DNA of 64,000 bases. It comes from Usitatibacter palustris. Lineage in GTDB: Bacteria > Pseudomonadota > Gammaproteobacteria > Burkholderiales > Usitatibacteraceae. The first letter of the stretch is position 1. Every line of letters starts with the position of its first letter. Positions 1 to 64,000 of this stretch are shown here, piece by piece. Where the stretch lies: contig NZ_CP053073.1 in NCBI RefSeq assembly GCF_013003985.1, positions 744,001-808,000 of the forward strand, in the 5' to 3' direction. Below the pieces are notes generated by a model that did not search any database, was not told the origin of the DNA, and saw only the letters and a program-made list of their open reading frames with translations. Both the position numbers and the translations under genes were made by a program.

Positions 1-70
1 CTGCGCGGAGCATGGCGCGATGCGGGTGTCGCGCGGCGCGCTGCCCTTTCCCGACCTGCCGCGCTTCTGA
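1..70 (+). CDS. C-terminal tail of a second GlcD-like FAD-linked oxidase (partial)
   Basis: Only the last 22 codons are in the window; the open frame starts at base 2 and stops with TGA at 68-70. The tail CAEHGAMRVSRG...PRF can be aligned without gaps with the last 22 residues of the downstream GlcD (CAEWGGMHVRSG...PRF), with 13 of 22 identical. This suggests a paralogous FAD-binding oxidase, for example a D-lactate or glycolate dehydrogenase, lying just upstream in the same operon. The stop overlaps the glcD start by one base (TGATG), so the two are probably translationally coupled. The assignment rests on the tail alone. Confidence 0.6.
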   Translation, partial: CAEHGAMRVSRGALPFPDLPRF

Positions 71-1521
71 TGCGCTCGGAACTCGCGCGCGCCCTCGCTT
101 CGGTGGTTCCGCCGCCGACCGTCCTCGACGACGAGGAGAGCCTGCGGCCCTTCGAGACCGATGCCTTCATCATGCGGCGCGCGCTGCCGCTGCTCGCCGC
201 GATTCCCGATAGTGAAGCGCAAGTGCCCGGGATCATTCGCGCCTGCCGCGAGCGCGGCGTGCCCGTCGTGACGCGAGGCGCGGGTACCGGGATTTCCGGC
301 GGCGCGATTCCGCACGAGCAAGGCGCGCTCCTGGTGATGGCCCGGATGCGGAACATCCTTTCCGTGGACGCACTTGCGCGCACCGCGGTCGTCGAACCCG
401 GCGTTCGCAATCTCGCCGTGTCGGAAGCCGCGGCGCCGCATGGTTTGTTCTACGCGCCCGATCCATCGAGCCAGTCGGTGTGCTCGATCGGCGGCAACGT
501 CGCGGAGAATTCGGGCGGCGTGCATTGCCTCAAGTACGGATTCACCACGCAGAACATCTGCGCGCTTCGTGCCTACGATGGCACGGGTGAACGCCTCGAC
601 CTGGGCTCCGAAGCGCTCGATGCCCCGGGCTACGACCTGATGGCGCTGATGACCGGCAGCGAAGGCAACCTGGGCGTGATCACGCGCATCACCGTGCGCC
701 TCGTGCCGCTGCCCGAAGCGACGGAAACGCTGCTCGCGACATTCCCCTCGGTGCGCGCGGCCGCGGAAGCCGTCGGCGAGATCATCGGCGCGGGCATCAT
801 TCCCGCGGCGCTGGAGATGATGGACCGCATCGTGATCGATGCCTGCGAGCAGTTCATGGGCCTCGGTTTTCCGAAGGATGGCGAAGCTTTGCTGCTCGTG
901 GAAGTCGATGGCGGCCGCGAGGATGTGGACGATGCGTTCGCGCGCCTGCGCTCGATTCTCGAGACGTGCGGCGCCATCGAGATTCGCGCCGCGAACGACG
1001 AACGTGAACGTGCGGAACTGTGGCGCGCGCGCAAGGGCGCCTTCACCGCGCTCGCCAATATCCACCCCGATTACTACACGATCGACGGAACCATCCCGCG
1101 CCGCTGCCTGGCCGACGTGCTCGATCGCACGGTCGCCCTCGCGAAGGAATACGGCCTGGTCGTGGGCAACGTGTTCCATGCGGGCGACGGCAACATCCAT
1201 CCGTGCATCTTCTACGACGCATCCGTCCCGGGCGATCTCGAGAAGAGCGAAGCGCTGGGGGCGCGCGTGCTCGAGATCTGCATCGAGGTCGGCGGAACGA
1301 TCACGGGCGAGCATGGCGTGGGCATCGAGAAGCTCCGCCAGATGTGCCAGCAGTTCCGCGCGCCCGAGATCGCGGCTTTCCACGCGGTGAAGCATGCGTT
1401 CGATCCCGAAGGCATCCTCAACCCGGGGAAGGCCGTGCCCACGCTCAAGCGCTGCGCCGAGTGGGGCGGGATGCACGTGCGCTCGGGGGCGATTCCGCAC
1501 CCCGAGATCCCGCGGTTCTAG
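70..1521 (+). CDS. glcD: glycolate oxidase subunit GlcD (FAD-linked)
   Basis: FAD-binding catalytic subunit of glycolate oxidase, which oxidises glycolate to glyoxylate and passes electrons to the respiratory chain together with GlcE and GlcF. The 483 residues fit the family length. The FAD-binding type 4 domain shows GAGTGISGGA at about residues 70-79 and DPSSQSVCSIGGN at 131-143. The C-terminal FAD-oxidase domain has FHAGDGNIHP at 369-378 and TGEHGVG at 412-418. The ATG overlaps the preceding stop. glcE and glcF follow directly, which supports glycolate oxidase rather than a lone D-lactate dehydrogenase. Confidence 0.93.
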   Translation: MRSELARALASVVPPPTVLDDEESLRPFETDAFIMRRALPLLAAIPDSEAQVPGIIRACRERGVPVVTRGAGTGISGGAIPHEQGALLVMARMRNILSVDALARTAVVEPGVRNLAVSEAAAPHGLFYAPDPSSQSVCSIGGNVAENSGGVHCLKYGFTTQNICALRAYDGTGERLDLGSEALDAPGYDLMALMTGSEGNLGVITRITVRLVPLPEATETLLATFPSVRAAAEAVGEIIGAGIIPAALEMMDRIVIDACEQFMGLGFPKDGEALLLVEVDGGREDVDDAFARLRSILETCGAIEIRAANDERERAELWRARKGAFTALANIHPDYYTIDGTIPRRCLADVLDRTVALAKEYGLVVGNVFHAGDGNIHPCIFYDASVPGDLEKSEALGARVLEICIEVGGTITGEHGVGIEKLRQMCQQFRAPEIAAFHAVKHAFDPEGILNPGKAVPTLKRCAEWGGMHVRSGAIPHPEIPRF

Positions 1522-1523
1522 CC

Positions 1524-2573
1524 ATGGATATCGCGGCCCTCGTCGAACGCGTGCGCGAAAGCGCGGAGAAGAAGCGGTGGCTCCGCATTCGCGGCGGCGG
1601 CTCCAAGGATTTCTACGGCGGGCCCCTGCAGGGGGACGTCGTCGACGTCGCGTCGTACGAGGGCATCATCGCCTACGAACCGCGCGAGCTCGTGCTCACG
1701 GTGCGCGCCGGTACGCGCCTCGCCGACGTGGAAACCGTGCTCGCCGCGGAGCGGCAGATGCTGCCGTTCGAACCGCCGCACTTCGGCGAAGCCGCGACGA
1801 TCGGCGGGACGGTGGCCGCGGGATTCTCGGGTCCGCGCCGTCCCTATTCCGGTGCCGCACGCGACTTCGTCCTCGGCGCGCGCATCGTCAACGGCAAGGG
1901 CGAGGACCTCTCGTTCGGCGGGCGCGTCATCAAGAACGTCGCGGGCTACGACGTTTCGCGCCTGATGGCCGGCGCTTTGGGCACGCTGGGAATCCTCACC
2001 GAACTTTCCTTCAAGGTCCTGCCGCGTCCTTCAGTAGAGGCGACGATCGCGTTCTCGCTCGACGAAGCGAAGGCGATCGAGCAGGCCAATCGCTGGGCGG
2101 GCCTGCCGCTGCCGTTGTCGGGCGCGGCGTGGGTGGACGGCGTGCTGCGCGTGCGGTTGTCAGGCGCGCAGAGCGCTGTGAATGCCGCGCGGGCGAAGAT
2201 GGGCGGTGACGAGGTAGCCGACGGCGAATCGTTCTGGCGCGACCTGCGTGAACACCGGCTCGCGTTCTTCCGCGAAGGGCAGCCGCTGTGGCGGCTCTCC
2301 GTTCCGCAGACGGCGGCGCCGATCTCGACCGCGCACCCGCAATTGATCGACTGGGGTGGCGGCCAGCGCTGGGTGAGCGGCGCACTCGACGCGGCGGACA
2401 TCCGTTCGCGCGTCGAATCCGCAGGCGGGCACGCCACGCTCTTCCGCGGCGGCGACAAATCGGTGGGCGTCTTCCATCCGCTGCAGCCCGCCGTCGCGAA
2501 GATCCACGCGCGGCTCAAGGAGGCCTTCGATCCGGCCGGCATCCTCAACCGCGGACGTCTCTACGACTTCTGA
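1524..2573 (+). CDS. glcE: glycolate oxidase FAD-binding subunit GlcE
   Basis: Second FAD-binding subunit of the glycolate oxidase complex. It is 349 residues, close to the 350 of the E. coli protein. It carries the FAD-binding fold of the GlcD family in shortened form (GGGSKDFYGG near residue 24, then PFEPPHFGEAATIGGT and a GVVAGG-like segment) and ends in the family pattern FDPAGILNRGRLY. The ATG lies two bases after the glcD stop, and the stop TGA overlaps the glcF ATG by one base. GlcE has no Fe-S motif; it needs GlcD and GlcF for activity, from what is known of the family. Confidence 0.92.
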   Translation: MDIAALVERVRESAEKKRWLRIRGGGSKDFYGGPLQGDVVDVASYEGIIAYEPRELVLTVRAGTRLADVETVLAAERQMLPFEPPHFGEAATIGGTVAAGFSGPRRPYSGAARDFVLGARIVNGKGEDLSFGGRVIKNVAGYDVSRLMAGALGTLGILTELSFKVLPRPSVEATIAFSLDEAKAIEQANRWAGLPLPLSGAAWVDGVLRVRLSGAQSAVNAARAKMGGDEVADGESFWRDLREHRLAFFREGQPLWRLSVPQTAAPISTAHPQLIDWGGGQRWVSGALDAADIRSRVESAGGHATLFRGGDKSVGVFHPLQPAVAKIHARLKEAFDPAGILNRGRLYDF

Positions 2574-3802
2574 TGCAAACCAATCTCGCTGACTGGATCA
2601 AGGATTCGCCCCAGGGCCTCGAGGCCGACGCGATCCTGCGCAAGTGCGTGCACTGCGGCTTCTGCCTCGCGACCTGTCCGACGTACGGCCTGCTGGGCGA
2701 CGAGCTCGACAGCCCGCGCGGACGCATCTACCTCATGAAGCAGATGCTCGAGGGCGCGGCCGTCACCGAAACGACGCAGATCCACCTCGATCGTTGCCTG
2801 ACTTGCCGCGCGTGTGAAACGACGTGTCCCTCGGGCGTGCAGTACGGGCGCCTGGTGGATATCGGCCGCGAGCTCGTCGAGGAGAAGGTGCCGCGCGGCT
2901 TGTTCACTCGCGCCAAGCGGTGGGTGCTGCGTCATGCGTTGCTCTCGCCGACGCTCTTCGGGGCCGCGCTCGGCATGGGGCGCGCGTTCCGCGGGCTGCT
3001 GCCCGAGTCGATCGCCCGCACGGTTCCTGCCCTGCGCGAGGCGGGCGAACGCCCCGCGGTGCGGCACGCGCGGCGCATGCTCGTGCTCGAAGGCTGCGTG
3101 CAGCCGGCGATCGCGCCGTCGATCAATGCCGCCACCGCGCGCGTGCTCGACCGCCTGGGCATCTCGCTGCTCGCGACACCTGCGGCAGCCTGTTGCGGCG
3201 CCGTGTCCCATCACCTGAATGCGCAGGACGAAGCGCTCGGGTACGTGCGAGCGAACATCGACGCGTGGTGGCCGCAGGTCGAGGCGGGCGCCGAGGCGAT
3301 CGTCATCACGGCGAGCGGCTGCGGGACGATGGTCGCGGAGTACGGGCACCTGCTGCGCAACGATCCGGCCTATGCCACCAAGGCGGCGCGCATCTCGGCG
3401 CTTGCAAAGGATGTCTCCGAGATCGTGGCGGCGGAGCGCGCAGCGCTGGCGAAGCTCCTTGCGGGCAAGCCCGCGCAAGCGAAGCTCGCGTTCCATTCGC
3501 CCTGCAGCCTGCAGCACGGGTTGCGCATCACGGGCGTGGTGGAGTCGATCCTGCGCGACGCGGGGTTCACGCTCACCGCGGTTCCCGATGGCCACCTGTG
3601 CTGCGGATCGGCGGGCACGTATTCGATCCTGCAGCCTGAGCTGTCGCAGCAATTGCTCGCGAACAAAGTGACCGCGCTGGAATCGGGTGCGCCGGAGATG
3701 ATCGCCACGGCGAACATCGGCTGCCTCTCGCACATCGCCTCGGGATCGCAGCGGCCGGTGCGCCACTGGATCGAGATCCTCGACGATCAGTTGCGCCGGT
3801 AG
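2573..3802 (+). CDS. glcF: glycolate oxidase iron-sulfur subunit GlcF
   Basis: Iron-sulfur subunit of glycolate oxidase, 409 residues. Two ferredoxin-type 4Fe-4S motifs are visible near the N-terminus: C25-x2-C28-x2-C31-x3-C35-P and C75-x2-C78-x2-C81-x3-C85-P. Two CCG domains follow, one ending in AACCGA and one with SPCSLQHG then LCCGSAGTY, as in GlcF and heterodisulfide-reductase-like electron carriers. It is the last gene of the glc operon. Its 3' end overlaps the convergent glycosyltransferase gene by 16 bases. Confidence 0.93.
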   Translation: MQTNLADWIKDSPQGLEADAILRKCVHCGFCLATCPTYGLLGDELDSPRGRIYLMKQMLEGAAVTETTQIHLDRCLTCRACETTCPSGVQYGRLVDIGRELVEEKVPRGLFTRAKRWVLRHALLSPTLFGAALGMGRAFRGLLPESIARTVPALREAGERPAVRHARRMLVLEGCVQPAIAPSINAATARVLDRLGISLLATPAAACCGAVSHHLNAQDEALGYVRANIDAWWPQVEAGAEAIVITASGCGTMVAEYGHLLRNDPAYATKAARISALAKDVSEIVAAERAALAKLLAGKPAQAKLAFHSPCSLQHGLRITGVVESILRDAGFTLTAVPDGHLCCGSAGTYSILQPELSQQLLANKVTALESGAPEMIATANIGCLSHIASGSQRPVRHWIEILDDQLRR

Positions 3803-5454
3803 AGGACCAGCACCTCGCTCTTGTCGCCGGGGCGCGATCCGCGCCAGATCTCGGTCCATCCCGGGCCGGCCGGGGCGACGCGCGAGGGCGCGGTCTGCAC
3901 CATCATGATCCGGCACACGGGCGCGGCCGGACTGTCGGGCCGGAAGAAATTGAGCCCCGAGTAGTGCCCGAAGAGCGCGCGCTGCGATTCGCCGACGCCC
4001 TCGCTGATCACGCACTTGTAGCCGACCGGCAGCGCCTGGTTGAGGCTTGCGGCGAGGGGCCGGTAGCTGCGCGCATAGTCGATCGCCGGTACACCGAGCG
4101 TCATCATCAGCATCCACACCATCGTGATGCCCGCGGCCCAGTTGACGAGCGCGCGGCGCGTCGTGCGTAGCGAACGCGCGACCACTGCAAGCCAGATGAG
4201 GGTCAGCAGCGCCGCCGCGGCAAAGGGCAGGAAGCGGAACGTGTACTTGAACCCCGGTAGCTCCGCACCGATCCGGATCGCGACGGCCTCGGGGCTGCCG
4301 GTGATCGCGGCCACCCACGCGATCCAGATGAGGGCGGCCATCAGGAAGAACGTGGTGAGACCGAACCAGTCGAGCGCACTCGCCGCGCCGCGGCGCAGCG
4401 TATCGACCTCGGCCACGCCCAGCAGGGCGAGCGGCACCAGCATCGGCAAGGCGTTCACTTCGCGCGCCTCGGCGAACAGCGAGAGGCCCACGAAGAACAC
4501 GAGGAACGCGACGAAGGGCAGGTGCAGGTCCGTGCGCGTCGCCAGGGTCTTGCGCGCGCGCCAGATGCTCCAGGCCGCGAGCGGCCAGGCCGGCCACGCA
4601 TGCCATGGGAGCGTCTTCGCGAAGTAGACGAGATCGAGCAGGCCGGCGCGCGACCCGCGGTCCGACCAGCGCGAGGCGAGGGCGCGCGAGAGCCACATGT
4701 CGAGCAGCGCCGGATTGGCGGTGAAGAGCATGCACGGCCACAGGGCGAGGAGCGGAATCGCGCAGACGACCGCGATCGCGGCGGTGGTCGCGTAGGCGCG
4801 CGTGCGCCAGGCGCTCGAGGCGAGCGGCAGTGCGGCCATCAGCGCCGCGAGCAGGCCCAGCGAGAGGAATCCATCGCCCAGGAACGCGACGCCGAGCGCC
4901 ACGCCCGTGACGACGCCGGCGATCTTTTCCTTTCGTTGCGAGAGCGCGAGTCCGTAGACACCCAGCGCGATGCCCGAAAGCCCCGCGAGGTCGGTGTTCA
5001 TCTCGTGCGCGCGCAGCAGCAGGCCCAGGCAGCCGATGAAGAGCAGCACGGCGATCCGTACGCTGCGCTCGCCCATGAGCTCGCGCGCCGTGAGCCCCAT
5101 GCACGTGAGCGTGATCGCCATGAACGTGCCCGCGGACAGGCGCATCGCGTCGTGCAGCGGGAGGAACCAACCGAAAAGCGTGCCGTGCAGGCCCGCGACC
5201 CAGTAGTAGAGCGGCGCCTTTTCCATCCACGGCTCGCCGGCGATGCGCGCGAGGACCCAGTGGCCCGAGCGCAGCATGTCGCTCACGATGCCGAAGACGA
5301 TCGCCTCGTCGCCCTTCCACGGATCGTGGCCGACGAGGCCCGGCAGCAGCCACGCCGCGCAGACGATCAGGAAGAGCACGGCCTTCACCGGCGTGCGCGT
5401 GCCGTCGTAGGCGATGCGGCCGCTCAGGGTGTCGGAAAGACGGCTCGCGGACAT
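3787..5454 (-). CDS. GT-C family membrane glycosyltransferase (ArnT/PMT-like)
   Basis: A 555-residue integral membrane protein with many hydrophobic segments and the hallmarks of GT39/83-type (ArnT/PMT_2) glycosyltransferases: an early loop with W-K-G-D-E-A around residues 46-51 and EPWMEKAPLYYW near residue 75. Family members transfer a sugar from a polyprenyl-phosphate donor to lipid A or protein on the periplasmic side. The acceptor cannot be read from the sequence. It stands alone, convergent with glcF (16-base overlap). There are no arn or eptA genes next to it, so a role in lipid A aminoarabinose addition is not supported. Confidence 0.8.
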   Translation of the reverse strand: MSASRLSDTLSGRIAYDGTRTPVKAVLFLIVCAAWLLPGLVGHDPWKGDEAIVFGIVSDMLRSGHWVLARIAGEPWMEKAPLYYWVAGLHGTLFGWFLPLHDAMRLSAGTFMAITLTCMGLTARELMGERSVRIAVLLFIGCLGLLLRAHEMNTDLAGLSGIALGVYGLALSQRKEKIAGVVTGVALGVAFLGDGFLSLGLLAALMAALPLASSAWRTRAYATTAAIAVVCAIPLLALWPCMLFTANPALLDMWLSRALASRWSDRGSRAGLLDLVYFAKTLPWHAWPAWPLAAWSIWRARKTLATRTDLHLPFVAFLVFFVGLSLFAEAREVNALPMLVPLALLGVAEVDTLRRGAASALDWFGLTTFFLMAALIWIAWVAAITGSPEAVAIRIGAELPGFKYTFRFLPFAAAALLTLIWLAVVARSLRTTRRALVNWAAGITMVWMLMMTLGVPAIDYARSYRPLAASLNQALPVGYKCVISEGVGESQRALFGHYSGLNFFRPDSPAAPVCRIMMVQTAPSRVAPAGPGWTEIWRGSRPGDKSEVLVLYRRN

Positions 5455-5480
5455 GGGCTCAATTGTAGTCGTGCAAATGA

Positions 5481-5508
5481 AAAGGGCAGCCCGCGTGGGC
5501 TGCCCTTT
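5481..5508 (-). terminator. rho-independent terminator of rpmE2
   Basis: Perfect 12-bp stem (AAAGGGCAGCCC / GGGCTGCCCTTT) with a 4-base loop, 22 bases downstream of the rpmE2 stop on the minus strand. It is followed on that strand by a T-rich stretch (TTTTCATTT). Confidence 0.85.
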
Positions 5509-5529
5509 CGATGCTGCGGGCGATGCCGA

Positions 5530-5793
5530 TCAACCGGCCTTCGCGGGCGTCTTCTTCGCGTAGCGCTTGTTGAACTTGTCCACGCGGCCGGCCGTGTCCA
5601 TGATCTTCTGCTTGCCCGTGTAGAACGGATGCGACTCCGCCGAGATTTCGATCTTGTAGACCGGATACTCGTTGCCGTCCTTCCACTTGATGGTCTCGGA
5701 CGTCGAGACCGTCGAGCGCGTCACGAAGCCGAAATCGCAGGAAGTGTCGAGGAACACCACTTCACGATAGTTGGGATGGATGCCTGCTTTCAT
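5530..5793 (-). CDS. rpmE2: 50S ribosomal protein L31 type B
   Basis: An 87-residue ribosomal protein starting [14 protein letters not shown] with the type B signature FYTGKQK. It has a single cysteine (DTSCDF) and lacks the CxxC pairs of zinc-binding type A L31. This is the zinc-independent form that many bacteria use as the only L31 or under zinc limitation. The start at 5793 is preferred over the longer frame to 5856, because the extra 21 residues do not resemble L31. A promoter-like site lies upstream and a strong terminator downstream. Confidence 0.93.
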
Positions 5794-5858
5794 CGTTCTC
5801 GCCTTTCGCCGGGAGCTAATTCGGGGCCCGATCGTTGCCGGACTCCGGGAAAACACGC

Positions 5859-5887
5859 ATTATCCAAGAAAACCCCAATGAAAGCAA
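5859..5887 (-). promoter_or_regulatory. putative sigma-70 promoter of rpmE2
   Basis: On the minus strand, TTGCTT (5882-5887) and GATAAT (5859-5864) are separated by 17 bases, about 65 bases upstream of the rpmE2 start. It fits the consensus well but is predicted by eye only. Confidence 0.5.
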
Positions 5888-5908
5888 TGGGTTGGTAAGG
5901 GAGCGTCC

Positions 5909-6402
5909 ATGGGACTGTTTGGCAAGCTCTTTTCCAAGGATCCGACCGCGGACTGGCCCCCTCCCGAGGGCCGGCTACCGGCTTTTGACCCCTCCACGGG
6001 CAAGTTCGGACCCCTGCGTTTCGGCGACCCCCTGGAGGCCGCCCGGGCCCTCGGCAAGCCCCTTTCCTACGAGGGCGGGACCAACATGGCCATCCTCAAG
6101 TACGCGAGCGGCGTGACGCTCGATTTCGAGGACGGCAAGTTCGTGAACCTGTGCTTCAACACCGCCCCGGAGGTTGCCGCGCATGGCGGCCAGCGCCCGG
6201 CCGTGGGCAGCGTCGGCGGCCTGCCGGTCTCGGAAGCGACGACGCCGGAAGACGCGATCGGCTGGATGGGGGAACCCGACGAGCGCGAAGAAGACGCCGA
6301 CGACGACTCGATCGCCTTCACCTACCGACGCGGGAAGATCACCATCTACTTCGAATTCGAGAAGGACGTGGGGCTGTCCTTCCTCGACATCACCGCCGAC
6401 GA

Positions 6403-6406
<4 letters not shown>
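5909..6406 (+). CDS. conserved-looking hypothetical protein, 165 aa
   Basis: I do not recognise this family. The protein starts [12 protein letters not shown], has no signal peptide or membrane segment, and is acidic towards the C-terminus ([10 protein letters not shown] near residue 130, then an alternating beta-like stretch ending in LDITADD). The pattern of short beta strands and glycine turns suggests a small soluble domain. The ATG has a purine-rich stretch (AAGGGAG) upstream. It is divergent from rpmE2, and its stop overlaps the convergent rho stop by 4 bases. Codon choice matches its neighbours, so it looks like a real gene. Confidence 0.7.
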
Positions 6407-7659
<1,253 letters not shown>

Positions 7660-7688
7660 GCCGCGGACCTGCTTGAGGTATGGGAGAT

Positions 7689-7711
7689 CGCCCAAAGGGA
7701 CCGCTTGGGCG
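7689..7711 (-). other. hairpin in the rho leader
   Basis: A 7-bp perfect stem (CGCCCAA / TTGGGCG) with a 9-base loop lies 30 bases upstream of the rho start, in the 158-base gap between trxA and rho. Rho is autoregulated through its leader in other bacteria, so this could be part of an attenuator. That role is inference; the stem is short and has no T-run. Confidence 0.35.
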
Positions 7712-7817
7712 CGGCGGAGAGGCTTCTAAGGGGTGGCCTGGCTGCGGAGGGATGCTGCGGGGTTCTTCTGCGAGCCGTTGCGAACGAACAGCCAGGACGG
7801 GGCGAGGTTATCTGCTT

Positions 7818-8171
7818 TCAGATATTGCTGTCAATGAACGCGGCGAGCTGGGACTTCGAAACGGCGCCGACCTTGGTCGCTTCGATGTTGCCGTTCTTGA
7901 AGAGCATGAGCGTCGGGATGCCGCGGATGCCGTACTTGGGCGGCGTGGCCTGGTTCTCGTCGATGTTGAGCTTCGCGATCTTCAGGCGTCCCCGGTATTC
8001 CTGCGCGATCTGGTCGAGCGCCGGGGCGATCATCTTGCAGGGGCCGCACCATTCCGCCCAGTAGTCGACCAGGACGGGGGTGTTGGACTGCAGCACTTCG
8101 GATTCGAACGTGTCGTCCGTGATGTGGACGATGGTCTCGTTCGCGGAATGCTTCGCTTCGGGTTGGCTCAC
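7818..8171 (-). CDS. trxA: thioredoxin
   Basis: Small redox protein that reduces protein disulfides. With a GTG start at 8171 it has 117 residues, slightly longer than the usual 108. The active site is W41-C-G-P-C45-K, and the cis-proline region reads GIRGIPTL. The GTG is chosen because a GAGG ribosome-binding site lies 8 bases upstream and the product starts like other thioredoxins. The frame stays open to an ATG at 8228, but those extra residues ([14 protein letters not shown]) look non-coding. It lies upstream of rho on the same strand. Confidence 0.93.
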
Positions 8172-8346
8172 GGATTGCCTCGCTTCGGGATGGGGTTGGC
8201 CGCGGTCGGTGCCTGGGCACAGGGCCAATGGATGACGGTCATTTTAGGTCAATCCCGGGGCGGGGGCAAAGCGGCGGGTTGGGGCGGCCCGGACCCGGCT
8301 GATAGAATGTCGGTCCCCGTTTTCCCGCTCTTGCCAAGGCTATTCC

Positions 8347-8670
8347 ATGACGTACGTGGTTACCGAGTCCTGCGTGAAGTGCAAGTACACCGATTGCGTC
8401 GATGTATGCCCGGTGGATTGCTTTCGCGAGGGCCCCAACATGCTGGTCATCGATCCGGACGAGTGCATCGACTGCACGCTTTGCGTGGCCGAGTGCCCGG
8501 TCGAGGCGATCTTCGCGGAAGACGACGTCCCCGCCGACCAGAAGGACTTCACCGCGCTCAACGCCGAGCTTTCGAAGGTCTGGAAGCCCCTGGTCGAGCG
8601 CAAGCCCGCGCCCGCGGATGCGGACGCGTGGAAAGACGTGAAGGCCAAGCGCCACCTCGTCGAGAAGTAA
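8347..8670 (+). CDS. fdxA: ferredoxin FdxA, 7Fe-8S type
   Basis: A 107-residue ferredoxin with cysteines at 9, 12, 17, 21, 25, 40, 43, 46 and 50. Cys9, 17 and 50 fit ligation of a 3Fe-4S cluster and Cys21, 40, 43 and 46 a 4Fe-4S cluster, the pattern of the FdxA/Azotobacter FdI-like family. It ends in the usual lysine-rich tail. It is divergent from trxA with its own upstream region, where a possible TAGAAT -10 element is seen at about 8301. It acts as a low-potential cytoplasmic electron carrier. Confidence 0.93.
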
Positions 8671-8683
8671 GACCTCCGGACGA

Positions 8684-8709
8684 TCCACCGGGACTTCGGT
8701 CCCGCTGGA
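8684..8709 (+). terminator. TTCG-loop hairpin after fdxA
   Basis: CGGGAC-TTCG-GTCCCG forms a 6-bp stem with a stable tetraloop (8689-8704), which can be extended by TCCA/TGGA across a C-C mismatch. There is no T-run after it. It could be a weak terminator, an RNA-stabilising 3' end, or a leader element of the next gene. Confidence 0.4.
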
Positions 8710-8782
8710 CGCTCCCTCCCTGTAGGAGGAAACTGGCCTTCGCCGATTCCCGGCGCACAGTCCTCCAGGGAGAAAAACCAAG

Positions 8783-9160
8783 ATGCTCAACGTAAAGACG
8801 CTTTCCGCCGGCCTCGCGCTGGCGGCCGGGCTCGGGTTTGCCGGCAGCACGTTTGCCGAAAACGCCGCGCTCGATTTCAAGCTCGTGAACAAGACCGGCT
8901 ACACGATCGAGAAGGTCTACATCAGCCCGTCCAAGAAGGACAGCTGGGGCAAGCCCATCAACGCCAAGCCGATCAAGAACGGCGACCACCTCAACGTGAA
9001 GTGGAAGGATGCGGCCAAGGCCCAGGACTATGACCTGCGGGCGGTCTACAAGGATGGCGGCGCGCCGGTCTGGAAGAGCCTCGACCCGACGACTTTCAGC
9101 ACCCTCACGCTCAAGTGGGACAAGAAGGCGGACAAGACCGTTGCCGTGAAGGAGCGCTAG
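8783..9160 (+). CDS. small secreted protein of unknown function
   Basis: A 125-residue protein with a clear Sec signal peptide (positively charged start, hydrophobic run LSAGLALAAGLGFAG, likely cleavage after A25 in TFA-EN). The mature part of about 100 residues is lysine- and tryptophan-rich and has the pattern VNKTGYTIEKVYISPS followed by W-G-K, which I recall from small periplasmic proteins of unknown function. It probably folds as a beta sandwich, but this is inference. It has a GGGAG ribosome-binding site, is flanked by a hairpin upstream and a terminator downstream, and so is probably monocistronic. Confidence 0.75.
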   Translation: MLNVKTLSAGLALAAGLGFAGSTFAENAALDFKLVNKTGYTIEKVYISPSKKDSWGKPINAKPIKNGDHLNVKWKDAAKAQDYDLRAVYKDGGAPVWKSLDPTTFSTLTLKWDKKADKTVAVKER

Positions 9161-9184
9161 CCGCCCGCTTCATGCCGGCGAAAA

Positions 9185-9212
9185 AAAAGGGGGCTCCGGC
9201 CCCCTTTTGTTT
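9185..9212 (+). terminator. rho-independent terminator
   Basis: AAAAGGGGGC-TCCG-GCCCCCTTTT followed by GTTT. This is a 10-bp stem with a 4-base loop, 24 bases after the stop of the secreted-protein gene. Confidence 0.85.
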
Positions 9213-9318
9213 GGCCCGCGTCATTTACACTCGCCGACGGTTCCGATAAATCCTCAAGGGATAACAAACGACAGGATCGCGACACGGGAACGCGATTCGC
9301 GGCGAGGGGGCAGGCCCA

Positions 9319-11394
9319 ATGCAAGGTGCGGAAGGCGATGCGCGGTCCGTGCTTGCCGTTCTCGGCGGGCAGGGCGTCGCTTCTCCTGAGCAACTGCGGG
9401 TCGCGCAGGCGCTCATCGAAGTCCTCCCCATCCCCGTCTTCATCAAGAGCCGCGACGGCCGCTACCTGGGCGTGAACAAGGCCTGGGAGGAGTTCTTCGA
9501 GATCGAGCGGCAGTCCATCCTCGGCGCCACCGTCGGCGCGCTCTACCCCCAGGCTCCCGCCACTGCCGCACGCCACCAGGCGATGGACGAGGCGCTGTGG
9601 GCCATGCCCGGCAGCCAGATGTACGAGATCCCGGTGACCACGCACAGCGGAACGGTGCGCCACACCCTCTACTACAAGGCCACGTTCGCCCGCGCCGACG
9701 GCAGCATCGCCGGGCTCATCGGCACGATCGTCGACATCACCGAGCGCAAGCAGGCCGAGCAGCGCGAGGCCATCGAGAGCGCCGTGGCTCGCGAGCTGGG
9801 CAGCGGCGATCCCTTGCACGAGGCGATCCGCGGAATCATCCAGGTGATGTGCGAGCGCCTCGATTGGGTGTGCGGCTCGCGCTGGAGCCTCGACGAATCC
9901 GACAACACGCTCCATTGCATCGAGTCGTGGAGTGTTTCCGATCCGCGCATCGAGGCCTTCCTGGCCGAAAGCTCGAAGGCAACGTTCACTCCCGGAAAGA
10001 GCGGCCTCATCCGCCGCGTGCTCGCGACCGGCCAGCCGGTATGGATCGCCGACGTCACCCTGAAGCAGGATTTCCAGCGCGCCGATCTCGCGGCGCATGC
10101 CGGGCTGCGCGGCGCGTTCGCCCTCCCGGTGCTGATGGAGGACCGGGTGCTGGGCGCGATCGAGTTCTACAGCCGCGATGCGCGCGAGCCCGACCGCTGG
10201 CTGCTGCAGCTCGCCGCGAGCATCGGCCGCGAAATCGGCCTGCTCATGGCGCGGCGCACGGCCGAGGCGGCGCTGCGCGAAAGCGAAGCGCGCTTCCGCA
10301 GCCTCACCGATCTTTCCTCCGACTGGTACTGGGAGCAGGACGAGAACCTGCGCTACACGGCGGTCTCGCGCGGCGTCTACGAATCCTTCGGCCTGTTGCC
10401 CGAGGACCTCATCGGCAAGCAGCGCTGGGACGCGGAGATCGTCGGCATCTCGGCCGAGGACTGGGCGAAGCACCGCGCGGTTCTCGATGCGCGCGAGCGT
10501 TTCCAGGATCTCGAATACGGACGCAAGGATGCCGCGGGGCGCATCCACTTCATGAGCACGTCGGGGCATCCCGTCTTCGACGAGAACGGCAAGTTCAAGG
10601 GCTATCGGGGCATCGGCAAGGACATCACCGAGAGGAAGCTCCAGGAGCAGGCGCTGCGCGACGCGCACGACGAGCTCGAGATGAAGGCCCGCGAGCTCGC
10701 GCGTTCCAACGACGAGCTGCAGCAATTCGCCTACGTCGCTTCGCACGACCTGCAGGAACCGTTGCGCATGGTGTCGAGCTATACGCAGCTCATCGTGCGC
10801 CGCTACGGCGACAAGCTCGACGGCGACGCCAAGGAGTTCATGGATTTCATCGTCGATGGCGCGGCGCGCATGAAGCAGCTCATCGAGGACCTGCTCGCCT
10901 ACTCGCGCGTCGGCACGCGCGGCCGCGATTTCCTGCCCATCGACAGCGGCGCGGCCCTCAAGAAGGCGCTCGGCAACGTGCGCGCGGCACAGGAAGCGAG
11001 CGGGGCCGTCGTCACGAACGACCGGATGCCCACGGTGCACGCCGACGGCGCGCAGCTCGCGCAGCTCTTCCAGAACCTGCTCGGCAACGCGATGAAGTTC
11101 CGCGCCGCGGAGCCGCCTCGCATCCACATCGCGGTCGAGGAGCGCGAGGAGGTCTGGGTGTTCACCGTGACCGACAACGGCATCGGCCTTGATCCGCAGT
11201 ACGCCGACCGCATCTTCATGATGTTCCAGAGGCTTCACAACAAGGCCGAATACCCGGGCACCGGCATCGGGCTGGCGATCTGCAAGAAGATCGTCGACCG
11301 CCATGGCGGGCGCATCTGGGTGGAATCGCAACCCGGCAAGGGCAGCACGTTCGGTTTCACCCTTCCTCGCCTAGACGGAGGATCCCATTCATGA
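9319..11394 (+). CDS. PAS-GAF-PAS sensor histidine kinase
   Basis: A 691-residue sensor kinase without obvious membrane segments, so probably cytoplasmic. Domains in order are PAS at about 25-145 (ending [10 protein letters not shown]), GAF at about 160-315, a second PAS at about 320-450 (ending [10 protein letters not shown]), a HisKA dimerisation domain with phospho-acceptor H476 in [10 protein letters not shown], and HATPase_c with N-box [17 protein letters not shown] and GTGIGLAI. This HisKA subtype is shared with phytochrome-like kinases that pair with Rcp1-type receivers. The following gene is such a receiver and its ATG overlaps this stop (ATGA). The signal is unknown. Confidence 0.9.
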
Positions 11395-11843
11395 CAATCA
11401 GAAGAGACGAGGCGCCACCCGTGGAAATCCTGCTCGTAGAAGACAACCCCGGAGACTACCGGCTCACGCTCGAAGCCCTGCGTGAAGGCAAGGTCTACAA
11501 CAATTTGCATTGGGCGAAGGATGGCGTCGAGGCCATCGAGTTCCTCAAGCGCCGCGGCCCGCACGCCGATGCGCCGCGGCCCGACATCATCCTGCTCGAT
11601 CTCAACTTGCCGAAGAAGGATGGCCGCGAGGTGCTTTCCGAGATCAAGAGCGATCCGGACCTGCGGCCGATCCCGGTCGTGATCCTCACCACCTCGAAGG
11701 CCGAGGAGGACATCCTCAAGAGCTACGACCTCAACGCGAACTGCTACGTCACCAAGCCCGTCGACCTCGACAAGTTCATCGTCGTCGTGCAGTCGATCGA
11801 CCGGTTCTGGCTCACGATCGCGACCCTGCCCCCGGGAAGATGA
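11391..11843 (+). CDS. single-domain response regulator (Rcp1-like)
   Basis: A 150-residue stand-alone receiver. The acidic pocket is E-D in LLVEDNPGD (17-18), the predicted phospho-acceptor is D70 in IILLDLNLP, and the conserved Thr (ILTTSK) and Lys (VTKPVD) are present. It has no output domain, as in Rcp1-type regulators that work with PAS/GAF or phytochrome kinases. It overlaps the kinase by 4 bases and the next gene by 4 bases, so the three proteins are probably made together. It may relay phosphate or act by protein contact. Confidence 0.92.
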
Positions 11844-13546
11844 AAGCCGAAGAGCCTGGCACGTCCGTCCTCCTGATCGAGGACAACCCCGGAGACGCTC
11901 GCCTCATCGAGGAGATGCTCTCCGAGGATCCGGCCACGCCCTTTCGGCTGCGCACGGCCGATCGGCTGCAGCGCGGGCTGGAGTTGTTGTCGCTGAAAGG
12001 CACGGAACTCGTCCTGCTCGATCTTTCGCTGCCCGACAGCCATGGCCTGGACACCTTCTCGAAGGTGTACGCGCATTCGCCGAAGGTGCCGATCATCGTG
12101 CTCTCGGGCAACGACGACCAGGCGCTCGCCCTCTACGCGGTGAAGAGCGGCGCGCAGGACTACCTCGTGAAGGGCAAGATCGATCGCGAGCTGCTGCTAC
12201 GCGCGATGCAGTACTCCATCGAGCGCAAGCACTACCAGGAGGAGCTCGAGCGGCAGGCGAACTACGACGGCCTCACGGGGCTGCCCAACCGCCATCTTCT
12301 CCACGACCGCCTCAGGCAGGCGGTCTTCGCGCAGCGCAACGTGCGCTCGGTCGCGGTCGTGTTCATCGACCTCGACCACTTCAAGGTCATCAACGATTCC
12401 CTCGGCCACAACTTCGGCGACGAAGTGCTGCGCCATGTCGCCGAGCGCATCCAGTCGGCCGTGCGCGATGGCGACACCGTCGCCCGCCTCGGCGGCGACG
12501 AATTCGTGCTGATCCTCAACGACCAGACGCGCGAGGACGTGATCTTCCGCACGATGCGCCGGATCATGTCCAAGGTGAGCGAGCCCATCAACGTGGCCGA
12601 TCGCGAACTGAACGTCACCTGCAGCGCGGGCATCAGCCTGTATCCGCAGGACGGGCCGGACGTGCCCACGCTCCTCAAGAACGCCGATGCGGCGATGTAC
12701 CGCGCGAAATCGCAGGGCCGCAACACGTTCCAGTTCTACACGGCGGAGATGAACGAGCTCGCCAACGAGCGCCTCTCGATGGAGCAGAGCCTGCGGCGCG
12801 CGCTCGAGCGCGACGAGCTGCTGCTGCATTTCCAGCCGCGGGTGAACCTGCGCACGGGCAATGTCGACGCGGTCGAGGCGCTGGTTCGCTGGAAGCATCC
12901 GACGCGCGGCCTGATCCTGCCCGATCGCTTCATCGCGCTCGCGGAGGAGACGGGCCTCATCGTGCCGATCGGCGAGTGGGTGCTGCGCAGCGCCTGCGCG
13001 CAGGGCCAGCGCTGGCGCGAAGCGGGCTTCACGCCCATCGTGATGTCGGTGAACCTCTCGGCGCGGCAACTGTGGAACGGCGGCCTCGTGCGCATGGTCG
13101 ATGACGTGCTCACCGACACCGGCATGGACGGCTTCCTCGAGCTCGAGCTCACCGAGAGCATGGTGATGCACGACGCGGAGAACGTGATCTCGGCGCTCGA
13201 AGGCCTGAAGGGCATCGGCGTGCGGCTCTCGGTGGACGACTTCGGCACCGGCTACTCGAGCCTGAGCTACCTGAAGCGCCTCCCGATCCACGCGCTCAAG
13301 ATCGACGGTTCCTTCGTGCGCGACATCGATGCCTCCGGCGGGCCCGACGACGGCCTGCTCGCGCGCGCCATCATCTCGCTCGGCCACAGCCTGCACCTCA
13401 AGGTGATCGCCGAGGGCGTGGAGACGGAAGCGCAGCGCGCGTTCCTGAGGGCGCACGAGTGCGACGAGATGCAGGGCTACTTCTTCAGCAAGCCGATGCC
13501 GCCGGAGGAGTGCGAGAAAATCCTGCCGCGGACCACGCCGCGGTAG
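11840..13546 (+). CDS. response regulator with GGDEF and EAL domains
   Basis: A 568-residue protein with an N-terminal receiver (phospho-acceptor D61 in [11 protein letters not shown]), a GGDEF domain (GGDEF at 218-222) and an EAL domain (E346-A-L in VEALVRW, later DDFGTGYSS and ALKIDGSFV). Both catalytic signatures look intact. An RDGD matching the RxxD inhibitory site sits exactly five residues before GGDEF. It may therefore make or break cyclic di-GMP under control of the upstream kinase. The ATG at 11840 overlaps the preceding stop (ATGA); the upstream extension of the frame is an out-of-frame shadow. Confidence 0.93.
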
Positions 13547-13547
13547 C

Positions 13548-14543
13548 TCAGTCGTACAGCCCGGCCTTGGCCTTCCCGCCGAAGATGCGGTACGAGACGA
13601 TCGTGTAGCCGATGATGAACGGCAGCACGATCGCGGTGCCGATGAAGGTGAACCTCAGCGCGGTCGGATGCGCCGCGGCTTCCCAGAGCGTGAGGCGGTC
13701 GATCACGACATAGGGAAAGAGGCTGTAGGCGAGGCCCATCATCGCGAGGACGAAGACCACGACCGTCCCCATGAAGGGCCGCCAATGGCTGGCCTTCGAG
13801 CCGCCTTCGAGCCGCCCCACCTCGCGCCACGTCCAGAGCCACGCGAGCCCGCAGCCGATGGGCAGCACCATCACGAAGAGGGTGCGCGGGAAGTCGAACC
13901 ACTTGTCGCGCACGGTCTCGCTCACGAGCGGCGTGGCGGCACTCACCAGCGCGATGGCGAACGCGACCCAGAGCAGGCCCCAGCGCGCCCAGGCAAATGA
14001 CTTCTTCTGCAGCGGGCCCTCGGTCTTGCCGATAAGCCAGGTGGCACCGAGCAGCACGTAGCCGCCGCACACACTTGCGCCGCACAGCACCGCGAAGGCG
14101 AGATAGAAGAAGCCGCTTTCGAAGCCGGTGATGTAGCGGCCGAGCATGGCGCCCTGGAAGAACGACGCGATGAACGAGCCCGCCCAGAAGAGCCAGTTCC
14201 ACAGCTCGCGGTGCCAGCCTTGGGCTTTCATGCGGAATTCGAAGGCGACGCCGCGCAGCATGATGCCGATGAGCATCGCGACCGCCAGCAGGTAGAGCGA
14301 TTGCAGCACCACGCCGTGCGCGACCGGGAAAGCGATCAGCAATACGCCCACGCCCAGCACGAGCCAGGTTTCGTTCGCATCCCAGAACGGCCCGATCGAC
14401 GACACCATCACGGACTGTTCCTTCTCGGTCGCGGCGGGCATGAGCATGCCCACGCCGAGGTCGAAGCCGTCGAGCACCACGTAGACGAGGACCGCGAGGC
14501 CCATGATGAAGAAGAAAACCAGCGGGAGGATGTCCATGGTCAC
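13548..14543 (-). CDS. cydB: cytochrome bd-type quinol oxidase subunit II
   Basis: A 331-residue membrane subunit of the bd-type terminal oxidase, which reduces oxygen with quinol electrons. It shows VLDGFDLGVGML near the N-terminus and WDANETWLVLG, both family hallmarks, followed by repeated transmembrane segments. The short length resembles cyanide-insensitive CioB more than E. coli CydB (379). The GTG at 14543 overlaps the cydA stop (GTGA); ATG at 14537 is an alternative start. No cydX-like small gene can follow, because the convergent diguanylate cyclase gene ends one base away. Confidence 0.93.
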   Translation of the reverse strand: MTMDILPLVFFFIMGLAVLVYVVLDGFDLGVGMLMPAATEKEQSVMVSSIGPFWDANETWLVLGVGVLLIAFPVAHGVVLQSLYLLAVAMLIGIMLRGVAFEFRMKAQGWHRELWNWLFWAGSFIASFFQGAMLGRYITGFESGFFYLAFAVLCGASVCGGYVLLGATWLIGKTEGPLQKKSFAWARWGLLWVAFAIALVSAATPLVSETVRDKWFDFPRTLFVMVLPIGCGLAWLWTWREVGRLEGGSKASHWRPFMGTVVVFVLAMMGLAYSLFPYVVIDRLTLWEAAAHPTALRFTFIGTAIVLPFIIGYTIVSYRIFGGKAKAGLYD

Positions 14544-15892
14544 TCCGCGGCGCGCGCTACCGGCATGGCGGCGGCGACCGGGTCGGGAGGCAGGTTGCCC
14601 GCGCCTTCGCCGGCGAGGTGGGTCAGCACGATCATGTACGCGATGAACATGCCGATGTAGGTGAGGACGTAGAGCGTGATCGACGCGCCGAGCTGTGCGC
14701 CGGTGATTTCACCGACGGCCTGCGAGGTGCGCAGGATGCCCTGCACGAGCCACGGCTGGCGGCCCATCTCGGTGACGATCCAGCCGCAGAGCGTGGCGAT
14801 CCATCCGGAGAAGGTGAATCCCGCGAAGGTCCAGAGCAGCCATCGCGGCACCACGCGCTCGCGGCGCGACATCCAGACGCCGAACCAGGCGAGTGCCAGC
14901 ATCAGCACGCCCAGGCCCACCATCGCGCGGAAAGCGAAGAACACCGGAGCGACGGGCGGGATGTCGTCGCCGAATTCGTTGAGGCCCTTCAGTTCGCCGT
15001 GCTTGTCATGGGTGAGGATGAGGGCCGCGCCGTAGGGAAGTTCGATCGCGTAGTCGTTGGTGCGCGTCTTCTGGTTGGGGATGGCGAAGAGCACGAGCGG
15101 CGCGCCTTTCTCGGTATGCCAGAGCGCTTCCATGGCCGCGACCTTTGCGGGCTGGTGCTTGAGGGTATTGAGCCCATGCTGATCACCGACGAACGCCTGG
15201 ATGGGCGCGAGGATCGCGGCCACCACGATGCCCGCGCGCAGCGTCTTTCTCGCGCTCGTGTCCTTGGGCGCCTTGAGCAGCCGCCAGGAAGAGAGACCGG
15301 CGATCACGAAGCTCGCCGTGAGCCCCGAGGCCAGCATCATGTGGAAGAAGCGGTACGGGAACGACGGATTGAAGATCACGTCGATCCAGCTTCCCGCGAT
15401 CCACTGCCCGTCGGCGAAGATGTGGCCCGTCGGTGTCTGCATCCAGGAGTTGAGCGCGAGGATCCAGAAGGCCGAAAGCGAGGTGCCCAGCGCCACCAGC
15501 GCGGTCGCGGTGATGTGCAGCCAATCGGGCACGCGGTTCATGCCGAAGAGCATCACGCCCAGGAACGTCGCTTCGAGGAAGAACGCGGTGAGCACTTCGT
15601 AGCCGAGCAGCGGACCGGCGATCGCGCCGACGTGTTTCATGAAGCCCGGCCAGTTCGTGCCGAACTGGAACGACATCACGATTCCCGTGACCACGCCCAT
15701 CGCGAAGGTGAGCGCGAAGACTTTCGTCCAGAGCTTGTAGGTGAGCAGCAGCGCGGGGTCGCGCGTGCGCTGGTACTGGATGCGGAAGCCGAGCAGGAAC
15801 CACGCGAGCGCGATCGTGAGCGTGGGAAAGAGAATGTGGAACGCGATGTTCAGCCCGAACTGGGCACGGGCGAGGACGAGGGCTTCTTCCAT
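14540..15892 (-). CDS. cydA: cytochrome bd-type quinol oxidase subunit I
   Basis: Heme-bearing subunit of the bd oxidase, 450 residues with the start at 15892. With this start the heme b595 ligand falls exactly at H19 (NIAFHILFP), which supports it over the longer frame to 15928. GTNWPGFMKHVG, the FFLEATFLG glutamates and GWIVTEMGRQPW are all present. The quinol-binding Q loop is short, as in CioA-type enzymes. It is the first gene of the cydAB pair, divergent from the repair nuclease gene with 66 bases between them. Confidence 0.94.
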   Translation of the reverse strand: MEEALVLARAQFGLNIAFHILFPTLTIALAWFLLGFRIQYQRTRDPALLLTYKLWTKVFALTFAMGVVTGIVMSFQFGTNWPGFMKHVGAIAGPLLGYEVLTAFFLEATFLGVMLFGMNRVPDWLHITATALVALGTSLSAFWILALNSWMQTPTGHIFADGQWIAGSWIDVIFNPSFPYRFFHMMLASGLTASFVIAGLSSWRLLKAPKDTSARKTLRAGIVVAAILAPIQAFVGDQHGLNTLKHQPAKVAAMEALWHTEKGAPLVLFAIPNQKTRTNDYAIELPYGAALILTHDKHGELKGLNEFGDDIPPVAPVFFAFRAMVGLGVLMLALAWFGVWMSRRERVVPRWLLWTFAGFTFSGWIATLCGWIVTEMGRQPWLVQGILRTSQAVGEITGAQLGASITLYVLTYIGMFIAYMIVLTHLAGEGAGNLPPDPVAAAMPVARAAE

Positions 15893-15958
15893 GGGCGCGT
15901 TCTTTTTTGGAGTCCCTGATGGACCCATTCTACGCCCGCGCCACTATCATGGAGGCCC

Positions 15959-18715
15959 ATGTCGAACCCCTTCCCCGAAATCGATCGCGACGAACTGCTC
16001 GAACGCCTGGAGCAGGGCGGCGAACGTGCGGTCACGGTGCTCACGCCGAACCGGCGTCTCGCGCAGTCGCTCGAGGCCGAGGTCGATCGCCGCCACCTCG
16101 CGGCGGGACGCGCGCACTGGGACGCCGCGGACATCCTCGCGTTCGACCATTTTCTTGCGCGTTGCCACGAGGAAGCGCTGTACTCGGCCCGGGGTGCGGA
16201 CGTGCCCTCGCTGCTGTCGGAGGCGGCCGCGCGCATCCTCTGGGAAGAGGCGATCGGCCAGAGCCGGTGGAAGGATGGCCTGCTCTCGCTGCCGGCAGCG
16301 GCTGCGCTGGCCTCGGAGGCCTGGGCACTTGCGCACGACTGGCGCATCCAGGGCGCGCTGCGCTCCGAGCAATCGAGCGAGGACGCCGAAGCGTTCGCGG
16401 AGTGGGCGACGCACTACGCGCGGCGCACGGATCGGGAAAACGTCATCGATTCGGCACGGCTTCCCGCTTCGGTCGCCAGGTACTGGGCGGAAAAGATGAT
16501 CGCGCCGCCGGCGGCCATCGCGCTCTATGCCTTCGATGTCATCAAGCCGCAGCAGGCGGACCTGCTGTCGACTTGCGCGGGAATGGGCACGCAAGTGTTC
16601 CTCTGCCAACCCGCGAGGCACGAGGCGACCCTGCGGCGCGTGGTGATCGAGACGCCGCGCGAGGAAATCGAGCAGGCGGCACGCTGGGCTCGCGCGCGCC
16701 TCGAGGCGGCGGATCCCGCGCGTGCGCCGCGGATCGCGGTCGTCGTGCCCGAGCTCTCCGCGCGCCGCCGCGAAGTGGTGCGGATCTTCGCGCGCACGTT
16801 CGCGCCCAACGGCTCGCTGGCTTCTCGCTCGGGCGCCCCTTATTTCAACCTTTCGCTCGGCGAGCCGCTCACCGAGTACCCGCTCGTCGATGCGGCGCTC
16901 ACGCTGCTCGAGATCGCCACGCAGGCGGTCGCCTACGACCGGGCGAGCCGCCTCATACGCTCGCCCTTCCTCGCGGACGCGGAAGCGGAAGTGGCCGGAC
17001 GCGCGCGGCTCGACGCCGCGCTTCGCAGGATTGCGCCCGGAGCGCTCAACGCGGTGCACCTGCGCCGCGTCGCTCCCGAGGGCGTGAAGCGCGGCGCCCC
17101 GCCATGCCGCGGGTTCATCGAACTGCTCGAGCGCGTGATCGAGAAGTCCCAGGACAACGCGCCCGCCAGCGCGCACACCTGGGCGCGGCGATTCAATGAA
17201 ATCCTTCGGGCGGCGGGGTTTCCGGGCGAGCGTTCGCTCGACTCGGTCGAATACCAGGCGCTCGAGCGGTGGCGCGAGTCGCTCGCCGAGTTCGCCGCGC
17301 TCGGTTCCATCGCCACGCACTGGAGCGGTCGCGAAGCGCGGGCGCGACTCGTGCGCCTGTGCCGCGAGACCGTGTTCCAGCCCCGGTCCGGACAGGCGCC
17401 CGTCCAGGTGCTGGGCATTCTCGAATCCGCGGGCCTCACGTTCGACCACCTCTGGGTGAGCGGCCTCACCGAGGACGCCTGGCCCATCGCGTCGCGCGCG
17501 CATCCGCTGATCGCGCCCGCGCTGCAGCGCCGCGCCGGCATTCCGCAGGCAAGCCCCGAGGAGGCACTCGAGTTCGACCGGCGCATCACGACGGGGTGGA
17601 GAGTTGCCGCACCCGAAGTGGTCTTCAGCAGCGCGCGCGCCGACGGCGATCGCGAACTCGTCGCCAGCCCGCTCGTCGCGGACGTGACGAAGTCCGACGA
17701 CCTCGAGGCGCTCGCCATTCCGAAGTTCATCGAGCTGCGGCGCCAGATCCTCGCGAAGCGAAAGGACGCGATGTCGAAGACGCAGGACGACATCGGCCCC
17801 GCGTTGCCGACACCGTTCGCGAAAGGCGGCACCAACATCCTCGTCGACCAGGCGGCCTGCCCCTTCCGCGCGTTCGCGCACTACCGCCTGGGCGCGCGCG
17901 AGCTGGAAGCGCCGGCATCGGGCCTCGCGCCGATGGAACGGGGAACGCTGTTGCACGAGATGATGGGCAAGCTGTGGGAGGCGGTGAAGGATTCCGCCAC
18001 GCTCGTGTCGATGGATGACGCGGCGCTCGCGAAGCACATCGACGAAGCCGCGGCGCACGCGGTCCGCAAAGTGCAGGAGGATCGGCCCGGGCGGCTCGAC
18101 GGCCGATTCGCGGACCTCGAGCGCGAACGGATCGCGGCCCTCGCGCGGGAATGGCTCGCGATCGAGAAGACGCGCGCGCCGTTTCGTGTCCACCAGCGCG
18201 AGGAAAAATGGAAGCTCCACGCGGGCGGCGTCGAGATCGACGGACGCATCGATCGCGTCGACGAGTTGGCCGGCGGCGGCCTCGCCGTCATCGACTACAA
18301 GACGGGACGCGTGTCCGCGGCGGACTGGAACGGCGAGCGTCCCGACAACGCGCAGATGCCGCTGTACGCGCTGGCGGCCGATCGCGAGCGGCTGCACGCG
18401 GTGGCCTTCGCGAGCCTCAAGACCGGCGACCTTCGTTTCGTCGGCGTCTCGCGCGACGAGAACATCCTGCCGAAGGTGAAGACGCCGACCGAGGTGCAGG
18501 GCGGATCCTGGGACGCGATGCTGCAGAAATGGCGCGTCGTCGTCGATCGCCTCGGTGCCGATTTCGCCGCCGGCCAGGCGACGGTCGATCCCAAGGAACT
18601 GCTCACGACGTGCCGGCGCTGCGACCTGAAGACGCTCTGCCGCGTTCACGAGCGCCTGAGCCCGCTCGACGAGGGCGACGAGCTCGACGATGCCGGCGAG
18701 GAGAAAGCTGAATGA
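15959..18715 (+). CDS. AddB-like PD-(D/E)XK exonuclease, Fe-S type
   Basis: A 918-residue DNA repair protein of the AddB-like group. The N-terminal helicase-like region is inactive-looking, with TPNRRLAQSLE where AddB keeps degenerate motifs. The C-terminal nuclease has GRIDRVD with D765 and VIDYKTG with D779 and K781. Four cysteines, C634 in AACPFRAF and C885-x2-C888-x5-C894, match the 4Fe-4S staple of AddB nucleases. It pairs with the AddA-like helicase gene, which starts inside its stop (ATGA). The likely role is resection of DNA double-strand ends. I leave the symbol blank because these proteins form their own proteobacterial branch. Confidence 0.85.
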   Translation: MSNPFPEIDRDELLERLEQGGERAVTVLTPNRRLAQSLEAEVDRRHLAAGRAHWDAADILAFDHFLARCHEEALYSARGADVPSLLSEAAARILWEEAIGQSRWKDGLLSLPAAAALASEAWALAHDWRIQGALRSEQSSEDAEAFAEWATHYARRTDRENVIDSARLPASVARYWAEKMIAPPAAIALYAFDVIKPQQADLLSTCAGMGTQVFLCQPARHEATLRRVVIETPREEIEQAARWARARLEAADPARAPRIAVVVPELSARRREVVRIFARTFAPNGSLASRSGAPYFNLSLGEPLTEYPLVDAALTLLEIATQAVAYDRASRLIRSPFLADAEAEVAGRARLDAALRRIAPGALNAVHLRRVAPEGVKRGAPPCRGFIELLERVIEKSQDNAPASAHTWARRFNEILRAAGFPGERSLDSVEYQALERWRESLAEFAALGSIATHWSGREARARLVRLCRETVFQPRSGQAPVQVLGILESAGLTFDHLWVSGLTEDAWPIASRAHPLIAPALQRRAGIPQASPEEALEFDRRITTGWRVAAPEVVFSSARADGDRELVASPLVADVTKSDDLEALAIPKFIELRRQILAKRKDAMSKTQDDIGPALPTPFAKGGTNILVDQAACPFRAFAHYRLGARELEAPASGLAPMERGTLLHEMMGKLWEAVKDSATLVSMDDAALAKHIDEAAAHAVRKVQEDRPGRLDGRFADLERERIAALAREWLAIEKTRAPFRVHQREEKWKLHAGGVEIDGRIDRVDELAGGGLAVIDYKTGRVSAADWNGERPDNAQMPLYALAADRERLHAVAFASLKTGDLRFVGVSRDENILPKVKTPTEVQGGSWDAMLQKWRVVVDRLGADFAAGQATVDPKELLTTCRRCDLKTLCRVHERLSPLDEGDELDDAGEEKAE

Positions 18716-21700
18716 GCGAGGCCATCGACATCGTCGATGCCGCCGAGCGCGAAGCCGCGCTCGACCCGCGCCGCTCGATCATCGTCCAGGCCCCCGCCGG
18801 GTCGGGCAAGACGGGCCTGCTCATCCAACGCTTCCTGCGGCTGCTCGCGACGGTGTCGAAGCCCGAGGAGGTGCTCGCGATCACGTTCACGCGCAAGGCC
18901 GCGGCGGAAATGCGGCGGCGCGTGCTCGAGGCATTCGCCGCGGCCCGCGATGGCGAGAAGCCGGAGGACGAGAACAAGGCGCTGACCTGGCTGCTCGCCC
19001 GCGACGTGCTCGCGCGCGATGCGGAGAAACGATGGGGACTGCTGGACAACGCCGCGCGCCTTCGCATCCAGACGATCGATTCGCTCTGCGCCTCGCTTGC
19101 GCGGCAGATGCCCGTGCTCTCGGGCCTGGGCGCGCCGCCCGCGATCGTCGAGGATGCGCGCGACCTCTATCGCGAAGCGGCGCAGCGCACGCTGGCACGC
19201 GTGAACGAAGGCGATGCGGACGTCGCGCGCGTGGTCGCCCACCTCGACGGCGATTGGGAGATGGCGAGCTTCCTGCTCGAGAACATGCTTTCGCGGCGCG
19301 ACCAGTGGCTGCGCCGCGTCGCGGGCGTGAAGGCCGGCGGCGCGACGCGCGCGGCGCTGGAGGAGGCGATGCGCAGCGAACGCTCGCGGGTCATGCAGCG
19401 CGCGCGCCGCATCCTGCCGCCCGCAATCGAAAGGGATTTCTGCGAGCTCGTGCGCTTTGCGGCGAGCAACATCGCGATCGAAAAGCCGCACGCCCCGCTC
19501 GCGAAGCTCGACAAGCTCGCAGGCTATCCGCCCCTCGACGAGACGGGCGCCGGGGCGTGGATGGAGATCGCGAACCTCCTGCTGACCTCGCCCAAGGGCC
19601 AGGAGGTCAACGTCCGCAAGACGGTGAACGTCTCGCAGGGCTTCCCGGCGGGCAAGGGGCCGCAGGCGAGATTCAAGGAGCGGATGATCGAGCTCCTCGA
19701 AGCCTTCGCCGCCATGGACGGCTTCATCGAACCCTTGCACGCGCTGCGAACCATGCCGCCGTCCGCGTTCAGCGAGGAGCAATGGGCCGCGTTGGGCTCG
19801 GTCGTCGAGATGCTCCCGCGCGCGGCCGCGGAGCTGCAGGTCGTGTTCGCCGAACGCGGCGAGATCGACTTCACCGGCATCGCGCAGGCCGCGGTCCAGG
19901 CGCTCGGCACGGAGGACGAACCCACGAACCTCCTCCTCGCCCTCGACGTGAAGCTCCAGCACTTGCTCGTGGACGAATTCCAGGACACGTCGCACGGGCA
20001 GTGGGAGCTTCTCACGCGGCTCACCTCCGGTTGGCAGCCCGACGACGGGCGCACGGTGTTCCTCGTGGGCGATCCGATGCAGTCGATCTACCGGTTCCGC
20101 GAGGCCGACGTGTCGCTGTTCCTGCGCGCCCGCAGCCAGGGGTTGCCGCAGGTAGCCCTCGCGGACCTGCGACTCGCGACCAACTTCCGTTCCCAGGCCG
20201 GCGTGGTCGAGTGGGTCAACAAGAGCTTCCGCGCGATCCTCCCGCGCGAGGAAGATCCGGACGAGGGCGCGGTGCCGTACTCCGATTCGAGTGCGAAGCA
20301 TCCGCTGGAACCGGGACCGGCGGTGCAATGGCATCCCTTCCTCGGGACCGACATGGCGCTCGCGCAGGAGCGCGAGGCGGTGCGCGTCGTCGAAGTGGTG
20401 AAGGCCGCGCTCGTGGCGGACGCGTCACAGACGATCGCGATCCTCGTGCGCAACCGCTCGAACCTCGACAGCATCGTGCCGGCGATGCGCAAGGCGAACA
20501 TCCGCTTCCGGGCCGTGGAGATCGAACAACTCGAGGGGCGCCAGGTCATCCAGGATCTTCTCGCGGTCACGCGCGCGCTTTCGCATCCGGCCGATCGCGT
20601 GGCCTGGCTCGGCGTGCTGCGCGCGCCGTGGTGCGCGCTCACGCTCGCCGACCTGCTCGCGCTGACCGGGCCGCTGCTGTCGAGCGAAGGCGCGCGCGAG
20701 ACGCTGTGGGAGCTGATGGCGGATCCGTCGAAGCTCGAGGGTGTGTCCGCAGATGGCCGCGCGCGCATCGCCCGCGTGCGCGACACGCTTGCGCCGTTCA
20801 TCGAACAGCGCCTGCGCGGCACGCTGCGCGAGCGCGTGGAATCCGCGTGGCTCGCCCTGGGGGGCCCCGCGTGCGCGTTCTCCGAATCCGATCTCGAGGA
20901 CGCGGAGACCTATTTCGACCAGCTCGATCGGCTGCAGCGTGCGGGCGAGTTGCCGGACGTGGCGGTCCTTGCCGAGAAGCTGCAGCGCCTCTACGCCGCG
21001 CCCGACACCGGCGAGGAAGCGCGCGTCCAGGTGATGACGATCCACAAGGCGAAGGGCCTGGAGTTCGACACGGTGATCGTGCCGGGCCTGCATCGCGCGC
21101 CGCGGATTTCGGACCGGCCGCTCTTCGCGTGGAAATCGCGTGCCGACGGCACGATCCTCATGGCGCCGGTGCGGCCCACGCGGATGGAAGGAGAACCGGC
21201 CTACGACTACCTGCGCGGGCTTTCGAAAGCCGCCGAGCAGCACGAGCTCGAGCGCGTGCTCTACGTGGCTGCGACGCGCGCCGCGAAGCGGCTGCACCTC
21301 ATGGGCTACGCACGGCTGAAGACGGAGGATGGAACGATCCGCCGTCCGCCCAGCACGACGCTCCTCGGCAAGGCGTGGTCGGTTGCGGAGCCGGCCTTTT
21401 GCGACGCGATCCCGCAGTTCCTCGCCGGCGCGGGCGAGAAGAAGCCCAAGGACACGATCCGCACGGACCTGCGCAGGCTCGATCCCACGCGGCTCGCGAT
21501 GGAAGTTCCCGAGCCCGCCTGGGAGCCTCCGCCCTCGCCGGAGGACACGTCGTCGTCGATCGCCTTCATCTGGGTGAAGGACGATGCGCGCCACGTGGGC
21601 ACGCTCACGCACCGGTGGCTGCAGCGCATCGCGGTCGAGGGCCTCGCGTCCTGGGACGCGTCGCGGATCGCGGCGCTCGCGCAGCGCGTGACGCGAGAAC

Positions 21701-22089
21701 TCGCATCGCGCGGCGTTGCGCCGGAGGACCTGCCGCGCGCGACTTCGCGAGTGATCGATTCCCTGCAGGGCGCGATCTCCGATCCTCGCGGACGCTGGGT
21801 CCTCGCTCCGTACGCCGACGCCCGCTGCGAGTACCGCATCCGCGTCGCAGGCCCCGACGGCGTGCGGCTGCTGGTGATCGATCGCATCTTCACCGAGGGC
21901 GATCGGCGCTGGATCGTCGATTACAAGACCTCGTCGCACGAAGGCGGCGAGCTCGAAGCCTTCCTCGACAGCGAGCGCACGCGCTATTCGGAGCAGATGG
22001 CGCGTTACGCGCCCGCGTTCGACGGCGCGGCCGGCAGCATGGGCCTGTACTTCCCGTTGGTGAAGGGATGGCGGGAGTGGACGGCGTGA
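18712..22089 (+). CDS. AddA-like UvrD-family helicase-nuclease
   Basis: A 1125-residue superfamily 1 helicase. Walker A is APAGSGKT at 27-34, followed by motif Ia (AITFTRKAAAEM), the Walker B DEFQDTS box (in LLVDEFQDTS), GDPMQSIYRFR and the late motif MTIHKAKGLEFD. The C-terminus has a RecB/AddA-type nuclease domain (VIDRIFTEGDRRWIVDYKTSS region). This is the layout of AddA and RecB, the motor and nuclease of double-strand break processing complexes. It overlaps the AddB-like gene by 4 bases. The family is often labelled UvrD-helicase or exodeoxyribonuclease V beta-like. Confidence 0.9.
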   Translation: MSEAIDIVDAAEREAALDPRRSIIVQAPAGSGKTGLLIQRFLRLLATVSKPEEVLAITFTRKAAAEMRRRVLEAFAAARDGEKPEDENKALTWLLARDVLARDAEKRWGLLDNAARLRIQTIDSLCASLARQMPVLSGLGAPPAIVEDARDLYREAAQRTLARVNEGDADVARVVAHLDGDWEMASFLLENMLSRRDQWLRRVAGVKAGGATRAALEEAMRSERSRVMQRARRILPPAIERDFCELVRFAASNIAIEKPHAPLAKLDKLAGYPPLDETGAGAWMEIANLLLTSPKGQEVNVRKTVNVSQGFPAGKGPQARFKERMIELLEAFAAMDGFIEPLHALRTMPPSAFSEEQWAALGSVVEMLPRAAAELQVVFAERGEIDFTGIAQAAVQALGTEDEPTNLLLALDVKLQHLLVDEFQDTSHGQWELLTRLTSGWQPDDGRTVFLVGDPMQSIYRFREADVSLFLRARSQGLPQVALADLRLATNFRSQAGVVEWVNKSFRAILPREEDPDEGAVPYSDSSAKHPLEPGPAVQWHPFLGTDMALAQEREAVRVVEVVKAALVADASQTIAILVRNRSNLDSIVPAMRKANIRFRAVEIEQLEGRQVIQDLLAVTRALSHPADRVAWLGVLRAPWCALTLADLLALTGPLLSSEGARETLWELMADPSKLEGVSADGRARIARVRDTLAPFIEQRLRGTLRERVESAWLALGGPACAFSESDLEDAETYFDQLDRLQRAGELPDVAVLAEKLQRLYAAPDTGEEARVQVMTIHKAKGLEFDTVIVPGLHRAPRISDRPLFAWKSRADGTILMAPVRPTRMEGEPAYDYLRGLSKAAEQHELERVLYVAATRAAKRLHLMGYARLKTEDGTIRRPPSTTLLGKAWSVAEPAFCDAIPQFLAGAGEKKPKDTIRTDLRRLDPTRLAMEVPEPAWEPPPSPEDTSSSIAFIWVKDDARHVGTLTHRWLQRIAVEGLASWDASRIAALAQRVTRELASRGVAPEDLPRATSRVIDSLQGAISDPRGRWVLAPYADARCEYRIRVAGPDGVRLLVIDRIFTEGDRRWIVDYKTSSHEGGELEAFLDSERTRYSEQMARYAPAFDGAAGSMGLYFPLVKGWREWTA

Positions 22090-22718
22090 CCTTGCCCGAA
22101 GATCTATCGCTCATCAGCGCGAAGACGCTGGAGCACTACAACGAACGCGCCGTCGAGTTCTGGAACGGGACGCGCGACCACGACGTGAAGCAGAACATCG
22201 AGGCGCTGCTTCGCCACATCCAGGGCACGCCGCCATTCGTTGTCCTCGATTTTGGATGCGGCCCGGGACGCGACCTGGCGGCCTTTCGCGGCCTCGGTCA
22301 CGAGGCGATCGGGCTCGAGGGTTCGCCGGCACTGGCCGCGATGGCGCGCGAGCACAGTGGCTGCGAAGTCCGGGAACAGGATTTCCTCGCGCTGCAGCTG
22401 CCCGCGGCTCGCTTCGACGGGATCTTCGCCAACGCGTCGCTCTTCCACGTGCCGCGGCAAGAGCTGCCGCGCGTGCTTCGCGAATTGCACGCCGCGCTCA
22501 AGCCCGGGGGCGTGCTCTTCGCCTCGAATCCCCGCGGCCAGAACGAGGAAGGCTGGAACCGCGGCCGCTACGGCAGCTATCACGACCTCGACACATGGCG
22601 CGCGTTCCTCGAAGCTGCGGCGTTCGCCGAGCTGGAGCACTACTACCGGCCTCCGGGATTGCCCCCCGAGCAACAGCCTTGGCTGGCGAGCGTCTGGCGG
22701 GCGGTTGCCGCGCCCTGA
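22086..22718 (+). CDS. class I SAM-dependent methyltransferase
   Basis: A 210-residue methyltransferase with the SAM-binding motif VLDFGCGPGRDL, the acidic residue in GLEGS at the end of the next strand, and DGIFANASLFHV as motif II. The target is unknown. It is the UbiE/Methyltransf_11 type, which acts on small molecules. GTG at 22086 is preferred: it overlaps the helicase stop (GTGA) and has GGGAG eight bases upstream. An in-frame ATG at 22068 has poor spacing. Its position in the repair operon looks like co-transcription rather than evidence of shared function. Confidence 0.82.
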   Translation: MTLPEDLSLISAKTLEHYNERAVEFWNGTRDHDVKQNIEALLRHIQGTPPFVVLDFGCGPGRDLAAFRGLGHEAIGLEGSPALAAMAREHSGCEVREQDFLALQLPAARFDGIFANASLFHVPRQELPRVLRELHAALKPGGVLFASNPRGQNEEGWNRGRYGSYHDLDTWRAFLEAAAFAELEHYYRPPGLPPEQQPWLASVWRAVAAP

Positions 22719-22720
22719 CG

Positions 22721-23164
22721 ATGGGGCTGCTCACGGTTCGCGAACGCTTGCCGATGCCCGCGGGCCAGACGGCGGCCGGCTATGTCGCGGCGATGACTCA
22801 TGAACTCGAAGTGCTCGGCGTCGAAGGCGTTGTCGCCGGGCGCGGGCGCGTCGATTTCGGCGCGATCTACCTGCCGATCGCGACGCGGGGTCGCCTGAAG
22901 ATTGTCCGGGGCGCGTTCGTGGTCTCGGGTGCACACGTGGACGCGGAGGTCCATTTGTCCGCGTGGTATCCGGTGGGCGTGCTGCTAGCCCTTGCCGTCG
23001 TCATCGCCTGGTACGTCTTCGGTGCTTTCCACTGGACCGTGTGCCTGGCCGCGTTCGCGCTCATCATCGTGGTGCCGCAGTACCAGGTGCGATCGCTCCT
23101 GAAGCGATGGCTGGAGGACGAGCATCGCCACGGCAGCCGGATGGAAACCGCAGGCAAGCCCTAG
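22721..23164 (+). CDS. hypothetical membrane protein, 147 aa
   Basis: Starts two bases after the methyltransferase stop. The first 80 residues look like a small soluble domain (MGLLTVRERLPMPAGQT, then EVLGVEGVVAGRGRVDFG). They are followed by two hydrophobic segments at about 83-118, a short basic linker and a charged tail. I do not recognise the family. It ends three bases before the convergent ABC transporter gene. Function unknown; it is likely an inner membrane protein with a cytoplasmic N-terminus. Confidence 0.65.
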   Translation: MGLLTVRERLPMPAGQTAAGYVAAMTHELEVLGVEGVVAGRGRVDFGAIYLPIATRGRLKIVRGAFVVSGAHVDAEVHLSAWYPVGVLLALAVVIAWYVFGAFHWTVCLAAFALIIVVPQYQVRSLLKRWLEDEHRHGSRMETAGKP

Positions 23165-23167
23165 CCG

Positions 23168-25024
23168 TCAGCGATACCCCGCGGCCTGCAGCTCGAAGAG
23201 CTCCTTGTAACGCCCGCCCTGCTGCATCAATTCCTCATGGGTACCGACCGCTTCGATGCGCCCGTCGCCGAGCACGGCGATGCGATCGGCCATGCGCACG
23301 CTGGAGAAGCGATGCGAGATCAGCACCGCGGTCTTGCTCGTGGTGAGCTCCTTGAAGCGCTGGAACACTTCGAACTCCGCGCGCGCATCGAGCGCGGCGG
23401 TGGGCTCGTCGAGGATCAGCACCTGCGCGTCGCGCATGTACGCACGTGCGATCGCGATCTTCTGCCACTCGCCGCCGGAGAGGTCCACGCCCGTCTTGAA
23501 GCGCCGGCCGATCAACTGCTTGTAGCCCTCGGGCAGCTTCGCGACGACTTCGTCCGCGAGGCTCTGCCGCGCCGCGCGCTCGATGCGCGCCATGTCGTCG
23601 CGCGCTTCGATGAGACCCACCGCGATGTTGTCGGCCGCGCTCAAATGAAAGCGCACGAAGTCCTGGAAGATCACGCCGATGTTGCGCCGGAGCTCGAAGA
23701 GGTCGTACTCGCGCAGGTCGTGGCCGTCGAGCAGGATGCGCCCCTCGTCCGGGTCGTAGAGGCGCGCGAGGAGCTTCACCAACGTGGTCTTGCCCGCGCC
23801 GTTCTCGCCGACGAGAGCGAGCACTTCACCCGCGCGCAGCCGCAGCGAAAGGTTGCGGACGGCCCAGCGCTCGGCGCCCGGATAACGGAAGCCCACGTCC
23901 TCGAAGGTGAATCCCTCCGCGATCGGAACCGGGAAGGGACGCGGATTCGCCGGTGACGCGATCTCGGGCTTGATCTCGAAGAAGGAGAACAGGTCGTCGA
24001 GGTACATCGCCTGGCCGGCCACGGTGGAGAAGCCGACGAGGAATTGCTCGAGCAGGCCCCGCAGGCGGAGGAAGGACCCCGAGAGGAACGTGAGCGTGCC
24101 GATCGTGAAGTCGCCGTGCAACGTGCGCCAGACGATGTACGCGTAGGCGAAGTAGTAGGCGATGGTGGAAATCGCGGTGAGCACGCTGCCCCACGAAGCG
24201 CGGCGCACGGCGATCTTCCGGTTGGCGCGGAAGAAGCTCGTCGCGAGCTCGCGGTAGCGCGCGACCAGGAACGCGTGCAGCCCGAAGATCTTCACTTCCT
24301 TCGCGGTCTCCGCGCTCGCCGCCACCTGCCGCACGTAGTCGAGCTCGCGCCGCTCGGGGGCGCGATTGAAGTTGAGCCAGTACGACTGCGCGTTGAAATA
24401 GATCTCGCCCAGGAACGCGGGAATGAGCGCGACCGCGAGCAGCGCCATCAGCCAGGGCGCGTACGCGATGAGCCCCGCGGCGAAGCTTGCGATCGTCACG
24501 ATGTCCTGCGCCTGGCCGAAGAGCTGGCTCGTGAGTCCCGTGCGCCCGGCCGCCTGCGTGCGGGCGCGCTCGAGGCGATCCTGGAACTCGCTGTCCTCGA
24601 AGTCCTCGAGGTCGAGTGTCGCGGCGTGTTCCATGAGGCGAACGCTGGTCGTCGTGCTGAGCCGTTCGGAGAGCAGCGAATCGAGCAGCGAGATTCCGCG
24701 GCCGAGCAGGTCCGAGGCGACGGCGAGTGCGAATTCGATCGCGAGCAGCAACACGAGGCGGTCGACGAGGCCGCTCGCGAACCAGGCGCCGGGCGAATTG
24801 CCGGGCGGCGCGACGTTCGTGAGCCGCACGACTTCGTCGATGATCTGCGCGCCCACGTACAACGCGGCCACGGGAAGAAGCGCGCGGACCAATCGCATGC
24901 CGACCTGCGCCGACGCGATGCCCGGGCTCGTTTCCCAGACGAGCTTCAGGAACGGCGGCAGGTTGCGCAGGGCGCCGAGGCGCTCGCGGAAGCTCTGGGG
25001 AGGTTGGGGCGGGTTTTGCGGCAC
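23168..25024 (-). CDS. ABC exporter, fused permease and ATPase
   Basis: A 618-residue half-transporter with an N-terminal six-helix permease domain and a C-terminal ATPase. The ATPase has Walker A GENGAGKTT, the signature LSGGEWQKIAIARA and Walker B VLILDEPTAALDA, followed by an SHRFSS switch histidine. It would work as a homodimer exporting lipids, peptides or drugs; the substrate is not readable. The start is GTG at 25022-25024. It is divergent from the MAPEG gene with a 40-base gap. The FKTGVDLSGGEWQK wording is typical of a broad bacterial exporter subgroup rather than of MsbA or CydDC. Confidence 0.88.
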   Translation of the reverse strand: MPQNPPQPPQSFRERLGALRNLPPFLKLVWETSPGIASAQVGMRLVRALLPVAALYVGAQIIDEVVRLTNVAPPGNSPGAWFASGLVDRLVLLLAIEFALAVASDLLGRGISLLDSLLSERLSTTTSVRLMEHAATLDLEDFEDSEFQDRLERARTQAAGRTGLTSQLFGQAQDIVTIASFAAGLIAYAPWLMALLAVALIPAFLGEIYFNAQSYWLNFNRAPERRELDYVRQVAASAETAKEVKIFGLHAFLVARYRELATSFFRANRKIAVRRASWGSVLTAISTIAYYFAYAYIVWRTLHGDFTIGTLTFLSGSFLRLRGLLEQFLVGFSTVAGQAMYLDDLFSFFEIKPEIASPANPRPFPVPIAEGFTFEDVGFRYPGAERWAVRNLSLRLRAGEVLALVGENGAGKTTLVKLLARLYDPDEGRILLDGHDLREYDLFELRRNIGVIFQDFVRFHLSAADNIAVGLIEARDDMARIERAARQSLADEVVAKLPEGYKQLIGRRFKTGVDLSGGEWQKIAIARAYMRDAQVLILDEPTAALDARAEFEVFQRFKELTTSKTAVLISHRFSSVRMADRIAVLGDGRIEAVGTHEELMQQGGRYKELFELQAAGYR

Positions 25025-25064
25025 GGGGTATCCTACGCGCCACCATTCTCTGGAAGGAAGCGCG

Positions 25065-25487
25065 ATGACGGCTAGTACTCAGTTGGTGGCAGCGTGCCTC
25101 GCGATGGTGTTGCTCGTGTTCGTCGTCGGGCTGCGGATGTTCCGCTCGCGCATCGGCGAGATGGTCGCCCATCGCATCCGTCCCCACGAAGTCGCGACGT
25201 CAGTCATGGCCGCGGCGAAGTACCAGGATGTGCGGGCCGCCGACAACTTCCGCAACCTGTTCGAAGTTCCGGTCCTGTTCTTCGCGCTCGTCGCGATCGC
25301 GCTGGCCACGAAGCACACCCCGGGCTGGCTGGTCGCGGGTGCCTGGCTGTTCGTCGCGCTTCGCTTCGCGCACAGCTACATCCACTGCACCTACAACAAG
25401 GTGCGGCACCGCTTCTATGTCTTCGCCACGGCGCTCACCGTGGTGATGGTGCTCTGGGTCGCATTCTTCGTGACGCTGCCCGCCTGA
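25065..25487 (+). CDS. MAPEG-family membrane protein
   Basis: A 140-residue protein with four hydrophobic segments. The loop AADNFRNLFEVPVLFFALV after the first helix and the later HSYIHCTYNKVRHR are hallmarks of the MAPEG superfamily (membrane-associated proteins in eicosanoid and glutathione metabolism). Bacterial members often act as glutathione transferases or have no known role. The ATG at 25065 has GGAAGG upstream; the longer frame reading back to 24423 is a shadow of the ABC gene. The TGA stop runs straight into a GGGGACAGTCCCC palindrome. Confidence 0.85.
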   Translation: MTASTQLVAACLAMVLLVFVVGLRMFRSRIGEMVAHRIRPHEVATSVMAAAKYQDVRAADNFRNLFEVPVLFFALVAIALATKHTPGWLVAGAWLFVALRFAHSYIHCTYNKVRHRFYVFATALTVVMVLWVAFFVTLPA

Positions 25488-25488
25488 A

Positions 25489-25507
25489 AAAGGGGACAGT
25501 CCCCTTT
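25489..25507. repeat. GGGGACAGTCCCC palindrome, likely bidirectional terminator
   Basis: AAAGGGGAC-A-GTCCCCTTT is a near-perfect palindrome lying between two convergent genes. It takes in the last bases of the hydrolase gene and directly follows the MAPEG stop. The A-run on one side and T-run on the other fit a two-way terminator. Two further copies lie at 62249-62265 and 62277-62293, so it is a repeated element. Confidence 0.75.
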
Positions 25508-26210
25508 ATTTCAGCGAGGAGATCCAGTGCACGAGGTTGAGCGCCACGAGCCGTGGCTGCTCGATCGCGGAGAGGTGGCCGCACTTGTCCGCGACCACGA
25601 AGCGCGCATCCTTGATTCCGTTGGCGAGTTCCTGCAGCACGGCAAGCGGCATCAGCGCATCGTCGCGGCCGGCGATCACGAGCGTGGGGCACTTGATCGC
25701 GGCGAGATGAGGCCGGCTGTCGATGCGTCCGATGTTCGCCGTCTGCTGGCGGATGTAGGCGTCCTTCCCGACCTTGGTGGCCATCGACTTGAACAGCGTG
25801 GTGAGCGCGGCATCGCGCTGGTGCTCGGCCGTGAACATCTTCGGCAGGAGCCCATTCACGACGCGATCGAAATCGGTCTCGGCCATCTTCATCATCCGCT
25901 TGCGATCTTCGGTCGCCTGGTCGGAGTCGGGCCGTGCATTCGTGTTGAGGAGGGCCATGCCGACCACGCGGTTGGGGACCTGGCGCGCGATCTCGAGCGC
26001 GACGTAGCCGCCCATCGAGAGGCCCGCCACGGCGATGTGACCGGTGGGCACCTTCGCGAGGACGGCCTTGGCCATGCCCGCGATGCTGTCGGCGGTGGTG
26101 ATGTCGCCGACGACGCAGGTCGCGTGATGCTTGAGGTCCGCGATCTGCGACTGCCAGAGGCGTTCGTCGTTCAGCAGGCCGGGAATCAGCAGCAACGTAG
26201 GTTTGCTCAT
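25506..26210 (-). CDS. alpha/beta hydrolase
   Basis: A 234-residue alpha/beta-hydrolase fold enzyme. The oxyanion strand is LLLIPGLLND, the nucleophile elbow is GLSMGG (Ser in the middle), the acid is in AGRDDALMP, and the histidine is in DKCGHLSAIEQP. The substrate is unknown. Its ATG overlaps the yceH stop by 4 bases, so the two are co-transcribed. The stop codon lies within the palindromic repeat shared with the MAPEG gene. Confidence 0.85.
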   Translation of the reverse strand: MSKPTLLLIPGLLNDERLWQSQIADLKHHATCVVGDITTADSIAGMAKAVLAKVPTGHIAVAGLSMGGYVALEIARQVPNRVVGMALLNTNARPDSDQATEDRKRMMKMAETDFDRVVNGLLPKMFTAEHQRDAALTTLFKSMATKVGKDAYIRQQTANIGRIDSRPHLAAIKCPTLVIAGRDDALMPLAVLQELANGIKDARFVVADKCGHLSAIEQPRLVALNLVHWISSLK

Positions 26211-26869
26211 GGAGTGGTTCCCAGTTCCTTGCAGAGTTTGTCGACGGTTTCGCGCAGGGAGGCCATTTCGGCCTGGAGGTGATCGACGTTCGCCCGGAGC
26301 GCGGCGAGCTCGCTTACGGTGACCGCATCGGGAGCGGGCGCGGCATTCGGGTCCATCATCGCGGCCGTGGGTTCGCCCGAGATCAAGTGAACCCAGCGCG
26401 CTTCGCGCGCACCGGGCAGCTTGGGGAGCACGCGCACGAGCGCACCGGCGGGGCGTTCCGCAAGTTCCTCGAGGAAGGCCTCCACCGAGGAAATATCTAC
26501 AAACTTGTGCAGGCGATCGCTGTTGATCCTCAGCTCGCCGGCCGTTTGCGGACCGCGCAGGAAGAGGATCGCGAGCAGCGCCACCGATTGCGAGGGCAGG
26601 TTCAGGACGCGGCGCACGTTTTGCGCGTAACGCATCACGCGCCCCCCGCTCGACTCCACCACGAGCGAAAGCGTCTTCAGGTGGTCGATCGCGGACTGCA
26701 CTTCGGATTCCTGCGCCTCGATCACCGGATCGCGGCTCGTCTTCTGGTTGCAGCCGGAGAGCAGTGCGTTGAGCGTGAGCGGGTAGCTGTCGGGAACGGT
26801 GTGTTCCTTCTCGACCAGCACGCCGAGGACGCGGGTTTCGAGGAGGGAGAGCGCGGGCAGTGCATTCAT
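26207..26869 (-). CDS. YceH family protein (DUF480)
   Basis: A 220-residue protein that starts with the family signature LLETRVLGVLVEKEHTVPD and continues LTLNALLSGCNQKTSRDPV, characteristic of YceH/DUF480. The family is predicted to carry paired winged-helix folds and its function is unknown. The C-terminal 40 residues form a predicted coiled coil (LAALRANVDHLQAEMASLRETV). It overlaps the downstream hydrolase gene (ATGA) and is divergent from a membrane-protein gene with 17 bases between the starts. Confidence 0.9.
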   Translation of the reverse strand: MNALPALSLLETRVLGVLVEKEHTVPDSYPLTLNALLSGCNQKTSRDPVIEAQESEVQSAIDHLKTLSLVVESSGGRVMRYAQNVRRVLNLPSQSVALLAILFLRGPQTAGELRINSDRLHKFVDISSVEAFLEELAERPAGALVRVLPKLPGAREARWVHLISGEPTAAMMDPNAAPAPDAVTVSELAALRANVDHLQAEMASLRETVDKLCKELGTTP

Positions 26870-26886
26870 GGGGGCATAATCATCTC

Positions 26887-27537
26887 ATGGTCCTCACCGG
26901 CCTCATCGTTGCATGTGCCCTGGCGAGCCTTCTTTTCCTCGGCTTCGCGGTCCAGGCATTCCACCGCGTGCGCATCGTCAAGATGGGCGTGCACCTGGTG
27001 CTCAGCGGGTTCTTCGTGATGGCCGCGGTCGCGGTCTTCTTCGTCGGCGCGAGCCTGTTCACCTACCAGCGCCTCACGCACGAGCAGAACGTGCTCGAAG
27101 TGCAGTTCCAGCGGTTGGGCGAACGGCATTTCCGCGCGAAGCTCACCTACCCGAACGGCGCGATGCAGGACTTCGAGCTGAAGGGCGACGAGTGGCAGGT
27201 CGATGCGCGCGTGCTCAAGTGGCGCGGCCTCGCGAACGTGCTGGGTTTCGACACGGTGTACCGGATCGAAAGGCTCGGCGGGCGCTACGCCGACATCGCG
27301 AAGGAACGCAGCGAGGAACGCACCGTGCATTCGCTCGTGCCGCCGGACCGCTTCGACCTCTGGGCCTTCGCCCGCGAAGTGCGCGACTGGGCGCCGTGGA
27401 TCGACGCGCTCTACGGGAGTGCGACCTACCTGCCGATGGCCGACGGCGCGCTCTACCAGGTGTCCATCTCGCAATCGGGCGTGCTCGCCCGGCCGCTCAA
27501 CCAGGCGGCGAAGCAGGCGGTGGGCGGCTGGCGCTGA
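26887..27537 (+). CDS. hypothetical membrane protein, 216 aa
   Basis: Two N-terminal membrane segments (residues about 1-24 and 31-55) are followed by a soluble domain of about 160 residues containing LTYPNGAMQDFELKGDEWQ and the tryptophan-rich WAFAREVRDWAPWIDALYGSA. I recall this architecture from proteobacterial proteins of unknown function whose C-terminal domain faces the periplasm. ATG at 26887 is chosen because it opens directly with the first membrane helix; an in-frame ATG at 26860 would add nine unlikely residues inside yceH. Its stop abuts the stop of the small DUF3096 gene. Confidence 0.78.
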   Translation: MVLTGLIVACALASLLFLGFAVQAFHRVRIVKMGVHLVLSGFFVMAAVAVFFVGASLFTYQRLTHEQNVLEVQFQRLGERHFRAKLTYPNGAMQDFELKGDEWQVDARVLKWRGLANVLGFDTVYRIERLGGRYADIAKERSEERTVHSLVPPDRFDLWAFAREVRDWAPWIDALYGSATYLPMADGALYQVSISQSGVLARPLNQAAKQAVGGWR

Positions 27538-27681
27538 CTAGCCCAGGCGAATCGGCCCGAACAACCCGATGACGCCAATCACGATCAGGTAGACCGCGAC
27601 GATGTAGTTGAGGAGCTTGGGCATCACGAGGATCAGGATGCCGGCGATGAGCGAAATCAGGGGTGCGAGCTGCAGGTTCAT
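27538..27681 (-). CDS. DUF3096 small membrane protein, 47 aa
   Basis: Encodes MNLQLAPLISLIAG... with two hydrophobic stretches separated by a short proline- and lysine-containing turn (MPKLLNYIV). This matches the small DUF3096 family of predicted inner membrane proteins. AGGAGA lies nine bases upstream of the ATG. The stop abuts the stop of the convergent membrane-protein gene. Function unknown. A longer open frame reading in from 28137 is a shadow of the hydrolase gene upstream. Confidence 0.85.
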   Translation of the reverse strand: MNLQLAPLISLIAGILILVMPKLLNYIVAVYLIVIGVIGLFGPIRLG

Positions 27682-27734
27682 GGTCTTGTTCTCCTGTTGT
27701 CGAGGCGCTTGCGACCATGAGACTCGCGCTTCGC

Positions 27735-28664
27735 TCAACCGTTCTCCACCCGTTTTCGCCTTGTAATTGCTGCACGTTTCGTGGCCGAGGCAGCCGGCGC
27801 ATCGAGGAATTCCGCAACGAGATCGACGTGGCCCGGGAGCATGAGCGAGGGCGCGTGCCCGCACCCGGGTATTTCCTCGAGGCGGGCATTGTCGTGGCGA
27901 AGGAGCATGGTGTCGGCGACCGTGCGCGGGAAGACGTGCGAGGTCTCGCCGCGCAACAGCAGCGTGGGGCAGGTGACCTTCTGCCACGCATCCCAGAAAA
28001 AGATGCCGGGCGAAAGCGGCATTGGCTGCACGAGGCGCGCGATCGCCGGATCGTAATGGAGGCGGTACTCGTTCCCGGTCTTGCGGCTGCCGTGGCGCAC
28101 GAGCGCGCGCCATTGCTCGGGCGGGATGCGTCCCCATTCCTTGTGCGTGCGCTTCAGGTGCGCGTCGATCGCGGCGAGGGTCGGGAACGAGGTGGGTCCG
28201 AGGAGGTTGCGGCCGATGGTCTGCAGCGCCGGCGTCGGCAGGAAAGCGCCCACGTCGTTCATGACCAGGCGCCGCACGGGCGAGTTACGCTGGGCGGCCA
28301 GGAGCATGCCGAGCAGGCCACCCATGGACGTGCCGACCCAGTCGACCTCGCGAACCCGGAGGTGGGCGAGCAGGGCGTTCAGGTCGGAGAGGAACTGGGG
28401 GAAACCGTAGAGGGGGGCGGGGAGCCAGTCGCTGGTGCCCCTGCCGGCGACATCCACGCAGACCACGCGGCGTCCCGCAGCCAGCTTTTCGGCGAGGTAA
28501 TCGAAGTCCCGGGCATTACCGCTATAACCGTGGACACAGATGACGACGCGCGGATCCTGCGCATCCCCCCACTCGACGTAGTGGAGGCGATGAAATCCGG
28601 CGACACCAAGACCAAGATAGGTCTCGTGCCGCGGCCCCTTGTCCGCGGGGCCCTGCGGTTCGAG
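27735..28664 (-). CDS. alpha/beta hydrolase with no recognisable start codon
   Basis: The frame codes for an alpha/beta hydrolase: HRLHYVEWGD, oxyanion strand VVICVHGYSGN, nucleophile elbow VGTSMGG, and histidine in GCGHAPSL. The first ATG/GTG/TTG in frame is GTG at 28464-28466, which would remove the HGYSG strand needed for catalysis. The frame stays open up to a TGA at 28665-28667 with no ATG, GTG or TTG in between. A TTG overlaps that TGA (CATTGA) but in the frame one base off; it would connect if one G of the GGGG run at 28635-28638 were absent. So this is a frameshifted gene, an unusual start, or a sequence error. The end is well defined; the start is not. Confidence 0.7.
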   Translation of the reverse strand, partial: LEPQGPADKGPRHETYLGLGVAGFHRLHYVEWGDAQDPRVVICVHGYSGNARDFDYLAEKLAAGRRVVCVDVAGRGTSDWLPAPLYGFPQFLSDLNALLAHLRVREVDWVGTSMGGLLGMLLAAQRNSPVRRLVMNDVGAFLPTPALQTIGRNLLGPTSFPTLAAIDAHLKRTHKEWGRIPPEQWRALVRHGSRKTGNEYRLHYDPAIARLVQPMPLSPGIFFWDAWQKVTCPTLLLRGETSHVFPRTVADTMLLRHDNARLEEIPGCGHAPSLMLPGHVDLVAEFLDAPAASATKRAAITRRKRVENG

Positions 28665-28835
28665 TCAATGCTGCGCGGTGGCTTCCGGCTTGATCGTTCG
28701 ACCGGGGCGGCCGGCCAAGGCCTGGATGCCGCGGGTGATCCAGACGAGGGCGTCGCCGATGGCGTCGGCAATTTCTACGCTGCGCTGCAACTGAGCTTCG
28801 CGGATGTGGCGTTCGATGCGTGAGTAGTTGTTCAC
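28665..28835 (-). CDS. small helical protein, 56 aa
   Basis: GTG start at 28833-28835 with AGGAG eight bases upstream. The product MNNYSRIERHIREAQLQRSV... is a probable amphipathic helix with arginine-rich and alanine-rich faces, without signal peptide or cysteine. I do not recognise a named family. It is divergent from the LysR gene and lies directly upstream of the start-less hydrolase in the same frame, its TGA being the boundary. The good ribosome-binding site and coding-like third positions make it a likely real gene. Confidence 0.6.
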   Translation of the reverse strand: MNNYSRIERHIREAQLQRSVEIADAIGDALVWITRGIQALAGRPGRTIKPEATAQH

Positions 28836-28888
28836 TAACTTATCTCCTTTATTACTTTCAATGGGTTAGGCATTTCGGCACCGTTGCC

Positions 28889-28918
28889 TTGAACCTGAAC
28901 CCACGAGTGCAATATAGT
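28889..28918 (+). promoter_or_regulatory. putative promoter of the gcvA-like gene
   Basis: TTGAAC (28889-28894) and TATAGT (28913-28918) with an 18-base spacer, 40 bases upstream of the LysR start. The divergent 56-residue gene starts about 55 bases to the left, so the region could hold the LysR binding site. Confidence 0.5.
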
Positions 28919-28957
28919 GTCCATGTTGCGGTGCAACAAGAGACCTTTTCTTTCCCC

Positions 28958-29941
28958 ATGCCGAAGAAGCCCTTTCCCCAGACCCGCCCCCCGGCCCGCA
29001 TTCCTCCCCTCGGATCGCTCCGGGCGTTCGAGGCGGCCGCGCGCCACCTGAGCTTCCAGAAGGCCTCGGAGGAGATCCACGTCACCGCCTCTGCCGTGGG
29101 GCAACAGGTCCGGACGCTGGAGGAGTACCTGGGCGTGGCGCTCTTCAAGCGCCTGCCGCGGTCGCTGGTCCTGACCGCGGCCGGGGAGGCGATGCTCCCC
29201 AAGGTCCGCGAGGGCTTCGAGTGCTTTGCCGCGGCCATCGCGGCACTGCACAAGCCGACGGCGTCCGGGGTGCTGACCCTGGGAGCGCCCCCGACTTTCA
29301 CGAGCCGCTGGCTGATGCCGCGGCTACACGGTTTCGCCGCGGCCCATCCCGAGGTCGAGCTGCACGTGACCACCAGCGTCGGGATGATCGACCGCAACAA
29401 TGAAAAGGTCGCGGCCGATGCCGTGCGCCTCGATCCGCGCGACGAGGACGTGATCACCACCATTCGCTATGGCGCGGGGCGGTATCCGGGCTCGCGCGTG
29501 GACCGCATCTTCCAGGGCTCGTACGTGCCGGTGTGCTCTCCCGCGTTGCTCAAGGGGCGCCGCCCGTTGCGCCAGCCCGAGGACCTTCGCTACCAGACGC
29601 TGATCCACGACGAGGGTGTGGCCGACCTCGTGGGGCGCCCGGCGTGGAGCGAATGGGTGCAGACCGAGGGCGTGAAGGGAGTCGACGCGAATCGCGGGCC
29701 GCGCTTCAGCGATTCGGCGCTCGCCATCGAAGGCGCGATCGACGGACTGGGCGTCGCGCTCGCGTTGTGGCCGCTCGTGCGCGCCGACGTGATGGCCGGG
29801 CGCCTCGTGGTGCCGTTCGAAGCGCCGATTCCCTCGGGTTATGCGTACTACCTCGTCACGCCCGAGTCCGAGGCTGATCGCCCGGAGATCGTCGCGTTCC
29901 GCAGCTGGCTGCTCGCCGCATCCACCGTCGAAACGGACTGA
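28958..29941 (+). CDS. LysR-family regulator, GcvA type
   Basis: A 327-residue LysR-type transcriptional regulator. The winged helix is at about residues 17-75 (PPLGSLRAFEAAARHLSFQKASEEIHVTASAVGQQ), the exact wording of the GcvA subgroup, and the effector-binding domain follows (LTLGAPPTFTSRWLMPRL). ATG at 28958 gives the standard N-terminus; the longer frame back to 28820 would run through the promoter. It is divergent from the 56-residue gene and hydrolase, which may be its targets. The effector is not known; glycine cleavage genes are not in this window. Confidence 0.88.
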   Translation: MPKKPFPQTRPPARIPPLGSLRAFEAAARHLSFQKASEEIHVTASAVGQQVRTLEEYLGVALFKRLPRSLVLTAAGEAMLPKVREGFECFAAAIAALHKPTASGVLTLGAPPTFTSRWLMPRLHGFAAAHPEVELHVTTSVGMIDRNNEKVAADAVRLDPRDEDVITTIRYGAGRYPGSRVDRIFQGSYVPVCSPALLKGRRPLRQPEDLRYQTLIHDEGVADLVGRPAWSEWVQTEGVKGVDANRGPRFSDSALAIEGAIDGLGVALALWPLVRADVMAGRLVVPFEAPIPSGYAYYLVTPESEADRPEIVAFRSWLLAASTVETD

Positions 29942-30928
29942 TCAGGCGGGCACGAGCGGGGCTTCCTGCATCGCCGCGATCTGCTCGCGCAGCTCCAGCA
30001 CGCGGTCCTGCCAGTAGCGCGGCGTGTCGAAGAAGGGAAAGGCGATCGGGAATGCCGGGTCGTCCCAGCGGCGCGCGAGCCACGCGGAGTAGTGAATCAG
30101 CCTGAGCGTGCGCAGGGCCTCGAAGAGGTGCAGCTCGCGATCGTCGAACTCCGAGAAGTCCTCGTAGCCTCGCAGGATGTGCCCGAGTTGCGCGCACATC
30201 GATTCGCGATCGCCCGACACCAGCATCCACAGGTCCTGCACGGCCGGTCCCATGCGCGCGTCGTCGAGGTCGACGAAGTGCGGGCCCTGGTCGGTCCAGA
30301 GGACATTGCCCGCGTGGCAGTCGCCGTGAAGCCTCAGCGTCGCGTACTTGCCCGCGCGCTCGAAGCAGCGCGCGACGTTCTCCAGCGCGAGGTTCGCCGC
30401 ACTCTTCCACGCCTCGCGCAGGTCCGGCGGAATGAAGCGGCTCGCGAGCAGCCAATCGCGGGGCTCGGTTCCCATCGAAGCGATGTCGATCGTGGTGCGC
30501 TGCTTGAAGGGCTTCGCGCGGCCGACCGCATGGATGCGACCGATGTATCGCCCGAGCCACTCGAGGACGCCCTGGCGATCGAGCTCCGGTGCGCGACCGC
30601 CGCGGCGCGGAAACACCGCGAAGCGGAATGGCCCCGTCTCGTGCAGGGTCTTGTCCTTCGGCGCGAGCGGTGCGACCACCGGCACTTCGCGCTCCGAGAG
30701 CTCCGAGGCAAATGCGTGCTCCTCGAGGATTTGCGCATCGCTCCAGCGCGCGGGGCGATAGAACTTCGCGACCACCGGCGGGCCTTCCTCCTGGCCCACC
30801 TGGTAGACGCGGTTCTCGTAGCTGTTCAGCGCGAGCAGGCGACCGTCGCACAATAGCCCCACGCCGTCGAGGGCATTGAGAACGACATCGGGCGTGAGCT
30901 GCGAGTACGGGTGCGGATCATTGGGCAT
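29942..30928 (-). CDS. srkA: stress response kinase SrkA (YihE)
   Basis: A 328-residue serine/threonine protein kinase of the SrkA/YihE family, the same length as E. coli SrkA. It belongs to the aminoglycoside-phosphotransferase-like fold, with LNSYENRVYQVG as the nucleotide loop, VVAKFYRP with the ATP-binding lysine, LHGDCHAGNVLW as the catalytic loop and FVDLDDARMG as the metal-binding motif. In E. coli it protects against envelope-stress-related death. The E. coli partner dsbA is not next to it here. It is convergent with the LysR gene, with no gap. Confidence 0.92.
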   Translation of the reverse strand: MPNDPHPYSQLTPDVVLNALDGVGLLCDGRLLALNSYENRVYQVGQEEGPPVVAKFYRPARWSDAQILEEHAFASELSEREVPVVAPLAPKDKTLHETGPFRFAVFPRRGGRAPELDRQGVLEWLGRYIGRIHAVGRAKPFKQRTTIDIASMGTEPRDWLLASRFIPPDLREAWKSAANLALENVARCFERAGKYATLRLHGDCHAGNVLWTDQGPHFVDLDDARMGPAVQDLWMLVSGDRESMCAQLGHILRGYEDFSEFDDRELHLFEALRTLRLIHYSAWLARRWDDPAFPIAFPFFDTPRYWQDRVLELREQIAAMQEAPLVPA

Positions 30929-30984
30929 GGGCCCGATTCTACGGTGCTAGAATTCGCCGCATCCCAACGCGAGGAGCGAACAAC

Positions 30985-31083
30985 ATGAAAAACCCGCTGG
31001 ATTCCCTCTGGGGCACCGTGATCTCGGGCCTCGTCCTGACGGTGGTTCTCTATTACCTCGTGCGCGCGATGATCGGAGGCTGA
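30985..31083 (+). CDS. 32-residue single-helix membrane peptide
   Basis: Short ORF, MKNPLDSLWGTVISG..., with one hydrophobic helix (residues about 10-27) and a glycine-ended tail. GAGGAG lies nine bases upstream of the ATG. The stop is followed by one base and then the GTG of the urate-oxidase-N-like membrane gene, so the two are almost certainly translated together. It may be a small accessory subunit of that protein, as small single-helix subunits are for oxidases. That role is inference. Confidence 0.65.
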   Translation: MKNPLDSLWGTVISGLVLTVVLYYLVRAMIGG

Positions 31084-31084
31084 C

Positions 31085-31591
31085 GTGGGCGAATTCATCC
31101 AGTTCAACATCGGTCGCTGGCTCCACATCGGCTCGGGTCTCATGTGGATCGGCCTGCTCTATTACTTCAACTTCGTGCAGGTCGCCGCACTCAAGGCCGC
31201 TGGCGCCGACACGCCGCCCACGGGCGCGGGCATCACGAAGCACGTGGCGCCTCGCGCACTGCTCTTCTTCCGCTGGGCCGCAGTGGCTACGGTTCTCTTC
31301 GGCTTCATGATCCTTGGCGACAAGGCCGATGACGCGCTCCTCTTCAAGGAGAAGGCGTACATCCCGATCGGCGTGGGCGCGTGGCTCGGCCTCATCATGA
31401 TCTTCAACGTGTGGGTGCTGATCTGGCCCAACCAGAAGAAGATCCTGGGCATCGTCCCCGCGAGCGACGAGGAGAAGAACAAGGCGCGCCGCGTCGCGTT
31501 CCTCGCTTCGCGCACGAATACGATGCTCTCCATCCCGATGCTGTTCTTCATGGTCGCTTCGGGCGGCATCTTCCGCAGGGCGTTCTTCTAG
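31085..31591 (+). CDS. membrane protein like the N-terminal domain of PuuD-type urate oxidase
   Basis: A 168-residue protein with four predicted membrane helices. GRWLHIGSGLMWIGLLYYFNFVQV near the start and the downstream HVAPRALLFFRWAA resemble the membrane domain (Urate_ox_N, DUF989) of membrane-bound urate hydroxylase PuuD. The cytochrome c part of PuuD is absent, so this is a stand-alone membrane domain. The conserved histidines (H14, and H in TKHVAPRA) could bind heme, as in the family, but this is inference. The start is GTG at 31085, one base after the 32-residue gene. No purine-degradation genes lie nearby. Confidence 0.75.
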   Translation: MGEFIQFNIGRWLHIGSGLMWIGLLYYFNFVQVAALKAAGADTPPTGAGITKHVAPRALLFFRWAAVATVLFGFMILGDKADDALLFKEKAYIPIGVGAWLGLIMIFNVWVLIWPNQKKILGIVPASDEEKNKARRVAFLASRTNTMLSIPMLFFMVASGGIFRRAFF

Positions 31592-31651
31592 AACTCCTGC
31601 AGCGATGCCGCGGTCCAACACCCGGATACGATCGGGTGGAGTGACCACGGA

Positions 31652-32953
31652 ATGAATTATAAGAACCTGATCGCGGCCGCCTATGCGGCCGCGTTCGTTT
31701 TCATCGGCGGATGCTCTTCCGACGACTCGCCATCGCGCACCAAGATCCAGTTCGTCAACGGGACGCACGGGCTCGGGACGATCGAGTTCGAGGCGAATGG
31801 CGTGCGCCATGTCCTCGCGCCTCGCGCAGCCAGCCCGGTCGTTGAAGTGGACAGCGGGCCGCTCACTGTGACGCTGCGCTCAGAGGCGGGTGCTGCCGCC
31901 ACGCGCGTGCTGTCGATCGACGAGACCACGGCCTTCCTGGTCTCGTTTGGCGCGGACCGAACGCTCGACGTCAGGTCCATCGCGGCGGGCCCCGAAGTGC
32001 CCGCGGGGAATACCGCGGTCCAGTATTACGGCCACTCCCCGGAGTCGCTCGGGATTGATGTGTATTTCGTTCTGCCCGGTACCGACATCGCTGCCGCGAA
32101 CCCCTCGAATCCTGCCCCGCTGGGCGCGCTCAGCACGCTCAGCGCGAGTTTCGCGCCAGGCACGTACGAAATGGTCATCGCGGCCGCGGGGAAGAAGACG
32201 ATCCTCTTCAAGTCCGCTCCGATGGAGTTGCGCGCCGGCCAGCGCCTCACGCTCCTGGGTGCCACGCGGTCGTCGCAGGTCGTGACTCCGCAGCCTATCG
32301 TTCTCGAGCCGGGTGCCGTGCGCTCGCTCGAGGATTCGCGCCCCGCCGTGCGGCTGCTCTCGGACCTGATGTCCGGAACCGGGCTGCAAACACTCATCGT
32401 CGACGGCGATGTCATCGCGTACCTCCCTTCACCGAGCGCGGCGAGCGGGTCATTCCACATTACGCCGGGCACGCGCATGTTCGAGCAGATCGGGTCATTG
32501 CCGAACGGCGCGCATCCGCAGGAGATCCTGGCCGGGCAGTCGTACACGCTTCGCTATCGGCAGGACGGATTCGGGACCTATCCGGTCGCGTACGTCGGAT
32601 GGGGATTTTTCCCCGCGATCGATTACCCGGTACCGGCAGGCAAGGCCCGCATTCGGCTGATCGTGGAGAACGTTCAGCGCAGCAACCTGGTGAAGGTCGA
32701 TGGGCAGCTCGTGAGCTACACGAACCAGGCGCTGGGCAACGCGGGCCTGGTCATCGATCGCGATCCGGGCCCCGTGAGCATCGAGGTGTTCACGCCGGAC
32801 ACCGATCTCTCCGAGGGGATCGTGAACCTGTCACTGGGGGCGAGTCACTACTACGTGGTGCGCTTCCTCTCCACCACCGGTCACGCCGGTCCGCTGCCGT
32901 ATCCGGAGGGTGGGCCACCGGTGCAGCGCCACCGCGAAGTGAGTTCTGACTAG
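31652..32953 (+). CDS. DUF4397-like lipoprotein, 433 aa
   Basis: A lipoprotein with N-terminal hydrophobic run and lipobox FIGGC (Cys21), followed by an acidic serine linker. The rest is beta-rich with repeated Ig-like segments: FVNGTHGLGTIEFEANG, VQYYGHSPESLGIDVYFV, and IRLIVENVQRSNLVKVDGQ. This recalls DUF4397 domains in tandem, found in surface and periplasmic lipoproteins of unknown function. The signal after Cys21 (S-S-D-D) disfavours inner-membrane sorting only weakly. It is convergent with the DUF192 gene and overlaps it by 4 bases. Confidence 0.78.
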   Translation: MNYKNLIAAAYAAAFVFIGGCSSDDSPSRTKIQFVNGTHGLGTIEFEANGVRHVLAPRAASPVVEVDSGPLTVTLRSEAGAAATRVLSIDETTAFLVSFGADRTLDVRSIAAGPEVPAGNTAVQYYGHSPESLGIDVYFVLPGTDIAAANPSNPAPLGALSTLSASFAPGTYEMVIAAAGKKTILFKSAPMELRAGQRLTLLGATRSSQVVTPQPIVLEPGAVRSLEDSRPAVRLLSDLMSGTGLQTLIVDGDVIAYLPSPSAASGSFHITPGTRMFEQIGSLPNGAHPQEILAGQSYTLRYRQDGFGTYPVAYVGWGFFPAIDYPVPAGKARIRLIVENVQRSNLVKVDGQLVSYTNQALGNAGLVIDRDPGPVSIEVFTPDTDLSEGIVNLSLGASHYYVVRFLSTTGHAGPLPYPEGGPPVQRHREVSSD

Positions 32954-33405
32954 CGGCCCGGCTTCACAAGGGGCAGCCCCGTCACCTTCGCACCGGCTTC
33001 GATCTTCTTCCCGGCGAACCAACCCTTGTTGGTCTCGATCGCGTAGCGCGCCGGACCGGCCGCCGTGTACGTGATCTCCATGAGCGGTTCCATGTCGAGG
33101 ATGTTGAGGATCTTCCCCTCGCCGTCGATGAACGCGACCGACAGCGGCAGGTACGTGTTCTTCATCCACATGGAGTGATAGCCCACGTCCTCGAACACGA
33201 AGAGCATGCCGTCGTTGGCGGGCATGGTCTTTCGGAACATGAGACCCTTCGAGCGCGTCTCGTCCGTGTCGACCACCTCGACCTTGAGGGCGTGGGTGCC
33301 GATCTTGACGCCGATCGTGCGCAAGGGCGCATCGGCGTGGGCGAAGCTCGCCGCGAGGACGAGAACCAGTGCGCCGAGGGCGCGGTCGAATGTCAGGGTA
33401 CGCAT
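32950..33405 (-). CDS. secreted DUF192 family protein
   Basis: A 151-residue protein with a signal peptide (hydrophobic LGALVLVLAASFAHA, cleavage likely after A24) and a single DUF192 domain. It shows the hallmark pattern ARxxGLMxR as DETRSKGLMFRKTMPANDGMLFVF and HSMWMKNTYLPLSVAFID. The family is widespread and small, and its function is not known. The ATG at 33405 is supported by the signal peptide. It is divergent from the 101-residue lipoprotein gene with only 19 bases between the starts. Confidence 0.88.
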   Translation of the reverse strand: MRTLTFDRALGALVLVLAASFAHADAPLRTIGVKIGTHALKVEVVDTDETRSKGLMFRKTMPANDGMLFVFEDVGYHSMWMKNTYLPLSVAFIDGEGKILNILDMEPLMEITYTAAGPARYAIETNKGWFAGKKIEAGAKVTGLPLVKPGR

Positions 33406-33424
33406 AGGGCAAGGATACTAACGC

Positions 33425-33730
33425 ATGAACTACAAGATTCGCAGACACGCTCCCCTCCTTCTCGCGCTGTCGCTCGCGGCGTGCGCAACCGTTGCGCCAT
33501 CTCCTGTGGCACAACCCGAAGAGACGCCCGTCCAGGCCACGCAGCGGCGTACCGAGGCGCCTCGTCCGGCCTACAACCTCGCCGGATATCCGCCGGCTGT
33601 TCGCGACGGCTACATCGATGGGTGCGAGACCGCCAAGGGCTCGAGCTACGGGCGCGACAAGCGCGCCACCGCCGACGACCAGTACAAGATGGGCTGGAAC
33701 GACGGCTTCTCGATCTGCGCCCGGAAATAG
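33425..33730 (+). CDS. small lipoprotein, 101 aa
   Basis: A small lipoprotein with lipobox LSLAAC (Cys20), a proline- and glutamate-rich linker, and a C-terminal domain of about 50 residues with two cysteines in GYIDGCETAKGS and YKMGWNDGFSIC. The paired cysteines may form a disulfide in the envelope. I do not know a function. It is followed directly by the first of three GTCAGACAAC sites and then the gntR gene. Confidence 0.78.
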   Translation: MNYKIRRHAPLLLALSLAACATVAPSPVAQPEETPVQATQRRTEAPRPAYNLAGYPPAVRDGYIDGCETAKGSSYGRDKRATADDQYKMGWNDGFSICARK

Positions 33731-33740
33731 GTCAGACAAC
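33731..33740 (+). promoter_or_regulatory. GTCAGACAAC site 1, possible GntR operator
   Basis: GTCAGACAAC directly after the lipoprotein stop and 56 bases before the gntR ATG. Identical to site 2 and one base different from site 3. FadR-type GntR proteins often bind TTGTC-nn-GACAA-like sequences, so autoregulation is plausible. Confidence 0.5.
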
Positions 33741-33776
33741 CCCTTTTCTGCCTCTGGGGTTCCGGCGTACCATGTC

Positions 33777-33786
33777 GTCAGACAAC
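33777..33786 (+). promoter_or_regulatory. GTCAGACAAC site 2, possible GntR operator
   Basis: Second GTCAGACAAC copy, in the wider context GTCGTCAGACAAC, 10 bases upstream of the gntR start codon. The same wider context recurs at site 3 with one mismatch. Confidence 0.55.
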
Positions 33787-33796
33787 TGGTGCGTCG

Positions 33797-34549
33797 ATGA
33801 CTTCCGGCCTCGTTTCCCCCAAGCGCCCCCGCAACCTCGCCGAACGGCTCGTCGGTGAGTTCACCCGCGAGATCCGCCAGGCCCGCCTGAGGCCCGGCGA
33901 CCGCCTTCCCACCGAGGCGCAGGTCGTCCGCCGCTTCGGCGTGAGCCGCACGGTGGTGCGCGAAGCGCTCTCCCAACTGCAGGCCGCAGGCCTCGTCGAA
34001 ACGCGCCACGGCATCGGCACGTTCGTCACGATGAACCGCCGCGATTCAGGCTTGCGCGCGGATGCCGCGGAGATCGCGACCGTGGTCGATCTCCTCGCGA
34101 TGCTGGAGATGCGCATCGGCGTCGAGAGCGAAGCCGCCGCCATCGCCGCGCGCCGCCGCACCGACGAGCACCTGGAAAGGATGCGCGCGGCTCTCGACGA
34201 GTTCGAGCGCCTGCTGGGCGCGGGCGAGACCACGGAGCCGGCGGATTTTCGCTTCCACTCGACGATCGCGGCCGCCACGGGCAACCGCTACTTCGCGAGC
34301 TTCATGGGTTCGCTCGGCACCAAGGCCATTCCGCGCGCCCACCTCAAGCTTCCCGACCTGCCGTCGCTTCACCATCGCGACTACCTCGCCTCGGTGAACC
34401 GCGAGCATGAGGACATCTTCAATGCCATCGCCCGCGAGGACGCCGATGGCGCCCGTGCCGCGATGCGCACCCACATCGGAAATGGACGCGAGCGACTGAA
34501 GCTCCGCCAAGAGTCGTCTGACAACCTGGAACCGAGGAGAAAAAAATGA
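33797..34549 (+). CDS. GntR-family regulator, FadR/FCD subfamily
   Basis: A 250-residue transcription factor with an N-terminal winged helix (LRPGDRLPTEAQVVRRFGVSRTVVREALSQL around 30-62, then the wing GIGTFV) and an FCD effector domain with the metal-binding pattern DFRFHSTIAAATGN and a late His region (REHEDIFNAI). FCD regulators sense sugar acids or carboxylates. Its stop overlaps the start of a TRAP binding-protein gene (ATGA), so it probably controls its own operon. Three GTC(A/T)GACAAC sites lie around it. Confidence 0.9.
   Translation: MTSGLVSPKRPRNLAERLVGEFTREIRQARLRPGDRLPTEAQVVRRFGVSRTVVREALSQLQAAGLVETRHGIGTFVTMNRRDSGLRADAAEIATVVDLLAMLEMRIGVESEAAAIAARRRTDEHLERMRAALDEFERLLGAGETTEPADFRFHSTIAAATGNRYFASFMGSLGTKAIPRAHLKLPDLPSLHHRDYLASVNREHEDIFNAIAREDADGARAAMRTHIGNGRERLKLRQESSDNLEPRRKK
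34516..34525 (+). promoter_or_regulatory. GTCTGACAAC site 3, possible GntR operator
   Basis: GTCTGACAAC in the context GTCGTCTGACAAC, 20 bases before the TRAP binding-protein start and inside the end of gntR. It differs from sites 1 and 2 by A to T at one position. Confidence 0.45.
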
Positions 34550-35517
34550 TCCGCCGAAGTCTTGCCGTATTGGCGCTTGCCGCCGTCGCGCTCGCCGCTC
34601 CCTATGCGAACGCGCAAACGAAGTTGAAGTGGGCGCACGTCTACGAAGTCGCCGAGCCGTATCACACGCAGGCCCTCTGGGCCGCGGAGGAAGTGAAGAA
34701 GCGCACCAACGGCCGCTACCTGATCGAAGTCTTCCCCGCGTCCACGCTGGGCAAGGAGACCGACATCAACCAGGCGCTGTCACTGGGCACCGTCGACATC
34801 ATCTACACGGGCATGGCGTTCGCGGGGCGCTCGTTCCCGCCGATGTCGATCGCTTCGGGCCCGTTCATCTTCCGCGGCTTCGATCACTGGCAGGCGTTCC
34901 GCGACGGACCCGTCTTCCGCGAAGTGGCCAAGGGCTACGAGGACAAGAGCGGCCACAAGATCGTCGGCTACACGTACTACGGCCAGCGCCACCTCACCGC
35001 GAACAAGATGGTCCAGAAGCCCGAGGACATGAAGGGGATGAAGCTGCGCGTGCCCGATGCGCCGCTCTTCGTGATGTTCCCGCGCGCGGTGGGCGCCAAT
35101 CCGACGCCGATCGCATTCGCCGAGGTGTACCTCGCGCTCCAGAACGGCACGGTCGACGCGCAGGAGAACCCGCTGCCGACGATCGAGGCGAAGAAGTTCT
35201 ACGAGGTGCAGAAGTACATCATGCTCACGGGCCACATCACGGAGTCGCTGGTGACGATCGTCGCGGGCGACACGTGGAAGAAGCTTGCCGAAGCCGACCG
35301 GAAGATCATCAGCGACACGTTGTGGGAAGCCTCCACGCGCGCGACGAAGGACATCGCCGAGGCCGAGAACAAGCTCGTCACCGACTTCACCAAGCGCGGC
35401 ATCAACGTGGTGAAGGTCGACCGCGGCCCGTTCATCCAGGCGGTGCAGAAGGCCGTGACCGCGCCCGATGCGCCGTGGCCGAAGGACCTCTACGACCGCG
35501 TGCAGGCGATCAAGTAG
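34546..35517 (+). CDS. TRAP transporter substrate-binding protein (DctP family)
   Basis: A 323-residue periplasmic binding protein with a signal peptide (LAVLALAAVALAAPYANA, cleavage after A23) and the DctP pattern: LKWAHVYE, FPASTLGKETDINQALSLGTVDI, and the substrate-clamping arginine in GMKLRVPDAP followed by LQNGTVDAQENPLP. TRAP proteins import carboxylates and sugar acids. The ATG overlaps the gntR stop and has AGGAG seven bases upstream. No DctQ or DctM membrane genes follow; the next gene is on the other strand. It is an orphan that must share a permease encoded elsewhere. Confidence 0.92.
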   Translation: MIRRSLAVLALAAVALAAPYANAQTKLKWAHVYEVAEPYHTQALWAAEEVKKRTNGRYLIEVFPASTLGKETDINQALSLGTVDIIYTGMAFAGRSFPPMSIASGPFIFRGFDHWQAFRDGPVFREVAKGYEDKSGHKIVGYTYYGQRHLTANKMVQKPEDMKGMKLRVPDAPLFVMFPRAVGANPTPIAFAEVYLALQNGTVDAQENPLPTIEAKKFYEVQKYIMLTGHITESLVTIVAGDTWKKLAEADRKIISDTLWEASTRATKDIAEAENKLVTDFTKRGINVVKVDRGPFIQAVQKAVTAPDAPWPKDLYDRVQAIK

Positions 35518-36292
35518 CCGATTCGTGGACCTGCCGGAACGCCCGCTTCGCGGGCGTTTCCATTTCCGCGGCGCGCTTCGCGTCGTAGACCGAGAGCCAC
35601 CAGCCGACGTGGAAGGTATCGCTGCTGCCTTCGAGTTCGATGAAGAGCACGTCGTCGCCGAGATCAGGAAAACGGAGCGCCAGGGCGCGCCTGGCGACCG
35701 CGAGCTCGACAATGGCTCTCGTGGGTTTGTCGCCTAGCTTTGCCTGCACGTCGTCGCCCGCCTTGATCGCGTCGGTGCTTCCCACCGCGGCGACAACGCG
35801 CTTCCACATTGCGTCGCGCGGCGCGGTCGCCTCGAGGCGCTCGGAGATCATGTGGCGAATCTTCCCGCGATGCTTCTCGAGGTAAAGGCGCAGGTTGTAG
35901 AGGAAGTACGTCCAGCCGACTTCGGTTCCCTCGAAGAAGGAATCCCAGCCTTCGCTTTCGCCGAAGCCCGATTGCACGAGGCGCACGCGCGTCTTGCCGC
36001 CGACGGTCTCGAGGTTCCACTCCGCGGCGAGCGCCGTCCCGGGGCCCATCATGTCGTTGTTCAGCCAGCGCACCTGCTTGTTGGGCTGCCATGAATCGAC
36101 GGTCGTGTCGTAGGCCATCTCCGCGCTCCACCCGAGCGTGACGGTGCCGCCGAGCCCGGGGCGATCGACCTTCGCGATCGGCGGGAACCAGTTCGCGATG
36201 CCTTGCCCCTCGGTGAGCGCCTTCCAGGCTTCCTCGATCGGCGCGTCGATGTCGACCTGCAGCTCGAGCTTGCGAACGGGTTTGTCGGTCAT
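35510..36292 (-). CDS. AHSA1/SRPBCC-domain protein
   Basis: A 260-residue protein whose first 150 residues are an SRPBCC (START-like) fold of the AHSA1 type (IDAPIEEAWKALTEGQGIANWFPP, VRLVQSGFGESEGWDSFFEG). The last 110 residues form a second, weaker domain of similar size (VVAAVGSTDAIKAGDDVQ). ATG at 36292 is chosen because it overlaps the upstream ArsR gene (ATGA); the longer frame to 36667 is a shadow. ArsR-AHSA1 pairs are common in bacteria and often serve stress or small-molecule responses. Its 3' end overlaps the convergent TRAP gene by 8 bases. Confidence 0.82.
   Translation of the reverse strand: MTDKPVRKLELQVDIDAPIEEAWKALTEGQGIANWFPPIAKVDRPGLGGTVTLGWSAEMAYDTTVDSWQPNKQVRWLNNDMMGPGTALAAEWNLETVGGKTRVRLVQSGFGESEGWDSFFEGTEVGWTYFLYNLRLYLEKHRGKIRHMISERLEATAPRDAMWKRVVAAVGSTDAIKAGDDVQAKLGDKPTRAIVELAVARRALALRFPDLGDDVLFIELEGSSDTFHVGWWLSVYDAKRAAEMETPAKRAFRQVHESAT
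35538..35565 (+). terminator. terminator of the gntR-TRAP operon
   Basis: AACGCCCGC-TTC-GCGGGCGTT, a 9-bp stem followed by TCCATTT, 20 bases after the TRAP gene stop. It lies inside the 3' coding end of the convergent AHSA1 gene. Confidence 0.65.
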
Positions 36293-36879
36293 GGTTTCCT
36301 CCGCGGGTTGCGAATGGGATGTGCGCCCAGCACGACGCGGTAGCTGCGGCCGTCGGGCGCGTTTTCGTCGTGGTACTTCTCGACGATGCGGGCGAGTGAT
36401 TCGAGGAGCTCGTCGGCGAAGGCCTGGCGCTCCTGCGGCGAGCGCAGGCGCACTTCGACTTCCGCCGAGAGTGTGGCCATCGGGCGGCCGGCGTTGTCGG
36501 CGGCGGCCTGCGCCTCGGCGACGTCCTTGGCCATGCGCGAGGCGAGGGCGACGAGGTAGCCGCTGGAAAACTTGTCCTTCACCTTGCGCGGGTCGATGCC
36601 CGGGCCGAAGACGTCGTGCGAGGCGATGAGGTACTGCGACGTGCGCCGGACGATCCGCTCCGTGCACCCGCGGCGCTGCTCTTCGCGCACGAGCTCGAGA
36701 TAGCCACCGGCTTCGAGCTGGCGCACGTGGTACGCGGCGAGCTGGCGCGTGAGGCCCAGCGACTTGGCGATGGTGGAAGCCGACCCGGGCTCGGCCAGCG
36801 CTTCGAGGATGCGCTGGCGGACGGGGGCGGCGAGGAGTGCCGCGTGGCGGGGGTCGTGGACGACCTGGACGGTGGCCAT
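36289..36879 (-). CDS. ArsR-like winged-helix regulator
   Basis: A 196-residue regulator. The N-terminal winged helix covers residues about 10-80 (HAALLAAPVRQRILEALAEPGSASTIAKSL, then TRQLAAYHVRQLEAGGYLELV), and the C-terminal half contains long helices. No metal-binding cysteine motif of classical ArsR is seen, so it is probably a non-metal sensor of the HTH_20/YP-type. It overlaps the AHSA1 gene (ATGA) and probably controls it. Transcription starts from the 46-base gap next to cbiX. Confidence 0.85.
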   Translation of the reverse strand: MATVQVVHDPRHAALLAAPVRQRILEALAEPGSASTIAKSLGLTRQLAAYHVRQLEAGGYLELVREEQRRGCTERIVRRTSQYLIASHDVFGPGIDPRKVKDKFSSGYLVALASRMAKDVAEAQAAADNAGRPMATLSAEVEVRLRSPQERQAFADELLESLARIVEKYHDENAPDGRSYRVVLGAHPIRNPRRKP

Positions 36880-36925
36880 GGCGGGACTCTAATCCCGGCC
36901 CCGGCCATTTGACAAGAACTTTTTT

Positions 36926-37291
36926 CTAATCGACCCGGCCGACGACCCAGCCCGCAATGGCGTCGAGCAATTCCGGGACTTCGCCCACGGGCGCCTCGAG
37001 CGAGATCGGCACGCGGGGGTGCTGCGCGCGGAGGATGTCGAGGATCTTCGGGAGGTCCTGCTTCAGGTGCCCGCCCTGCGCCATGAAGAGCGGAAAGACG
37101 GTGATCGCCGCAGCGCCATTGGCGACGATCGTGGCGATCGCCTTCTCCAGCGTGGGCTCCATGAGCTCGAGATACGCGAGCTCGATCGGGCACTCGGGGC
37201 GCGACGCGCGGATGCGGTCGCGGATCGCCTCGAACGGACGCGCCCATTCGGGATCGCGGGCGCCGTGAGCGAAGAGGACGATCCCGTGCAA
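36926..37291 (-). CDS. CbiX-type chelatase domain protein
   Basis: A 121-residue single-domain CbiX/SirB-like chelatase, which inserts cobalt or iron into sirohydrochlorin. Metal-binding histidines are visible at H9 (LFAHGARDP) and H75 (AQGGHLKQDLP), the expected spacing for short CbiX. The TTG start at 37289-37291 follows the dut stop by one base; the first residues (MHGIVLFAHG) match family starts. Whether it serves siroheme or cobalamin synthesis cannot be told, since no other tetrapyrrole genes are present here. Confidence 0.85.
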   Translation of the reverse strand: MHGIVLFAHGARDPEWARPFEAIRDRIRASRPECPIELAYLELMEPTLEKAIATIVANGAAAITVFPLFMAQGGHLKQDLPKILDILRAQHPRVPISLEAPVGEVPELLDAIAGWVVGRVD

Positions 37292-37292
37292 C

Positions 37293-37742
37293 TCAATGCT
37301 TTCCGGTGGAACCGAAGCCGCCGGCGCCGCGCGTGCTCTCGTCGAAGTTCTCGACGATGTTGAGCTCCATCTGCACCACGGGCACGACGACCATCTGCGC
37401 GATGCGCTCCATCGGATTCACGACGAACTCCGTCTTGCCGCGGTTCCAGAGCGACACCTTCACCTCGCCCTGGTAGTCGGAGTCGATGAGGCCCACGAGG
37501 TTTCCCAGGACGATGCCGTGCTTGTGACCCAGGCCCGAGCGCGGGATGAGCACGGCGGCGAGGCCGGGATCGGCAACGTGAATGGCCATGCCCGAAGGAA
37601 TCAGCGCAGAGTCGCCAGGTGCGAGGGTCATCGGTGCGTCGATGCACGCGCGAATGTCGAGGCCCGCGGAACCGCTCGTCGCATAGGAAGGTAGTTGCCC
37701 GCGGATCCTCTCGTCGAGGATCCGGACGTCCAGTTTTTTCAT
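37293..37742 (-). CDS. dut: dUTP diphosphatase
   Basis: A 149-residue trimeric dUTPase, which hydrolyses dUTP to dUMP and keeps uracil out of DNA. All five motifs are visible: [46 protein letters not shown], and the C-terminal [11 protein letters not shown]. The ATG at 37742 lies three bases after the coaBC stop on the minus strand, the usual coaBC-dut arrangement. cbiX follows after one base. Confidence 0.96.
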
Positions 37743-37745
37743 GTT

Positions 37746-38975
37746 CTAGGAGGCCTGCTTGATGGGGGTGACGGTCGCGCCCGGGGAGCGCGCTTCGAAC
37801 AACCGAATGGCGTGCGCAAGGATGCCGTGCGCGATCTGCGATTTCGGCGCGCGCGAAAGCGTGTGCGCGCCGGCGTCGTCGTAGATCGTGACTTCATTCT
37901 CTTCCTTGCCGATCGTGTGCTGCACGAGGTTCGCCACGATCATCGGGATCTTCTTCTTCGCGCGCTTCGCCTGCGCGTAGCCCGCGAGGTTCTCGCTTTC
38001 AGCGGCAAACCCTACGCAGAACGGGCCGCCCGGAATCTGCGCCACGTACGCGAGGATGTCTTCGGTCGGCTTCAGCTTGAGGTCGAGCGGCTCGGCGGAC
38101 TTCTTGAGCTTGCGGTTCGACGGTTGCACCGGCGTGTAGTCGGCCACGGCGGCAACGCCGAAGAACAGGTCGGTGCCGGCCACGTGCGACTTCACGGCGT
38201 TGAACATTTCGGCGGCACTCGTCACGTAGACGAAGTGCGCGCCATGGGGCGCGCTGAGCGACGTCGGGCCACTCACGAGCGTCACGTCGGCGCCGAGCGA
38301 CGCTGCGGCTTCGGCGAGCGCGTAGCCCATCCTCCCCGAAGAAAGATTGGTGATGCCGCGCACGGTGTCGATCGCTTCGAACGTCGGACCCGCGGTGATC
38401 AGGACCTTCTTTCCGGCGAGGCTCTTGGGCGCGAGGAAAGCGAGGATCGACTGGAGCAGTTCTTCGGGCTCGAGCATGCGGCCCATGCCCGTTTCGCCGC
38501 ACGCCTGGTCGCCGGCCGCCGGACCCAGCACCGCGATGCCGTCGGTGCGAAGTGTGGCGACGTTGCGTTGCGTGGCGGGGTTGTCCCACATCTCGCGATT
38601 CATCGCGGGTGCGACGAGCAGCGGGCAATTGCGCGCGATGCACACCGTGGAGAGCAAGTCGTCGGCGAGGCCATTGGCGACCTTGGCCATGAAGTCCGCG
38701 GTGGCGGGCGCGATGACGATCGCCTCCACGCCGCGCGAGAGCTCGATGTGCGCCATGTTGTTGGCGAAGCTCGCGTCCCATTGATTGGTGATGACGGGCT
38801 TGCCGGTGAGCGCCTGGAAAGTCGCGGGCGTCACGAATTTCGTGCCGGCCTCGGTCATCGCGACCTGCACTTCGACGTTGTTCTTCTGCAGAAGCCGCGC
38901 GAGCTCAGCCGCCTTGTAGGCAGCGATGCCCCCCGTGACCCCGAGCAGGATGCGACGCTTCAAGACCTTGTCCAT
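37746..38975 (-). CDS. coaBC: bifunctional phosphopantothenoylcysteine decarboxylase/synthase CoaBC
   Basis: A 409-residue bifunctional enzyme of coenzyme A synthesis. The N-terminal CoaC flavoprotein domain ([18 protein letters not shown], the [19 protein letters not shown] region and [16 protein letters not shown] with the substrate-clamp motif) decarboxylates phosphopantothenoylcysteine. The C-terminal CoaB domain ([25 protein letters not shown]) makes it. Only 30 bases separate it from the divergent radC. The panBCD genes that feed the same pathway lie 17 kb away in this window. Confidence 0.96.
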
Positions 38976-39005
38976 AAAGGCATTTTACCTTTCCCGGGGA
39001 GCGGC

Positions 39006-39668
39006 ATGTCGATCACCGAATGGCCCGTTGCGGAACGGCCTCGCGAACGCCTCAAGGCGCGTGGCGCGGCCGCCCTGTCTGATGCTGAATTGCTGGCGAT
39101 CCTGCTGGGTACCGGAACACGCGGCAGGAACGTCGTCGAGGTCGCCAGGGATATGTTGGGGCGCTTTGGGCGCGTATCGAGCCTGCTTGCCGCCGCGGAA
39201 TCCGAGCACCGGCGCGGCGCCGCCAAGTTCGCGCAATTCGCGGCTTCCATGGAGCTCGCCCGGCGCGCGCTGGCCGAGGAGATGCGCGCCCGGGACAGCC
39301 TCACCTCGCCCGGCGCCGTGCGCGGCTACCTGCGGTTGCGCATGCAGGAGCTCGCTCATGAAGCCTTCTATGGTGTGTTCCTCGATGCGCAGAACCGCGT
39401 GATCGTCGCTGAAGAACTGTTCCGCGGCACGCTGACCCAGACGTCGGTGTATCCACGGGAGATCGTGAAGCACGCGCTCGCTCACAATGCGGCGGCGGTG
39501 ATCCTCGCCCACAACCATCCTTCGGGAGTGGCCGAGCCCAGTCTCCAGGACCAGGCGCTCACTCGCACGCTCGCCGAAGCGCTGGCACTGGTCGACATCA
39601 AGGTCCTCGACCACTTCATCGTGGCTCCCGGGGCGTGCCTTTCCTTCGCGGAACGGGGGTTGATCTAG
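39006..39668 (+). CDS. radC: RadC family JAB-domain protein
   Basis: A 220-residue protein of the RadC family. An N-terminal helix-hairpin-helix-like region ([25 protein letters not shown]) precedes a JAB/MPN metalloprotease-like domain with the JAMM motif [15 protein letters not shown]. Historically named a DNA repair protein, its real function is unsettled. ATG at 39006 follows GGGGAGCGGC; the long frame running back to 37695 is antisense shadow over coaBC. It is divergent from coaBC. Confidence 0.94.
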
Positions 39669-39734
39669 CCGGCGGGGGCCCAAAACCCCAACAAAATCAG
39701 CCTGTAGGCCCCAAGTAGGGGGTTCCTCAAGAGC

Positions 39735-39764
39735 TTGAAAGGATGGGGGCTCGTGGGCTATAAT
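39735..39764 (+). promoter_or_regulatory. promoter of rpmB-rpmG
   Basis: TTGAAA (39735-39740) and TATAAT (39759-39764) with an 18-base spacer, 62 bases upstream of rpmB. It is the strongest sigma-70 match I found in the window, as expected for a ribosomal protein operon. Confidence 0.8.
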
Positions 39765-39826
39765 CACGGGCTTCGTACCCCTCGGACTGCCCGGGCGGTC
39801 GGAAAATCCAGCTCAAGAGGTTTGTC

Positions 39827-40063
39827 ATGTCGAGAATCTGTCAGGTCACAGGCAAGGCCCCGATGGTGGGTCACCATGTGTCCCACGCGAACAACAAGAC
39901 CAAGCGGCGCTACCTCCCGAACCTGCAGTACCGCAAGTTCTGGGTCGAAAGCGAGAACCGCTGGGTGAAGATGCGCCTCACGAATGCAGGCCTGCGCCTC
40001 ATCGACAAGAAGGGCATCGACGTCGTCCTCGCCGACATGCGCGAGCGCGGCGAGAACGTCTGA
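39827..40063 (+). CDS. rpmB: 50S ribosomal protein L28
   Basis: A 78-residue ribosomal protein starting [23 protein letters not shown], the typical L28 N-terminus. It contains [10 protein letters not shown] and ends in GENV. The single cysteine shows that it is the zinc-free form usual in proteobacteria. It is the first gene of the rpmB-rpmG operon, with a strong promoter upstream and a terminator after rpmG. Confidence 0.97.
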
Positions 40064-40090
40064 CGAATCAGGACCCACGGGACCTAGACC

Positions 40091-40246
40091 ATGCGCGAAA
40101 AGATCAAGCTCGAGTCGTCCGCCGGCACCGGCCATTTCTACACGACGACGAAGAACAAGCGGACCATGCCCGACAAGATGGAGATCAAGAAATTCGATCC
40201 CGTCGCTCGCAAGCACGTCCTCTACAAAGAAACCAAGCTCAAATAA
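40091..40246 (+). CDS. rpmG: 50S ribosomal protein L33
   Basis: A 51-residue ribosomal protein: [20 protein letters not shown], then [23 protein letters not shown]. It lacks the two CxxC pairs, so it is the zinc-independent L33. It lies 27 bases after rpmB in the conserved rpmB-rpmG order. Confidence 0.97.
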
Positions 40247-40270
40247 CAATCAAGAAAAACAATAAAGATG

Positions 40271-40298
40271 AAAACCCCGCTTCGGCGGGGTTTTTTAT
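40271..40298 (+). terminator. terminator of rpmB-rpmG
   Basis: AAAACCCCGC-TTCG-GCGGGGTTTT followed by TT: a 10-bp stem with a TTCG loop and a T-run, 24 bases after the rpmG stop. Confidence 0.92.
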
Positions 40299-40427
40299 TG
40301 CGCTTTCAAGGTTCTTCGGCGGGCAACAATACCGATGCAATAACGCGTTGTGATGCGCTTCACTTCATACTTTGGAGGGGTGAGTCAGCATTGAATGTTT
40401 CCTAATAACCCCACTGGAGTTCGCTAG

Positions 40428-41189
40428 ATGCGCACGCACAAGAACAACCTGATTCTCGCCGCCGCCCTCTCGGCCTGCCTGGCCGTACCCGCATGGGCCG
40501 ACGTCGTGAAGCTTCACGGCGCCACCACCGTTCAGAACGTCGTGATCAACCCCAACCGCGAAGCGGTGCAGAAGACCACGGGTCACACCCTCGAGATCGT
40601 CGGCAACGCGACCGGCAAGGGTCTCGTGGACCTGTCCGAAGGCAAGGCCGACGCCGCCATGGTGTCGGAGCCGCTCGACATCGCCGTGGCCGCTGCCGCG
40701 GTTGCCGGCAAGACCATCGATGCCAAGACGCTGCAGATGCATGAGATCCGCAAGGACGAGATCGTGTTCGTGGTGCATCCGTCGAACGCCGCCTCCAAGC
40801 TCACCTGGGAACAACTTGCCGACATTCACACGGGCAAGATCACCAACTGGAAGGAAGTTGGCGGCAAGGATGCCCCGATCGTCGTGTACTCCGATGCCGT
40901 CACCGGCGGCACGCGCGCGATGGTGAAGAAGATCGTGATGAAGGACGTCGATTACGCGGCCAACGTGAAGTCGCTGACCTCCGTGTCGCGCGTGCCGGAA
41001 CTGATCGCCCAGGACGCCAATGGCGTGGGCGCGGTCGGCCGCGGCTTCGTGACGGGCGACAAGACCAAGATCGTCGCGACCAAGAAGCTCGAGCGTCCGC
41101 TCGCCCTCGTCACCATCGGCGCCCCGAGCCCGAAGGTGAAAGCGGTGTACGACGCGTTCAAGGTGGAAGCTGCCAAGTCCGCCAAGTAA
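40428..41189 (+). CDS. PstS-like periplasmic binding protein
   Basis: A 253-residue exported protein: signal peptide up to A24 (LACLAVPAWA-type end), then a PBP-like domain of the phosphate-binding class (KLHGATTVQNVVINPNREAV, the anion-loop-like YSDAVTGGTRAMVKK and GAVGRGFV). No transporter genes follow. Instead a chemoreceptor gene starts 52 bases downstream, so it may act as a ligand-presenting protein for chemotaxis or as a stand-alone phosphate or oxyanion binder. A hairpin lies between the two genes. Confidence 0.85.
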   Translation: MRTHKNNLILAAALSACLAVPAWADVVKLHGATTVQNVVINPNREAVQKTTGHTLEIVGNATGKGLVDLSEGKADAAMVSEPLDIAVAAAAVAGKTIDAKTLQMHEIRKDEIVFVVHPSNAASKLTWEQLADIHTGKITNWKEVGGKDAPIVVYSDAVTGGTRAMVKKIVMKDVDYAANVKSLTSVSRVPELIAQDANGVGAVGRGFVTGDKTKIVATKKLERPLALVTIGAPSPKVKAVYDAFKVEAAKSAK

Positions 41190-41198
41190 CACCGGAAC

Positions 41199-41225
41199 GG
41201 GGCCTTCGGGCCCCTTCCCCTTTTT
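41199..41225 (+). terminator. hairpin between the binding protein and the chemoreceptor
   Basis: GGGGCC-TTCG-GGCCCC (41199-41214), then TTCCCCTTTTT. It can act as a partial terminator, so the upstream gene may be expressed more than the receptor gene that starts 16 bases later. Confidence 0.6.
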
Positions 41226-41240
41226 CTCCTGGAGAGCATT

Positions 41241-42929
41241 GTGAAGAGCATGACCGTCATGGCGCGTCTCGCGCTGGGTTTCGGGCTGGTGATCGCGTTG
41301 TTCATGGCCTCGATGGCCGTGAGCATCCACCAGATGTACCGCCTGGGCTCGAGCATCGAGGACTTCGCGCAGAGTCGCGTTCCCAAGCTTTCCCTCAGCG
41401 GCAAGGTCGTCGAGCACCTGCTGCAGACCGCGCGCCAGATGCGCAACGTCCTTATCCTCGACGCCGAGACCGAGATCGTCAGCGAGATCGCGGACGTCGC
41501 CCGCAACACCGAGCAGGTGCACGAACTGCTCGCGCAGATCGGCAAGCTTGTCAGCGCCGACACCGAGCGCAACCTGATGAAGGAAATCGACGCCGCGCGT
41601 GTGAAGTACGAGCCGCTCGAGCAGAAATTCGTGGCGGCCGCGAAGAAGGCCGACTACGCCACGGCCAAGGACCAGATGCTGAGCGAGGTGCGCCCGGCAC
41701 AGGACGCGTACATCAACGCAGTCAACTCGTTCATCGAATACCAGTCGACCAACAGCGAGTCCGAAGCGCGCGAGGCTCACCAGCGCCAACGCGACGCGAG
41801 CGTGATCCTCATCATCATGGGGCTGGCGGGTGCGGTCATTGCCGTGATCGCCGCTTTCATCATTACCCGCGGGCTGCTGCGCAGTCTCGGGGGCGAACCG
41901 GCGTATGCCGCGGAAGTCGCGCGCCGCATCGCCGAGGGCGACCTCACGGTTCAAGTGGTGTCGAAGGCCGGCAACTCCGGAAGCCTCCTCGGAAGCATCG
42001 CGCGCATGCGCGACGCGCTCGCGGTCTCCGTGAGCGAGATTCGCGCCGCCGCGGAAGCGGTGGGCAGCGCCTCGCAGCAGATCGCCCGTGGCAACACGAA
42101 TCTTTCCAGCCGCACCGAAGAGCAGGCGTCAGCGCTCGGCGAGACCGCGGCCAACATGGAAGAGCTCACCAGCACCATCCAGCAGAACAACAACACGGCT
42201 CGTGAAGCCAGGTCGCTCGCCGCGGAGGCGACAACGGTTGCCGGACAGGGCGGCACGGCGATGACCGAAGTGATGGACGCCATGCATCGCATCTCGGAAT
42301 CGTCGTCGCGCATCGCCGACATCATCGGCGTGATCGATGGCATCGCGTTCCAGACCAACATCCTCGCCCTCAACGCCGCGGTCGAAGCGGCGCGCGCGGG
42401 CGAACAGGGCCGCGGCTTCGCCGTGGTCGCCACCGAAGTGCGTGCCCTCGCGCATCGCTCCGCGGACGCGGCCAAGGAGATCAAGAACCTGATCCAGGAA
42501 TCCACGCTGCGCGTGAATGGCGGCGTGAAGCACGTGGAAGGCACGAGCCGCACGATGGAGGAGATCATCGCCACCTCGCAAAAGGTGGGAGACCTCATCG
42601 CGGAGATCTCGGATGCCAGCACCGCGCAGCTCGCCGGCATCCAGGAAATCGGCAAGGCCGTGACGCAGATGGATTCGAACACGCAGCAGAACGCGGCCAT
42701 CGTCGAGGAAGCCGCGGCCGCTGCCGAGCACATGTCGAACCAGGCCGAGGCCCTCATCGGGACCGTGGCGCGTTTCAAGGTCGAGATGGCCGGGCCCACG
42801 ATCCTTGCCGCTGATGCGCGCCACATGGCCTCGCGGGCGATCGAACGCGCGGCGGTCCCTGCGACGCGTGGACGTCCTTCCATTCCCGCGAAGAGCGAGA
42901 GCGAAGACGCGGACTGGAAAGAGTTCTAG
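41241..42929 (+). CDS. methyl-accepting chemotaxis protein
   Basis: A 562-residue chemoreceptor. Membrane segments at about residues 7-29 and 190-212 flank a four-helix periplasmic domain of about 160 residues (4HB-type). A HAMP region follows (about 213-265), then the long signalling coiled coil with the invariant hairpin [21 protein letters not shown]. The GTG at 41241 has GGAG six bases upstream; ATG at 41250 is an alternative. The C-terminus ends in ...DADWKEF, without the NWETF methyltransferase-binding pentapeptide. Its pairing with a periplasmic binding protein suggests indirect sensing. Confidence 0.93.
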
Positions 42930-42940
42930 AGCCTGACGTG

Positions 42941-42967
42941 AAAAGCCCCGCTCAAGCGGGGCTTTTT
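42941..42967. terminator. bidirectional terminator
   Basis: AAAAGCCCCGC-TCAA-GCGGGGCTTTT plus T: an 11-bp stem with A-run and T-run. It lies between the chemoreceptor gene and the convergent GyrI-like gene, whose last codon it touches. Confidence 0.88.
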
Positions 42968-43427
42968 ACTTGAGCGGCACGCAGACCGCCGTCCGGAGCT
43001 TTTCGGGTGGCACTTCCCCGGGCGTGTTCAGGTAGTCCTCGAACGGCGGCTCGCCGCTCTCCTTCTCGCCGCTCTTCGGGAGCCACTGGCCATAGATGAA
43101 GTCGTACACGGCGGGCAGTCCCGCGTAGGGGCCTGTGTGGACCACGACCGCACACTTGCCGCCCGGAGTGTTCGTGATTCTCACGTTGCCATCGGGCTGG
43201 AAGTCGTCGGGGACGGAGATGCACGCGACGGACCGCAACTGGGCTTCGGGCGTCGTCGAAGGATCGTCGTAGTAGATCCCGAACATGTGCGTGCCCGGGC
43301 CGATGATGCCTTTCGAGCCGGCCCACTCACCGAGGCGTCCGAACACTTCGCCGATGCCCATGTACGAGCCGCGATGATCCATCGCAGCAACCCGGCGCGG
43401 AGCCAAGTGCTGGATGGTCACTTCCAA
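42966..43427 (-). CDS. GyrI-like small-molecule-binding protein
   Basis: A 153-residue protein with the GyrI-like/AraC effector-binding fold (two SHS2 modules): VTIQHLAPRRVAAMDHRGSYMGIGEVFGRL at the start, then GIYYDDPSTTPEAQLRSVACISVP and GGKCAVVVHTGPYAGL. Such stand-alone domains bind hydrophobic or cationic small molecules and some hydrolyse cyclopropanoid toxins. The start is TTG at 43425-43427, supported by GAGG seven bases upstream; GTG at 43421 is an alternative. Its target here is unknown. Confidence 0.85.
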   Translation of the reverse strand: MEVTIQHLAPRRVAAMDHRGSYMGIGEVFGRLGEWAGSKGIIGPGTHMFGIYYDDPSTTPEAQLRSVACISVPDDFQPDGNVRITNTPGGKCAVVVHTGPYAGLPAVYDFIYGQWLPKSGEKESGEPPFEDYLNTPGEVPPEKLRTAVCVPLK

Positions 43428-43447
43428 GGGGTTACCTCAGGGACGGA

Positions 43448-44626
43448 CTACGCGTAGCAGCGCAGGCGGCGCGAGAACTGCGCCAGCGATTCCACGTTGC
43501 TCTTCTCGGCGCGCTCGCACCAATCCTTGAGCTGCGCGGTGAGCTGCTCGGTCGAGAGCGTGGAGCGTTGCCAGATCTTCGTGAGTTCCTGGCGCATGGT
43601 CCACGACGTCTTGAGCGTGGGGCTCGAGTCGAGGGCGCGGTCGAGGTCGGCGCGATACGCGGCAGGCACCTCGGCTTCGTCGCGATGCAGCCAGGTGCGC
43701 ACGCTCGCGGCGGCACTGCGGCTGGCGATATGGCCCTTGGCGCGGAGCTTGGCGATTTCGTCGGCCGTGGTGCGCTTCATGTGCGAGGCGTAGCGCGAGA
43801 GCACGTCATAGCGATGCTGGATGACGGCATGCAGCGTGGCCGCATCGATCTCGAACTTGGTCGGGTCGAGGCGAACCTTCGGCGGCGCCTTGCGGACCTT
43901 GGCGAGGCCGAGGAACGAGAGGATCTGCAGGTACAGCCAGCCGAGGTCGAACTCGTGCCAGCGCATGGAGAACTTGGCCGAGGTCGGGTAGGCGTGGTGG
44001 TTGTTGTGCAGCTCTTCGCCGCCGATCCACACGCCGAAGCGCGTGATGTTGCGCGCGGCATCGTCGCATTCGAAGTTGCGATAGCCCCAGTAGTGGCCGA
44101 TGCCGTTGATGACGCCGGCGGCCCAGAACGGGATCCAGAGCATCATCACGCCCCACATCAGGAAGCCCGGGATGATGCCGAACAGCGCGATGTTGATCGA
44201 GAGCGTCACGAGGATGCCGAGCTTGTTGCACGGCGTGTAGACGTTGCGCTCGACCCAGTCATCGGGCGTGCCGTGGCCGTAGCGCGTCATCGTCTCGGGC
44301 TTGTGCGATTCCTTCACGTACAGGACGACACCGCCCCAGAGGACCTTGTTGATGCCGAGGATCTGCGGGCTGTGCGGATCTTCTTCCGTCTCGCACTTGG
44401 CGTGGTGCTTGCGATGGATCGCCGCCCACTCCTTGGTGATCATGCCCGTCGTCATCCACATCCAGAAACGGAAGAAGTGGCTCACGACCGGGTGGAAATC
44501 GACCGCGCTATGGGCCTGGCCGCGGTGCAGATACAGCGTCACGCCGGCGATGGTGATCTGCACCAGCACGAGCAGGACGAGGAGGTTGCCCCACCAGGGA
44601 AGACCGAGAAGCCCGTCGAAGATCAT
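43448..44626 (-). CDS. fatty acid desaturase, acyl-CoA delta-9 type
   Basis: A 392-residue membrane enzyme that puts a double bond into acyl chains. The three histidine boxes of the di-iron site are LHRGQAH, HRKHH and HNNHH, with hydrophobic pairs between them as in stearoyl-CoA desaturases. The C-terminal 120 residues (VIQHRYDVLSRYASHMKRTT) are an extension common to bacterial members of unknown role. ATG at 44626 is chosen since it opens with the first membrane segment. The 117 bases between it and mscS are AT-richer than the surroundings and probably hold its promoter (possible TACAAT -10 on the minus strand). Confidence 0.9.
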   Translation of the reverse strand: MIFDGLLGLPWWGNLLVLLVLVQITIAGVTLYLHRGQAHSAVDFHPVVSHFFRFWMWMTTGMITKEWAAIHRKHHAKCETEEDPHSPQILGINKVLWGGVVLYVKESHKPETMTRYGHGTPDDWVERNVYTPCNKLGILVTLSINIALFGIIPGFLMWGVMMLWIPFWAAGVINGIGHYWGYRNFECDDAARNITRFGVWIGGEELHNNHHAYPTSAKFSMRWHEFDLGWLYLQILSFLGLAKVRKAPPKVRLDPTKFEIDAATLHAVIQHRYDVLSRYASHMKRTTADEIAKLRAKGHIASRSAAASVRTWLHRDEAEVPAAYRADLDRALDSSPTLKTSWTMRQELTKIWQRSTLSTEQLTAQLKDWCERAEKSNVESLAQFSRRLRCYA

Positions 44627-44743
44627 GTGGAAGCGCGCCTTTATGAAGGGGCCGCGAAGGGTTCCGCGACACCAGATGAATGTATGGGCAGGAATTGTAG
44701 CCCACAAGGTCTGTAGGGGATATCAGCATCCCGGAAGATATTG

Positions 44744-46045
44744 CTAAGTATTTGATCCTGTGGTTGAAATCTGTGTTTCGGGCGTAGCCAGGAACCGTAT
44801 TTCGCGGGGGGGTGGCGGGAGCACCACGCCGCGCTCCCGAAAGCGTCCCAGGACCGTGCGGAGGATGTCGCTGCGAAGCCCGCCCTGGCCGTTCTCCGGA
44901 TCGTTGATCCAGGCGGTCAATTCGAGCTCGATTCCGGTCTCCGCGAGCCGGTTGATGGACACGCCGGGAGCCGGATCCGCGATCACTCGCGGATGCGCGC
45001 GCGCGGCCTGCAGCAGCACATCCATCGCGGCATCGATGTCGCTGTCGTAGCCCACCGATACAGGCACCTTCACGGCGAACTTGCGGTCCGAGTACGAGTG
45101 GTTCGTGACGCTTTGCGTGATCAGCGTCTCGTTGGGGATGATCGACTCGGTGCCGTCGCCAGACTTCACCACCGTGTAGCGCGCGGCGATCTCGCGCACC
45201 TCGCCGTGCCGGTTATCGACGGTCACGAGGTCGCCGATGCGGATCGAGTGGTCGAGCAGGATGATGTAGCCGCTCACGTAGTTGCTCGCGATCTTCTGCA
45301 GGCCGAAGCCCAGGCCCACGCCGAGCGCGCCGCCGAAGACCGTGAGCGCGGTGAGGTCGAGGCCCACGAGCGGCAGCGCGATCAGGATCGCCACGAAGAG
45401 CGCGATCGCGCGAATGAACTTCGAGACCACCACGCGCGTGGACATCTGCACGTCGTCGTTGGCCATGACGCGGCCTTCGAGCACGCGCGCGAACCACATC
45501 GAGACGGCGAGGGTGACGGCCACGGCCACCGCCGCCTTGAGGATCAGCAGCAGCGAGATGCGCTGCTTGCCGAGATCGAACGAAACGGAATCGAGCGCGC
45601 CGGTGACCTCGGGGAGCAGGCCCGTCACGTAAAGCAGGACACCGACCCACATGGTCCAGGCGATCGTCCGCTCAGAGCCGCGCAGGAATGCGCCCTCGGG
45701 CAGGACGAAGCGCAGCACGTAGACCAACGCGCGGATCAGGCTGAAGGCAATGAGGAGCGTGACCGCGAGGTTGAGGAAAGGCACCGGCGCGTAACGGCGC
45801 AGGACCAGCATCGCGCCCCAGGTGAACGCAAGCGCGGCGAGCGGGAAGATCACGCGGTTGAAGCCGCCTTCGCCGAACTTCCAGCGGACCTTGCGCCCAC
45901 CCAGGCGCGCGCGCAGCGAACGGGCGATGAACCACGCGAGGCCGAACGTGCCCGCGAGGACCGCGACCTGGATGAGGGTGTCGCGCGCGAGCTGCGCCGA
46001 ATCGAAGGCGCTGAAGAGGAGGTCGAGGTCGGTCGCCGCCGTCAC
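44744..46045 (-). CDS. MscS-family mechanosensitive channel
   Basis: A 433-residue channel with several N-terminal membrane segments, then the pore helix and MscS core (TVFGGALGVGLGFGLQKIASNYVSGYIILLD region) and the beta domain (GDLVTVDNRHGEVREIAARYT, IPNETLITQSVTNHSY). It releases solutes on osmotic downshift, by family knowledge. The start is GTG, overlapping the rsmB-like stop by 4 bases. It is the last gene of the purM-purN-DUF3108-rsmB-mscS run. Confidence 0.92.
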   Translation of the reverse strand: MTAATDLDLLFSAFDSAQLARDTLIQVAVLAGTFGLAWFIARSLRARLGGRKVRWKFGEGGFNRVIFPLAALAFTWGAMLVLRRYAPVPFLNLAVTLLIAFSLIRALVYVLRFVLPEGAFLRGSERTIAWTMWVGVLLYVTGLLPEVTGALDSVSFDLGKQRISLLLILKAAVAVAVTLAVSMWFARVLEGRVMANDDVQMSTRVVVSKFIRAIALFVAILIALPLVGLDLTALTVFGGALGVGLGFGLQKIASNYVSGYIILLDHSIRIGDLVTVDNRHGEVREIAARYTVVKSGDGTESIIPNETLITQSVTNHSYSDRKFAVKVPVSVGYDSDIDAAMDVLLQAARAHPRVIADPAPGVSINRLAETGIELELTAWINDPENGQGGLRSDILRTVLGRFRERGVVLPPPPREIRFLATPETQISTTGSNT

Positions 46046-47301
46046 TTCGCTCGTTCCATCACCGCTGCGAAGAAACCATCGGTGTCATGCACGTTGGGCA
46101 GCAGGCGCAGGTATTCCTCCACGCCCGGAATGCGGATGTCCTTGCGAGCGAGGACGTCCTTGCACGGGATCAGGCGGAACTCGGGATGCGCGGCCAGGAA
46201 CGCCGTAACCACCGCTTCGTTCTCCTCTTCAAGAAGGCTGCACGTGCCATAGACGAGGCGCCCGCCGGGCTTCACCAGCGCGCCCGCGGCGGCGAGGATC
46301 GCCGTCTGCTTGGCGTTCAGCTCGACCACGCCCGCCGCGGTCTGGCGCCACTTGAGGTCGGGATTGCGCCTCAGCGTGCCCAGGCCGGTGCAGGGAGCGT
46401 CCACCAGCACGCGGTCGATCTTGCCGCGCAGCCGCTTCACCTTGGCATCGTTCTCGTTGGAGATGCGCTGCGGAAAGACGTTCGACAGTCCCGAGCGTTT
46501 GAGGCGCGGTCCGAGGTTCGCGAGCCGTTTCTCCGACACGTCGAAGGCATAGAGACGACCTGACGAGCCCATCGCCGCGCCCAGTTGCAGGGTTTTCCCG
46601 CCGGCGCCCGCGCAGAAATCCACGACCATCTCGCCGCGCCGCGCTTCGAGGAGCATGCCGAGGATCTGGCTGCCTTCGTCCTGCACTTCGACCACACCTT
46701 CGAGGAAGAGGACGTGCTGGTTGAGCGCGGGCTTGTCGCGCAGGCGAATGCCGATGGGCGAATAGCGCATCGCGCGCGCGGCGATCTGGTCGCGCTCGAG
46801 GCGATCGAGCACCGGTTCGATCGGGGCCTTGGTCTCGTTCACGCGCAGGTCGAGCGGCGCGGGTTGCTGCAGGCTCTGGCCGATCGCGAGGATTTCCTCG
46901 TCGCTGTGGTTCTTGCGCAGCTTTTCGATCACCCAGTCCGGGAGGTCGACGCGAATTTCGAAGGGCAGGGCGTCGACCTTCTCGGCCTTGAGCGCGGAGA
47001 GCCACGCCTTCTCGTCCGCGCTGAGCGAGGCCTCGACCTGGCTGATGCCGATGCCCTGGGCCTTCACGATCGCCGCGAGCGCCATCTGGCGAGGTGTTCC
47101 CTCGGGCGTCAGGTGCTCGAGCAGGCGGCGGCGGCGCAGCGCGGCGCAGACCGTATCGGCGACGATGGCGCGATCCTTCTGCCCGAGGCTCTTGTGGTCG
47201 CGGAAGAATTGCTTGAGCACCTGGTCGGCGGGCTGCCGAGCGGGAAGGACGACCGTGAGTGCCTCCACGATCGCCTCGAGCTGCGCGCGGCCGATCGTCA
47301 C
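46042..47301 (-). CDS. RsmB/NOP-family rRNA cytosine-C5 methyltransferase
   Basis: A 419-residue methyltransferase of the RsmB/NOP2 type. After an N-terminal NusB-like helical region come the SAM motif DFCAGAGGKTLQLG, the catalytic DAPCTGLGTLRRNPDLKW with its motif IV cysteine, and the second cysteine in YGTCSLLEEEN. It methylates C5 of cytosine in rRNA. It differs from canonical RsmB in lacking Fmt next to it. The GTG at 47301 overlaps the DUF3108 gene stop (GTGA) and gives a family-like N-terminus (TIGRAQLEAIVEAL). Confidence 0.9.
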   Translation of the reverse strand: MTIGRAQLEAIVEALTVVLPARQPADQVLKQFFRDHKSLGQKDRAIVADTVCAALRRRRLLEHLTPEGTPRQMALAAIVKAQGIGISQVEASLSADEKAWLSALKAEKVDALPFEIRVDLPDWVIEKLRKNHSDEEILAIGQSLQQPAPLDLRVNETKAPIEPVLDRLERDQIAARAMRYSPIGIRLRDKPALNQHVLFLEGVVEVQDEGSQILGMLLEARRGEMVVDFCAGAGGKTLQLGAAMGSSGRLYAFDVSEKRLANLGPRLKRSGLSNVFPQRISNENDAKVKRLRGKIDRVLVDAPCTGLGTLRRNPDLKWRQTAAGVVELNAKQTAILAAAGALVKPGGRLVYGTCSLLEEENEAVVTAFLAAHPEFRLIPCKDVLARKDIRIPGVEEYLRLLPNVHDTDGFFAAVMERAK

Positions 47302-48377
47302 CGGGAAATGGAGGTGGCGACCTGCTCCACCTGGAATCGGTTGCGGGCGACGGGATAGCGCAGCTTCACCGGCAGGTTGTGCTGGTCGATGCCGAGCCAC
47401 ACGTCGACGGTTTCCACGGGCGTCTTGCCTTCATGACGCAGGTGAAGCGTTTTCACTTTTCCGATCGGCAAGTCCAGCTCCTCTTCGCCGAGCACGGCGA
47501 GTGAAAACGTATACAGGCGGCGCTGCGTGAATACGCGCAGCTCGACGCGGTCACCCTTGGGCGGCGAGTGCGCGAGCTGGAAGATCATCGAGAGCCAATC
47601 CACCGTGTTGTCGGCGAGCGGACCCTCGCGCGTCTCGTCGTTGCGATGGAACGTCATCGTGCGCTTGGACCAGTCGAACTCCAGGCCCTCGTCGGGCGCG
47701 CGCGGCCGGCGTTCGGTGAAGCGTTCGGGGCGAAGCCCCGCGCTCGTCACCGTGCCGCGGCTCTCTTGCGTGATCTGGCCTTCGAGGAACACGGCGAAGA
47801 AGCCCGAGGCCTGCGCGGAACCGAAGATCTCGTAGCGATTGCCTTCGCGCGACCACGTGTATTCGGAGCGGCCCTCGGCGAACGCCGAGTGCAGCGCATA
47901 GGCGATGCGCAGCTTCGCCGGAAGCGCTTCACCCGGGAACTTCGGCGGTTCGAGCGCGGCGGGCTTCGGCGGTTGCGCGAGCGCGATTTTTTCCGGAGGC
48001 GCAGGGACATCGTCACCGGCGAGCAGCTCGGTGCCCGATTCGATCGGCAGTGTCTGCTTCGGCGCGGGTTCGGGTTCGTCGATGAGGCCGGGCAGCGAGG
48101 CGACGGTCTCCTCGGGCTTGGGCGGCGAGGGCTTGGGCCGCGCGCGGCGCGGCTTCGCCTGCGCGGGGGCAGGCGTGGTTGCAGCCGCCGTTCCCTCGAT
48201 CGCAGGTGCGGCCGGATCAAGGGTGGCGGTGTAAGCCGGCTCGTCGACCGCAGGCGGCTCCACCTGGCGGGGCATCGAAGCAATGAGGGCCGCATGCGCG
48301 ATCGCCGATACCGCGAGCGCCGCCAGGGCGATGCGGTAGCGATGGAGGAATGCGCGCAGCTGGTGGGTCGAGATCAT
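47298..48377 (-). CDS. DUF3108 protein with TonB-like N-terminus
   Basis: A 359-residue protein. One N-terminal membrane anchor (ALAALAVSAIAHAALIASM) is followed by a proline-, alanine- and lysine-rich linker of about 100 residues (PAQAKPRRARPKPSPPKPEE) like that of TonB. A periplasmic DUF3108 beta domain follows (YALHSAFAEGRSEYTWSREGNRYEIFGSAQ). The function is unknown. ATG at 48377 is chosen; TTG at 48383, which would overlap the purN stop, is an alternative. It sits between purN and the rRNA methyltransferase, as in other betaproteobacteria I recall. Confidence 0.85.
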   Translation of the reverse strand: MISTHQLRAFLHRYRIALAALAVSAIAHAALIASMPRQVEPPAVDEPAYTATLDPAAPAIEGTAAATTPAPAQAKPRRARPKPSPPKPEETVASLPGLIDEPEPAPKQTLPIESGTELLAGDDVPAPPEKIALAQPPKPAALEPPKFPGEALPAKLRIAYALHSAFAEGRSEYTWSREGNRYEIFGSAQASGFFAVFLEGQITQESRGTVTSAGLRPERFTERRPRAPDEGLEFDWSKRTMTFHRNDETREGPLADNTVDWLSMIFQLAHSPPKGDRVELRVFTQRRLYTFSLAVLGEEELDLPIGKVKTLHLRHEGKTPVETVDVWLGIDQHNLPVKLRYPVARNRFQVEQVATSISR

Positions 48378-48379
48378 GT

Positions 48380-49021
48380 TCAAGCGGCGGTCCGGGGAGC
48401 GATGAGCGAATCCGAAGAAACGCCCGAGCCCGGCACCTGGACGACACCGGCCGAGGAAAATTGCACCTTGCCCTCCGCGAGCCAGCGCGCGGCCTGCGGG
48501 TAGATGCGGTGTTCCTGCTCGAGGACGCGTGCGGCGAGTGTGGCTTCCGTGTCCGAGGGAAGCACGGGCACCGCGGCCTGGATGATGATCGGACCGTGGT
48601 CGAGTGCTTCCGTCACGAAATGCACCGTCGCGCCGTGCACCTTCACGCCTTCCTCGATCGCGCGCCGGTGCGTGTGAAGCCCGGGGAACGCGGGCAGCAA
48701 CGACGGATGGATGTTCACGATGCGCTGGGCGAATCGCTGGATGAATTCCGGCGTGAGGATGCGCATGAAGCCCGCGAGCAGGATCCAGTCGGGCTCGTGT
48801 GCGGCGATCGCTTCACCGAGCGCGGCATCGAACGACTCGCGCGACGCATGGGCCTTGTGATCGATCGCCAGCGTGGGGATCCCTTTCGCGGCGGCCCACT
48901 CGAGGCCTTTCGCTTCGGGACGGTTGGAGATCACGGCGCGCACCTGGAGCCCCGTCCCGGCCTCGACCAGAGACTGCATGTTGCTGCCCCGGCCCGAGAT
49001 CAGGATGACGGCGGACTTCAT
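48380..49021 (-). CDS. purN: phosphoribosylglycinamide formyltransferase
   Basis: A 213-residue GAR transformylase, the third step of purine synthesis, using 10-formyl-tetrahydrofolate. It has the N-terminal [14 protein letters not shown] phosphoribosyl-binding loop, the folate-site pattern [13 protein letters not shown], the catalytic [16 protein letters not shown] with the conserved Asn and His, and the aspartate in LDHGPII. The ATG overlaps the purM stop by 4 bases. Confidence 0.95.
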
Positions 49022-50058
49022 GACACGACCGTTTGCGGCCCCCCGGGTTCGCGCGTGACGATCGCGCCGATCTCCGTTGCGGTCAGGCCTGCGCCCTTGA
49101 GCGTGGCGATGGCCGCGGAGACCTCGTCCTTGGGCACCACGATCACCATGCCGATGCCGCAGTTGAACGTGCGCGCCATCTCGGCGTCATCCACGCGGCC
49201 GTTCTTCTGCAGCCATTCGAAGATCGCGGGGCGTGTCCAGCGCGAGCGATCGAGCTTCGCGCAGAGGAGCTCGGGGAGGATGCGCGGAATGTTCTCGGTG
49301 AGGCCGCCCCCGGTGATGTGCGCGATGCCCTTCACCGTGGCCTTGCCCATCAACTCGAGGACCGGCTTCACGTAGATGCGCGTGGGCTCGATCAGCGCCT
49401 GGCCGATCGTGCGATCGCCTTCGAACTTCTCATGGTAATCGCCGCCGCTCGTGGCGACGATCTTGCGAATGAGCGAGTAGCCGTTCGAGTGCGGGCCGGT
49501 GGAAGCGAGGCCGATCACCGCGTCGCCGACCTTGATGGTCGTGCCGTCGATGATGCGGTCGCGCTCGACGAGGCCAACCGCGAAGCCCGCGAGGTCGTAT
49601 TCGTTCGGGTCGTACATGCCGGGCATCTCGGCGGTTTCGCCGCCGATCAACGCGCAGCCCGCCTGCTCGCAGCCAAAGGCCACGCCCTTCACGACGTCGG
49701 CCGCGACATCGACGTTCAACTTGCCGCACGCGAAGTAGTCGAGGAAGAAGATCGGCTCGGCGCCGGAGACGAGGATGTCGTTCACGCTCATCGCGACGAG
49801 GTCGATGCCGATGGTGTCGTGTTTCTTCAGACGGAAAGCGAGCTTGAGCTTGGTGCCCACGCCATCCGTGCCCGAGACCATCACCGGGTTCTTGTACTTC
49901 TTCGAGACTTCGACCAGCGCACCAAAACCGCCCACGCCCGCGAGCACTTCGGGGCGCATGGTTTTCTTCGCGTAGGGCCGGATACGCTCGACCAGTTCAT
50001 CTCCCGCGGCGATGTCGACGCCAGCGTCGGCGTAGGTCATGGAGATGCGGTTCGACAT
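49018..50058 (-). CDS. purM: phosphoribosylformylglycinamidine cyclo-ligase
   Basis: A 346-residue AIR synthetase. It closes the imidazole ring in purine synthesis using ATP. Signature segments: [20 protein letters not shown] at the start, [49 protein letters not shown], and [16 protein letters not shown]. It is the first gene of the purM-purN run, with a 65-base gap to the nadA stop. Confidence 0.96.
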
Positions 50059-50123
50059 GTGCGCGCGAAAGGAGGGCTTTGGGAGTGAAATTCTACCCGA
50101 TTGCCCCTCGGGACGCCGCGAAA

Positions 50124-51209
50124 CTAGGCGTCGCCGCTGCCCTTGAATGTCGGCAGGTTCGTCTTCGCGAAATCGAGCATGCGCTCGATGCAAACCTTGG
50201 CCTTGCGGCCGATCTCCGGATCGACGCGCACTTCGTTGTGCCCGCGCTCGAGCACTTCGAGCAGATTGCCCAGGCCGTTCATCGCCATCCACGGGCAGTG
50301 CGCGCAGCTCTGGCACGTCGCGCCCTTGCCGGCGGTGGGGGCTTCGATGAAGTTCACGCCGGGCAGCTTCTTGCGCATCTGGTGGAGGATGCCGCCATCG
50401 GTCGCGACGATGTACTCGGGGGCCTTCATGCGCTCGGCGGCCATGATGATGCCGGTGGTCGAGCCCACGAAGTCCGCCATCGCAATCACCGAAGGCGGCG
50501 ACTCGGGATGCACGAGCACCTTCGCCTTCGGATGCGAGAGTTTCATCTCTTCGAGCTGCTGGGCCTTGAACTCGTCGTGCACGACGCATGACGCGTTCCA
50601 CATGAGCATGTCCGCGCCGGTCTGGCGCTGGATGTAATCGCCCAGGTGCTTGTCGGGTGCGAACAGGATCTTCTTCCCCTGCGCGTGCAGGTGGGCCACG
50701 ATCTTCTCGGCGATCGAGGAAGTGACCATCCAGTCGGCGCGCGCCTTCACCGCCGCACTCGTGTTCGCGTACACCACGACGACGCGGTCGGGATGCTGGT
50801 CGCAGAACTTCGAGAACTCGTCGATGGGTGTGGCCAGATCGAGCGAGCATTCCGCCTCGAGCTCGGGCATGAGCACGCGCTTCTCCGGGTTGAGGATCTT
50901 CGCGGTCTCGCCCATGAAGCGCACGCCGGCGACGACGACGGTCTTGCCCGGATGCTCGTGGCCGAAGCGCGCCATCTCGAGCGAATCGGAGACCACGCCA
51001 CCGGTGGATTCGGCGAGATCCTGGATGTCCGGGTGGACGTAGTAGTGCGCGACGAGAACCGCGTCGCGCTCCTTCAGGAGCTTCCTGATGCGCGCGATGA
51101 TCGCGGGCTTGTCGGCGGGCGCGATGACGGTCGGCGGAATGGCGGGTGCCAGGCCGGTGCGGCCGTCAAAGCGTTCGAAGCGAATCTGGATGGGGTGGAC
51201 GGCGCTCAT
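50124..51209 (-). CDS. nadA: quinolinate synthase A
   Basis: A 361-residue 4Fe-4S enzyme that condenses iminoaspartate with dihydroxyacetone phosphate to quinolinate in NAD synthesis. Conserved cysteines lie in LEAECSLDL, in [11 protein letters not shown] and in [36 protein letters not shown] and [10 protein letters not shown] fit the family, and H in HYYVHP is the expected substrate ligand. The nadB and nadC genes are not in the window. It is divergent from hda with 114 bases between the starts. Confidence 0.95.
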
Positions 51210-51323
51210 GAGAACGATTTTGCCATAGGGGGCATGTTAGAATTTCGCCGGCAATTTCCGAGTGGCCCTGCTGCCCCTCGAAGCGAACTTCCATCAGCCC
51301 TTGAAGCCACTTCCGGCCTGCCG

Positions 51324-51980
51324 TTGAAGCAACTCCTGCTCGATTTCACCGAAGCGCCTGCGCCCACCTTCGCGAATTTCGCGGCGGGCCGCAATGGCGA
51401 GCTGCTGGCCGCGCTCGACGCGGCGGTGAAGGGGCAAAACACCGAGCGTGTGCTCTATGTTTGGGGCGAATCGGGCGCAGGCAAGACCCACCTCCTGCGG
51501 GCCTTCGCGGAGGCGACCGCGTCGCGCCATTCGCGCTACGTCCGGGCAGCGGACTTCGATGGAGCCATCGCCCCGGTCCTCGTGCTCGACGACATCGAGC
51601 AGCTTCCCGAGGATCACCAGGTGACGCTCTTCAACGCCTTCAACGAGCGCACCTTCGCCTTCCTGCTGGTGTCCGCGCGCTCCGCGCCGCGCGACCTCGC
51701 CCTGCGGCGCGACCTCGCCTCGCGCCTTGCCACGGGCCTCACCTATCGCGCGCTTCTCCTCACGGATGCCGAGAAGAGCGCGGCCCTGGCCGCCCACGCA
51801 GCCTCGCGCGGCTTCCCGCTCGCCGACGAAGTTCGCTCGTACCTGCTCACGCACGCCCGCCGTGACATGCCTTCTCTCATCGGTGCGCTCGACACGCTCG
51901 ACCGCTACTCGATCGAAACCGGTCGCCCGATCACCGTGCCGCTGCTGAAAGCGGCCCTCCGGCCCGAGACCGCCGCATGA
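51324..51980 (+). CDS. hda: DnaA regulatory inactivator Hda
   Basis: A 218-residue AAA+ protein that stimulates ATP hydrolysis by DnaA to limit re-initiation. MKQLLLDF at the start is the clamp-binding segment of Hda, followed by TFANFAAGRN, a Walker A-like GESGAGKTHL and a Walker B LVLDDIEQLP, and a sensor/arginine-finger region (RRDLASRL). The TTG at 51324 is chosen because it gives the QLLLD clamp motif right after the start; an in-frame ATG at 51234 would add 30 residues not seen in Hda. It overlaps the next gene by 4 bases. Confidence 0.88.
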   Translation: MKQLLLDFTEAPAPTFANFAAGRNGELLAALDAAVKGQNTERVLYVWGESGAGKTHLLRAFAEATASRHSRYVRAADFDGAIAPVLVLDDIEQLPEDHQVTLFNAFNERTFAFLLVSARSAPRDLALRRDLASRLATGLTYRALLLTDAEKSAALAAHAASRGFPLADEVRSYLLTHARRDMPSLIGALDTLDRYSIETGRPITVPLLKAALRPETAA

Positions 51981-52636
51981 AGCTCGCCCTGTTCGACCTC
52001 GACAACACGCTGCTCGACGGCGACAGCGACCACGCCTGGGCGCAGTTCCTGATCGAGGAGGGCGTGCTTGACGGGCCCGAATACACGACGCGCAACGAGT
52101 GGTTCTACGAGCGCTACAAGGACGGCACGCTCGACATCGCGCAGTTCCTCGAATTCCAGCTCGCGCCGATCGCCAATCGGCCCCGCGCGCAACTCGATGC
52201 CTGGCACCGCGAGTTCATGCAGCGCAAGATCCGGGGCATGATCCTCCCGGCCGCACCCGCCCTCATCGCGAAGCACGCCAAGGACACGACCGCCATCGTT
52301 ACCGCCACGAACCGATTCATCACCGCCCCGATCGCCGCCGAGCTCGGCATTCCGAACCTCCTCGCGACCGACATCGAGGAAGTCGATGGCGTCTTCACCG
52401 GCAAGCCGCGCGGCACGCCCACGTTCCGCGAAGGCAAGATCAAGCGCGTGGATGAATGGCTCGCCGCCCAGGGCCGCCGACTTTCCGATTACGCGGAGAG
52501 CTGGTTCTACAGCGATTCGCTCAACGATCTTCCGCTGCTCGAGCGCGTGACGAACCCGGTCGCGGTCGATCCGGATCCCACGCTGCGCGCCCACGCCGTC
52601 AAGCGCGGCTGGCCGGTCATGAGCCTTCGGCCATGA
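51977..52636 (+). CDS. HAD-IB family phosphatase
   Basis: A 219-residue haloacid dehalogenase-like phosphatase, subfamily IB (SerB-like). Motif I is FDLDNTLLDGDS, motif II is IVTATN, motif III has K in REGKIKRV, and motif IV is YSDSLNDLPLLE. Members remove phosphate from phosphoserine or small metabolites. The substrate is unknown. It sits between hda and pcnB with 4-base overlaps on both sides, an order conserved in betaproteobacteria, from memory. Confidence 0.92.
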   Translation: MKLALFDLDNTLLDGDSDHAWAQFLIEEGVLDGPEYTTRNEWFYERYKDGTLDIAQFLEFQLAPIANRPRAQLDAWHREFMQRKIRGMILPAAPALIAKHAKDTTAIVTATNRFITAPIAAELGIPNLLATDIEEVDGVFTGKPRGTPTFREGKIKRVDEWLAAQGRRLSDYAESWFYSDSLNDLPLLERVTNPVAVDPDPTLRAHAVKRGWPVMSLRP

Positions 52637-54009
52637 TCCGCAAGTTCATCAACAAGATGCTGGGCCGCGAGGCGCGTCCGCAACGCAAGGACGCGAAGCC
52701 GGTCATCTACACGAAGGACAAGCACAACATCCGCAAGGAATCGATCAGCCGCTGCGCGCGCCGCACCTGCGAGGACCTGCAGCGCGCGGGCCACGCCGCG
52801 TTCGTGGTCGGCGGCGCGGTGCGCGATCTCCTCGTGGGCCGCCTGCCCAAGGACTTCGACGTCGCCACCAGCGCGACGCCGGAGGAAGTGCGCTCCGTGT
52901 TCCGGCGCTCGCGCATCATCGGGCGGCGCTTCCAGATCGTGCACGTGCTCTGCGGACAGGAAGTCGTGGAGACTTCGACGTTCCGCGCCGTGCTCACGCG
53001 CGAAGCCGGCGACGAAAACACGGACGAGCACGGCCGCATGCTCTCCGACAACGTGTTCGGCACGCAGGCCGAAGACGCCGCGCGCCGCGACTTCACCATG
53101 AACGCGCTGTTCTACGACCCGGTGAAGGAAGAGGTCTGGGATTACCACCACGGCATGAAGGACGTGCAGGCCAAGCGCCTCGTCATGATCGGGGATCCCG
53201 CGCTGCGCTACCGCGAAGACCCCGTGCGCATGCTGCGGGCCGCGCGCCTGGCCGCGAAGCTCGGCTTCACGATCGACGCGAAGACCGAGGCGCCGATCCA
53301 CACGCACCGGCACCTGATCAAGAACGTTCCGCAGGCGCGCCTCTTCGAGGAGATCCTGAAGCTGCTCCTCTCGGGCAACGCCGCGGAGTGCGCGCTGCTG
53401 TTGCGCAAGCTCGAACTCCACCACGGCTTGCTGCCGCTGCTCGACGCGGCGCTCGACGATCCCGATACCGGTCCGTTCGCGATGGCCGCGTTGCGCGCCA
53501 CCGACGAGCGCCTCGCCGCCGACAAGCCCGTCTCGCCCGCCTTCCTGCTCGCCGCCCTCCTGTGGGGCCGCGTCGAGAAGAGCCTCAAGCGCCACGAACT
53601 AGCCGGCGAGCCGACGATGCCCGCGCTGCATTCCGCGATGCATGAAGCGCTCGACGCGCAGCGCGAGTCGCTTGCGATCCCGCGCCGCTTCGACGCGACG
53701 ATGAAGGAGCTGTGGCTGCTGCAGCCGCGCTTCCTGCAGCGCGGCGGCCAGCGGCCATTCCGGCTGATCGAGCATCCGCGCTTCCGCGCCGCCTACGATT
53801 TCTTCGAGCTGCGTGCGCGTTCCGGAAATGCTCCGCTCGACATCGCGCAGTGGTGGGAACGCTTCCAGGACGTCAACGTCGACCAGCGCGAGCGGATGCT
53901 CGTGAGCGAGGAGGCGGGGCCCAAGAAGAAGCGCCGCCGCCGCCGTGGCGGGAAGGGACGCGGCCAGGGCGAAGGGGCGCCCGACACCCAGCCGGAAGGC
54001 GACGGTTGA
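52633..54009 (+). CDS. pcnB: poly(A) polymerase I
   Basis: A 458-residue RNA 3' polyadenylating enzyme of the class II nucleotidyltransferases. Key segments are VVGGAVRDLLVGRLPKDFDVAT with the catalytic D-x-D, the ARRDFTMNALFY motif, and GDPALRYREDPVRMLRA in the neck. It differs from CCA-adding enzymes in its extended C-terminus, which ends in a strongly basic tail (KKKRRRRRGG near 435-445). Poly(A) tails mark RNA for decay. It overlaps both neighbours by 4 bases. Confidence 0.93.
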   Translation: MIRKFINKMLGREARPQRKDAKPVIYTKDKHNIRKESISRCARRTCEDLQRAGHAAFVVGGAVRDLLVGRLPKDFDVATSATPEEVRSVFRRSRIIGRRFQIVHVLCGQEVVETSTFRAVLTREAGDENTDEHGRMLSDNVFGTQAEDAARRDFTMNALFYDPVKEEVWDYHHGMKDVQAKRLVMIGDPALRYREDPVRMLRAARLAAKLGFTIDAKTEAPIHTHRHLIKNVPQARLFEEILKLLLSGNAAECALLLRKLELHHGLLPLLDAALDDPDTGPFAMAALRATDERLAADKPVSPAFLLAALLWGRVEKSLKRHELAGEPTMPALHSAMHEALDAQRESLAIPRRFDATMKELWLLQPRFLQRGGQRPFRLIEHPRFRAAYDFFELRARSGNAPLDIAQWWERFQDVNVDQRERMLVSEEAGPKKKRRRRRGGKGRGQGEGAPDTQPEGDG

Positions 54010-54494
54010 AAGCCATCCGGGCCGTGGTGGCGCTGGGCTCGAATCTCGAGGACCCCGCGGCCCAAGTCCGCACCGCCTTCGACGAGATCGGCTCGATTCC
54101 AGGAACGAAAGTGCTCAAGCGTTCCGCACTCTTTCGCACCGCGCCCGTCGGCTTTCTCGATCAAGACCCGTTCATCAACGCCTGCGCACTGGTCGAGACG
54201 ACGCTCGCGCCCAAGGCCCTGCTCGATGCGCTGCTCGCCATCGAACGCTTGCATGGCCGCGTGCGCGAGATCCCGAACGGTCCGCGCACGCTCGACCTCG
54301 ACATCGTTCTCTACGGCGGGATCGCGCACCATGAGCACGGCCTGACCATTCCGCATCCGCGCGCCGGCGAACGTGCGTTCGTCCTGGCGCCGCTCGTGGA
54401 TGTCTGGCCCGACGCGGAAATTCCGGGGCAGGGCCGCGCGGCAGAACTTCTCGGCCGCGTGCGCGACCAGGCGATCGAGAAGCTCGCCGCATGA
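54006..54494 (+). CDS. folK: 2-amino-4-hydroxy-6-hydroxymethyldihydropteridine pyrophosphokinase
   Basis: A 162-residue enzyme that transfers pyrophosphate from ATP to the pterin in folate synthesis. Visible are VALGSNLEDP at the start, LFRTAPVGFLDQDPFINAC, and the hallmark GPRTLDLDIVLYGG. The TTG start overlaps the pcnB stop (TTGA). The pcnB-folK order is standard in proteobacteria; here a deoxynucleoside kinase lies between folK and panB. Confidence 0.94.
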   Translation: MKAIRAVVALGSNLEDPAAQVRTAFDEIGSIPGTKVLKRSALFRTAPVGFLDQDPFINACALVETTLAPKALLDALLAIERLHGRVREIPNGPRTLDLDIVLYGGIAHHEHGLTIPHPRAGERAFVLAPLVDVWPDAEIPGQGRAAELLGRVRDQAIEKLAA

Positions 54495-55123
54495 AGCATC
54501 GCTACATCGTCGTCGAGGGGCCGATCGGCTGCGGCAAGACGAGCCTCGCGCACAAGATCGCGCACCACCTCGATGCCTCGCTGCTCCTCGAGGACACGGC
54601 CTCGAACCCCTTCCTGCGCCAGTTCTACCAGGACATGCGCCGCCACGCGCTGCCCACGCAGCTCTTCTTCCTGTTCCAGCGCGTCGAGCAGATCGGCAGC
54701 CTTCGCCAGCCCGAGCTCTTCGGCGCGAAACCCACGGTCTCTGATTTCACGCTCGCCAAGGACCCGCTCTTCGCGCGCCTCACGCTCAACGACGCCGAAT
54801 ACCAGCTCTACTCGCGCATCTACGACCACGTGAAACCGCAGGTGCCCGTACCCGACCTCGTGATCTACCTCCAGGCCTCGATCGACACGCTGATCGGCCG
54901 CGTGAACAAGCGCGGCCTCGCGATGGAGTCGGGCATCTCCGAGGATTACCTGCGGCGCATCTCGGATGCCTACTCGCGCTACTTCTACGACTACGACGAA
55001 AGCCCGCTGCTGATCGTCAACAGCGACCGCCTCAATTTCGTCGACGTTCCCGAGCACTTCGACCTGCTCGTCGAGCGCATGAACGCCATTCGCGGCGGCC
55101 GCGAATTCTTTAACCGGGCGTAA
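54491..55123 (+). CDS. deoxynucleoside kinase family protein
   Basis: A 210-residue kinase of the dNK/dGK-dAK type. The P-loop is EGPIGCGKTSLA, with the glutamate after it in LLEDT, the DFTLAKDPLFARLTL segment in the place of the substrate motif, and the R-rich lid (GRVNKRG). The family phosphorylates deoxynucleosides for salvage; a bifunctional folK-dgk neighbourhood is common in betaproteobacteria. The ATG overlaps the folK stop. The stop codon TAA falls inside the first arm of the large palindrome, so the gene ends at the edge of that element. Confidence 0.85.
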   Translation: MKHRYIVVEGPIGCGKTSLAHKIAHHLDASLLLEDTASNPFLRQFYQDMRRHALPTQLFFLFQRVEQIGSLRQPELFGAKPTVSDFTLAKDPLFARLTLNDAEYQLYSRIYDHVKPQVPVPDLVIYLQASIDTLIGRVNKRGLAMESGISEDYLRRISDAYSRYFYDYDESPLLIVNSDRLNFVDVPEHFDLLVERMNAIRGGREFFNRA

Positions 55124-55226
55124 TAAGTGGGGTCAGACTCGACTTAAGTTAGTTCTGTGGATAACTGGAGCCGGACCCAGTTATCCACAGAACTAACTTA
55201 AGTCGAGTCTGACCCCACTTATTACG
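55119..55226. repeat. perfect palindrome, two 50-bp arms and an 8-base spacer
   Basis: The left arm (55119-55168) and right arm (55177-55226) are exact reverse complements over 50 bases, separated by AGCCGGAC. The arms begin with CGTAATAAGTGGGGTCAGAC, read on either strand from outside. The element fills nearly all the gap between the deoxynucleoside kinase and panB. It carries no reading frame. Its outer part is a GGGGTCAGACTC-type repeat that I recall from other proteobacterial genomes. It could form a cruciform or a very long RNA hairpin. No transposase is nearby. Confidence 0.95.
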
Positions 55227-55249
55227 ATTTCCTCTAGAATTCGCCTCCC

Positions 55250-56041
55250 ATGCGAAACACCATCTCCCAGCTCCAGGAACGCGCCCGCAACGGCGAGAAG
55301 CTCGCGATGCTCACGTGCTACGACGCGAGCTTCGCCGCGCTCTCCGACGCCGCCGGCGTGGACATCCTGCTCATCGGCGATTCCCTGGGCATGGTGATCC
55401 AGGGCCACGACTCGACGCTGCCGGTCACCATGGACCAGGTCGAATACCACGTGGCCTGCGTCGCCCGGGGAAGCGAAAAGGCTTTCGTCCTCGCGGACCT
55501 TCCCTTCGGCGCCTTCCAGGAATCGAAGGAGCAGGCGTTCCGCAACTCGGCGCGCCTCATGGCCGCGGGTGCCAACATGGTGAAGCTCGAAGGCGGCGCG
55601 GTGATGGTCGAGACGACGCGCTTCCTCGTCGATCGCGGCATTCCCGTGTGCGCGCACATCGGCCTCACGCCGCAATCGGTGAATGTCTTCGGCGGCTACA
55701 AGGTGCAGGGCAAGACCGACACCTCGGCCGACCAGCTCGTGAAGGACGCGAAGGCGCTCGAAGCCGCCGGCGCGGGAATCGTGCTGATGGAAGCGATGCC
55801 CGCCGGTGTGGCCAAGCGAGTGACCGAAGCCGTCAAGGTTCCGACGATCGGCATCGGCGCAGGCATCGATGTTTCCGGCCAGGTGCTCGTGCTGCACGAC
55901 ATGCTCGACATCTATCCGGGGCGCAAGGCGCGCTTCGTGAAGAACTTCATGCTCGGCGCGCCTTCGGTGAAGGCCGCGATCGAGGCCTATGTGAAGGCCG
56001 TGAAGGCCAAGACCTTCCCGGGTCCCGAACACTCCTTCTAG
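55250..56041 (+). CDS. panB: 3-methyl-2-oxobutanoate hydroxymethyltransferase
   Basis: A 263-residue ketopantoate hydroxymethyltransferase, the first committed step of pantothenate synthesis. Seen are the metal-binding [47 protein letters not shown], and [15 protein letters not shown]. The large palindrome ends 23 bases upstream of the ATG. panC follows after four bases and panD 47 bases after panC. No strong ribosome-binding site is visible before the ATG. Confidence 0.96.
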
Positions 56042-56045
56042 TCTC

Positions 56046-56876
56046 TTGGACGTCCTCCACACCGTCGCGGAATTGCGCGATCGCCTGCGTGGCGAGCGCG
56101 CGGTCGTGCTCGTTCCGACGATGGGCGGGCTGCACGAGGGCCACGTCTCGCTCGTGAAGGAAGCGCGCAAGCACGGGGACTGCGTCGTTACTTCCGTATT
56201 CGTGAACCGCCTGCAGTTCGAGCCCGGCGGCGACTTCGACCGCTATCCGCGCACGCTCGAAAACGATTGCCGCATGCTCGAGGCCGCCGGATGCGACGTG
56301 GTCTTCGCGCCCGACGAGAGGCAGATGTATCCGGAGCCGCAGGAGATGGTCGTGATGCCGCCCAAGGTGGCCGCGACGCTCGAAGGTGAATTCCGCCCGG
56401 GGCATTTCCAGGGGGTCGCGACGGTGGTGGCCAAACTCTTCAATATTGTTGCGCCGCACACAGCGATTTTCGGGCTCAAGGACTTCCAGCAATGCCACGT
56501 CGTGCGGGCCCTGGAGAAGCAGCTCAACTTCGGAATCCGCATCGTCGGCGCGCCCACGATCCGCGATCCCGACGGCCTCGCGATGTCCTCCCGGAACGCC
56601 TATCTCACTCGGGAAGAGCGGGCCCAGGCGGCGGCCCTCCAGCAAAACCTCAGGCGGATCAAGGCCCTGGTGGAAGGCGGCCGGCGCGATTACGACGCGC
56701 TGGTACAAGGGGTCGTGAGCGACTTGACCGCGGCCGGGTGGCGCGTGGATTATGTTGCGGTGCGGAATCGATCGGCGCTGGCTGTTCCGGGGCCTGGCGA
56801 CAAGGATCTCGTGATCCTCGCGGCGGCTTGGCTGGGCAAGACGCGTCTCATCGACAATCTAGAGGCCGATCTCTAA
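56046..56876 (+). CDS. panC: pantothenate synthetase
   Basis: A 276-residue pantoate-beta-alanine ligase. The adenylate-forming motif is [17 protein letters not shown] (HIGH-like), followed by [46 protein letters not shown] and the KMSKS-like [13 protein letters not shown]. The start is TTG at 56046, four bases after the panB stop. A G replaces the common A in PTMGAL. Confidence 0.96.
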
Positions 56877-56923
56877 AGAGCCTCGGTAGACTCCGCGTCG
56901 CTCGTTCACGGAGAGGGTCCGAC

Positions 56924-57307
56924 ATGCAACGCACCATGCTGAAAGCCAAGCTGCATCGCGTCACCTGCACGCACTCGGAGCTGCACTACGAAGGCTCCTG
57001 TGCCATCGACCAGGACCTCCTGGACGCCGGCGACATCCGCGAATACCAGCAGATCGACATCTACAACATCGCCAACGGCGAGCGGTTCACGACCTACGCG
57101 ATCAGCGCGGAGCGCGGTTCGGGAATCATCTCGGTGAATGGCGCGGCGGCACGGCGCGCCGCACCCGGTGACCTGCTCATCATCGCGGCCTACGCCGCGT
57201 ACGACGAAGCCGAGCTCGCGAACTTCAAGCCCGACCTCGTCTACGTTGACGGCGCGAACCGCATCCAGCGCAAGGGCGACGCGATCCCCGTGCAGATGGC
57301 GGCCTAG
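56924..57307 (+). CDS. panD: aspartate 1-decarboxylase
   Basis: A 127-residue pro-enzyme that makes beta-alanine. The self-cleavage site G24-S25 is in YEGSC, which gives the pyruvoyl group. K9 (KAKLHRV), Y58-type tyrosine in [10 protein letters not shown], and GAAARRA are conserved. It completes the panBCD set. It ends one base before the stop of the convergent hydrolase gene. Confidence 0.96.
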
Positions 57308-57308
57308 G

Positions 57309-58199
57309 CTACGTCCACAGGGTTGCCTTGAACAACGCGAGCGTGCGGCTCCACGAGAGTTTCGCGGCCGCATCGTCGTAACGCGGCGTCGTGTCGTTGT
57401 GGAAACCGTGCTGCGTGTTCGGGTAGACGTGCGCCTCGTATTTGACCTTGTTCGCCTTGAGCGCGGCTTCGTACGCAGGCCACATCGCGTTGATGCGTTC
57501 GTCGGTGGAGGCGAAGTGGATCATCAACGCCGCCTTGATCTTCGGCACGTCCTCCGCCTTCGCGGCCGCGCCATAGTAGGGAGCGCCCGCGGCGAGGTCC
57601 GGAATGCGCACGGCGAGAGTGTTGACCATCCCGCCGCCCCAGCAGAAACCCACCGCGCCCACCTTGCCTTTGAAGTCCGGCCGCAGCTTCACGTAGTCGA
57701 CCGCCGCGACCATGTCTTCGGTGGTCCTGGCGCCGTCGAGCTTCGCGAACAGCGTGCGCGCCGCGTCCTCGGTGCCTGGGTAGCCCCCCAGCGGCGTGAG
57801 CGCATCGGGCGCGAACGCGAGGTAGCCCGCGGCCGCCAGGCGGCGCGCGACATCCTCGATGTACGGGTTGAGACCGCGGTTCTCGTGAATGACGACGACC
57901 GCGGGCAGCTTGCCCTGCGCCGCGGCGGGACGCGCGAGATAGCCGCGCATCTTTCCCGACCCGGCCGGAGACAGGTACGACACGTACTCGACCGTGATGC
58001 GCGGGTCGTCGGCCTTCACCTGCTGCGCGAGCGCGAAGTTCGGGCTCAGGGCTTCGAGCATCGCCGCGGCGCCGAACCCGCCGACGGCGTACTTCGCCGC
58101 GCGATCGAGGAAGTCGCGCCGTGTCACCGCCCCGTGCACGTAGCCGTCGAAAAGCTTCAGGACCTCGGGCGGAAAATCATCAGCCTTCTTGCGTTCCAT
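57309..58199 (-). CDS. Tat-exported dienelactone hydrolase family protein
   Basis: A 296-residue protein with an N-terminal twin-arginine signal T26-R-R-D-F-L31 and hydrophobic stretch up to ALA58. A dienelactone-hydrolase domain follows: VVVIHENRGLNPYIEDVARRL, the Cys nucleophile in GFCWGGGM, and the catalytic histidine in NTQHGFHND. ATG at 58199 is used; the longer frame to 58310 would overlap the divergent regulatory region. Export through Tat is unusual compared with cytosolic DLH. The real substrate is unknown. Confidence 0.88.
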   Translation of the reverse strand: MERKKADDFPPEVLKLFDGYVHGAVTRRDFLDRAAKYAVGGFGAAAMLEALSPNFALAQQVKADDPRITVEYVSYLSPAGSGKMRGYLARPAAAQGKLPAVVVIHENRGLNPYIEDVARRLAAAGYLAFAPDALTPLGGYPGTEDAARTLFAKLDGARTTEDMVAAVDYVKLRPDFKGKVGAVGFCWGGGMVNTLAVRIPDLAAGAPYYGAAAKAEDVPKIKAALMIHFASTDERINAMWPAYEAALKANKVKYEAHVYPNTQHGFHNDTTPRYDDAAAKLSWSRTLALFKATLWT

Positions 58200-58248
58200 G
58201 GTGGGTCTCCTCAGGTGAACACGGCTAAGATTGGGGAAATGATACAAG

Positions 58249-58282
58249 CGAGTTTTGCGACATGACGAGTTTCGCGATATGA
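58249..58282 (+). repeat. tandem 17-bp repeat upstream of the DapA-like gene
   Basis: CGAGTTTTGCGACATGA (58249-58265) is followed immediately by CGAGTTTCGCGATATGA (58266-58282), 15 of 17 identical. The second copy contains the start codon (ATG at 58279-58281). This may be an operator repeat for a regulator of the divergent genes. Which regulator is not evident. Confidence 0.75.
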
Positions 58283-59217
58283 ACAGACCTGTACTGGACG
58301 AAAAGGCCAAGGGTGTCTACGTCATTACGGTGACACCCTTCACCGACGAGGGTTCGCTCGATCTCGAGAGCACCGACCGCGTCATCGATTTCTACCTGGA
58401 GAAGGGCGCGGATGGACTCACTGTCCTGGGCGTCATGGGCGAAGCGCCCAAGCTCACGGCCGAGGAATCCGCGCAGTACGTGAAGCGCGTGCTCGATCGC
58501 GTGAAGGGCCGCATTCCCACGATCGTCGGCGTGTCGTCGCCGGGCTATGCCGCGATGAAGGAGCTCTCCGACCGCGTGATGGATCTCGGTGCGGCCGGCG
58601 TGATGGTCGGTCCCGCGGCGACGGTGAGGACCGACGACCAGGCGTATTCGTACTACGAGATGGTTGCCGAAACGCTCGGCGGCAAGACGCCGTTCTGCGT
58701 GCAGGATCATCCGCTCGCGTACAGCGTGCAGCTTCCGGCGCCGGTGCTGCTGAAGATCTTCCGCAACATCCCGAGCGCGGTGATGCTCAAGCACGAGGAC
58801 TATCCGGGCCCGGGCCTCGCGAAGCTCGCGGCGCTGCGCGCGGCCAAGGATGCGCGCCGCATCTCGATCCTCGCAGGCAACGGCGGCGGCCTCTTCCTGC
58901 CCGAGGAACTCTCGCGCGGCGCCGACGGCGCCATGACCGGCTTCGGCTATCCGGAGATGATGGTCGGCGTGTGCAAGGCGCACGCGGCCGGCGACATCGA
59001 GCGCGCGCACGATCTGTTCGATGCGTACCTCCCGCTCGCGCGCTATGAACAGCAATCGGCCGCGGGGCTCGCGGTGCGCAAGTACATGCTGCAGAAGCGC
59101 GGTGCGATCGCCTCGGCCGCGATCCGCAAGCCCGGGCCGAAGCTCTCGCCCGCGGACATCGCCGACATCGATCGCCTCATCGCGCGCCAGGAAAAGCGGT
59201 TGCGCGAGCTCGGCTGA
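58279..59217 (+). CDS. DapA/NAL-superfamily enzyme (dihydrodipicolinate synthase family)
   Basis: A 312-residue TIM-barrel enzyme of the DHDPS/NAL superfamily, with Schiff-base lysine K171 in AVMLKHEDYPGPG. The DapA hallmarks are altered: the usual TT-containing GTTGE loop reads GVMGEAPKL (51-59), and the YNVP tyrosine segment reads QDHPLAY (142-148). So it is probably an aldolase or dehydratase acting on a 2-oxo acid, not the lysine-pathway enzyme. It is followed after 21 bases by an RraA-like gene, suggesting an aromatic- or sugar-acid-derived substrate. Confidence 0.85.
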   Translation: MNRPVLDEKAKGVYVITVTPFTDEGSLDLESTDRVIDFYLEKGADGLTVLGVMGEAPKLTAEESAQYVKRVLDRVKGRIPTIVGVSSPGYAAMKELSDRVMDLGAAGVMVGPAATVRTDDQAYSYYEMVAETLGGKTPFCVQDHPLAYSVQLPAPVLLKIFRNIPSAVMLKHEDYPGPGLAKLAALRAAKDARRISILAGNGGGLFLPEELSRGADGAMTGFGYPEMMVGVCKAHAAGDIERAHDLFDAYLPLARYEQQSAAGLAVRKYMLQKRGAIASAAIRKPGPKLSPADIADIDRLIARQEKRLRELG

Positions 59218-59238
59218 GATTCCCACGAAAGAAGAACC

Positions 59239-59937
59239 ATGACGCTCGATCCGAAAGTCGTATCCACGCTGTCGCAGGTCACCACGGCCACGCTCACGAC
59301 GATCCTGTTGAAGAAAGGCCTGCGCAACGTCTGGATGCGCGGCACGCGGCCGCTCAACCCGGGCCAGCCGCGCCTCGTCGGCCCCGCGTTCACGCTGCGC
59401 TTCGTGCCCGCGCGCGAAGACCTCGCGACGCCCGAGTCGTGGTCGAAGCCGATCTCCACGCGCTCGGCGATCGAAGCGATGCCCGAGGGCTGCATCGTCG
59501 TCGCCGATGCGATGGGCGTGACCGACGCGGGCATCTTCGGCGACATCCTCTGCGCGCGCATGAAGAAGAAGGGCGTCGCGGGCCTCGTCACCGATGGCGT
59601 GCTGCGCGACGTCGCCGGCATTCGCACGACGCACCTGCCGATCTGGTGCCAAGGCGCGGCGGCGCCGCCGTCGGTGGCCGGCCTCACGTTCATCAACTGG
59701 AACGAACCCATTGGCTGCGGTGGCGTCGCGGTGTTCCCCGAAGACGTCGTCGTCGTCGATGAAGACGGAGCGGTCGTCGTGCCGAAGGCTTTCGTCGACG
59801 ACATCGTGGCCGCCGCGCCGGAGCAGGAACGATTGGAGGCCTGGATCATGGCGGAAGTGGAGAAGGGCGCGGCGCTGCCGGGCCTGTATCCGCCCAACGC
59901 CGAGAACAAGGCGCGCTACGAGGCCAGCAAGAAATAA
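59239..59937 (+). CDS. RraA/HMG-CHA-aldolase family protein
   Basis: A 232-residue protein of the RraA-like fold. The metal and pyruvate-binding segment DGVLRDVAGI, the glycine-rich GDILCARMKKKGVAGLVTDG, and VVVDEDGAVVVPK match class II 4-hydroxy-4-methyl-2-oxoglutarate/CHA aldolases and ribonuclease-regulator RraA homologs. Names in the family are often wrong, since most members are aldolases. Next to the DapA-like gene, it may be the second step in breakdown of a 2-oxo diacid. The operon is divergent from the DLH gene. Confidence 0.85.
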   Translation: MTLDPKVVSTLSQVTTATLTTILLKKGLRNVWMRGTRPLNPGQPRLVGPAFTLRFVPAREDLATPESWSKPISTRSAIEAMPEGCIVVADAMGVTDAGIFGDILCARMKKKGVAGLVTDGVLRDVAGIRTTHLPIWCQGAAAPPSVAGLTFINWNEPIGCGGVAVFPEDVVVVDEDGAVVVPKAFVDDIVAAAPEQERLEAWIMAEVEKGAALPGLYPPNAENKARYEASKK

Positions 59938-59950
59938 ATTGAATTGCTGA

Positions 59951-59978
59951 AATGTTTCGGTCAGGTCGCTGAAACATT
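59951..59978. promoter_or_regulatory. inverted repeat between the RraA-like gene and phoX
   Basis: AATGTTTC (59951-59958) and GAAACATT (59971-59978) are perfect reverse complements with a 12-base gap, 51 bases upstream of the phoX start. It may be an operator or a weak terminator stem. I do not see a convincing Pho box. Confidence 0.4.
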
Positions 59979-60028
59979 GGAACCGTACTGTCGGCGCTTC
60001 CCTCCGAACGGCCCAATGAGAAGAGACC

Positions 60029-62248
60029 ATGACCGAGCGCGCCTCGCAGCCTGCTGCCCATCGCCACGACGACGACGTCTTCTGCAACGAATCCGATAAC
60101 CCGACGTTCGACAGCATCCTGGGGGCGCGCCTTTCGCGCCGCGGCTTGCTCAGGGGCTCCGCCGGCCTCTTTGCCGGCAGCGTGCTCGGCCCCGTGCTGG
60201 CGGCCTGCTCCGACGACGATGATCCGGTCGCCGGGTTCAAGTGGAACGCGGTGGCCAAGAGCACGGCCGACGCGCTGACGGTGCCGGCCGGCTACTCCGC
60301 GCGCGTGCTCTACCGCCTGGGCGATCCGATCGACGCCGCGACGCCGACCTCCGCGAACAACGGCACGGACACCGGGACCTCGTTCGCCGCACGTGCGGGC
60401 GACCACCACGACGGCATGCACTACTTCGGCCTCGGGGCCAGCGGCGCCTACGACGCGACCAACTCGACGCGCGGGCTGCTGGTGATGAACCACGAGAACA
60501 TCACGCAACTGCTGCTGCACCCGGCCGGCGCGACGACGCCGCGTCCGGCCGACCAGGTCATCAAGGAGATGAACTGCCACGGCGTGAGCGTGGTCGAGGT
60601 CACGCGGACCGGCAGCACGTGGACCTACACGCGCGGCGGCAACTACAACCGCCGCATCACCACGAACACCGAGATGATCCTCTCGGGCCCGGCGGGCGGC
60701 TCGAACCAGCTGAAGACGAAGTTTTCGACCAACGGCACGCGCACGCGCGGCACGGTCAACAATTGCGCGAACGGCTACACGCCCTGGGGCACGTATCTCA
60801 CGTGTGAAGAGAACTGGGCGTTCTACTTCAAGCGCGCGGCCGGCGACAACGCCAATCGCAGCGCGGCCGAAGTGACGGCGCTCAACCGCAACGGCATCAC
60901 GCAGGGCGCGGCCGGCAACTACGGCTGGACCACCGTCACGCCGGGAGATGCCGCCGACACGAATTTCGCCCGCTGGGACGCGACCAAGGTCGGCACGTCG
61001 ACCGACGGCACCGACGATTTCCGCAACGGGCCCAACACGTTCGGCTGGATCGTCGAGATCGACCCGTTCAACGCGACTTCCGTCCCGAAGAAGCGCACCG
61101 CGATGGGCCGCTTCGCACACGAGGGCTGCTTCGTCGCGCCGCCCGTCGTCGGCCAGCCGCTGGTTTTCTACTCGGGTGACGACTCGCGCGGCGAGTACTG
61201 CTACAAGTTCGTGTCGACCGCGCTGTGGAGCGCGGCCGACGCCACCGGCGGCATGGCCGCGGGCGACAAGTACCTCGACGCCGGAAAGAACTTCGTCTGC
61301 AAGTTCAACGCCGACGGCACCGGCAGCTGGATCGAGCTCACGCTCGGCACGAACGGCATCACCAGCGCGAGCACGGTGTATCCGTTCGCCGATGCGGCCG
61401 ACGTCCTCATCAACCTGCGGCTCGCCGCGGACGTCGCGGGTGCCACGAAGATGGATCGTCCCGAGTGGTCGGCGATCAATCCGAAGAACGGCGACGTGTA
61501 TTTCACGATGACCAACAACTCCGTTCGCGGCAGCGTCGCGCAGCCGATGGACGCGGCCAACCCGCGCTACTACACCGACAACCGCGGGACGACCGTGCAG
61601 CGCGGCAACAACAACGGCCATATCGTTCGCCTCGCGCCTTCGGGTGGAAACCATGCAGCGACCACTTTCACCTGGGACATCTACCTCTTCGCGGCCCAGG
61701 CGACTGCGGACACGGCAGCGAACAACGCCGACTACCAGGCCAACGTGAATCTCTCCGGGCTCGACGACACCAACGACATGTCGAGCGTGGACGGCTGCTG
61801 GTTCAGCCAGGCGACGCCGGGCTTGCTGTGGATCCAGACGGACGACGGCGCCTACACGGACGTGACCAACTGCATGATGCTCGCGGCCCTTCCCGGAAAC
61901 GTGGGCGACGGCGGCGCGGTCACCGTGGCCAACAAGGCCGTGCCGCAGGGCGCGGGCGGTGCAACGGTCGACGTGACGGTCACGACCCGCATGGGCAAGA
62001 AGCCGGAGCCCACGCAGCTGCGTCGCTTCCTCGTGGGTCCGAAGGGTTGCGAGATCACCGGCATCGCGGAGACGCCGGACGGCCGCACGATCTTCGTGAA
62101 CATCCAGCATCCGGGCGAGAACACGACCGCGGCGCAGCTCACGGCGGGCACGCCGGAGAGCGTGTGGCCGGATGGCTCGGGCGCGCGCCCGCGTTCGGCC
62201 ACGGTCGCGATCACGCGCGACGACGGCGGCAAGATCGCCGTCGACTGA
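60029..62248 (+). CDS. PhoX-like protein, Tat lipoprotein signal
   Basis: A 739-residue exported protein with a twin-arginine motif S36-R-R-G-L-L and a lipobox-like LAAC at 57-60, then an SDDDDP linker. It should therefore be a Tat-exported lipoprotein. The body is the DUF839/PhoX fold: HDGMHYFGLG, GLLVMNHENITQLL, WGTYLTCEENWA, GRFAHEGCFVAP and GDDSRGEYCYKFVS are conserved, including acidic metal-binding residues. PhoX is a calcium-dependent alkaline phosphatase. Activity here is not proven, as several DUF839 members have unknown substrates. Directly after its TGA lies a palindromic repeat. Confidence 0.88.
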   Translation: MTERASQPAAHRHDDDVFCNESDNPTFDSILGARLSRRGLLRGSAGLFAGSVLGPVLAACSDDDDPVAGFKWNAVAKSTADALTVPAGYSARVLYRLGDPIDAATPTSANNGTDTGTSFAARAGDHHDGMHYFGLGASGAYDATNSTRGLLVMNHENITQLLLHPAGATTPRPADQVIKEMNCHGVSVVEVTRTGSTWTYTRGGNYNRRITTNTEMILSGPAGGSNQLKTKFSTNGTRTRGTVNNCANGYTPWGTYLTCEENWAFYFKRAAGDNANRSAAEVTALNRNGITQGAAGNYGWTTVTPGDAADTNFARWDATKVGTSTDGTDDFRNGPNTFGWIVEIDPFNATSVPKKRTAMGRFAHEGCFVAPPVVGQPLVFYSGDDSRGEYCYKFVSTALWSAADATGGMAAGDKYLDAGKNFVCKFNADGTGSWIELTLGTNGITSASTVYPFADAADVLINLRLAADVAGATKMDRPEWSAINPKNGDVYFTMTNNSVRGSVAQPMDAANPRYYTDNRGTTVQRGNNNGHIVRLAPSGGNHAATTFTWDIYLFAAQATADTAANNADYQANVNLSGLDDTNDMSSVDGCWFSQATPGLLWIQTDDGAYTDVTNCMMLAALPGNVGDGGAVTVANKAVPQGAGGATVDVTVTTRMGKKPEPTQLRRFLVGPKGCEITGIAETPDGRTIFVNIQHPGENTTAAQLTAGTPESVWPDGSGARPRSATVAITRDDGGKIAVD

Positions 62249-62293
62249 AAAAGGGGACAGTCCCCATTTCGGAAAAGGGGACTGTCCCCTTTT
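62249..62293. repeat. two inverted AAAAGGGGACAGTCCCC units
   Basis: The first unit (62249-62265) and its exact reverse complement (62277-62293) are 11 bases apart, and each unit is itself nearly palindromic. Both lie between phoX and the convergent LytTR gene, and each can act as a terminator. The unit also occurs at 25488-25507, also next to a stop codon. Confidence 0.85.
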
Positions 62294-62302
62294 CCGCTGG
62301 CG

Positions 62303-63052
62303 CTACATCTGCCGGAAGAGGTGGGCGTAGGACTCGCTGACCGCGAGCGTCTCGGGGCGCTGCTTGAGGCGAAGCTCCATGTGGCCCCGGAAAGTGCGCG
62401 ACACGCCGGCGATGTGGTTCACGTTCACGAGCGTTCCGCGGTGGATCTGCCAAAACGTTTCGGGGTCGAGCTGCTCGGCGAGCTCCCTGATCGGCACGCG
62501 GATGAGCGATTCGCGATCGGCCGTGGCGACCACCGTGTACTTGTTGTCCGACTGGAAATAGAAGATCTCGTCCATCGTGATGAGGCGCGTCTCGCTGCCC
62601 TGGGACGCGGTGATCCAGCGCAGGTACTCGCGCCGGTGGCCTTGCAGCCTGCCGGCAAGCGATTGCAGCAACCCCTCGAGATTCGCCGGCGCCGACTGCT
62701 CGCGCTCGCGCAGCCGCCGCACCGTCTCGGCGACCCGGCTCGCGGACAGCGGCTTCATCACGTAGTCGATCGCGCCCTGTTCGAAAGCCGAGACCGCGTA
62801 CTGGTCGAAGGCCGTGACGAACACGACGTGGCTGCGGCCGCTGGCATGGCGCGCGACCTCGAGCCCCGAAAGGCCGGGCATCTGGATATCGAGGAACAGG
62901 ACGTCGGGCGCGTGCTCCTCGAGCGCGCGCAGCGCCTCGATCCCGTCGGCCGCTTCCGCGACGACGTCGAGCTCCGGCCACACGCTCGCGAGCGTCTCGC
63001 GCAATTGCTCGCGGAGGTTGCCTTCGTCCTCGGCGATGACGGCGCGCGTCAT
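62303..63052 (-). CDS. LytTR-family response regulator
   Basis: A 249-residue regulator. An N-terminal receiver has acidic residues ED (9-10) and the phospho-acceptor in VLFLDIQMPG (D55), plus the conserved lysine in VMKPL. A C-terminal LytTR DNA-binding domain has ITMDEIFYFQSDNKYTVV, FWQIHRGTLVNVNHI, and FRGHMELRLKQR. This is the AlgR/LytR type. It overlaps the upstream membrane gene by 4 bases (ATGA) and is followed by a palindromic repeat. Targets are unknown. Confidence 0.92.
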   Translation of the reverse strand: MTRAVIAEDEGNLREQLRETLASVWPELDVVAEAADGIEALRALEEHAPDVLFLDIQMPGLSGLEVARHASGRSHVVFVTAFDQYAVSAFEQGAIDYVMKPLSASRVAETVRRLREREQSAPANLEGLLQSLAGRLQGHRREYLRWITASQGSETRLITMDEIFYFQSDNKYTVVATADRESLIRVPIRELAEQLDPETFWQIHRGTLVNVNHIAGVSRTFRGHMELRLKQRPETLAVSESYAHLFRQM

Positions 63053-63759
63053 GACGCTTGCGGTTCCACGGGCGGCGGCCGCGCCGCTTCGCGCAGGTCG
63101 GCGATCAAGTCATCGAGCATCGCTTCGCCCGCTTCGAGGCTCTCGTCGTAGCGGCCGCGGATGCTGCGCAGCGTGGCCGAGAGCTTGTCGGGATCGACGC
63201 GCGCGTGCATCGCGGCGAGGTCGGCTTCGATGCGGCTGCGGCGCGCTTCGAGCTGCGTGGTGCGCACCTTGTGCAGGGCCGCGGCGAGCTCCGCATCGCG
63301 GCGGCGGCCGAAGACGAAGATCATCACCAGCCCGCCGACCGTGAACGGCGTGATGAAGGTCGCCGGGAAATCGAAATAGGTGCGCCAGGTGGGAAACGTG
63401 CTGCAGAAGGGCAGCTGCACCGTGGCGTAGACCCAGTACATCGTGTTGGGCGAGACCGCGCAGCGCACCTGCACGGCGAGCAGCACGCCCAGCGCGAGTG
63501 CGCCCGCCAGGAACCAGCGGCGGTGACGCATGCCGCGCGTGAGCCCGTCGGTCATCGCCACGGCGAGGTACACCGGGAAATAGCTGAGGAGGTTGCGCTG
63601 CAGGAGCGACAGCAGGTACTCCGCGTGCTCCGCGAACGTGTGGTCCTTGTCGACGAGCAGCACGCCCGACCACGACCACGCCGACAGGGCCGCGGCGAAC
63701 AGGAAGAAGGCGGCCACGCCTTTCCAGCTGAACGACTCGAGCATGCGCGACATCATCAT
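63049..63759 (-). CDS. LytS-like membrane protein with degenerate histidine-kinase helix
   Basis: A 236-residue protein with several membrane segments, followed by a helical part resembling a LytS-type His_kinase domain (RRSRIEADLAAMHARVDPDKL). Where active kinases have INPHFLFNTL with the phospho-acceptor histidine, this one has VDPDKLSATL, so the histidine is an aspartate. No ATPase domain follows. It is probably a non-catalytic sensor or adaptor rather than a kinase. It lies between a true kinase tail and the LytTR regulator, with 4-base overlaps on both sides. Confidence 0.75.
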   Translation of the reverse strand: MMMSRMLESFSWKGVAAFFLFAAALSAWSWSGVLLVDKDHTFAEHAEYLLSLLQRNLLSYFPVYLAVAMTDGLTRGMRHRRWFLAGALALGVLLAVQVRCAVSPNTMYWVYATVQLPFCSTFPTWRTYFDFPATFITPFTVGGLVMIFVFGRRRDAELAAALHKVRTTQLEARRSRIEADLAAMHARVDPDKLSATLRSIRGRYDESLEAGEAMLDDLIADLREAARPPPVEPQAS

Positions 63760-64000
63760 CGCGGAATCTCGATCGCGGCGACCACGCCGTGGGGGAAGTT
63801 GGGCTCGATCACCAGCCGTGCGCCGGCCCCGAACAACGCGGCGAGGCGGGCGCGCACGTTCGCGAGCCCCATGCCGCTGCCCGCGGCCTGTCGCAATCCC
63901 GCACCGGTGTCGCGCACCTCGATGCGCAGGAGCCGGTCGTCGGCGGTGGCGCGGATACCGATGGCCCCGCCTTCGAGCTGCGGGGCGATGCCGTGCTTGA
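63756..64000 (-). CDS. sensor histidine kinase, C-terminal end only (partial)
   Basis: The window holds the last 81 codons, the gene entering from beyond base 64000. The HATPase domain is visible: H-G-I-A-P (end of the N-box region), VRDTGAGL as the G1 box, GSGMGLANVRARLAALFG as the G2 box, and the final beta strand VVAAIEIPR. This pattern is typical of LytS/YpdA-type histidine kinases. Its TGA overlaps the next gene's ATG. It presumably phosphorylates the LytTR regulator two genes downstream. Confidence 0.85.
   Translation of the reverse strand, partial: KHGIAPQLEGGAIGIRATADDRLLRIEVRDTGAGLRQAAGSGMGLANVRARLAALFGAGARLVIEPNFPHGVVAAIEIPR

Follow-up and report, generated by a model that had tools for sequence, protein, structure and literature searches.

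Among described mobile elements, the closest to the palindrome examined in this study are the TIRYTs, in which a RAYT-like gene is flanked by long inverted repeats carrying the motif GGGGWSAS; these repeats form moderately abundant dispersed families with many dimers (PMC3733652). REPs of the GTAG type are reported there to be a frequent source of stop codons (Di Nocera et al. 2013, PMC3733652). The enzymes of TnpAY1 subclass 2.1 carry DnaA-C-like or other HTH domains, with all 20 TIRYTs of the subclass having one of three such domains, and the available part of that paper notes no likeness of the repeats to DnaA boxes (PMC6006769). In addition, a DnaA binding site has been described in the ends of Tn5, with binding reported (PMC3347997), and so has template switching at inverted repeats, by which one arm is copied from the other (PMC8794818, PMC8604942).

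The current study examined a 64,000-nucleotide stretch (the window) of the Usitatibacter palustris genome, corresponding to positions 744001-808000 of a genome consisting of one contig of 3,958,808 bases (G000; contig coordinates are prefixed C1). Within the window, a long palindrome lies between the genes dgk and panB. This palindrome is a member of a dispersed family whose arms match the ends of a resident transposase element, and it was very likely inserted at the dgk stop codon by the transposase acting in trans.

The palindrome at the dgk stop codon

An inverted-repeat search placed the left arm (50 nt, forward strand) at 55119..55168, the spacer or loop (8 nt, forward strand) at 55169..55176, and the right arm (50 nt, reverse strand) at 55177..55226. 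The arms are 100% complementary, confirming the perfect 108-base palindrome (50 + 8 + 50) described by the first-pass annotation, and no inverted pair found within 200 bp elsewhere in the 64-kb window is longer, the next being 33 nt at 73%. Alignment of 16 copies places the boundaries of the palindromic element proper at 55122..55223 (102 bp, AATAAG...CTTATT, no strand assigned); the outer CGT/ACG of the 108-base palindrome are additional paired flank bases outside it. The deoxynucleoside kinase gene dgk (54491..55123, forward strand), an open reading frame with a GPIGCGKT motif, ends within the left arm, as had also been annotated: its TAA stop (55121..55123, forward strand) has its T outside the element, while the AA are the first two bases of the element terminus AATAAG. 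The tip motif TGGGGTCAGACTC, which fits the GGGGWSAS consensus as excerpted from PMC3733652, was located by motif comparison at 55128..55140 (forward strand) and 55205..55217 (reverse strand), and the exact DnaA-box sequence TTATCCACA occurs in the left arm at 55156..55164 (reverse strand) and in the right arm at 55181..55189 (forward strand). The open reading frame of panB (55250..56041, forward strand) starts 23 bases past the last paired base and is followed by panC (56046..56876, forward strand, TTG start), named from a reading of its translation; dgk, panB, and panC all lie on the same strand in that order. A dgk-panBC transcript would carry a 50-bp hairpin between cistrons, and the RNA fold predicted for 55110-55250 has an energy of -98 kcal/mol, versus -32.8 kcal/mol (sd 4.2) in 200 shuffles. 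The dgk-panB junction has no T run and is absent from the two sites scored by the terminator scan, no promoter was scored there, and an Rfam search of the palindrome returned nothing at the gathering score, the best hits being weak microRNA matches on the long hairpin.

Matches to the palindrome were found in three of the 61 genomes searched (G000 itself, G002, and G004), all belonging to one genus. G004, which is assembled as one contig, has dispersed palindromes that share the GGGGTCAGAC tip, and the stretches fetched contained 33 tip-paired palindromes from G004 and 5 from G002. Of 28 genomes in the bacterial family, 23 yielded panB, and the dgk-panB site was read in the 13 relatives with a close panB, leaving out more distant ones. 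In 10 of these 13, dgk adjoins panB (in G003 as judged by eye, the motif search having missed its dgk), and all 10 lack the palindrome. Three of the 10 have other palindromes overlapping the dgk stop or starting within 22 nt of it: one with 33-nt arms that overlaps the stop in G012 (in a stretch containing N), one of 34 nt lying 2 nt past the stop in G018, and one of 55 nt lying 22 nt past it in G016. The remaining seven showed no palindrome at the dgk-panB junction by eye. Another copy in G000, L003, has no counterpart in G020 and G010, whose two gene matches at that junction are 25 and 30 bp apart. G002 and G001 carry inverted repeats there that are unrelated to it, 61 nt long in the former (L163:1839-2010, CACGGAG type) and 80 nt long in the latter (L165:1278-1503, AACGCAG type). 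At the junction of copy L005, the left gene was matched only in G002 and the right neighbour is unconserved. Since the dgk and L003 junctions hold other palindromes in relatives, gene ends are re-used by unrelated palindromes. The first-pass annotation had suggested looking for an empty site in related strains; the absence of the element at dgk-panB is clear in 10 of 10 relatives, but DNA matches in relatives are only about 63-72% identical, and therefore no base-exact empty site was obtained.

The dispersed family and its resident transposase element

Searching G000 with the palindrome identified 16 full or nearly full copies, including the one at dgk-panB, together with two half copies, which answers the annotation's call for a count of related arms. 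Its argument that such a palindrome is not kept by chance is also borne out, among other reasons because of these 15 further copies. The family elements are approximately 102 bp long, with the two most distant copies at 82% and 79% identity, and have in common AATAAG-TGGGGTCAGACTC tips (near variants in three copies) and about 45 nt of arm, while the short loop varies. The sequence GGGGTCAG is present at both ends of all 16 palindromes and of the transposase element, and the family includes arm versions with TTATCCACA and with TTATCCCCA. A literature search with the letters GGGGTCAGA gave no title on bacterial repeats among the matches listed, and the family was not found in the excerpted literature naming TIRYT or TIRtron, which was searched by those names and not by organism.

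Several other repeats were also observed. The loops of the L003 and L008 palindromes (C1:930720 and 1005560) read TGGGGTCAGGCTC, a degenerate third copy of the tip. At L017:1854-2016 (C1:1438353-1438515) lies a 163-bp palindrome whose outer 29 nt are 93% like the family and whose inner arm is unrelated and also paired. Mini palindromes with the core TGGGGTCAGACCCCA occur at L019, L020, and L027-L032, several of them beside stop codons as judged by eye, with composite forms at L024:2785-2855 and L026. Four inverted TTTTTCACA pairs, 67-83 bp from start to start (C1:2549315/2549386, 2742053/2742120, 2960076/2960143, and 3727699/3727782), possibly represent another palindromic repeat family.

A transposase-gene element spanning C1:1608549-1609387 has the two half copies (C1:1608549-1608595 and 1609345-1609387) as its ends. 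They form 44-nt inverted arms, 95% complementary and 753 nt apart, around an open reading frame of 247 amino acids with the motifs MTNHFHLL and YIELNP. This product scored 49 bits against Pfam Y1_Tnp (cut-off 23) and 67.2 bits against NF047646, the REP-associated tyrosine transposase model, under that model's cut-off of 80. By eye, it has the NHFH, WQ, and YIELNP motifs of TnpAY1 subclass 2.1 and a length near the 238-aa median of that subclass; Pfam gave only Y1_Tnp at E values up to 1, with no HTH-like C-terminal domain. The first-pass suggestion that the palindrome might be an orphan repeat is not upheld, as its arms match the ends of this resident element. The two other Y1 genes of G000 also have their own GGGG-type inverted ends, and a double hairpin of GGGGACAGTCCCC type at 62249-62293 of the window resembles the ends of the second of these genes (C1:2734584, L025). 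Inverted ends with GGGGTCAG were counted, from the arm sequences, in 21 of 36 related transposase loci of public genomes, where some of the genes are partial.

In 14 copies the inner arm reads GATAACTG (one or both arms having a further G), with GACAACTG on a single side of one of these; in the other 2 copies it reads GATAAGTCG or differs from that by one base. The left end of the transposase element reads GATAACCGG and the right end GATAAGTCA. By a typing based on roughly 6 bases, each of the 16 copies has two inner arms of a single type (14 left-end-like and 2 right-end-like), and none of the 16 mixes left-type and right-type arms. Judged from these letters, the palindromic unit is probably a single transposon end doubled in inverted orientation, and not an internally deleted transposon.

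Given 16 similar copies, with arms matching those that flank a transposase gene, the palindrome is likely a small mobile repeat, and probably a non-autonomous, REPIN-like repeat of the TIRYT/TIRtron kind, moved in trans. Action of Y1 transposases on a folded single strand is known for IS200/IS605 and has been proposed for REP elements. The resident Y1 transposase would act on such a folded strand, and the AATAA ends would supply a stop codon, making a landing at a gene end harmless. The family of 16, the transposase gene with 44-nt inverted ends, the absence of the palindrome in relatives, and the paired arm changes in G000 all match this explanation so far. Long palindromes are hard to sequence, and the first-pass annotation had raised the concern of an assembly artefact; the probability that the palindrome is such an artefact or a sequencing error is negligible, however, because the 16 copies differ in their flanks and arms within a single contig, and related palindromes are also dispersed through G004, another one-contig genome. 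It is also quite improbable that the palindrome is an ordinary internally deleted transposon (a classical MITE) with one left and one right parental end: while the terminal 44 nt are common to the palindromes and the transposase-gene element, all 16 copies are single-type in their inner arms on those 6 or so bases, and no target duplication was seen by eye. A simple internal deletion would not be expected to yield copies in which the two end types are never mixed.

Arm pairing, gene-end placement, and DnaA boxes

Arms were compared in G000 over 15 copies of 43 nt, leaving out L004, the right end of which is rearranged. The two arms within a copy differ at 2 of 645 sites, whereas the mean difference between arms of different copies is 2.32 of 43 (approximately 5%), which indicates that the arms change in pairs in this genome. 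Eight of the 10 variable arm columns are symmetric in every copy, and copy-specific changes were found on both arms in seven cases (two of them in the dgk-panB copy) and on one arm in two. Beyond the element, the G000 flanks pair at 38 matched bases versus a permutation mean of 16.9 (P = 5e-5; P = 0.002 without the two innermost flank bases). In G004, 30 of the 33 palindromes were compared, leaving out two with another tip and the composite L161. Arm differences there are mostly one-sided (8 asymmetric, and 2 symmetric at the terminal base) and amount to 0.27 of 32 within a copy and 0.38 of 32 between copies; these differences do not support arm correction as a general rule. Flank pairing, seen in G000, was not significant in the 30 G004 palindromes (34 versus 28.4, P = 0.10) and was rejected as a general rule. 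The first-pass annotation had proposed either recent insertion or active maintenance, and this is largely right. Insertion is supported by the dispersed family, the absence in relatives, and the concerted change of the arms in G000, a change that is not clearly seen in G004.

There are several potential explanations for the perfection of the arms: probably, either one arm is copied from the other within the hairpin (template switching) or transposition requires the arms to match. The arms may have been copied from each other, or it is possible that only matched arms transpose and that the G000 copies derive from several matched sources; we lean towards arm copying before or during transposition. 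Selection for pairing combined with ordinary compensatory mutation, and not copying between arms, could also keep the arms equal, and this has a considerable, though somewhat less than even, chance of being correct. Such changes are called common in REPINs in the excerpts of PMC3116915, and the private changes in G004 are one-sided; however, G000 already has seven private changes on both arms and only two on one arm, and its flanks pair above expectation, although insertion into small palindromes could also produce such flank pairing. The paired arm changes and flank pairing could reveal whether copying corrects the arms.

Gene context was determined with a crude codon-score gene finder of our own for 17 elements in G000 (the 16 copies and the 163-bp L017 palindrome) and 31 in G004. 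Of these 48 elements, 27 lie between convergent genes, 21 between co-directional genes, and none between divergent genes. Neighbouring 3' gene ends lie at most 6 nt from the element edge in 23 of 26 cases in G000 and 41 of 49 in G004, and 10 and 19 of these close ends, respectively, use the TAA of AATAA as their stop. The gene finder misses some such cases: when read by eye, the gene on the right side of L003 ends at the TAA of the element and not 291 nt away. As a control, 12 of 62 gaps in the window are convergent, 9 of those 12 measuring at most 3 bp, and 156 of 4361 intergenic positions are no more than 6 nt from a 3' end (522 of 4727 when the last 6 nt of genes are added). The stop-codon placement is partly explained because convergent genes in a compact genome already abut, and it may reflect either target choice or selection. 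The palindromes might instead be kept as 3'-end hairpins serving the host (mRNA end protection, an RNase III site, or a terminator), with their mobility in the past. The gene-end positions (27 of 48 convergent versus 12 of 62 window gaps), the RNA fold of -98 kcal/mol, and the unrelated palindromes at the same junctions in other species would all suit such a role, but it is rather unlikely given that there is no T run and no scored intrinsic terminator, that the family occurs in only 3 of 61 genomes, and that the dgk-panB copy sits within a co-directional gene row.

Exact TTATCCACA occurs 27 times in G000, compared to 3 occurrences of its backward control pattern; 22 of the 27 are in the palindrome family (two each in 10 palindromes and the transposase element), and the other 5 lie outside it, including one that is 84 bases short of the end of the contig, which begins with dnaA. 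The looser pattern TTWTNCACA has 52 sites versus 33 for its control, and the family's share of boxes is therefore smaller by that measure. Exact boxes number 11 in G002, 9 in G004, and 32 in G006, a genome with no match to the dgk-panB palindrome, so the 27 in G000 are not extreme and only their placement is odd. The DnaA box is changed in 6 of the 16 G000 copies, exact TTATCCACA was absent from the G004 palindromes printed, and it was also absent from the 400 nt before and 500 nt after the 36 related transposase genes (less where the contig ended). None of the three resident transposases of G000 gave a DnaA-C match in Pfam. A DnaA role for the family is unproven, because of the 6 changed boxes, the lack of boxes in the G004 elements, and the relative that has 32 boxes anyway. 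It is very unlikely that DnaA would bind the paired boxes of 10 of the 16 palindromes and of the transposase element, coupling transposition to replication and making the family the main exact-box DnaA sponge. If DnaA does bind them, so many exact boxes would connect a mobile repeat with the control of replication; the HTH domains (partly DnaA-C-like) described for this enzyme class raise the same question.

Comparison with known systems

The transposase of Tn5 belongs to a different class. The G000 element resembles the Tn5 outside end as excerpted (PMC3347997) in being a transposon end with a DnaA site, binding being reported for Tn5 and the G000 boxes being recognised by their letters. Template-switch mutation, in the excerpts of PMC8794818 and PMC8604942, likewise involves copying of one arm from the other with stems kept perfect or lengthened, a process that is proposed only, by analogy, for G000. 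The G000 family is like the REPINs associated with RAYTs (Bertels and Rainey 2011, PMC3116915, as excerpted) in forming an inverted-pair hairpin that is dispersed, tied to a Y1 enzyme, and subject to paired arm changes, but it differs in having no GTAG-type REP unit, in its 16 copies, and in its longer perfect arms. It has a hairpin and a transposase link, though its units differ from canonical REPs, and it would work in the manner of a REPIN. Canonical REPs (GTAG/CGTC) were rejected as a description, as there is no GT[AG]G or CGTC foot tag and the ends are AATAAG or near variants.

The resident enzyme resembles TnpAY1 subclass 2.1 (Quentin et al. 2018, PMC6006769) in its NHFH, WQ, and YIELNP motifs and its near-median length; however, members are given an HTH-like C-terminal domain in the available part of that paper, and Pfam found none in the G000 enzyme. 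The system as a whole may serve as a compact test bed for palindromes spread by Y1 enzymes, since it combines a full-length enzyme gene and the ends around it with 16 copies that vary in their arms, and a second genome of the genus has a set of its own. As in a TIRYT or TIRtron, a Y1 HUH gene has long TIRs with GGGGWSAS, and these TIRs recur elsewhere as the 16 palindromes. In the excerpted accounts, the TIRYT/TIRtron is likewise a RAYT-like gene with long GGGGWSAS inverted repeats and dispersed dimers, while the G000 dimer differs in being a near-perfect palindrome down to a short loop, with arms that hold the DnaA-box sequence. The element family belongs to a kind already described: TIRYT-linked palindromic repeats.
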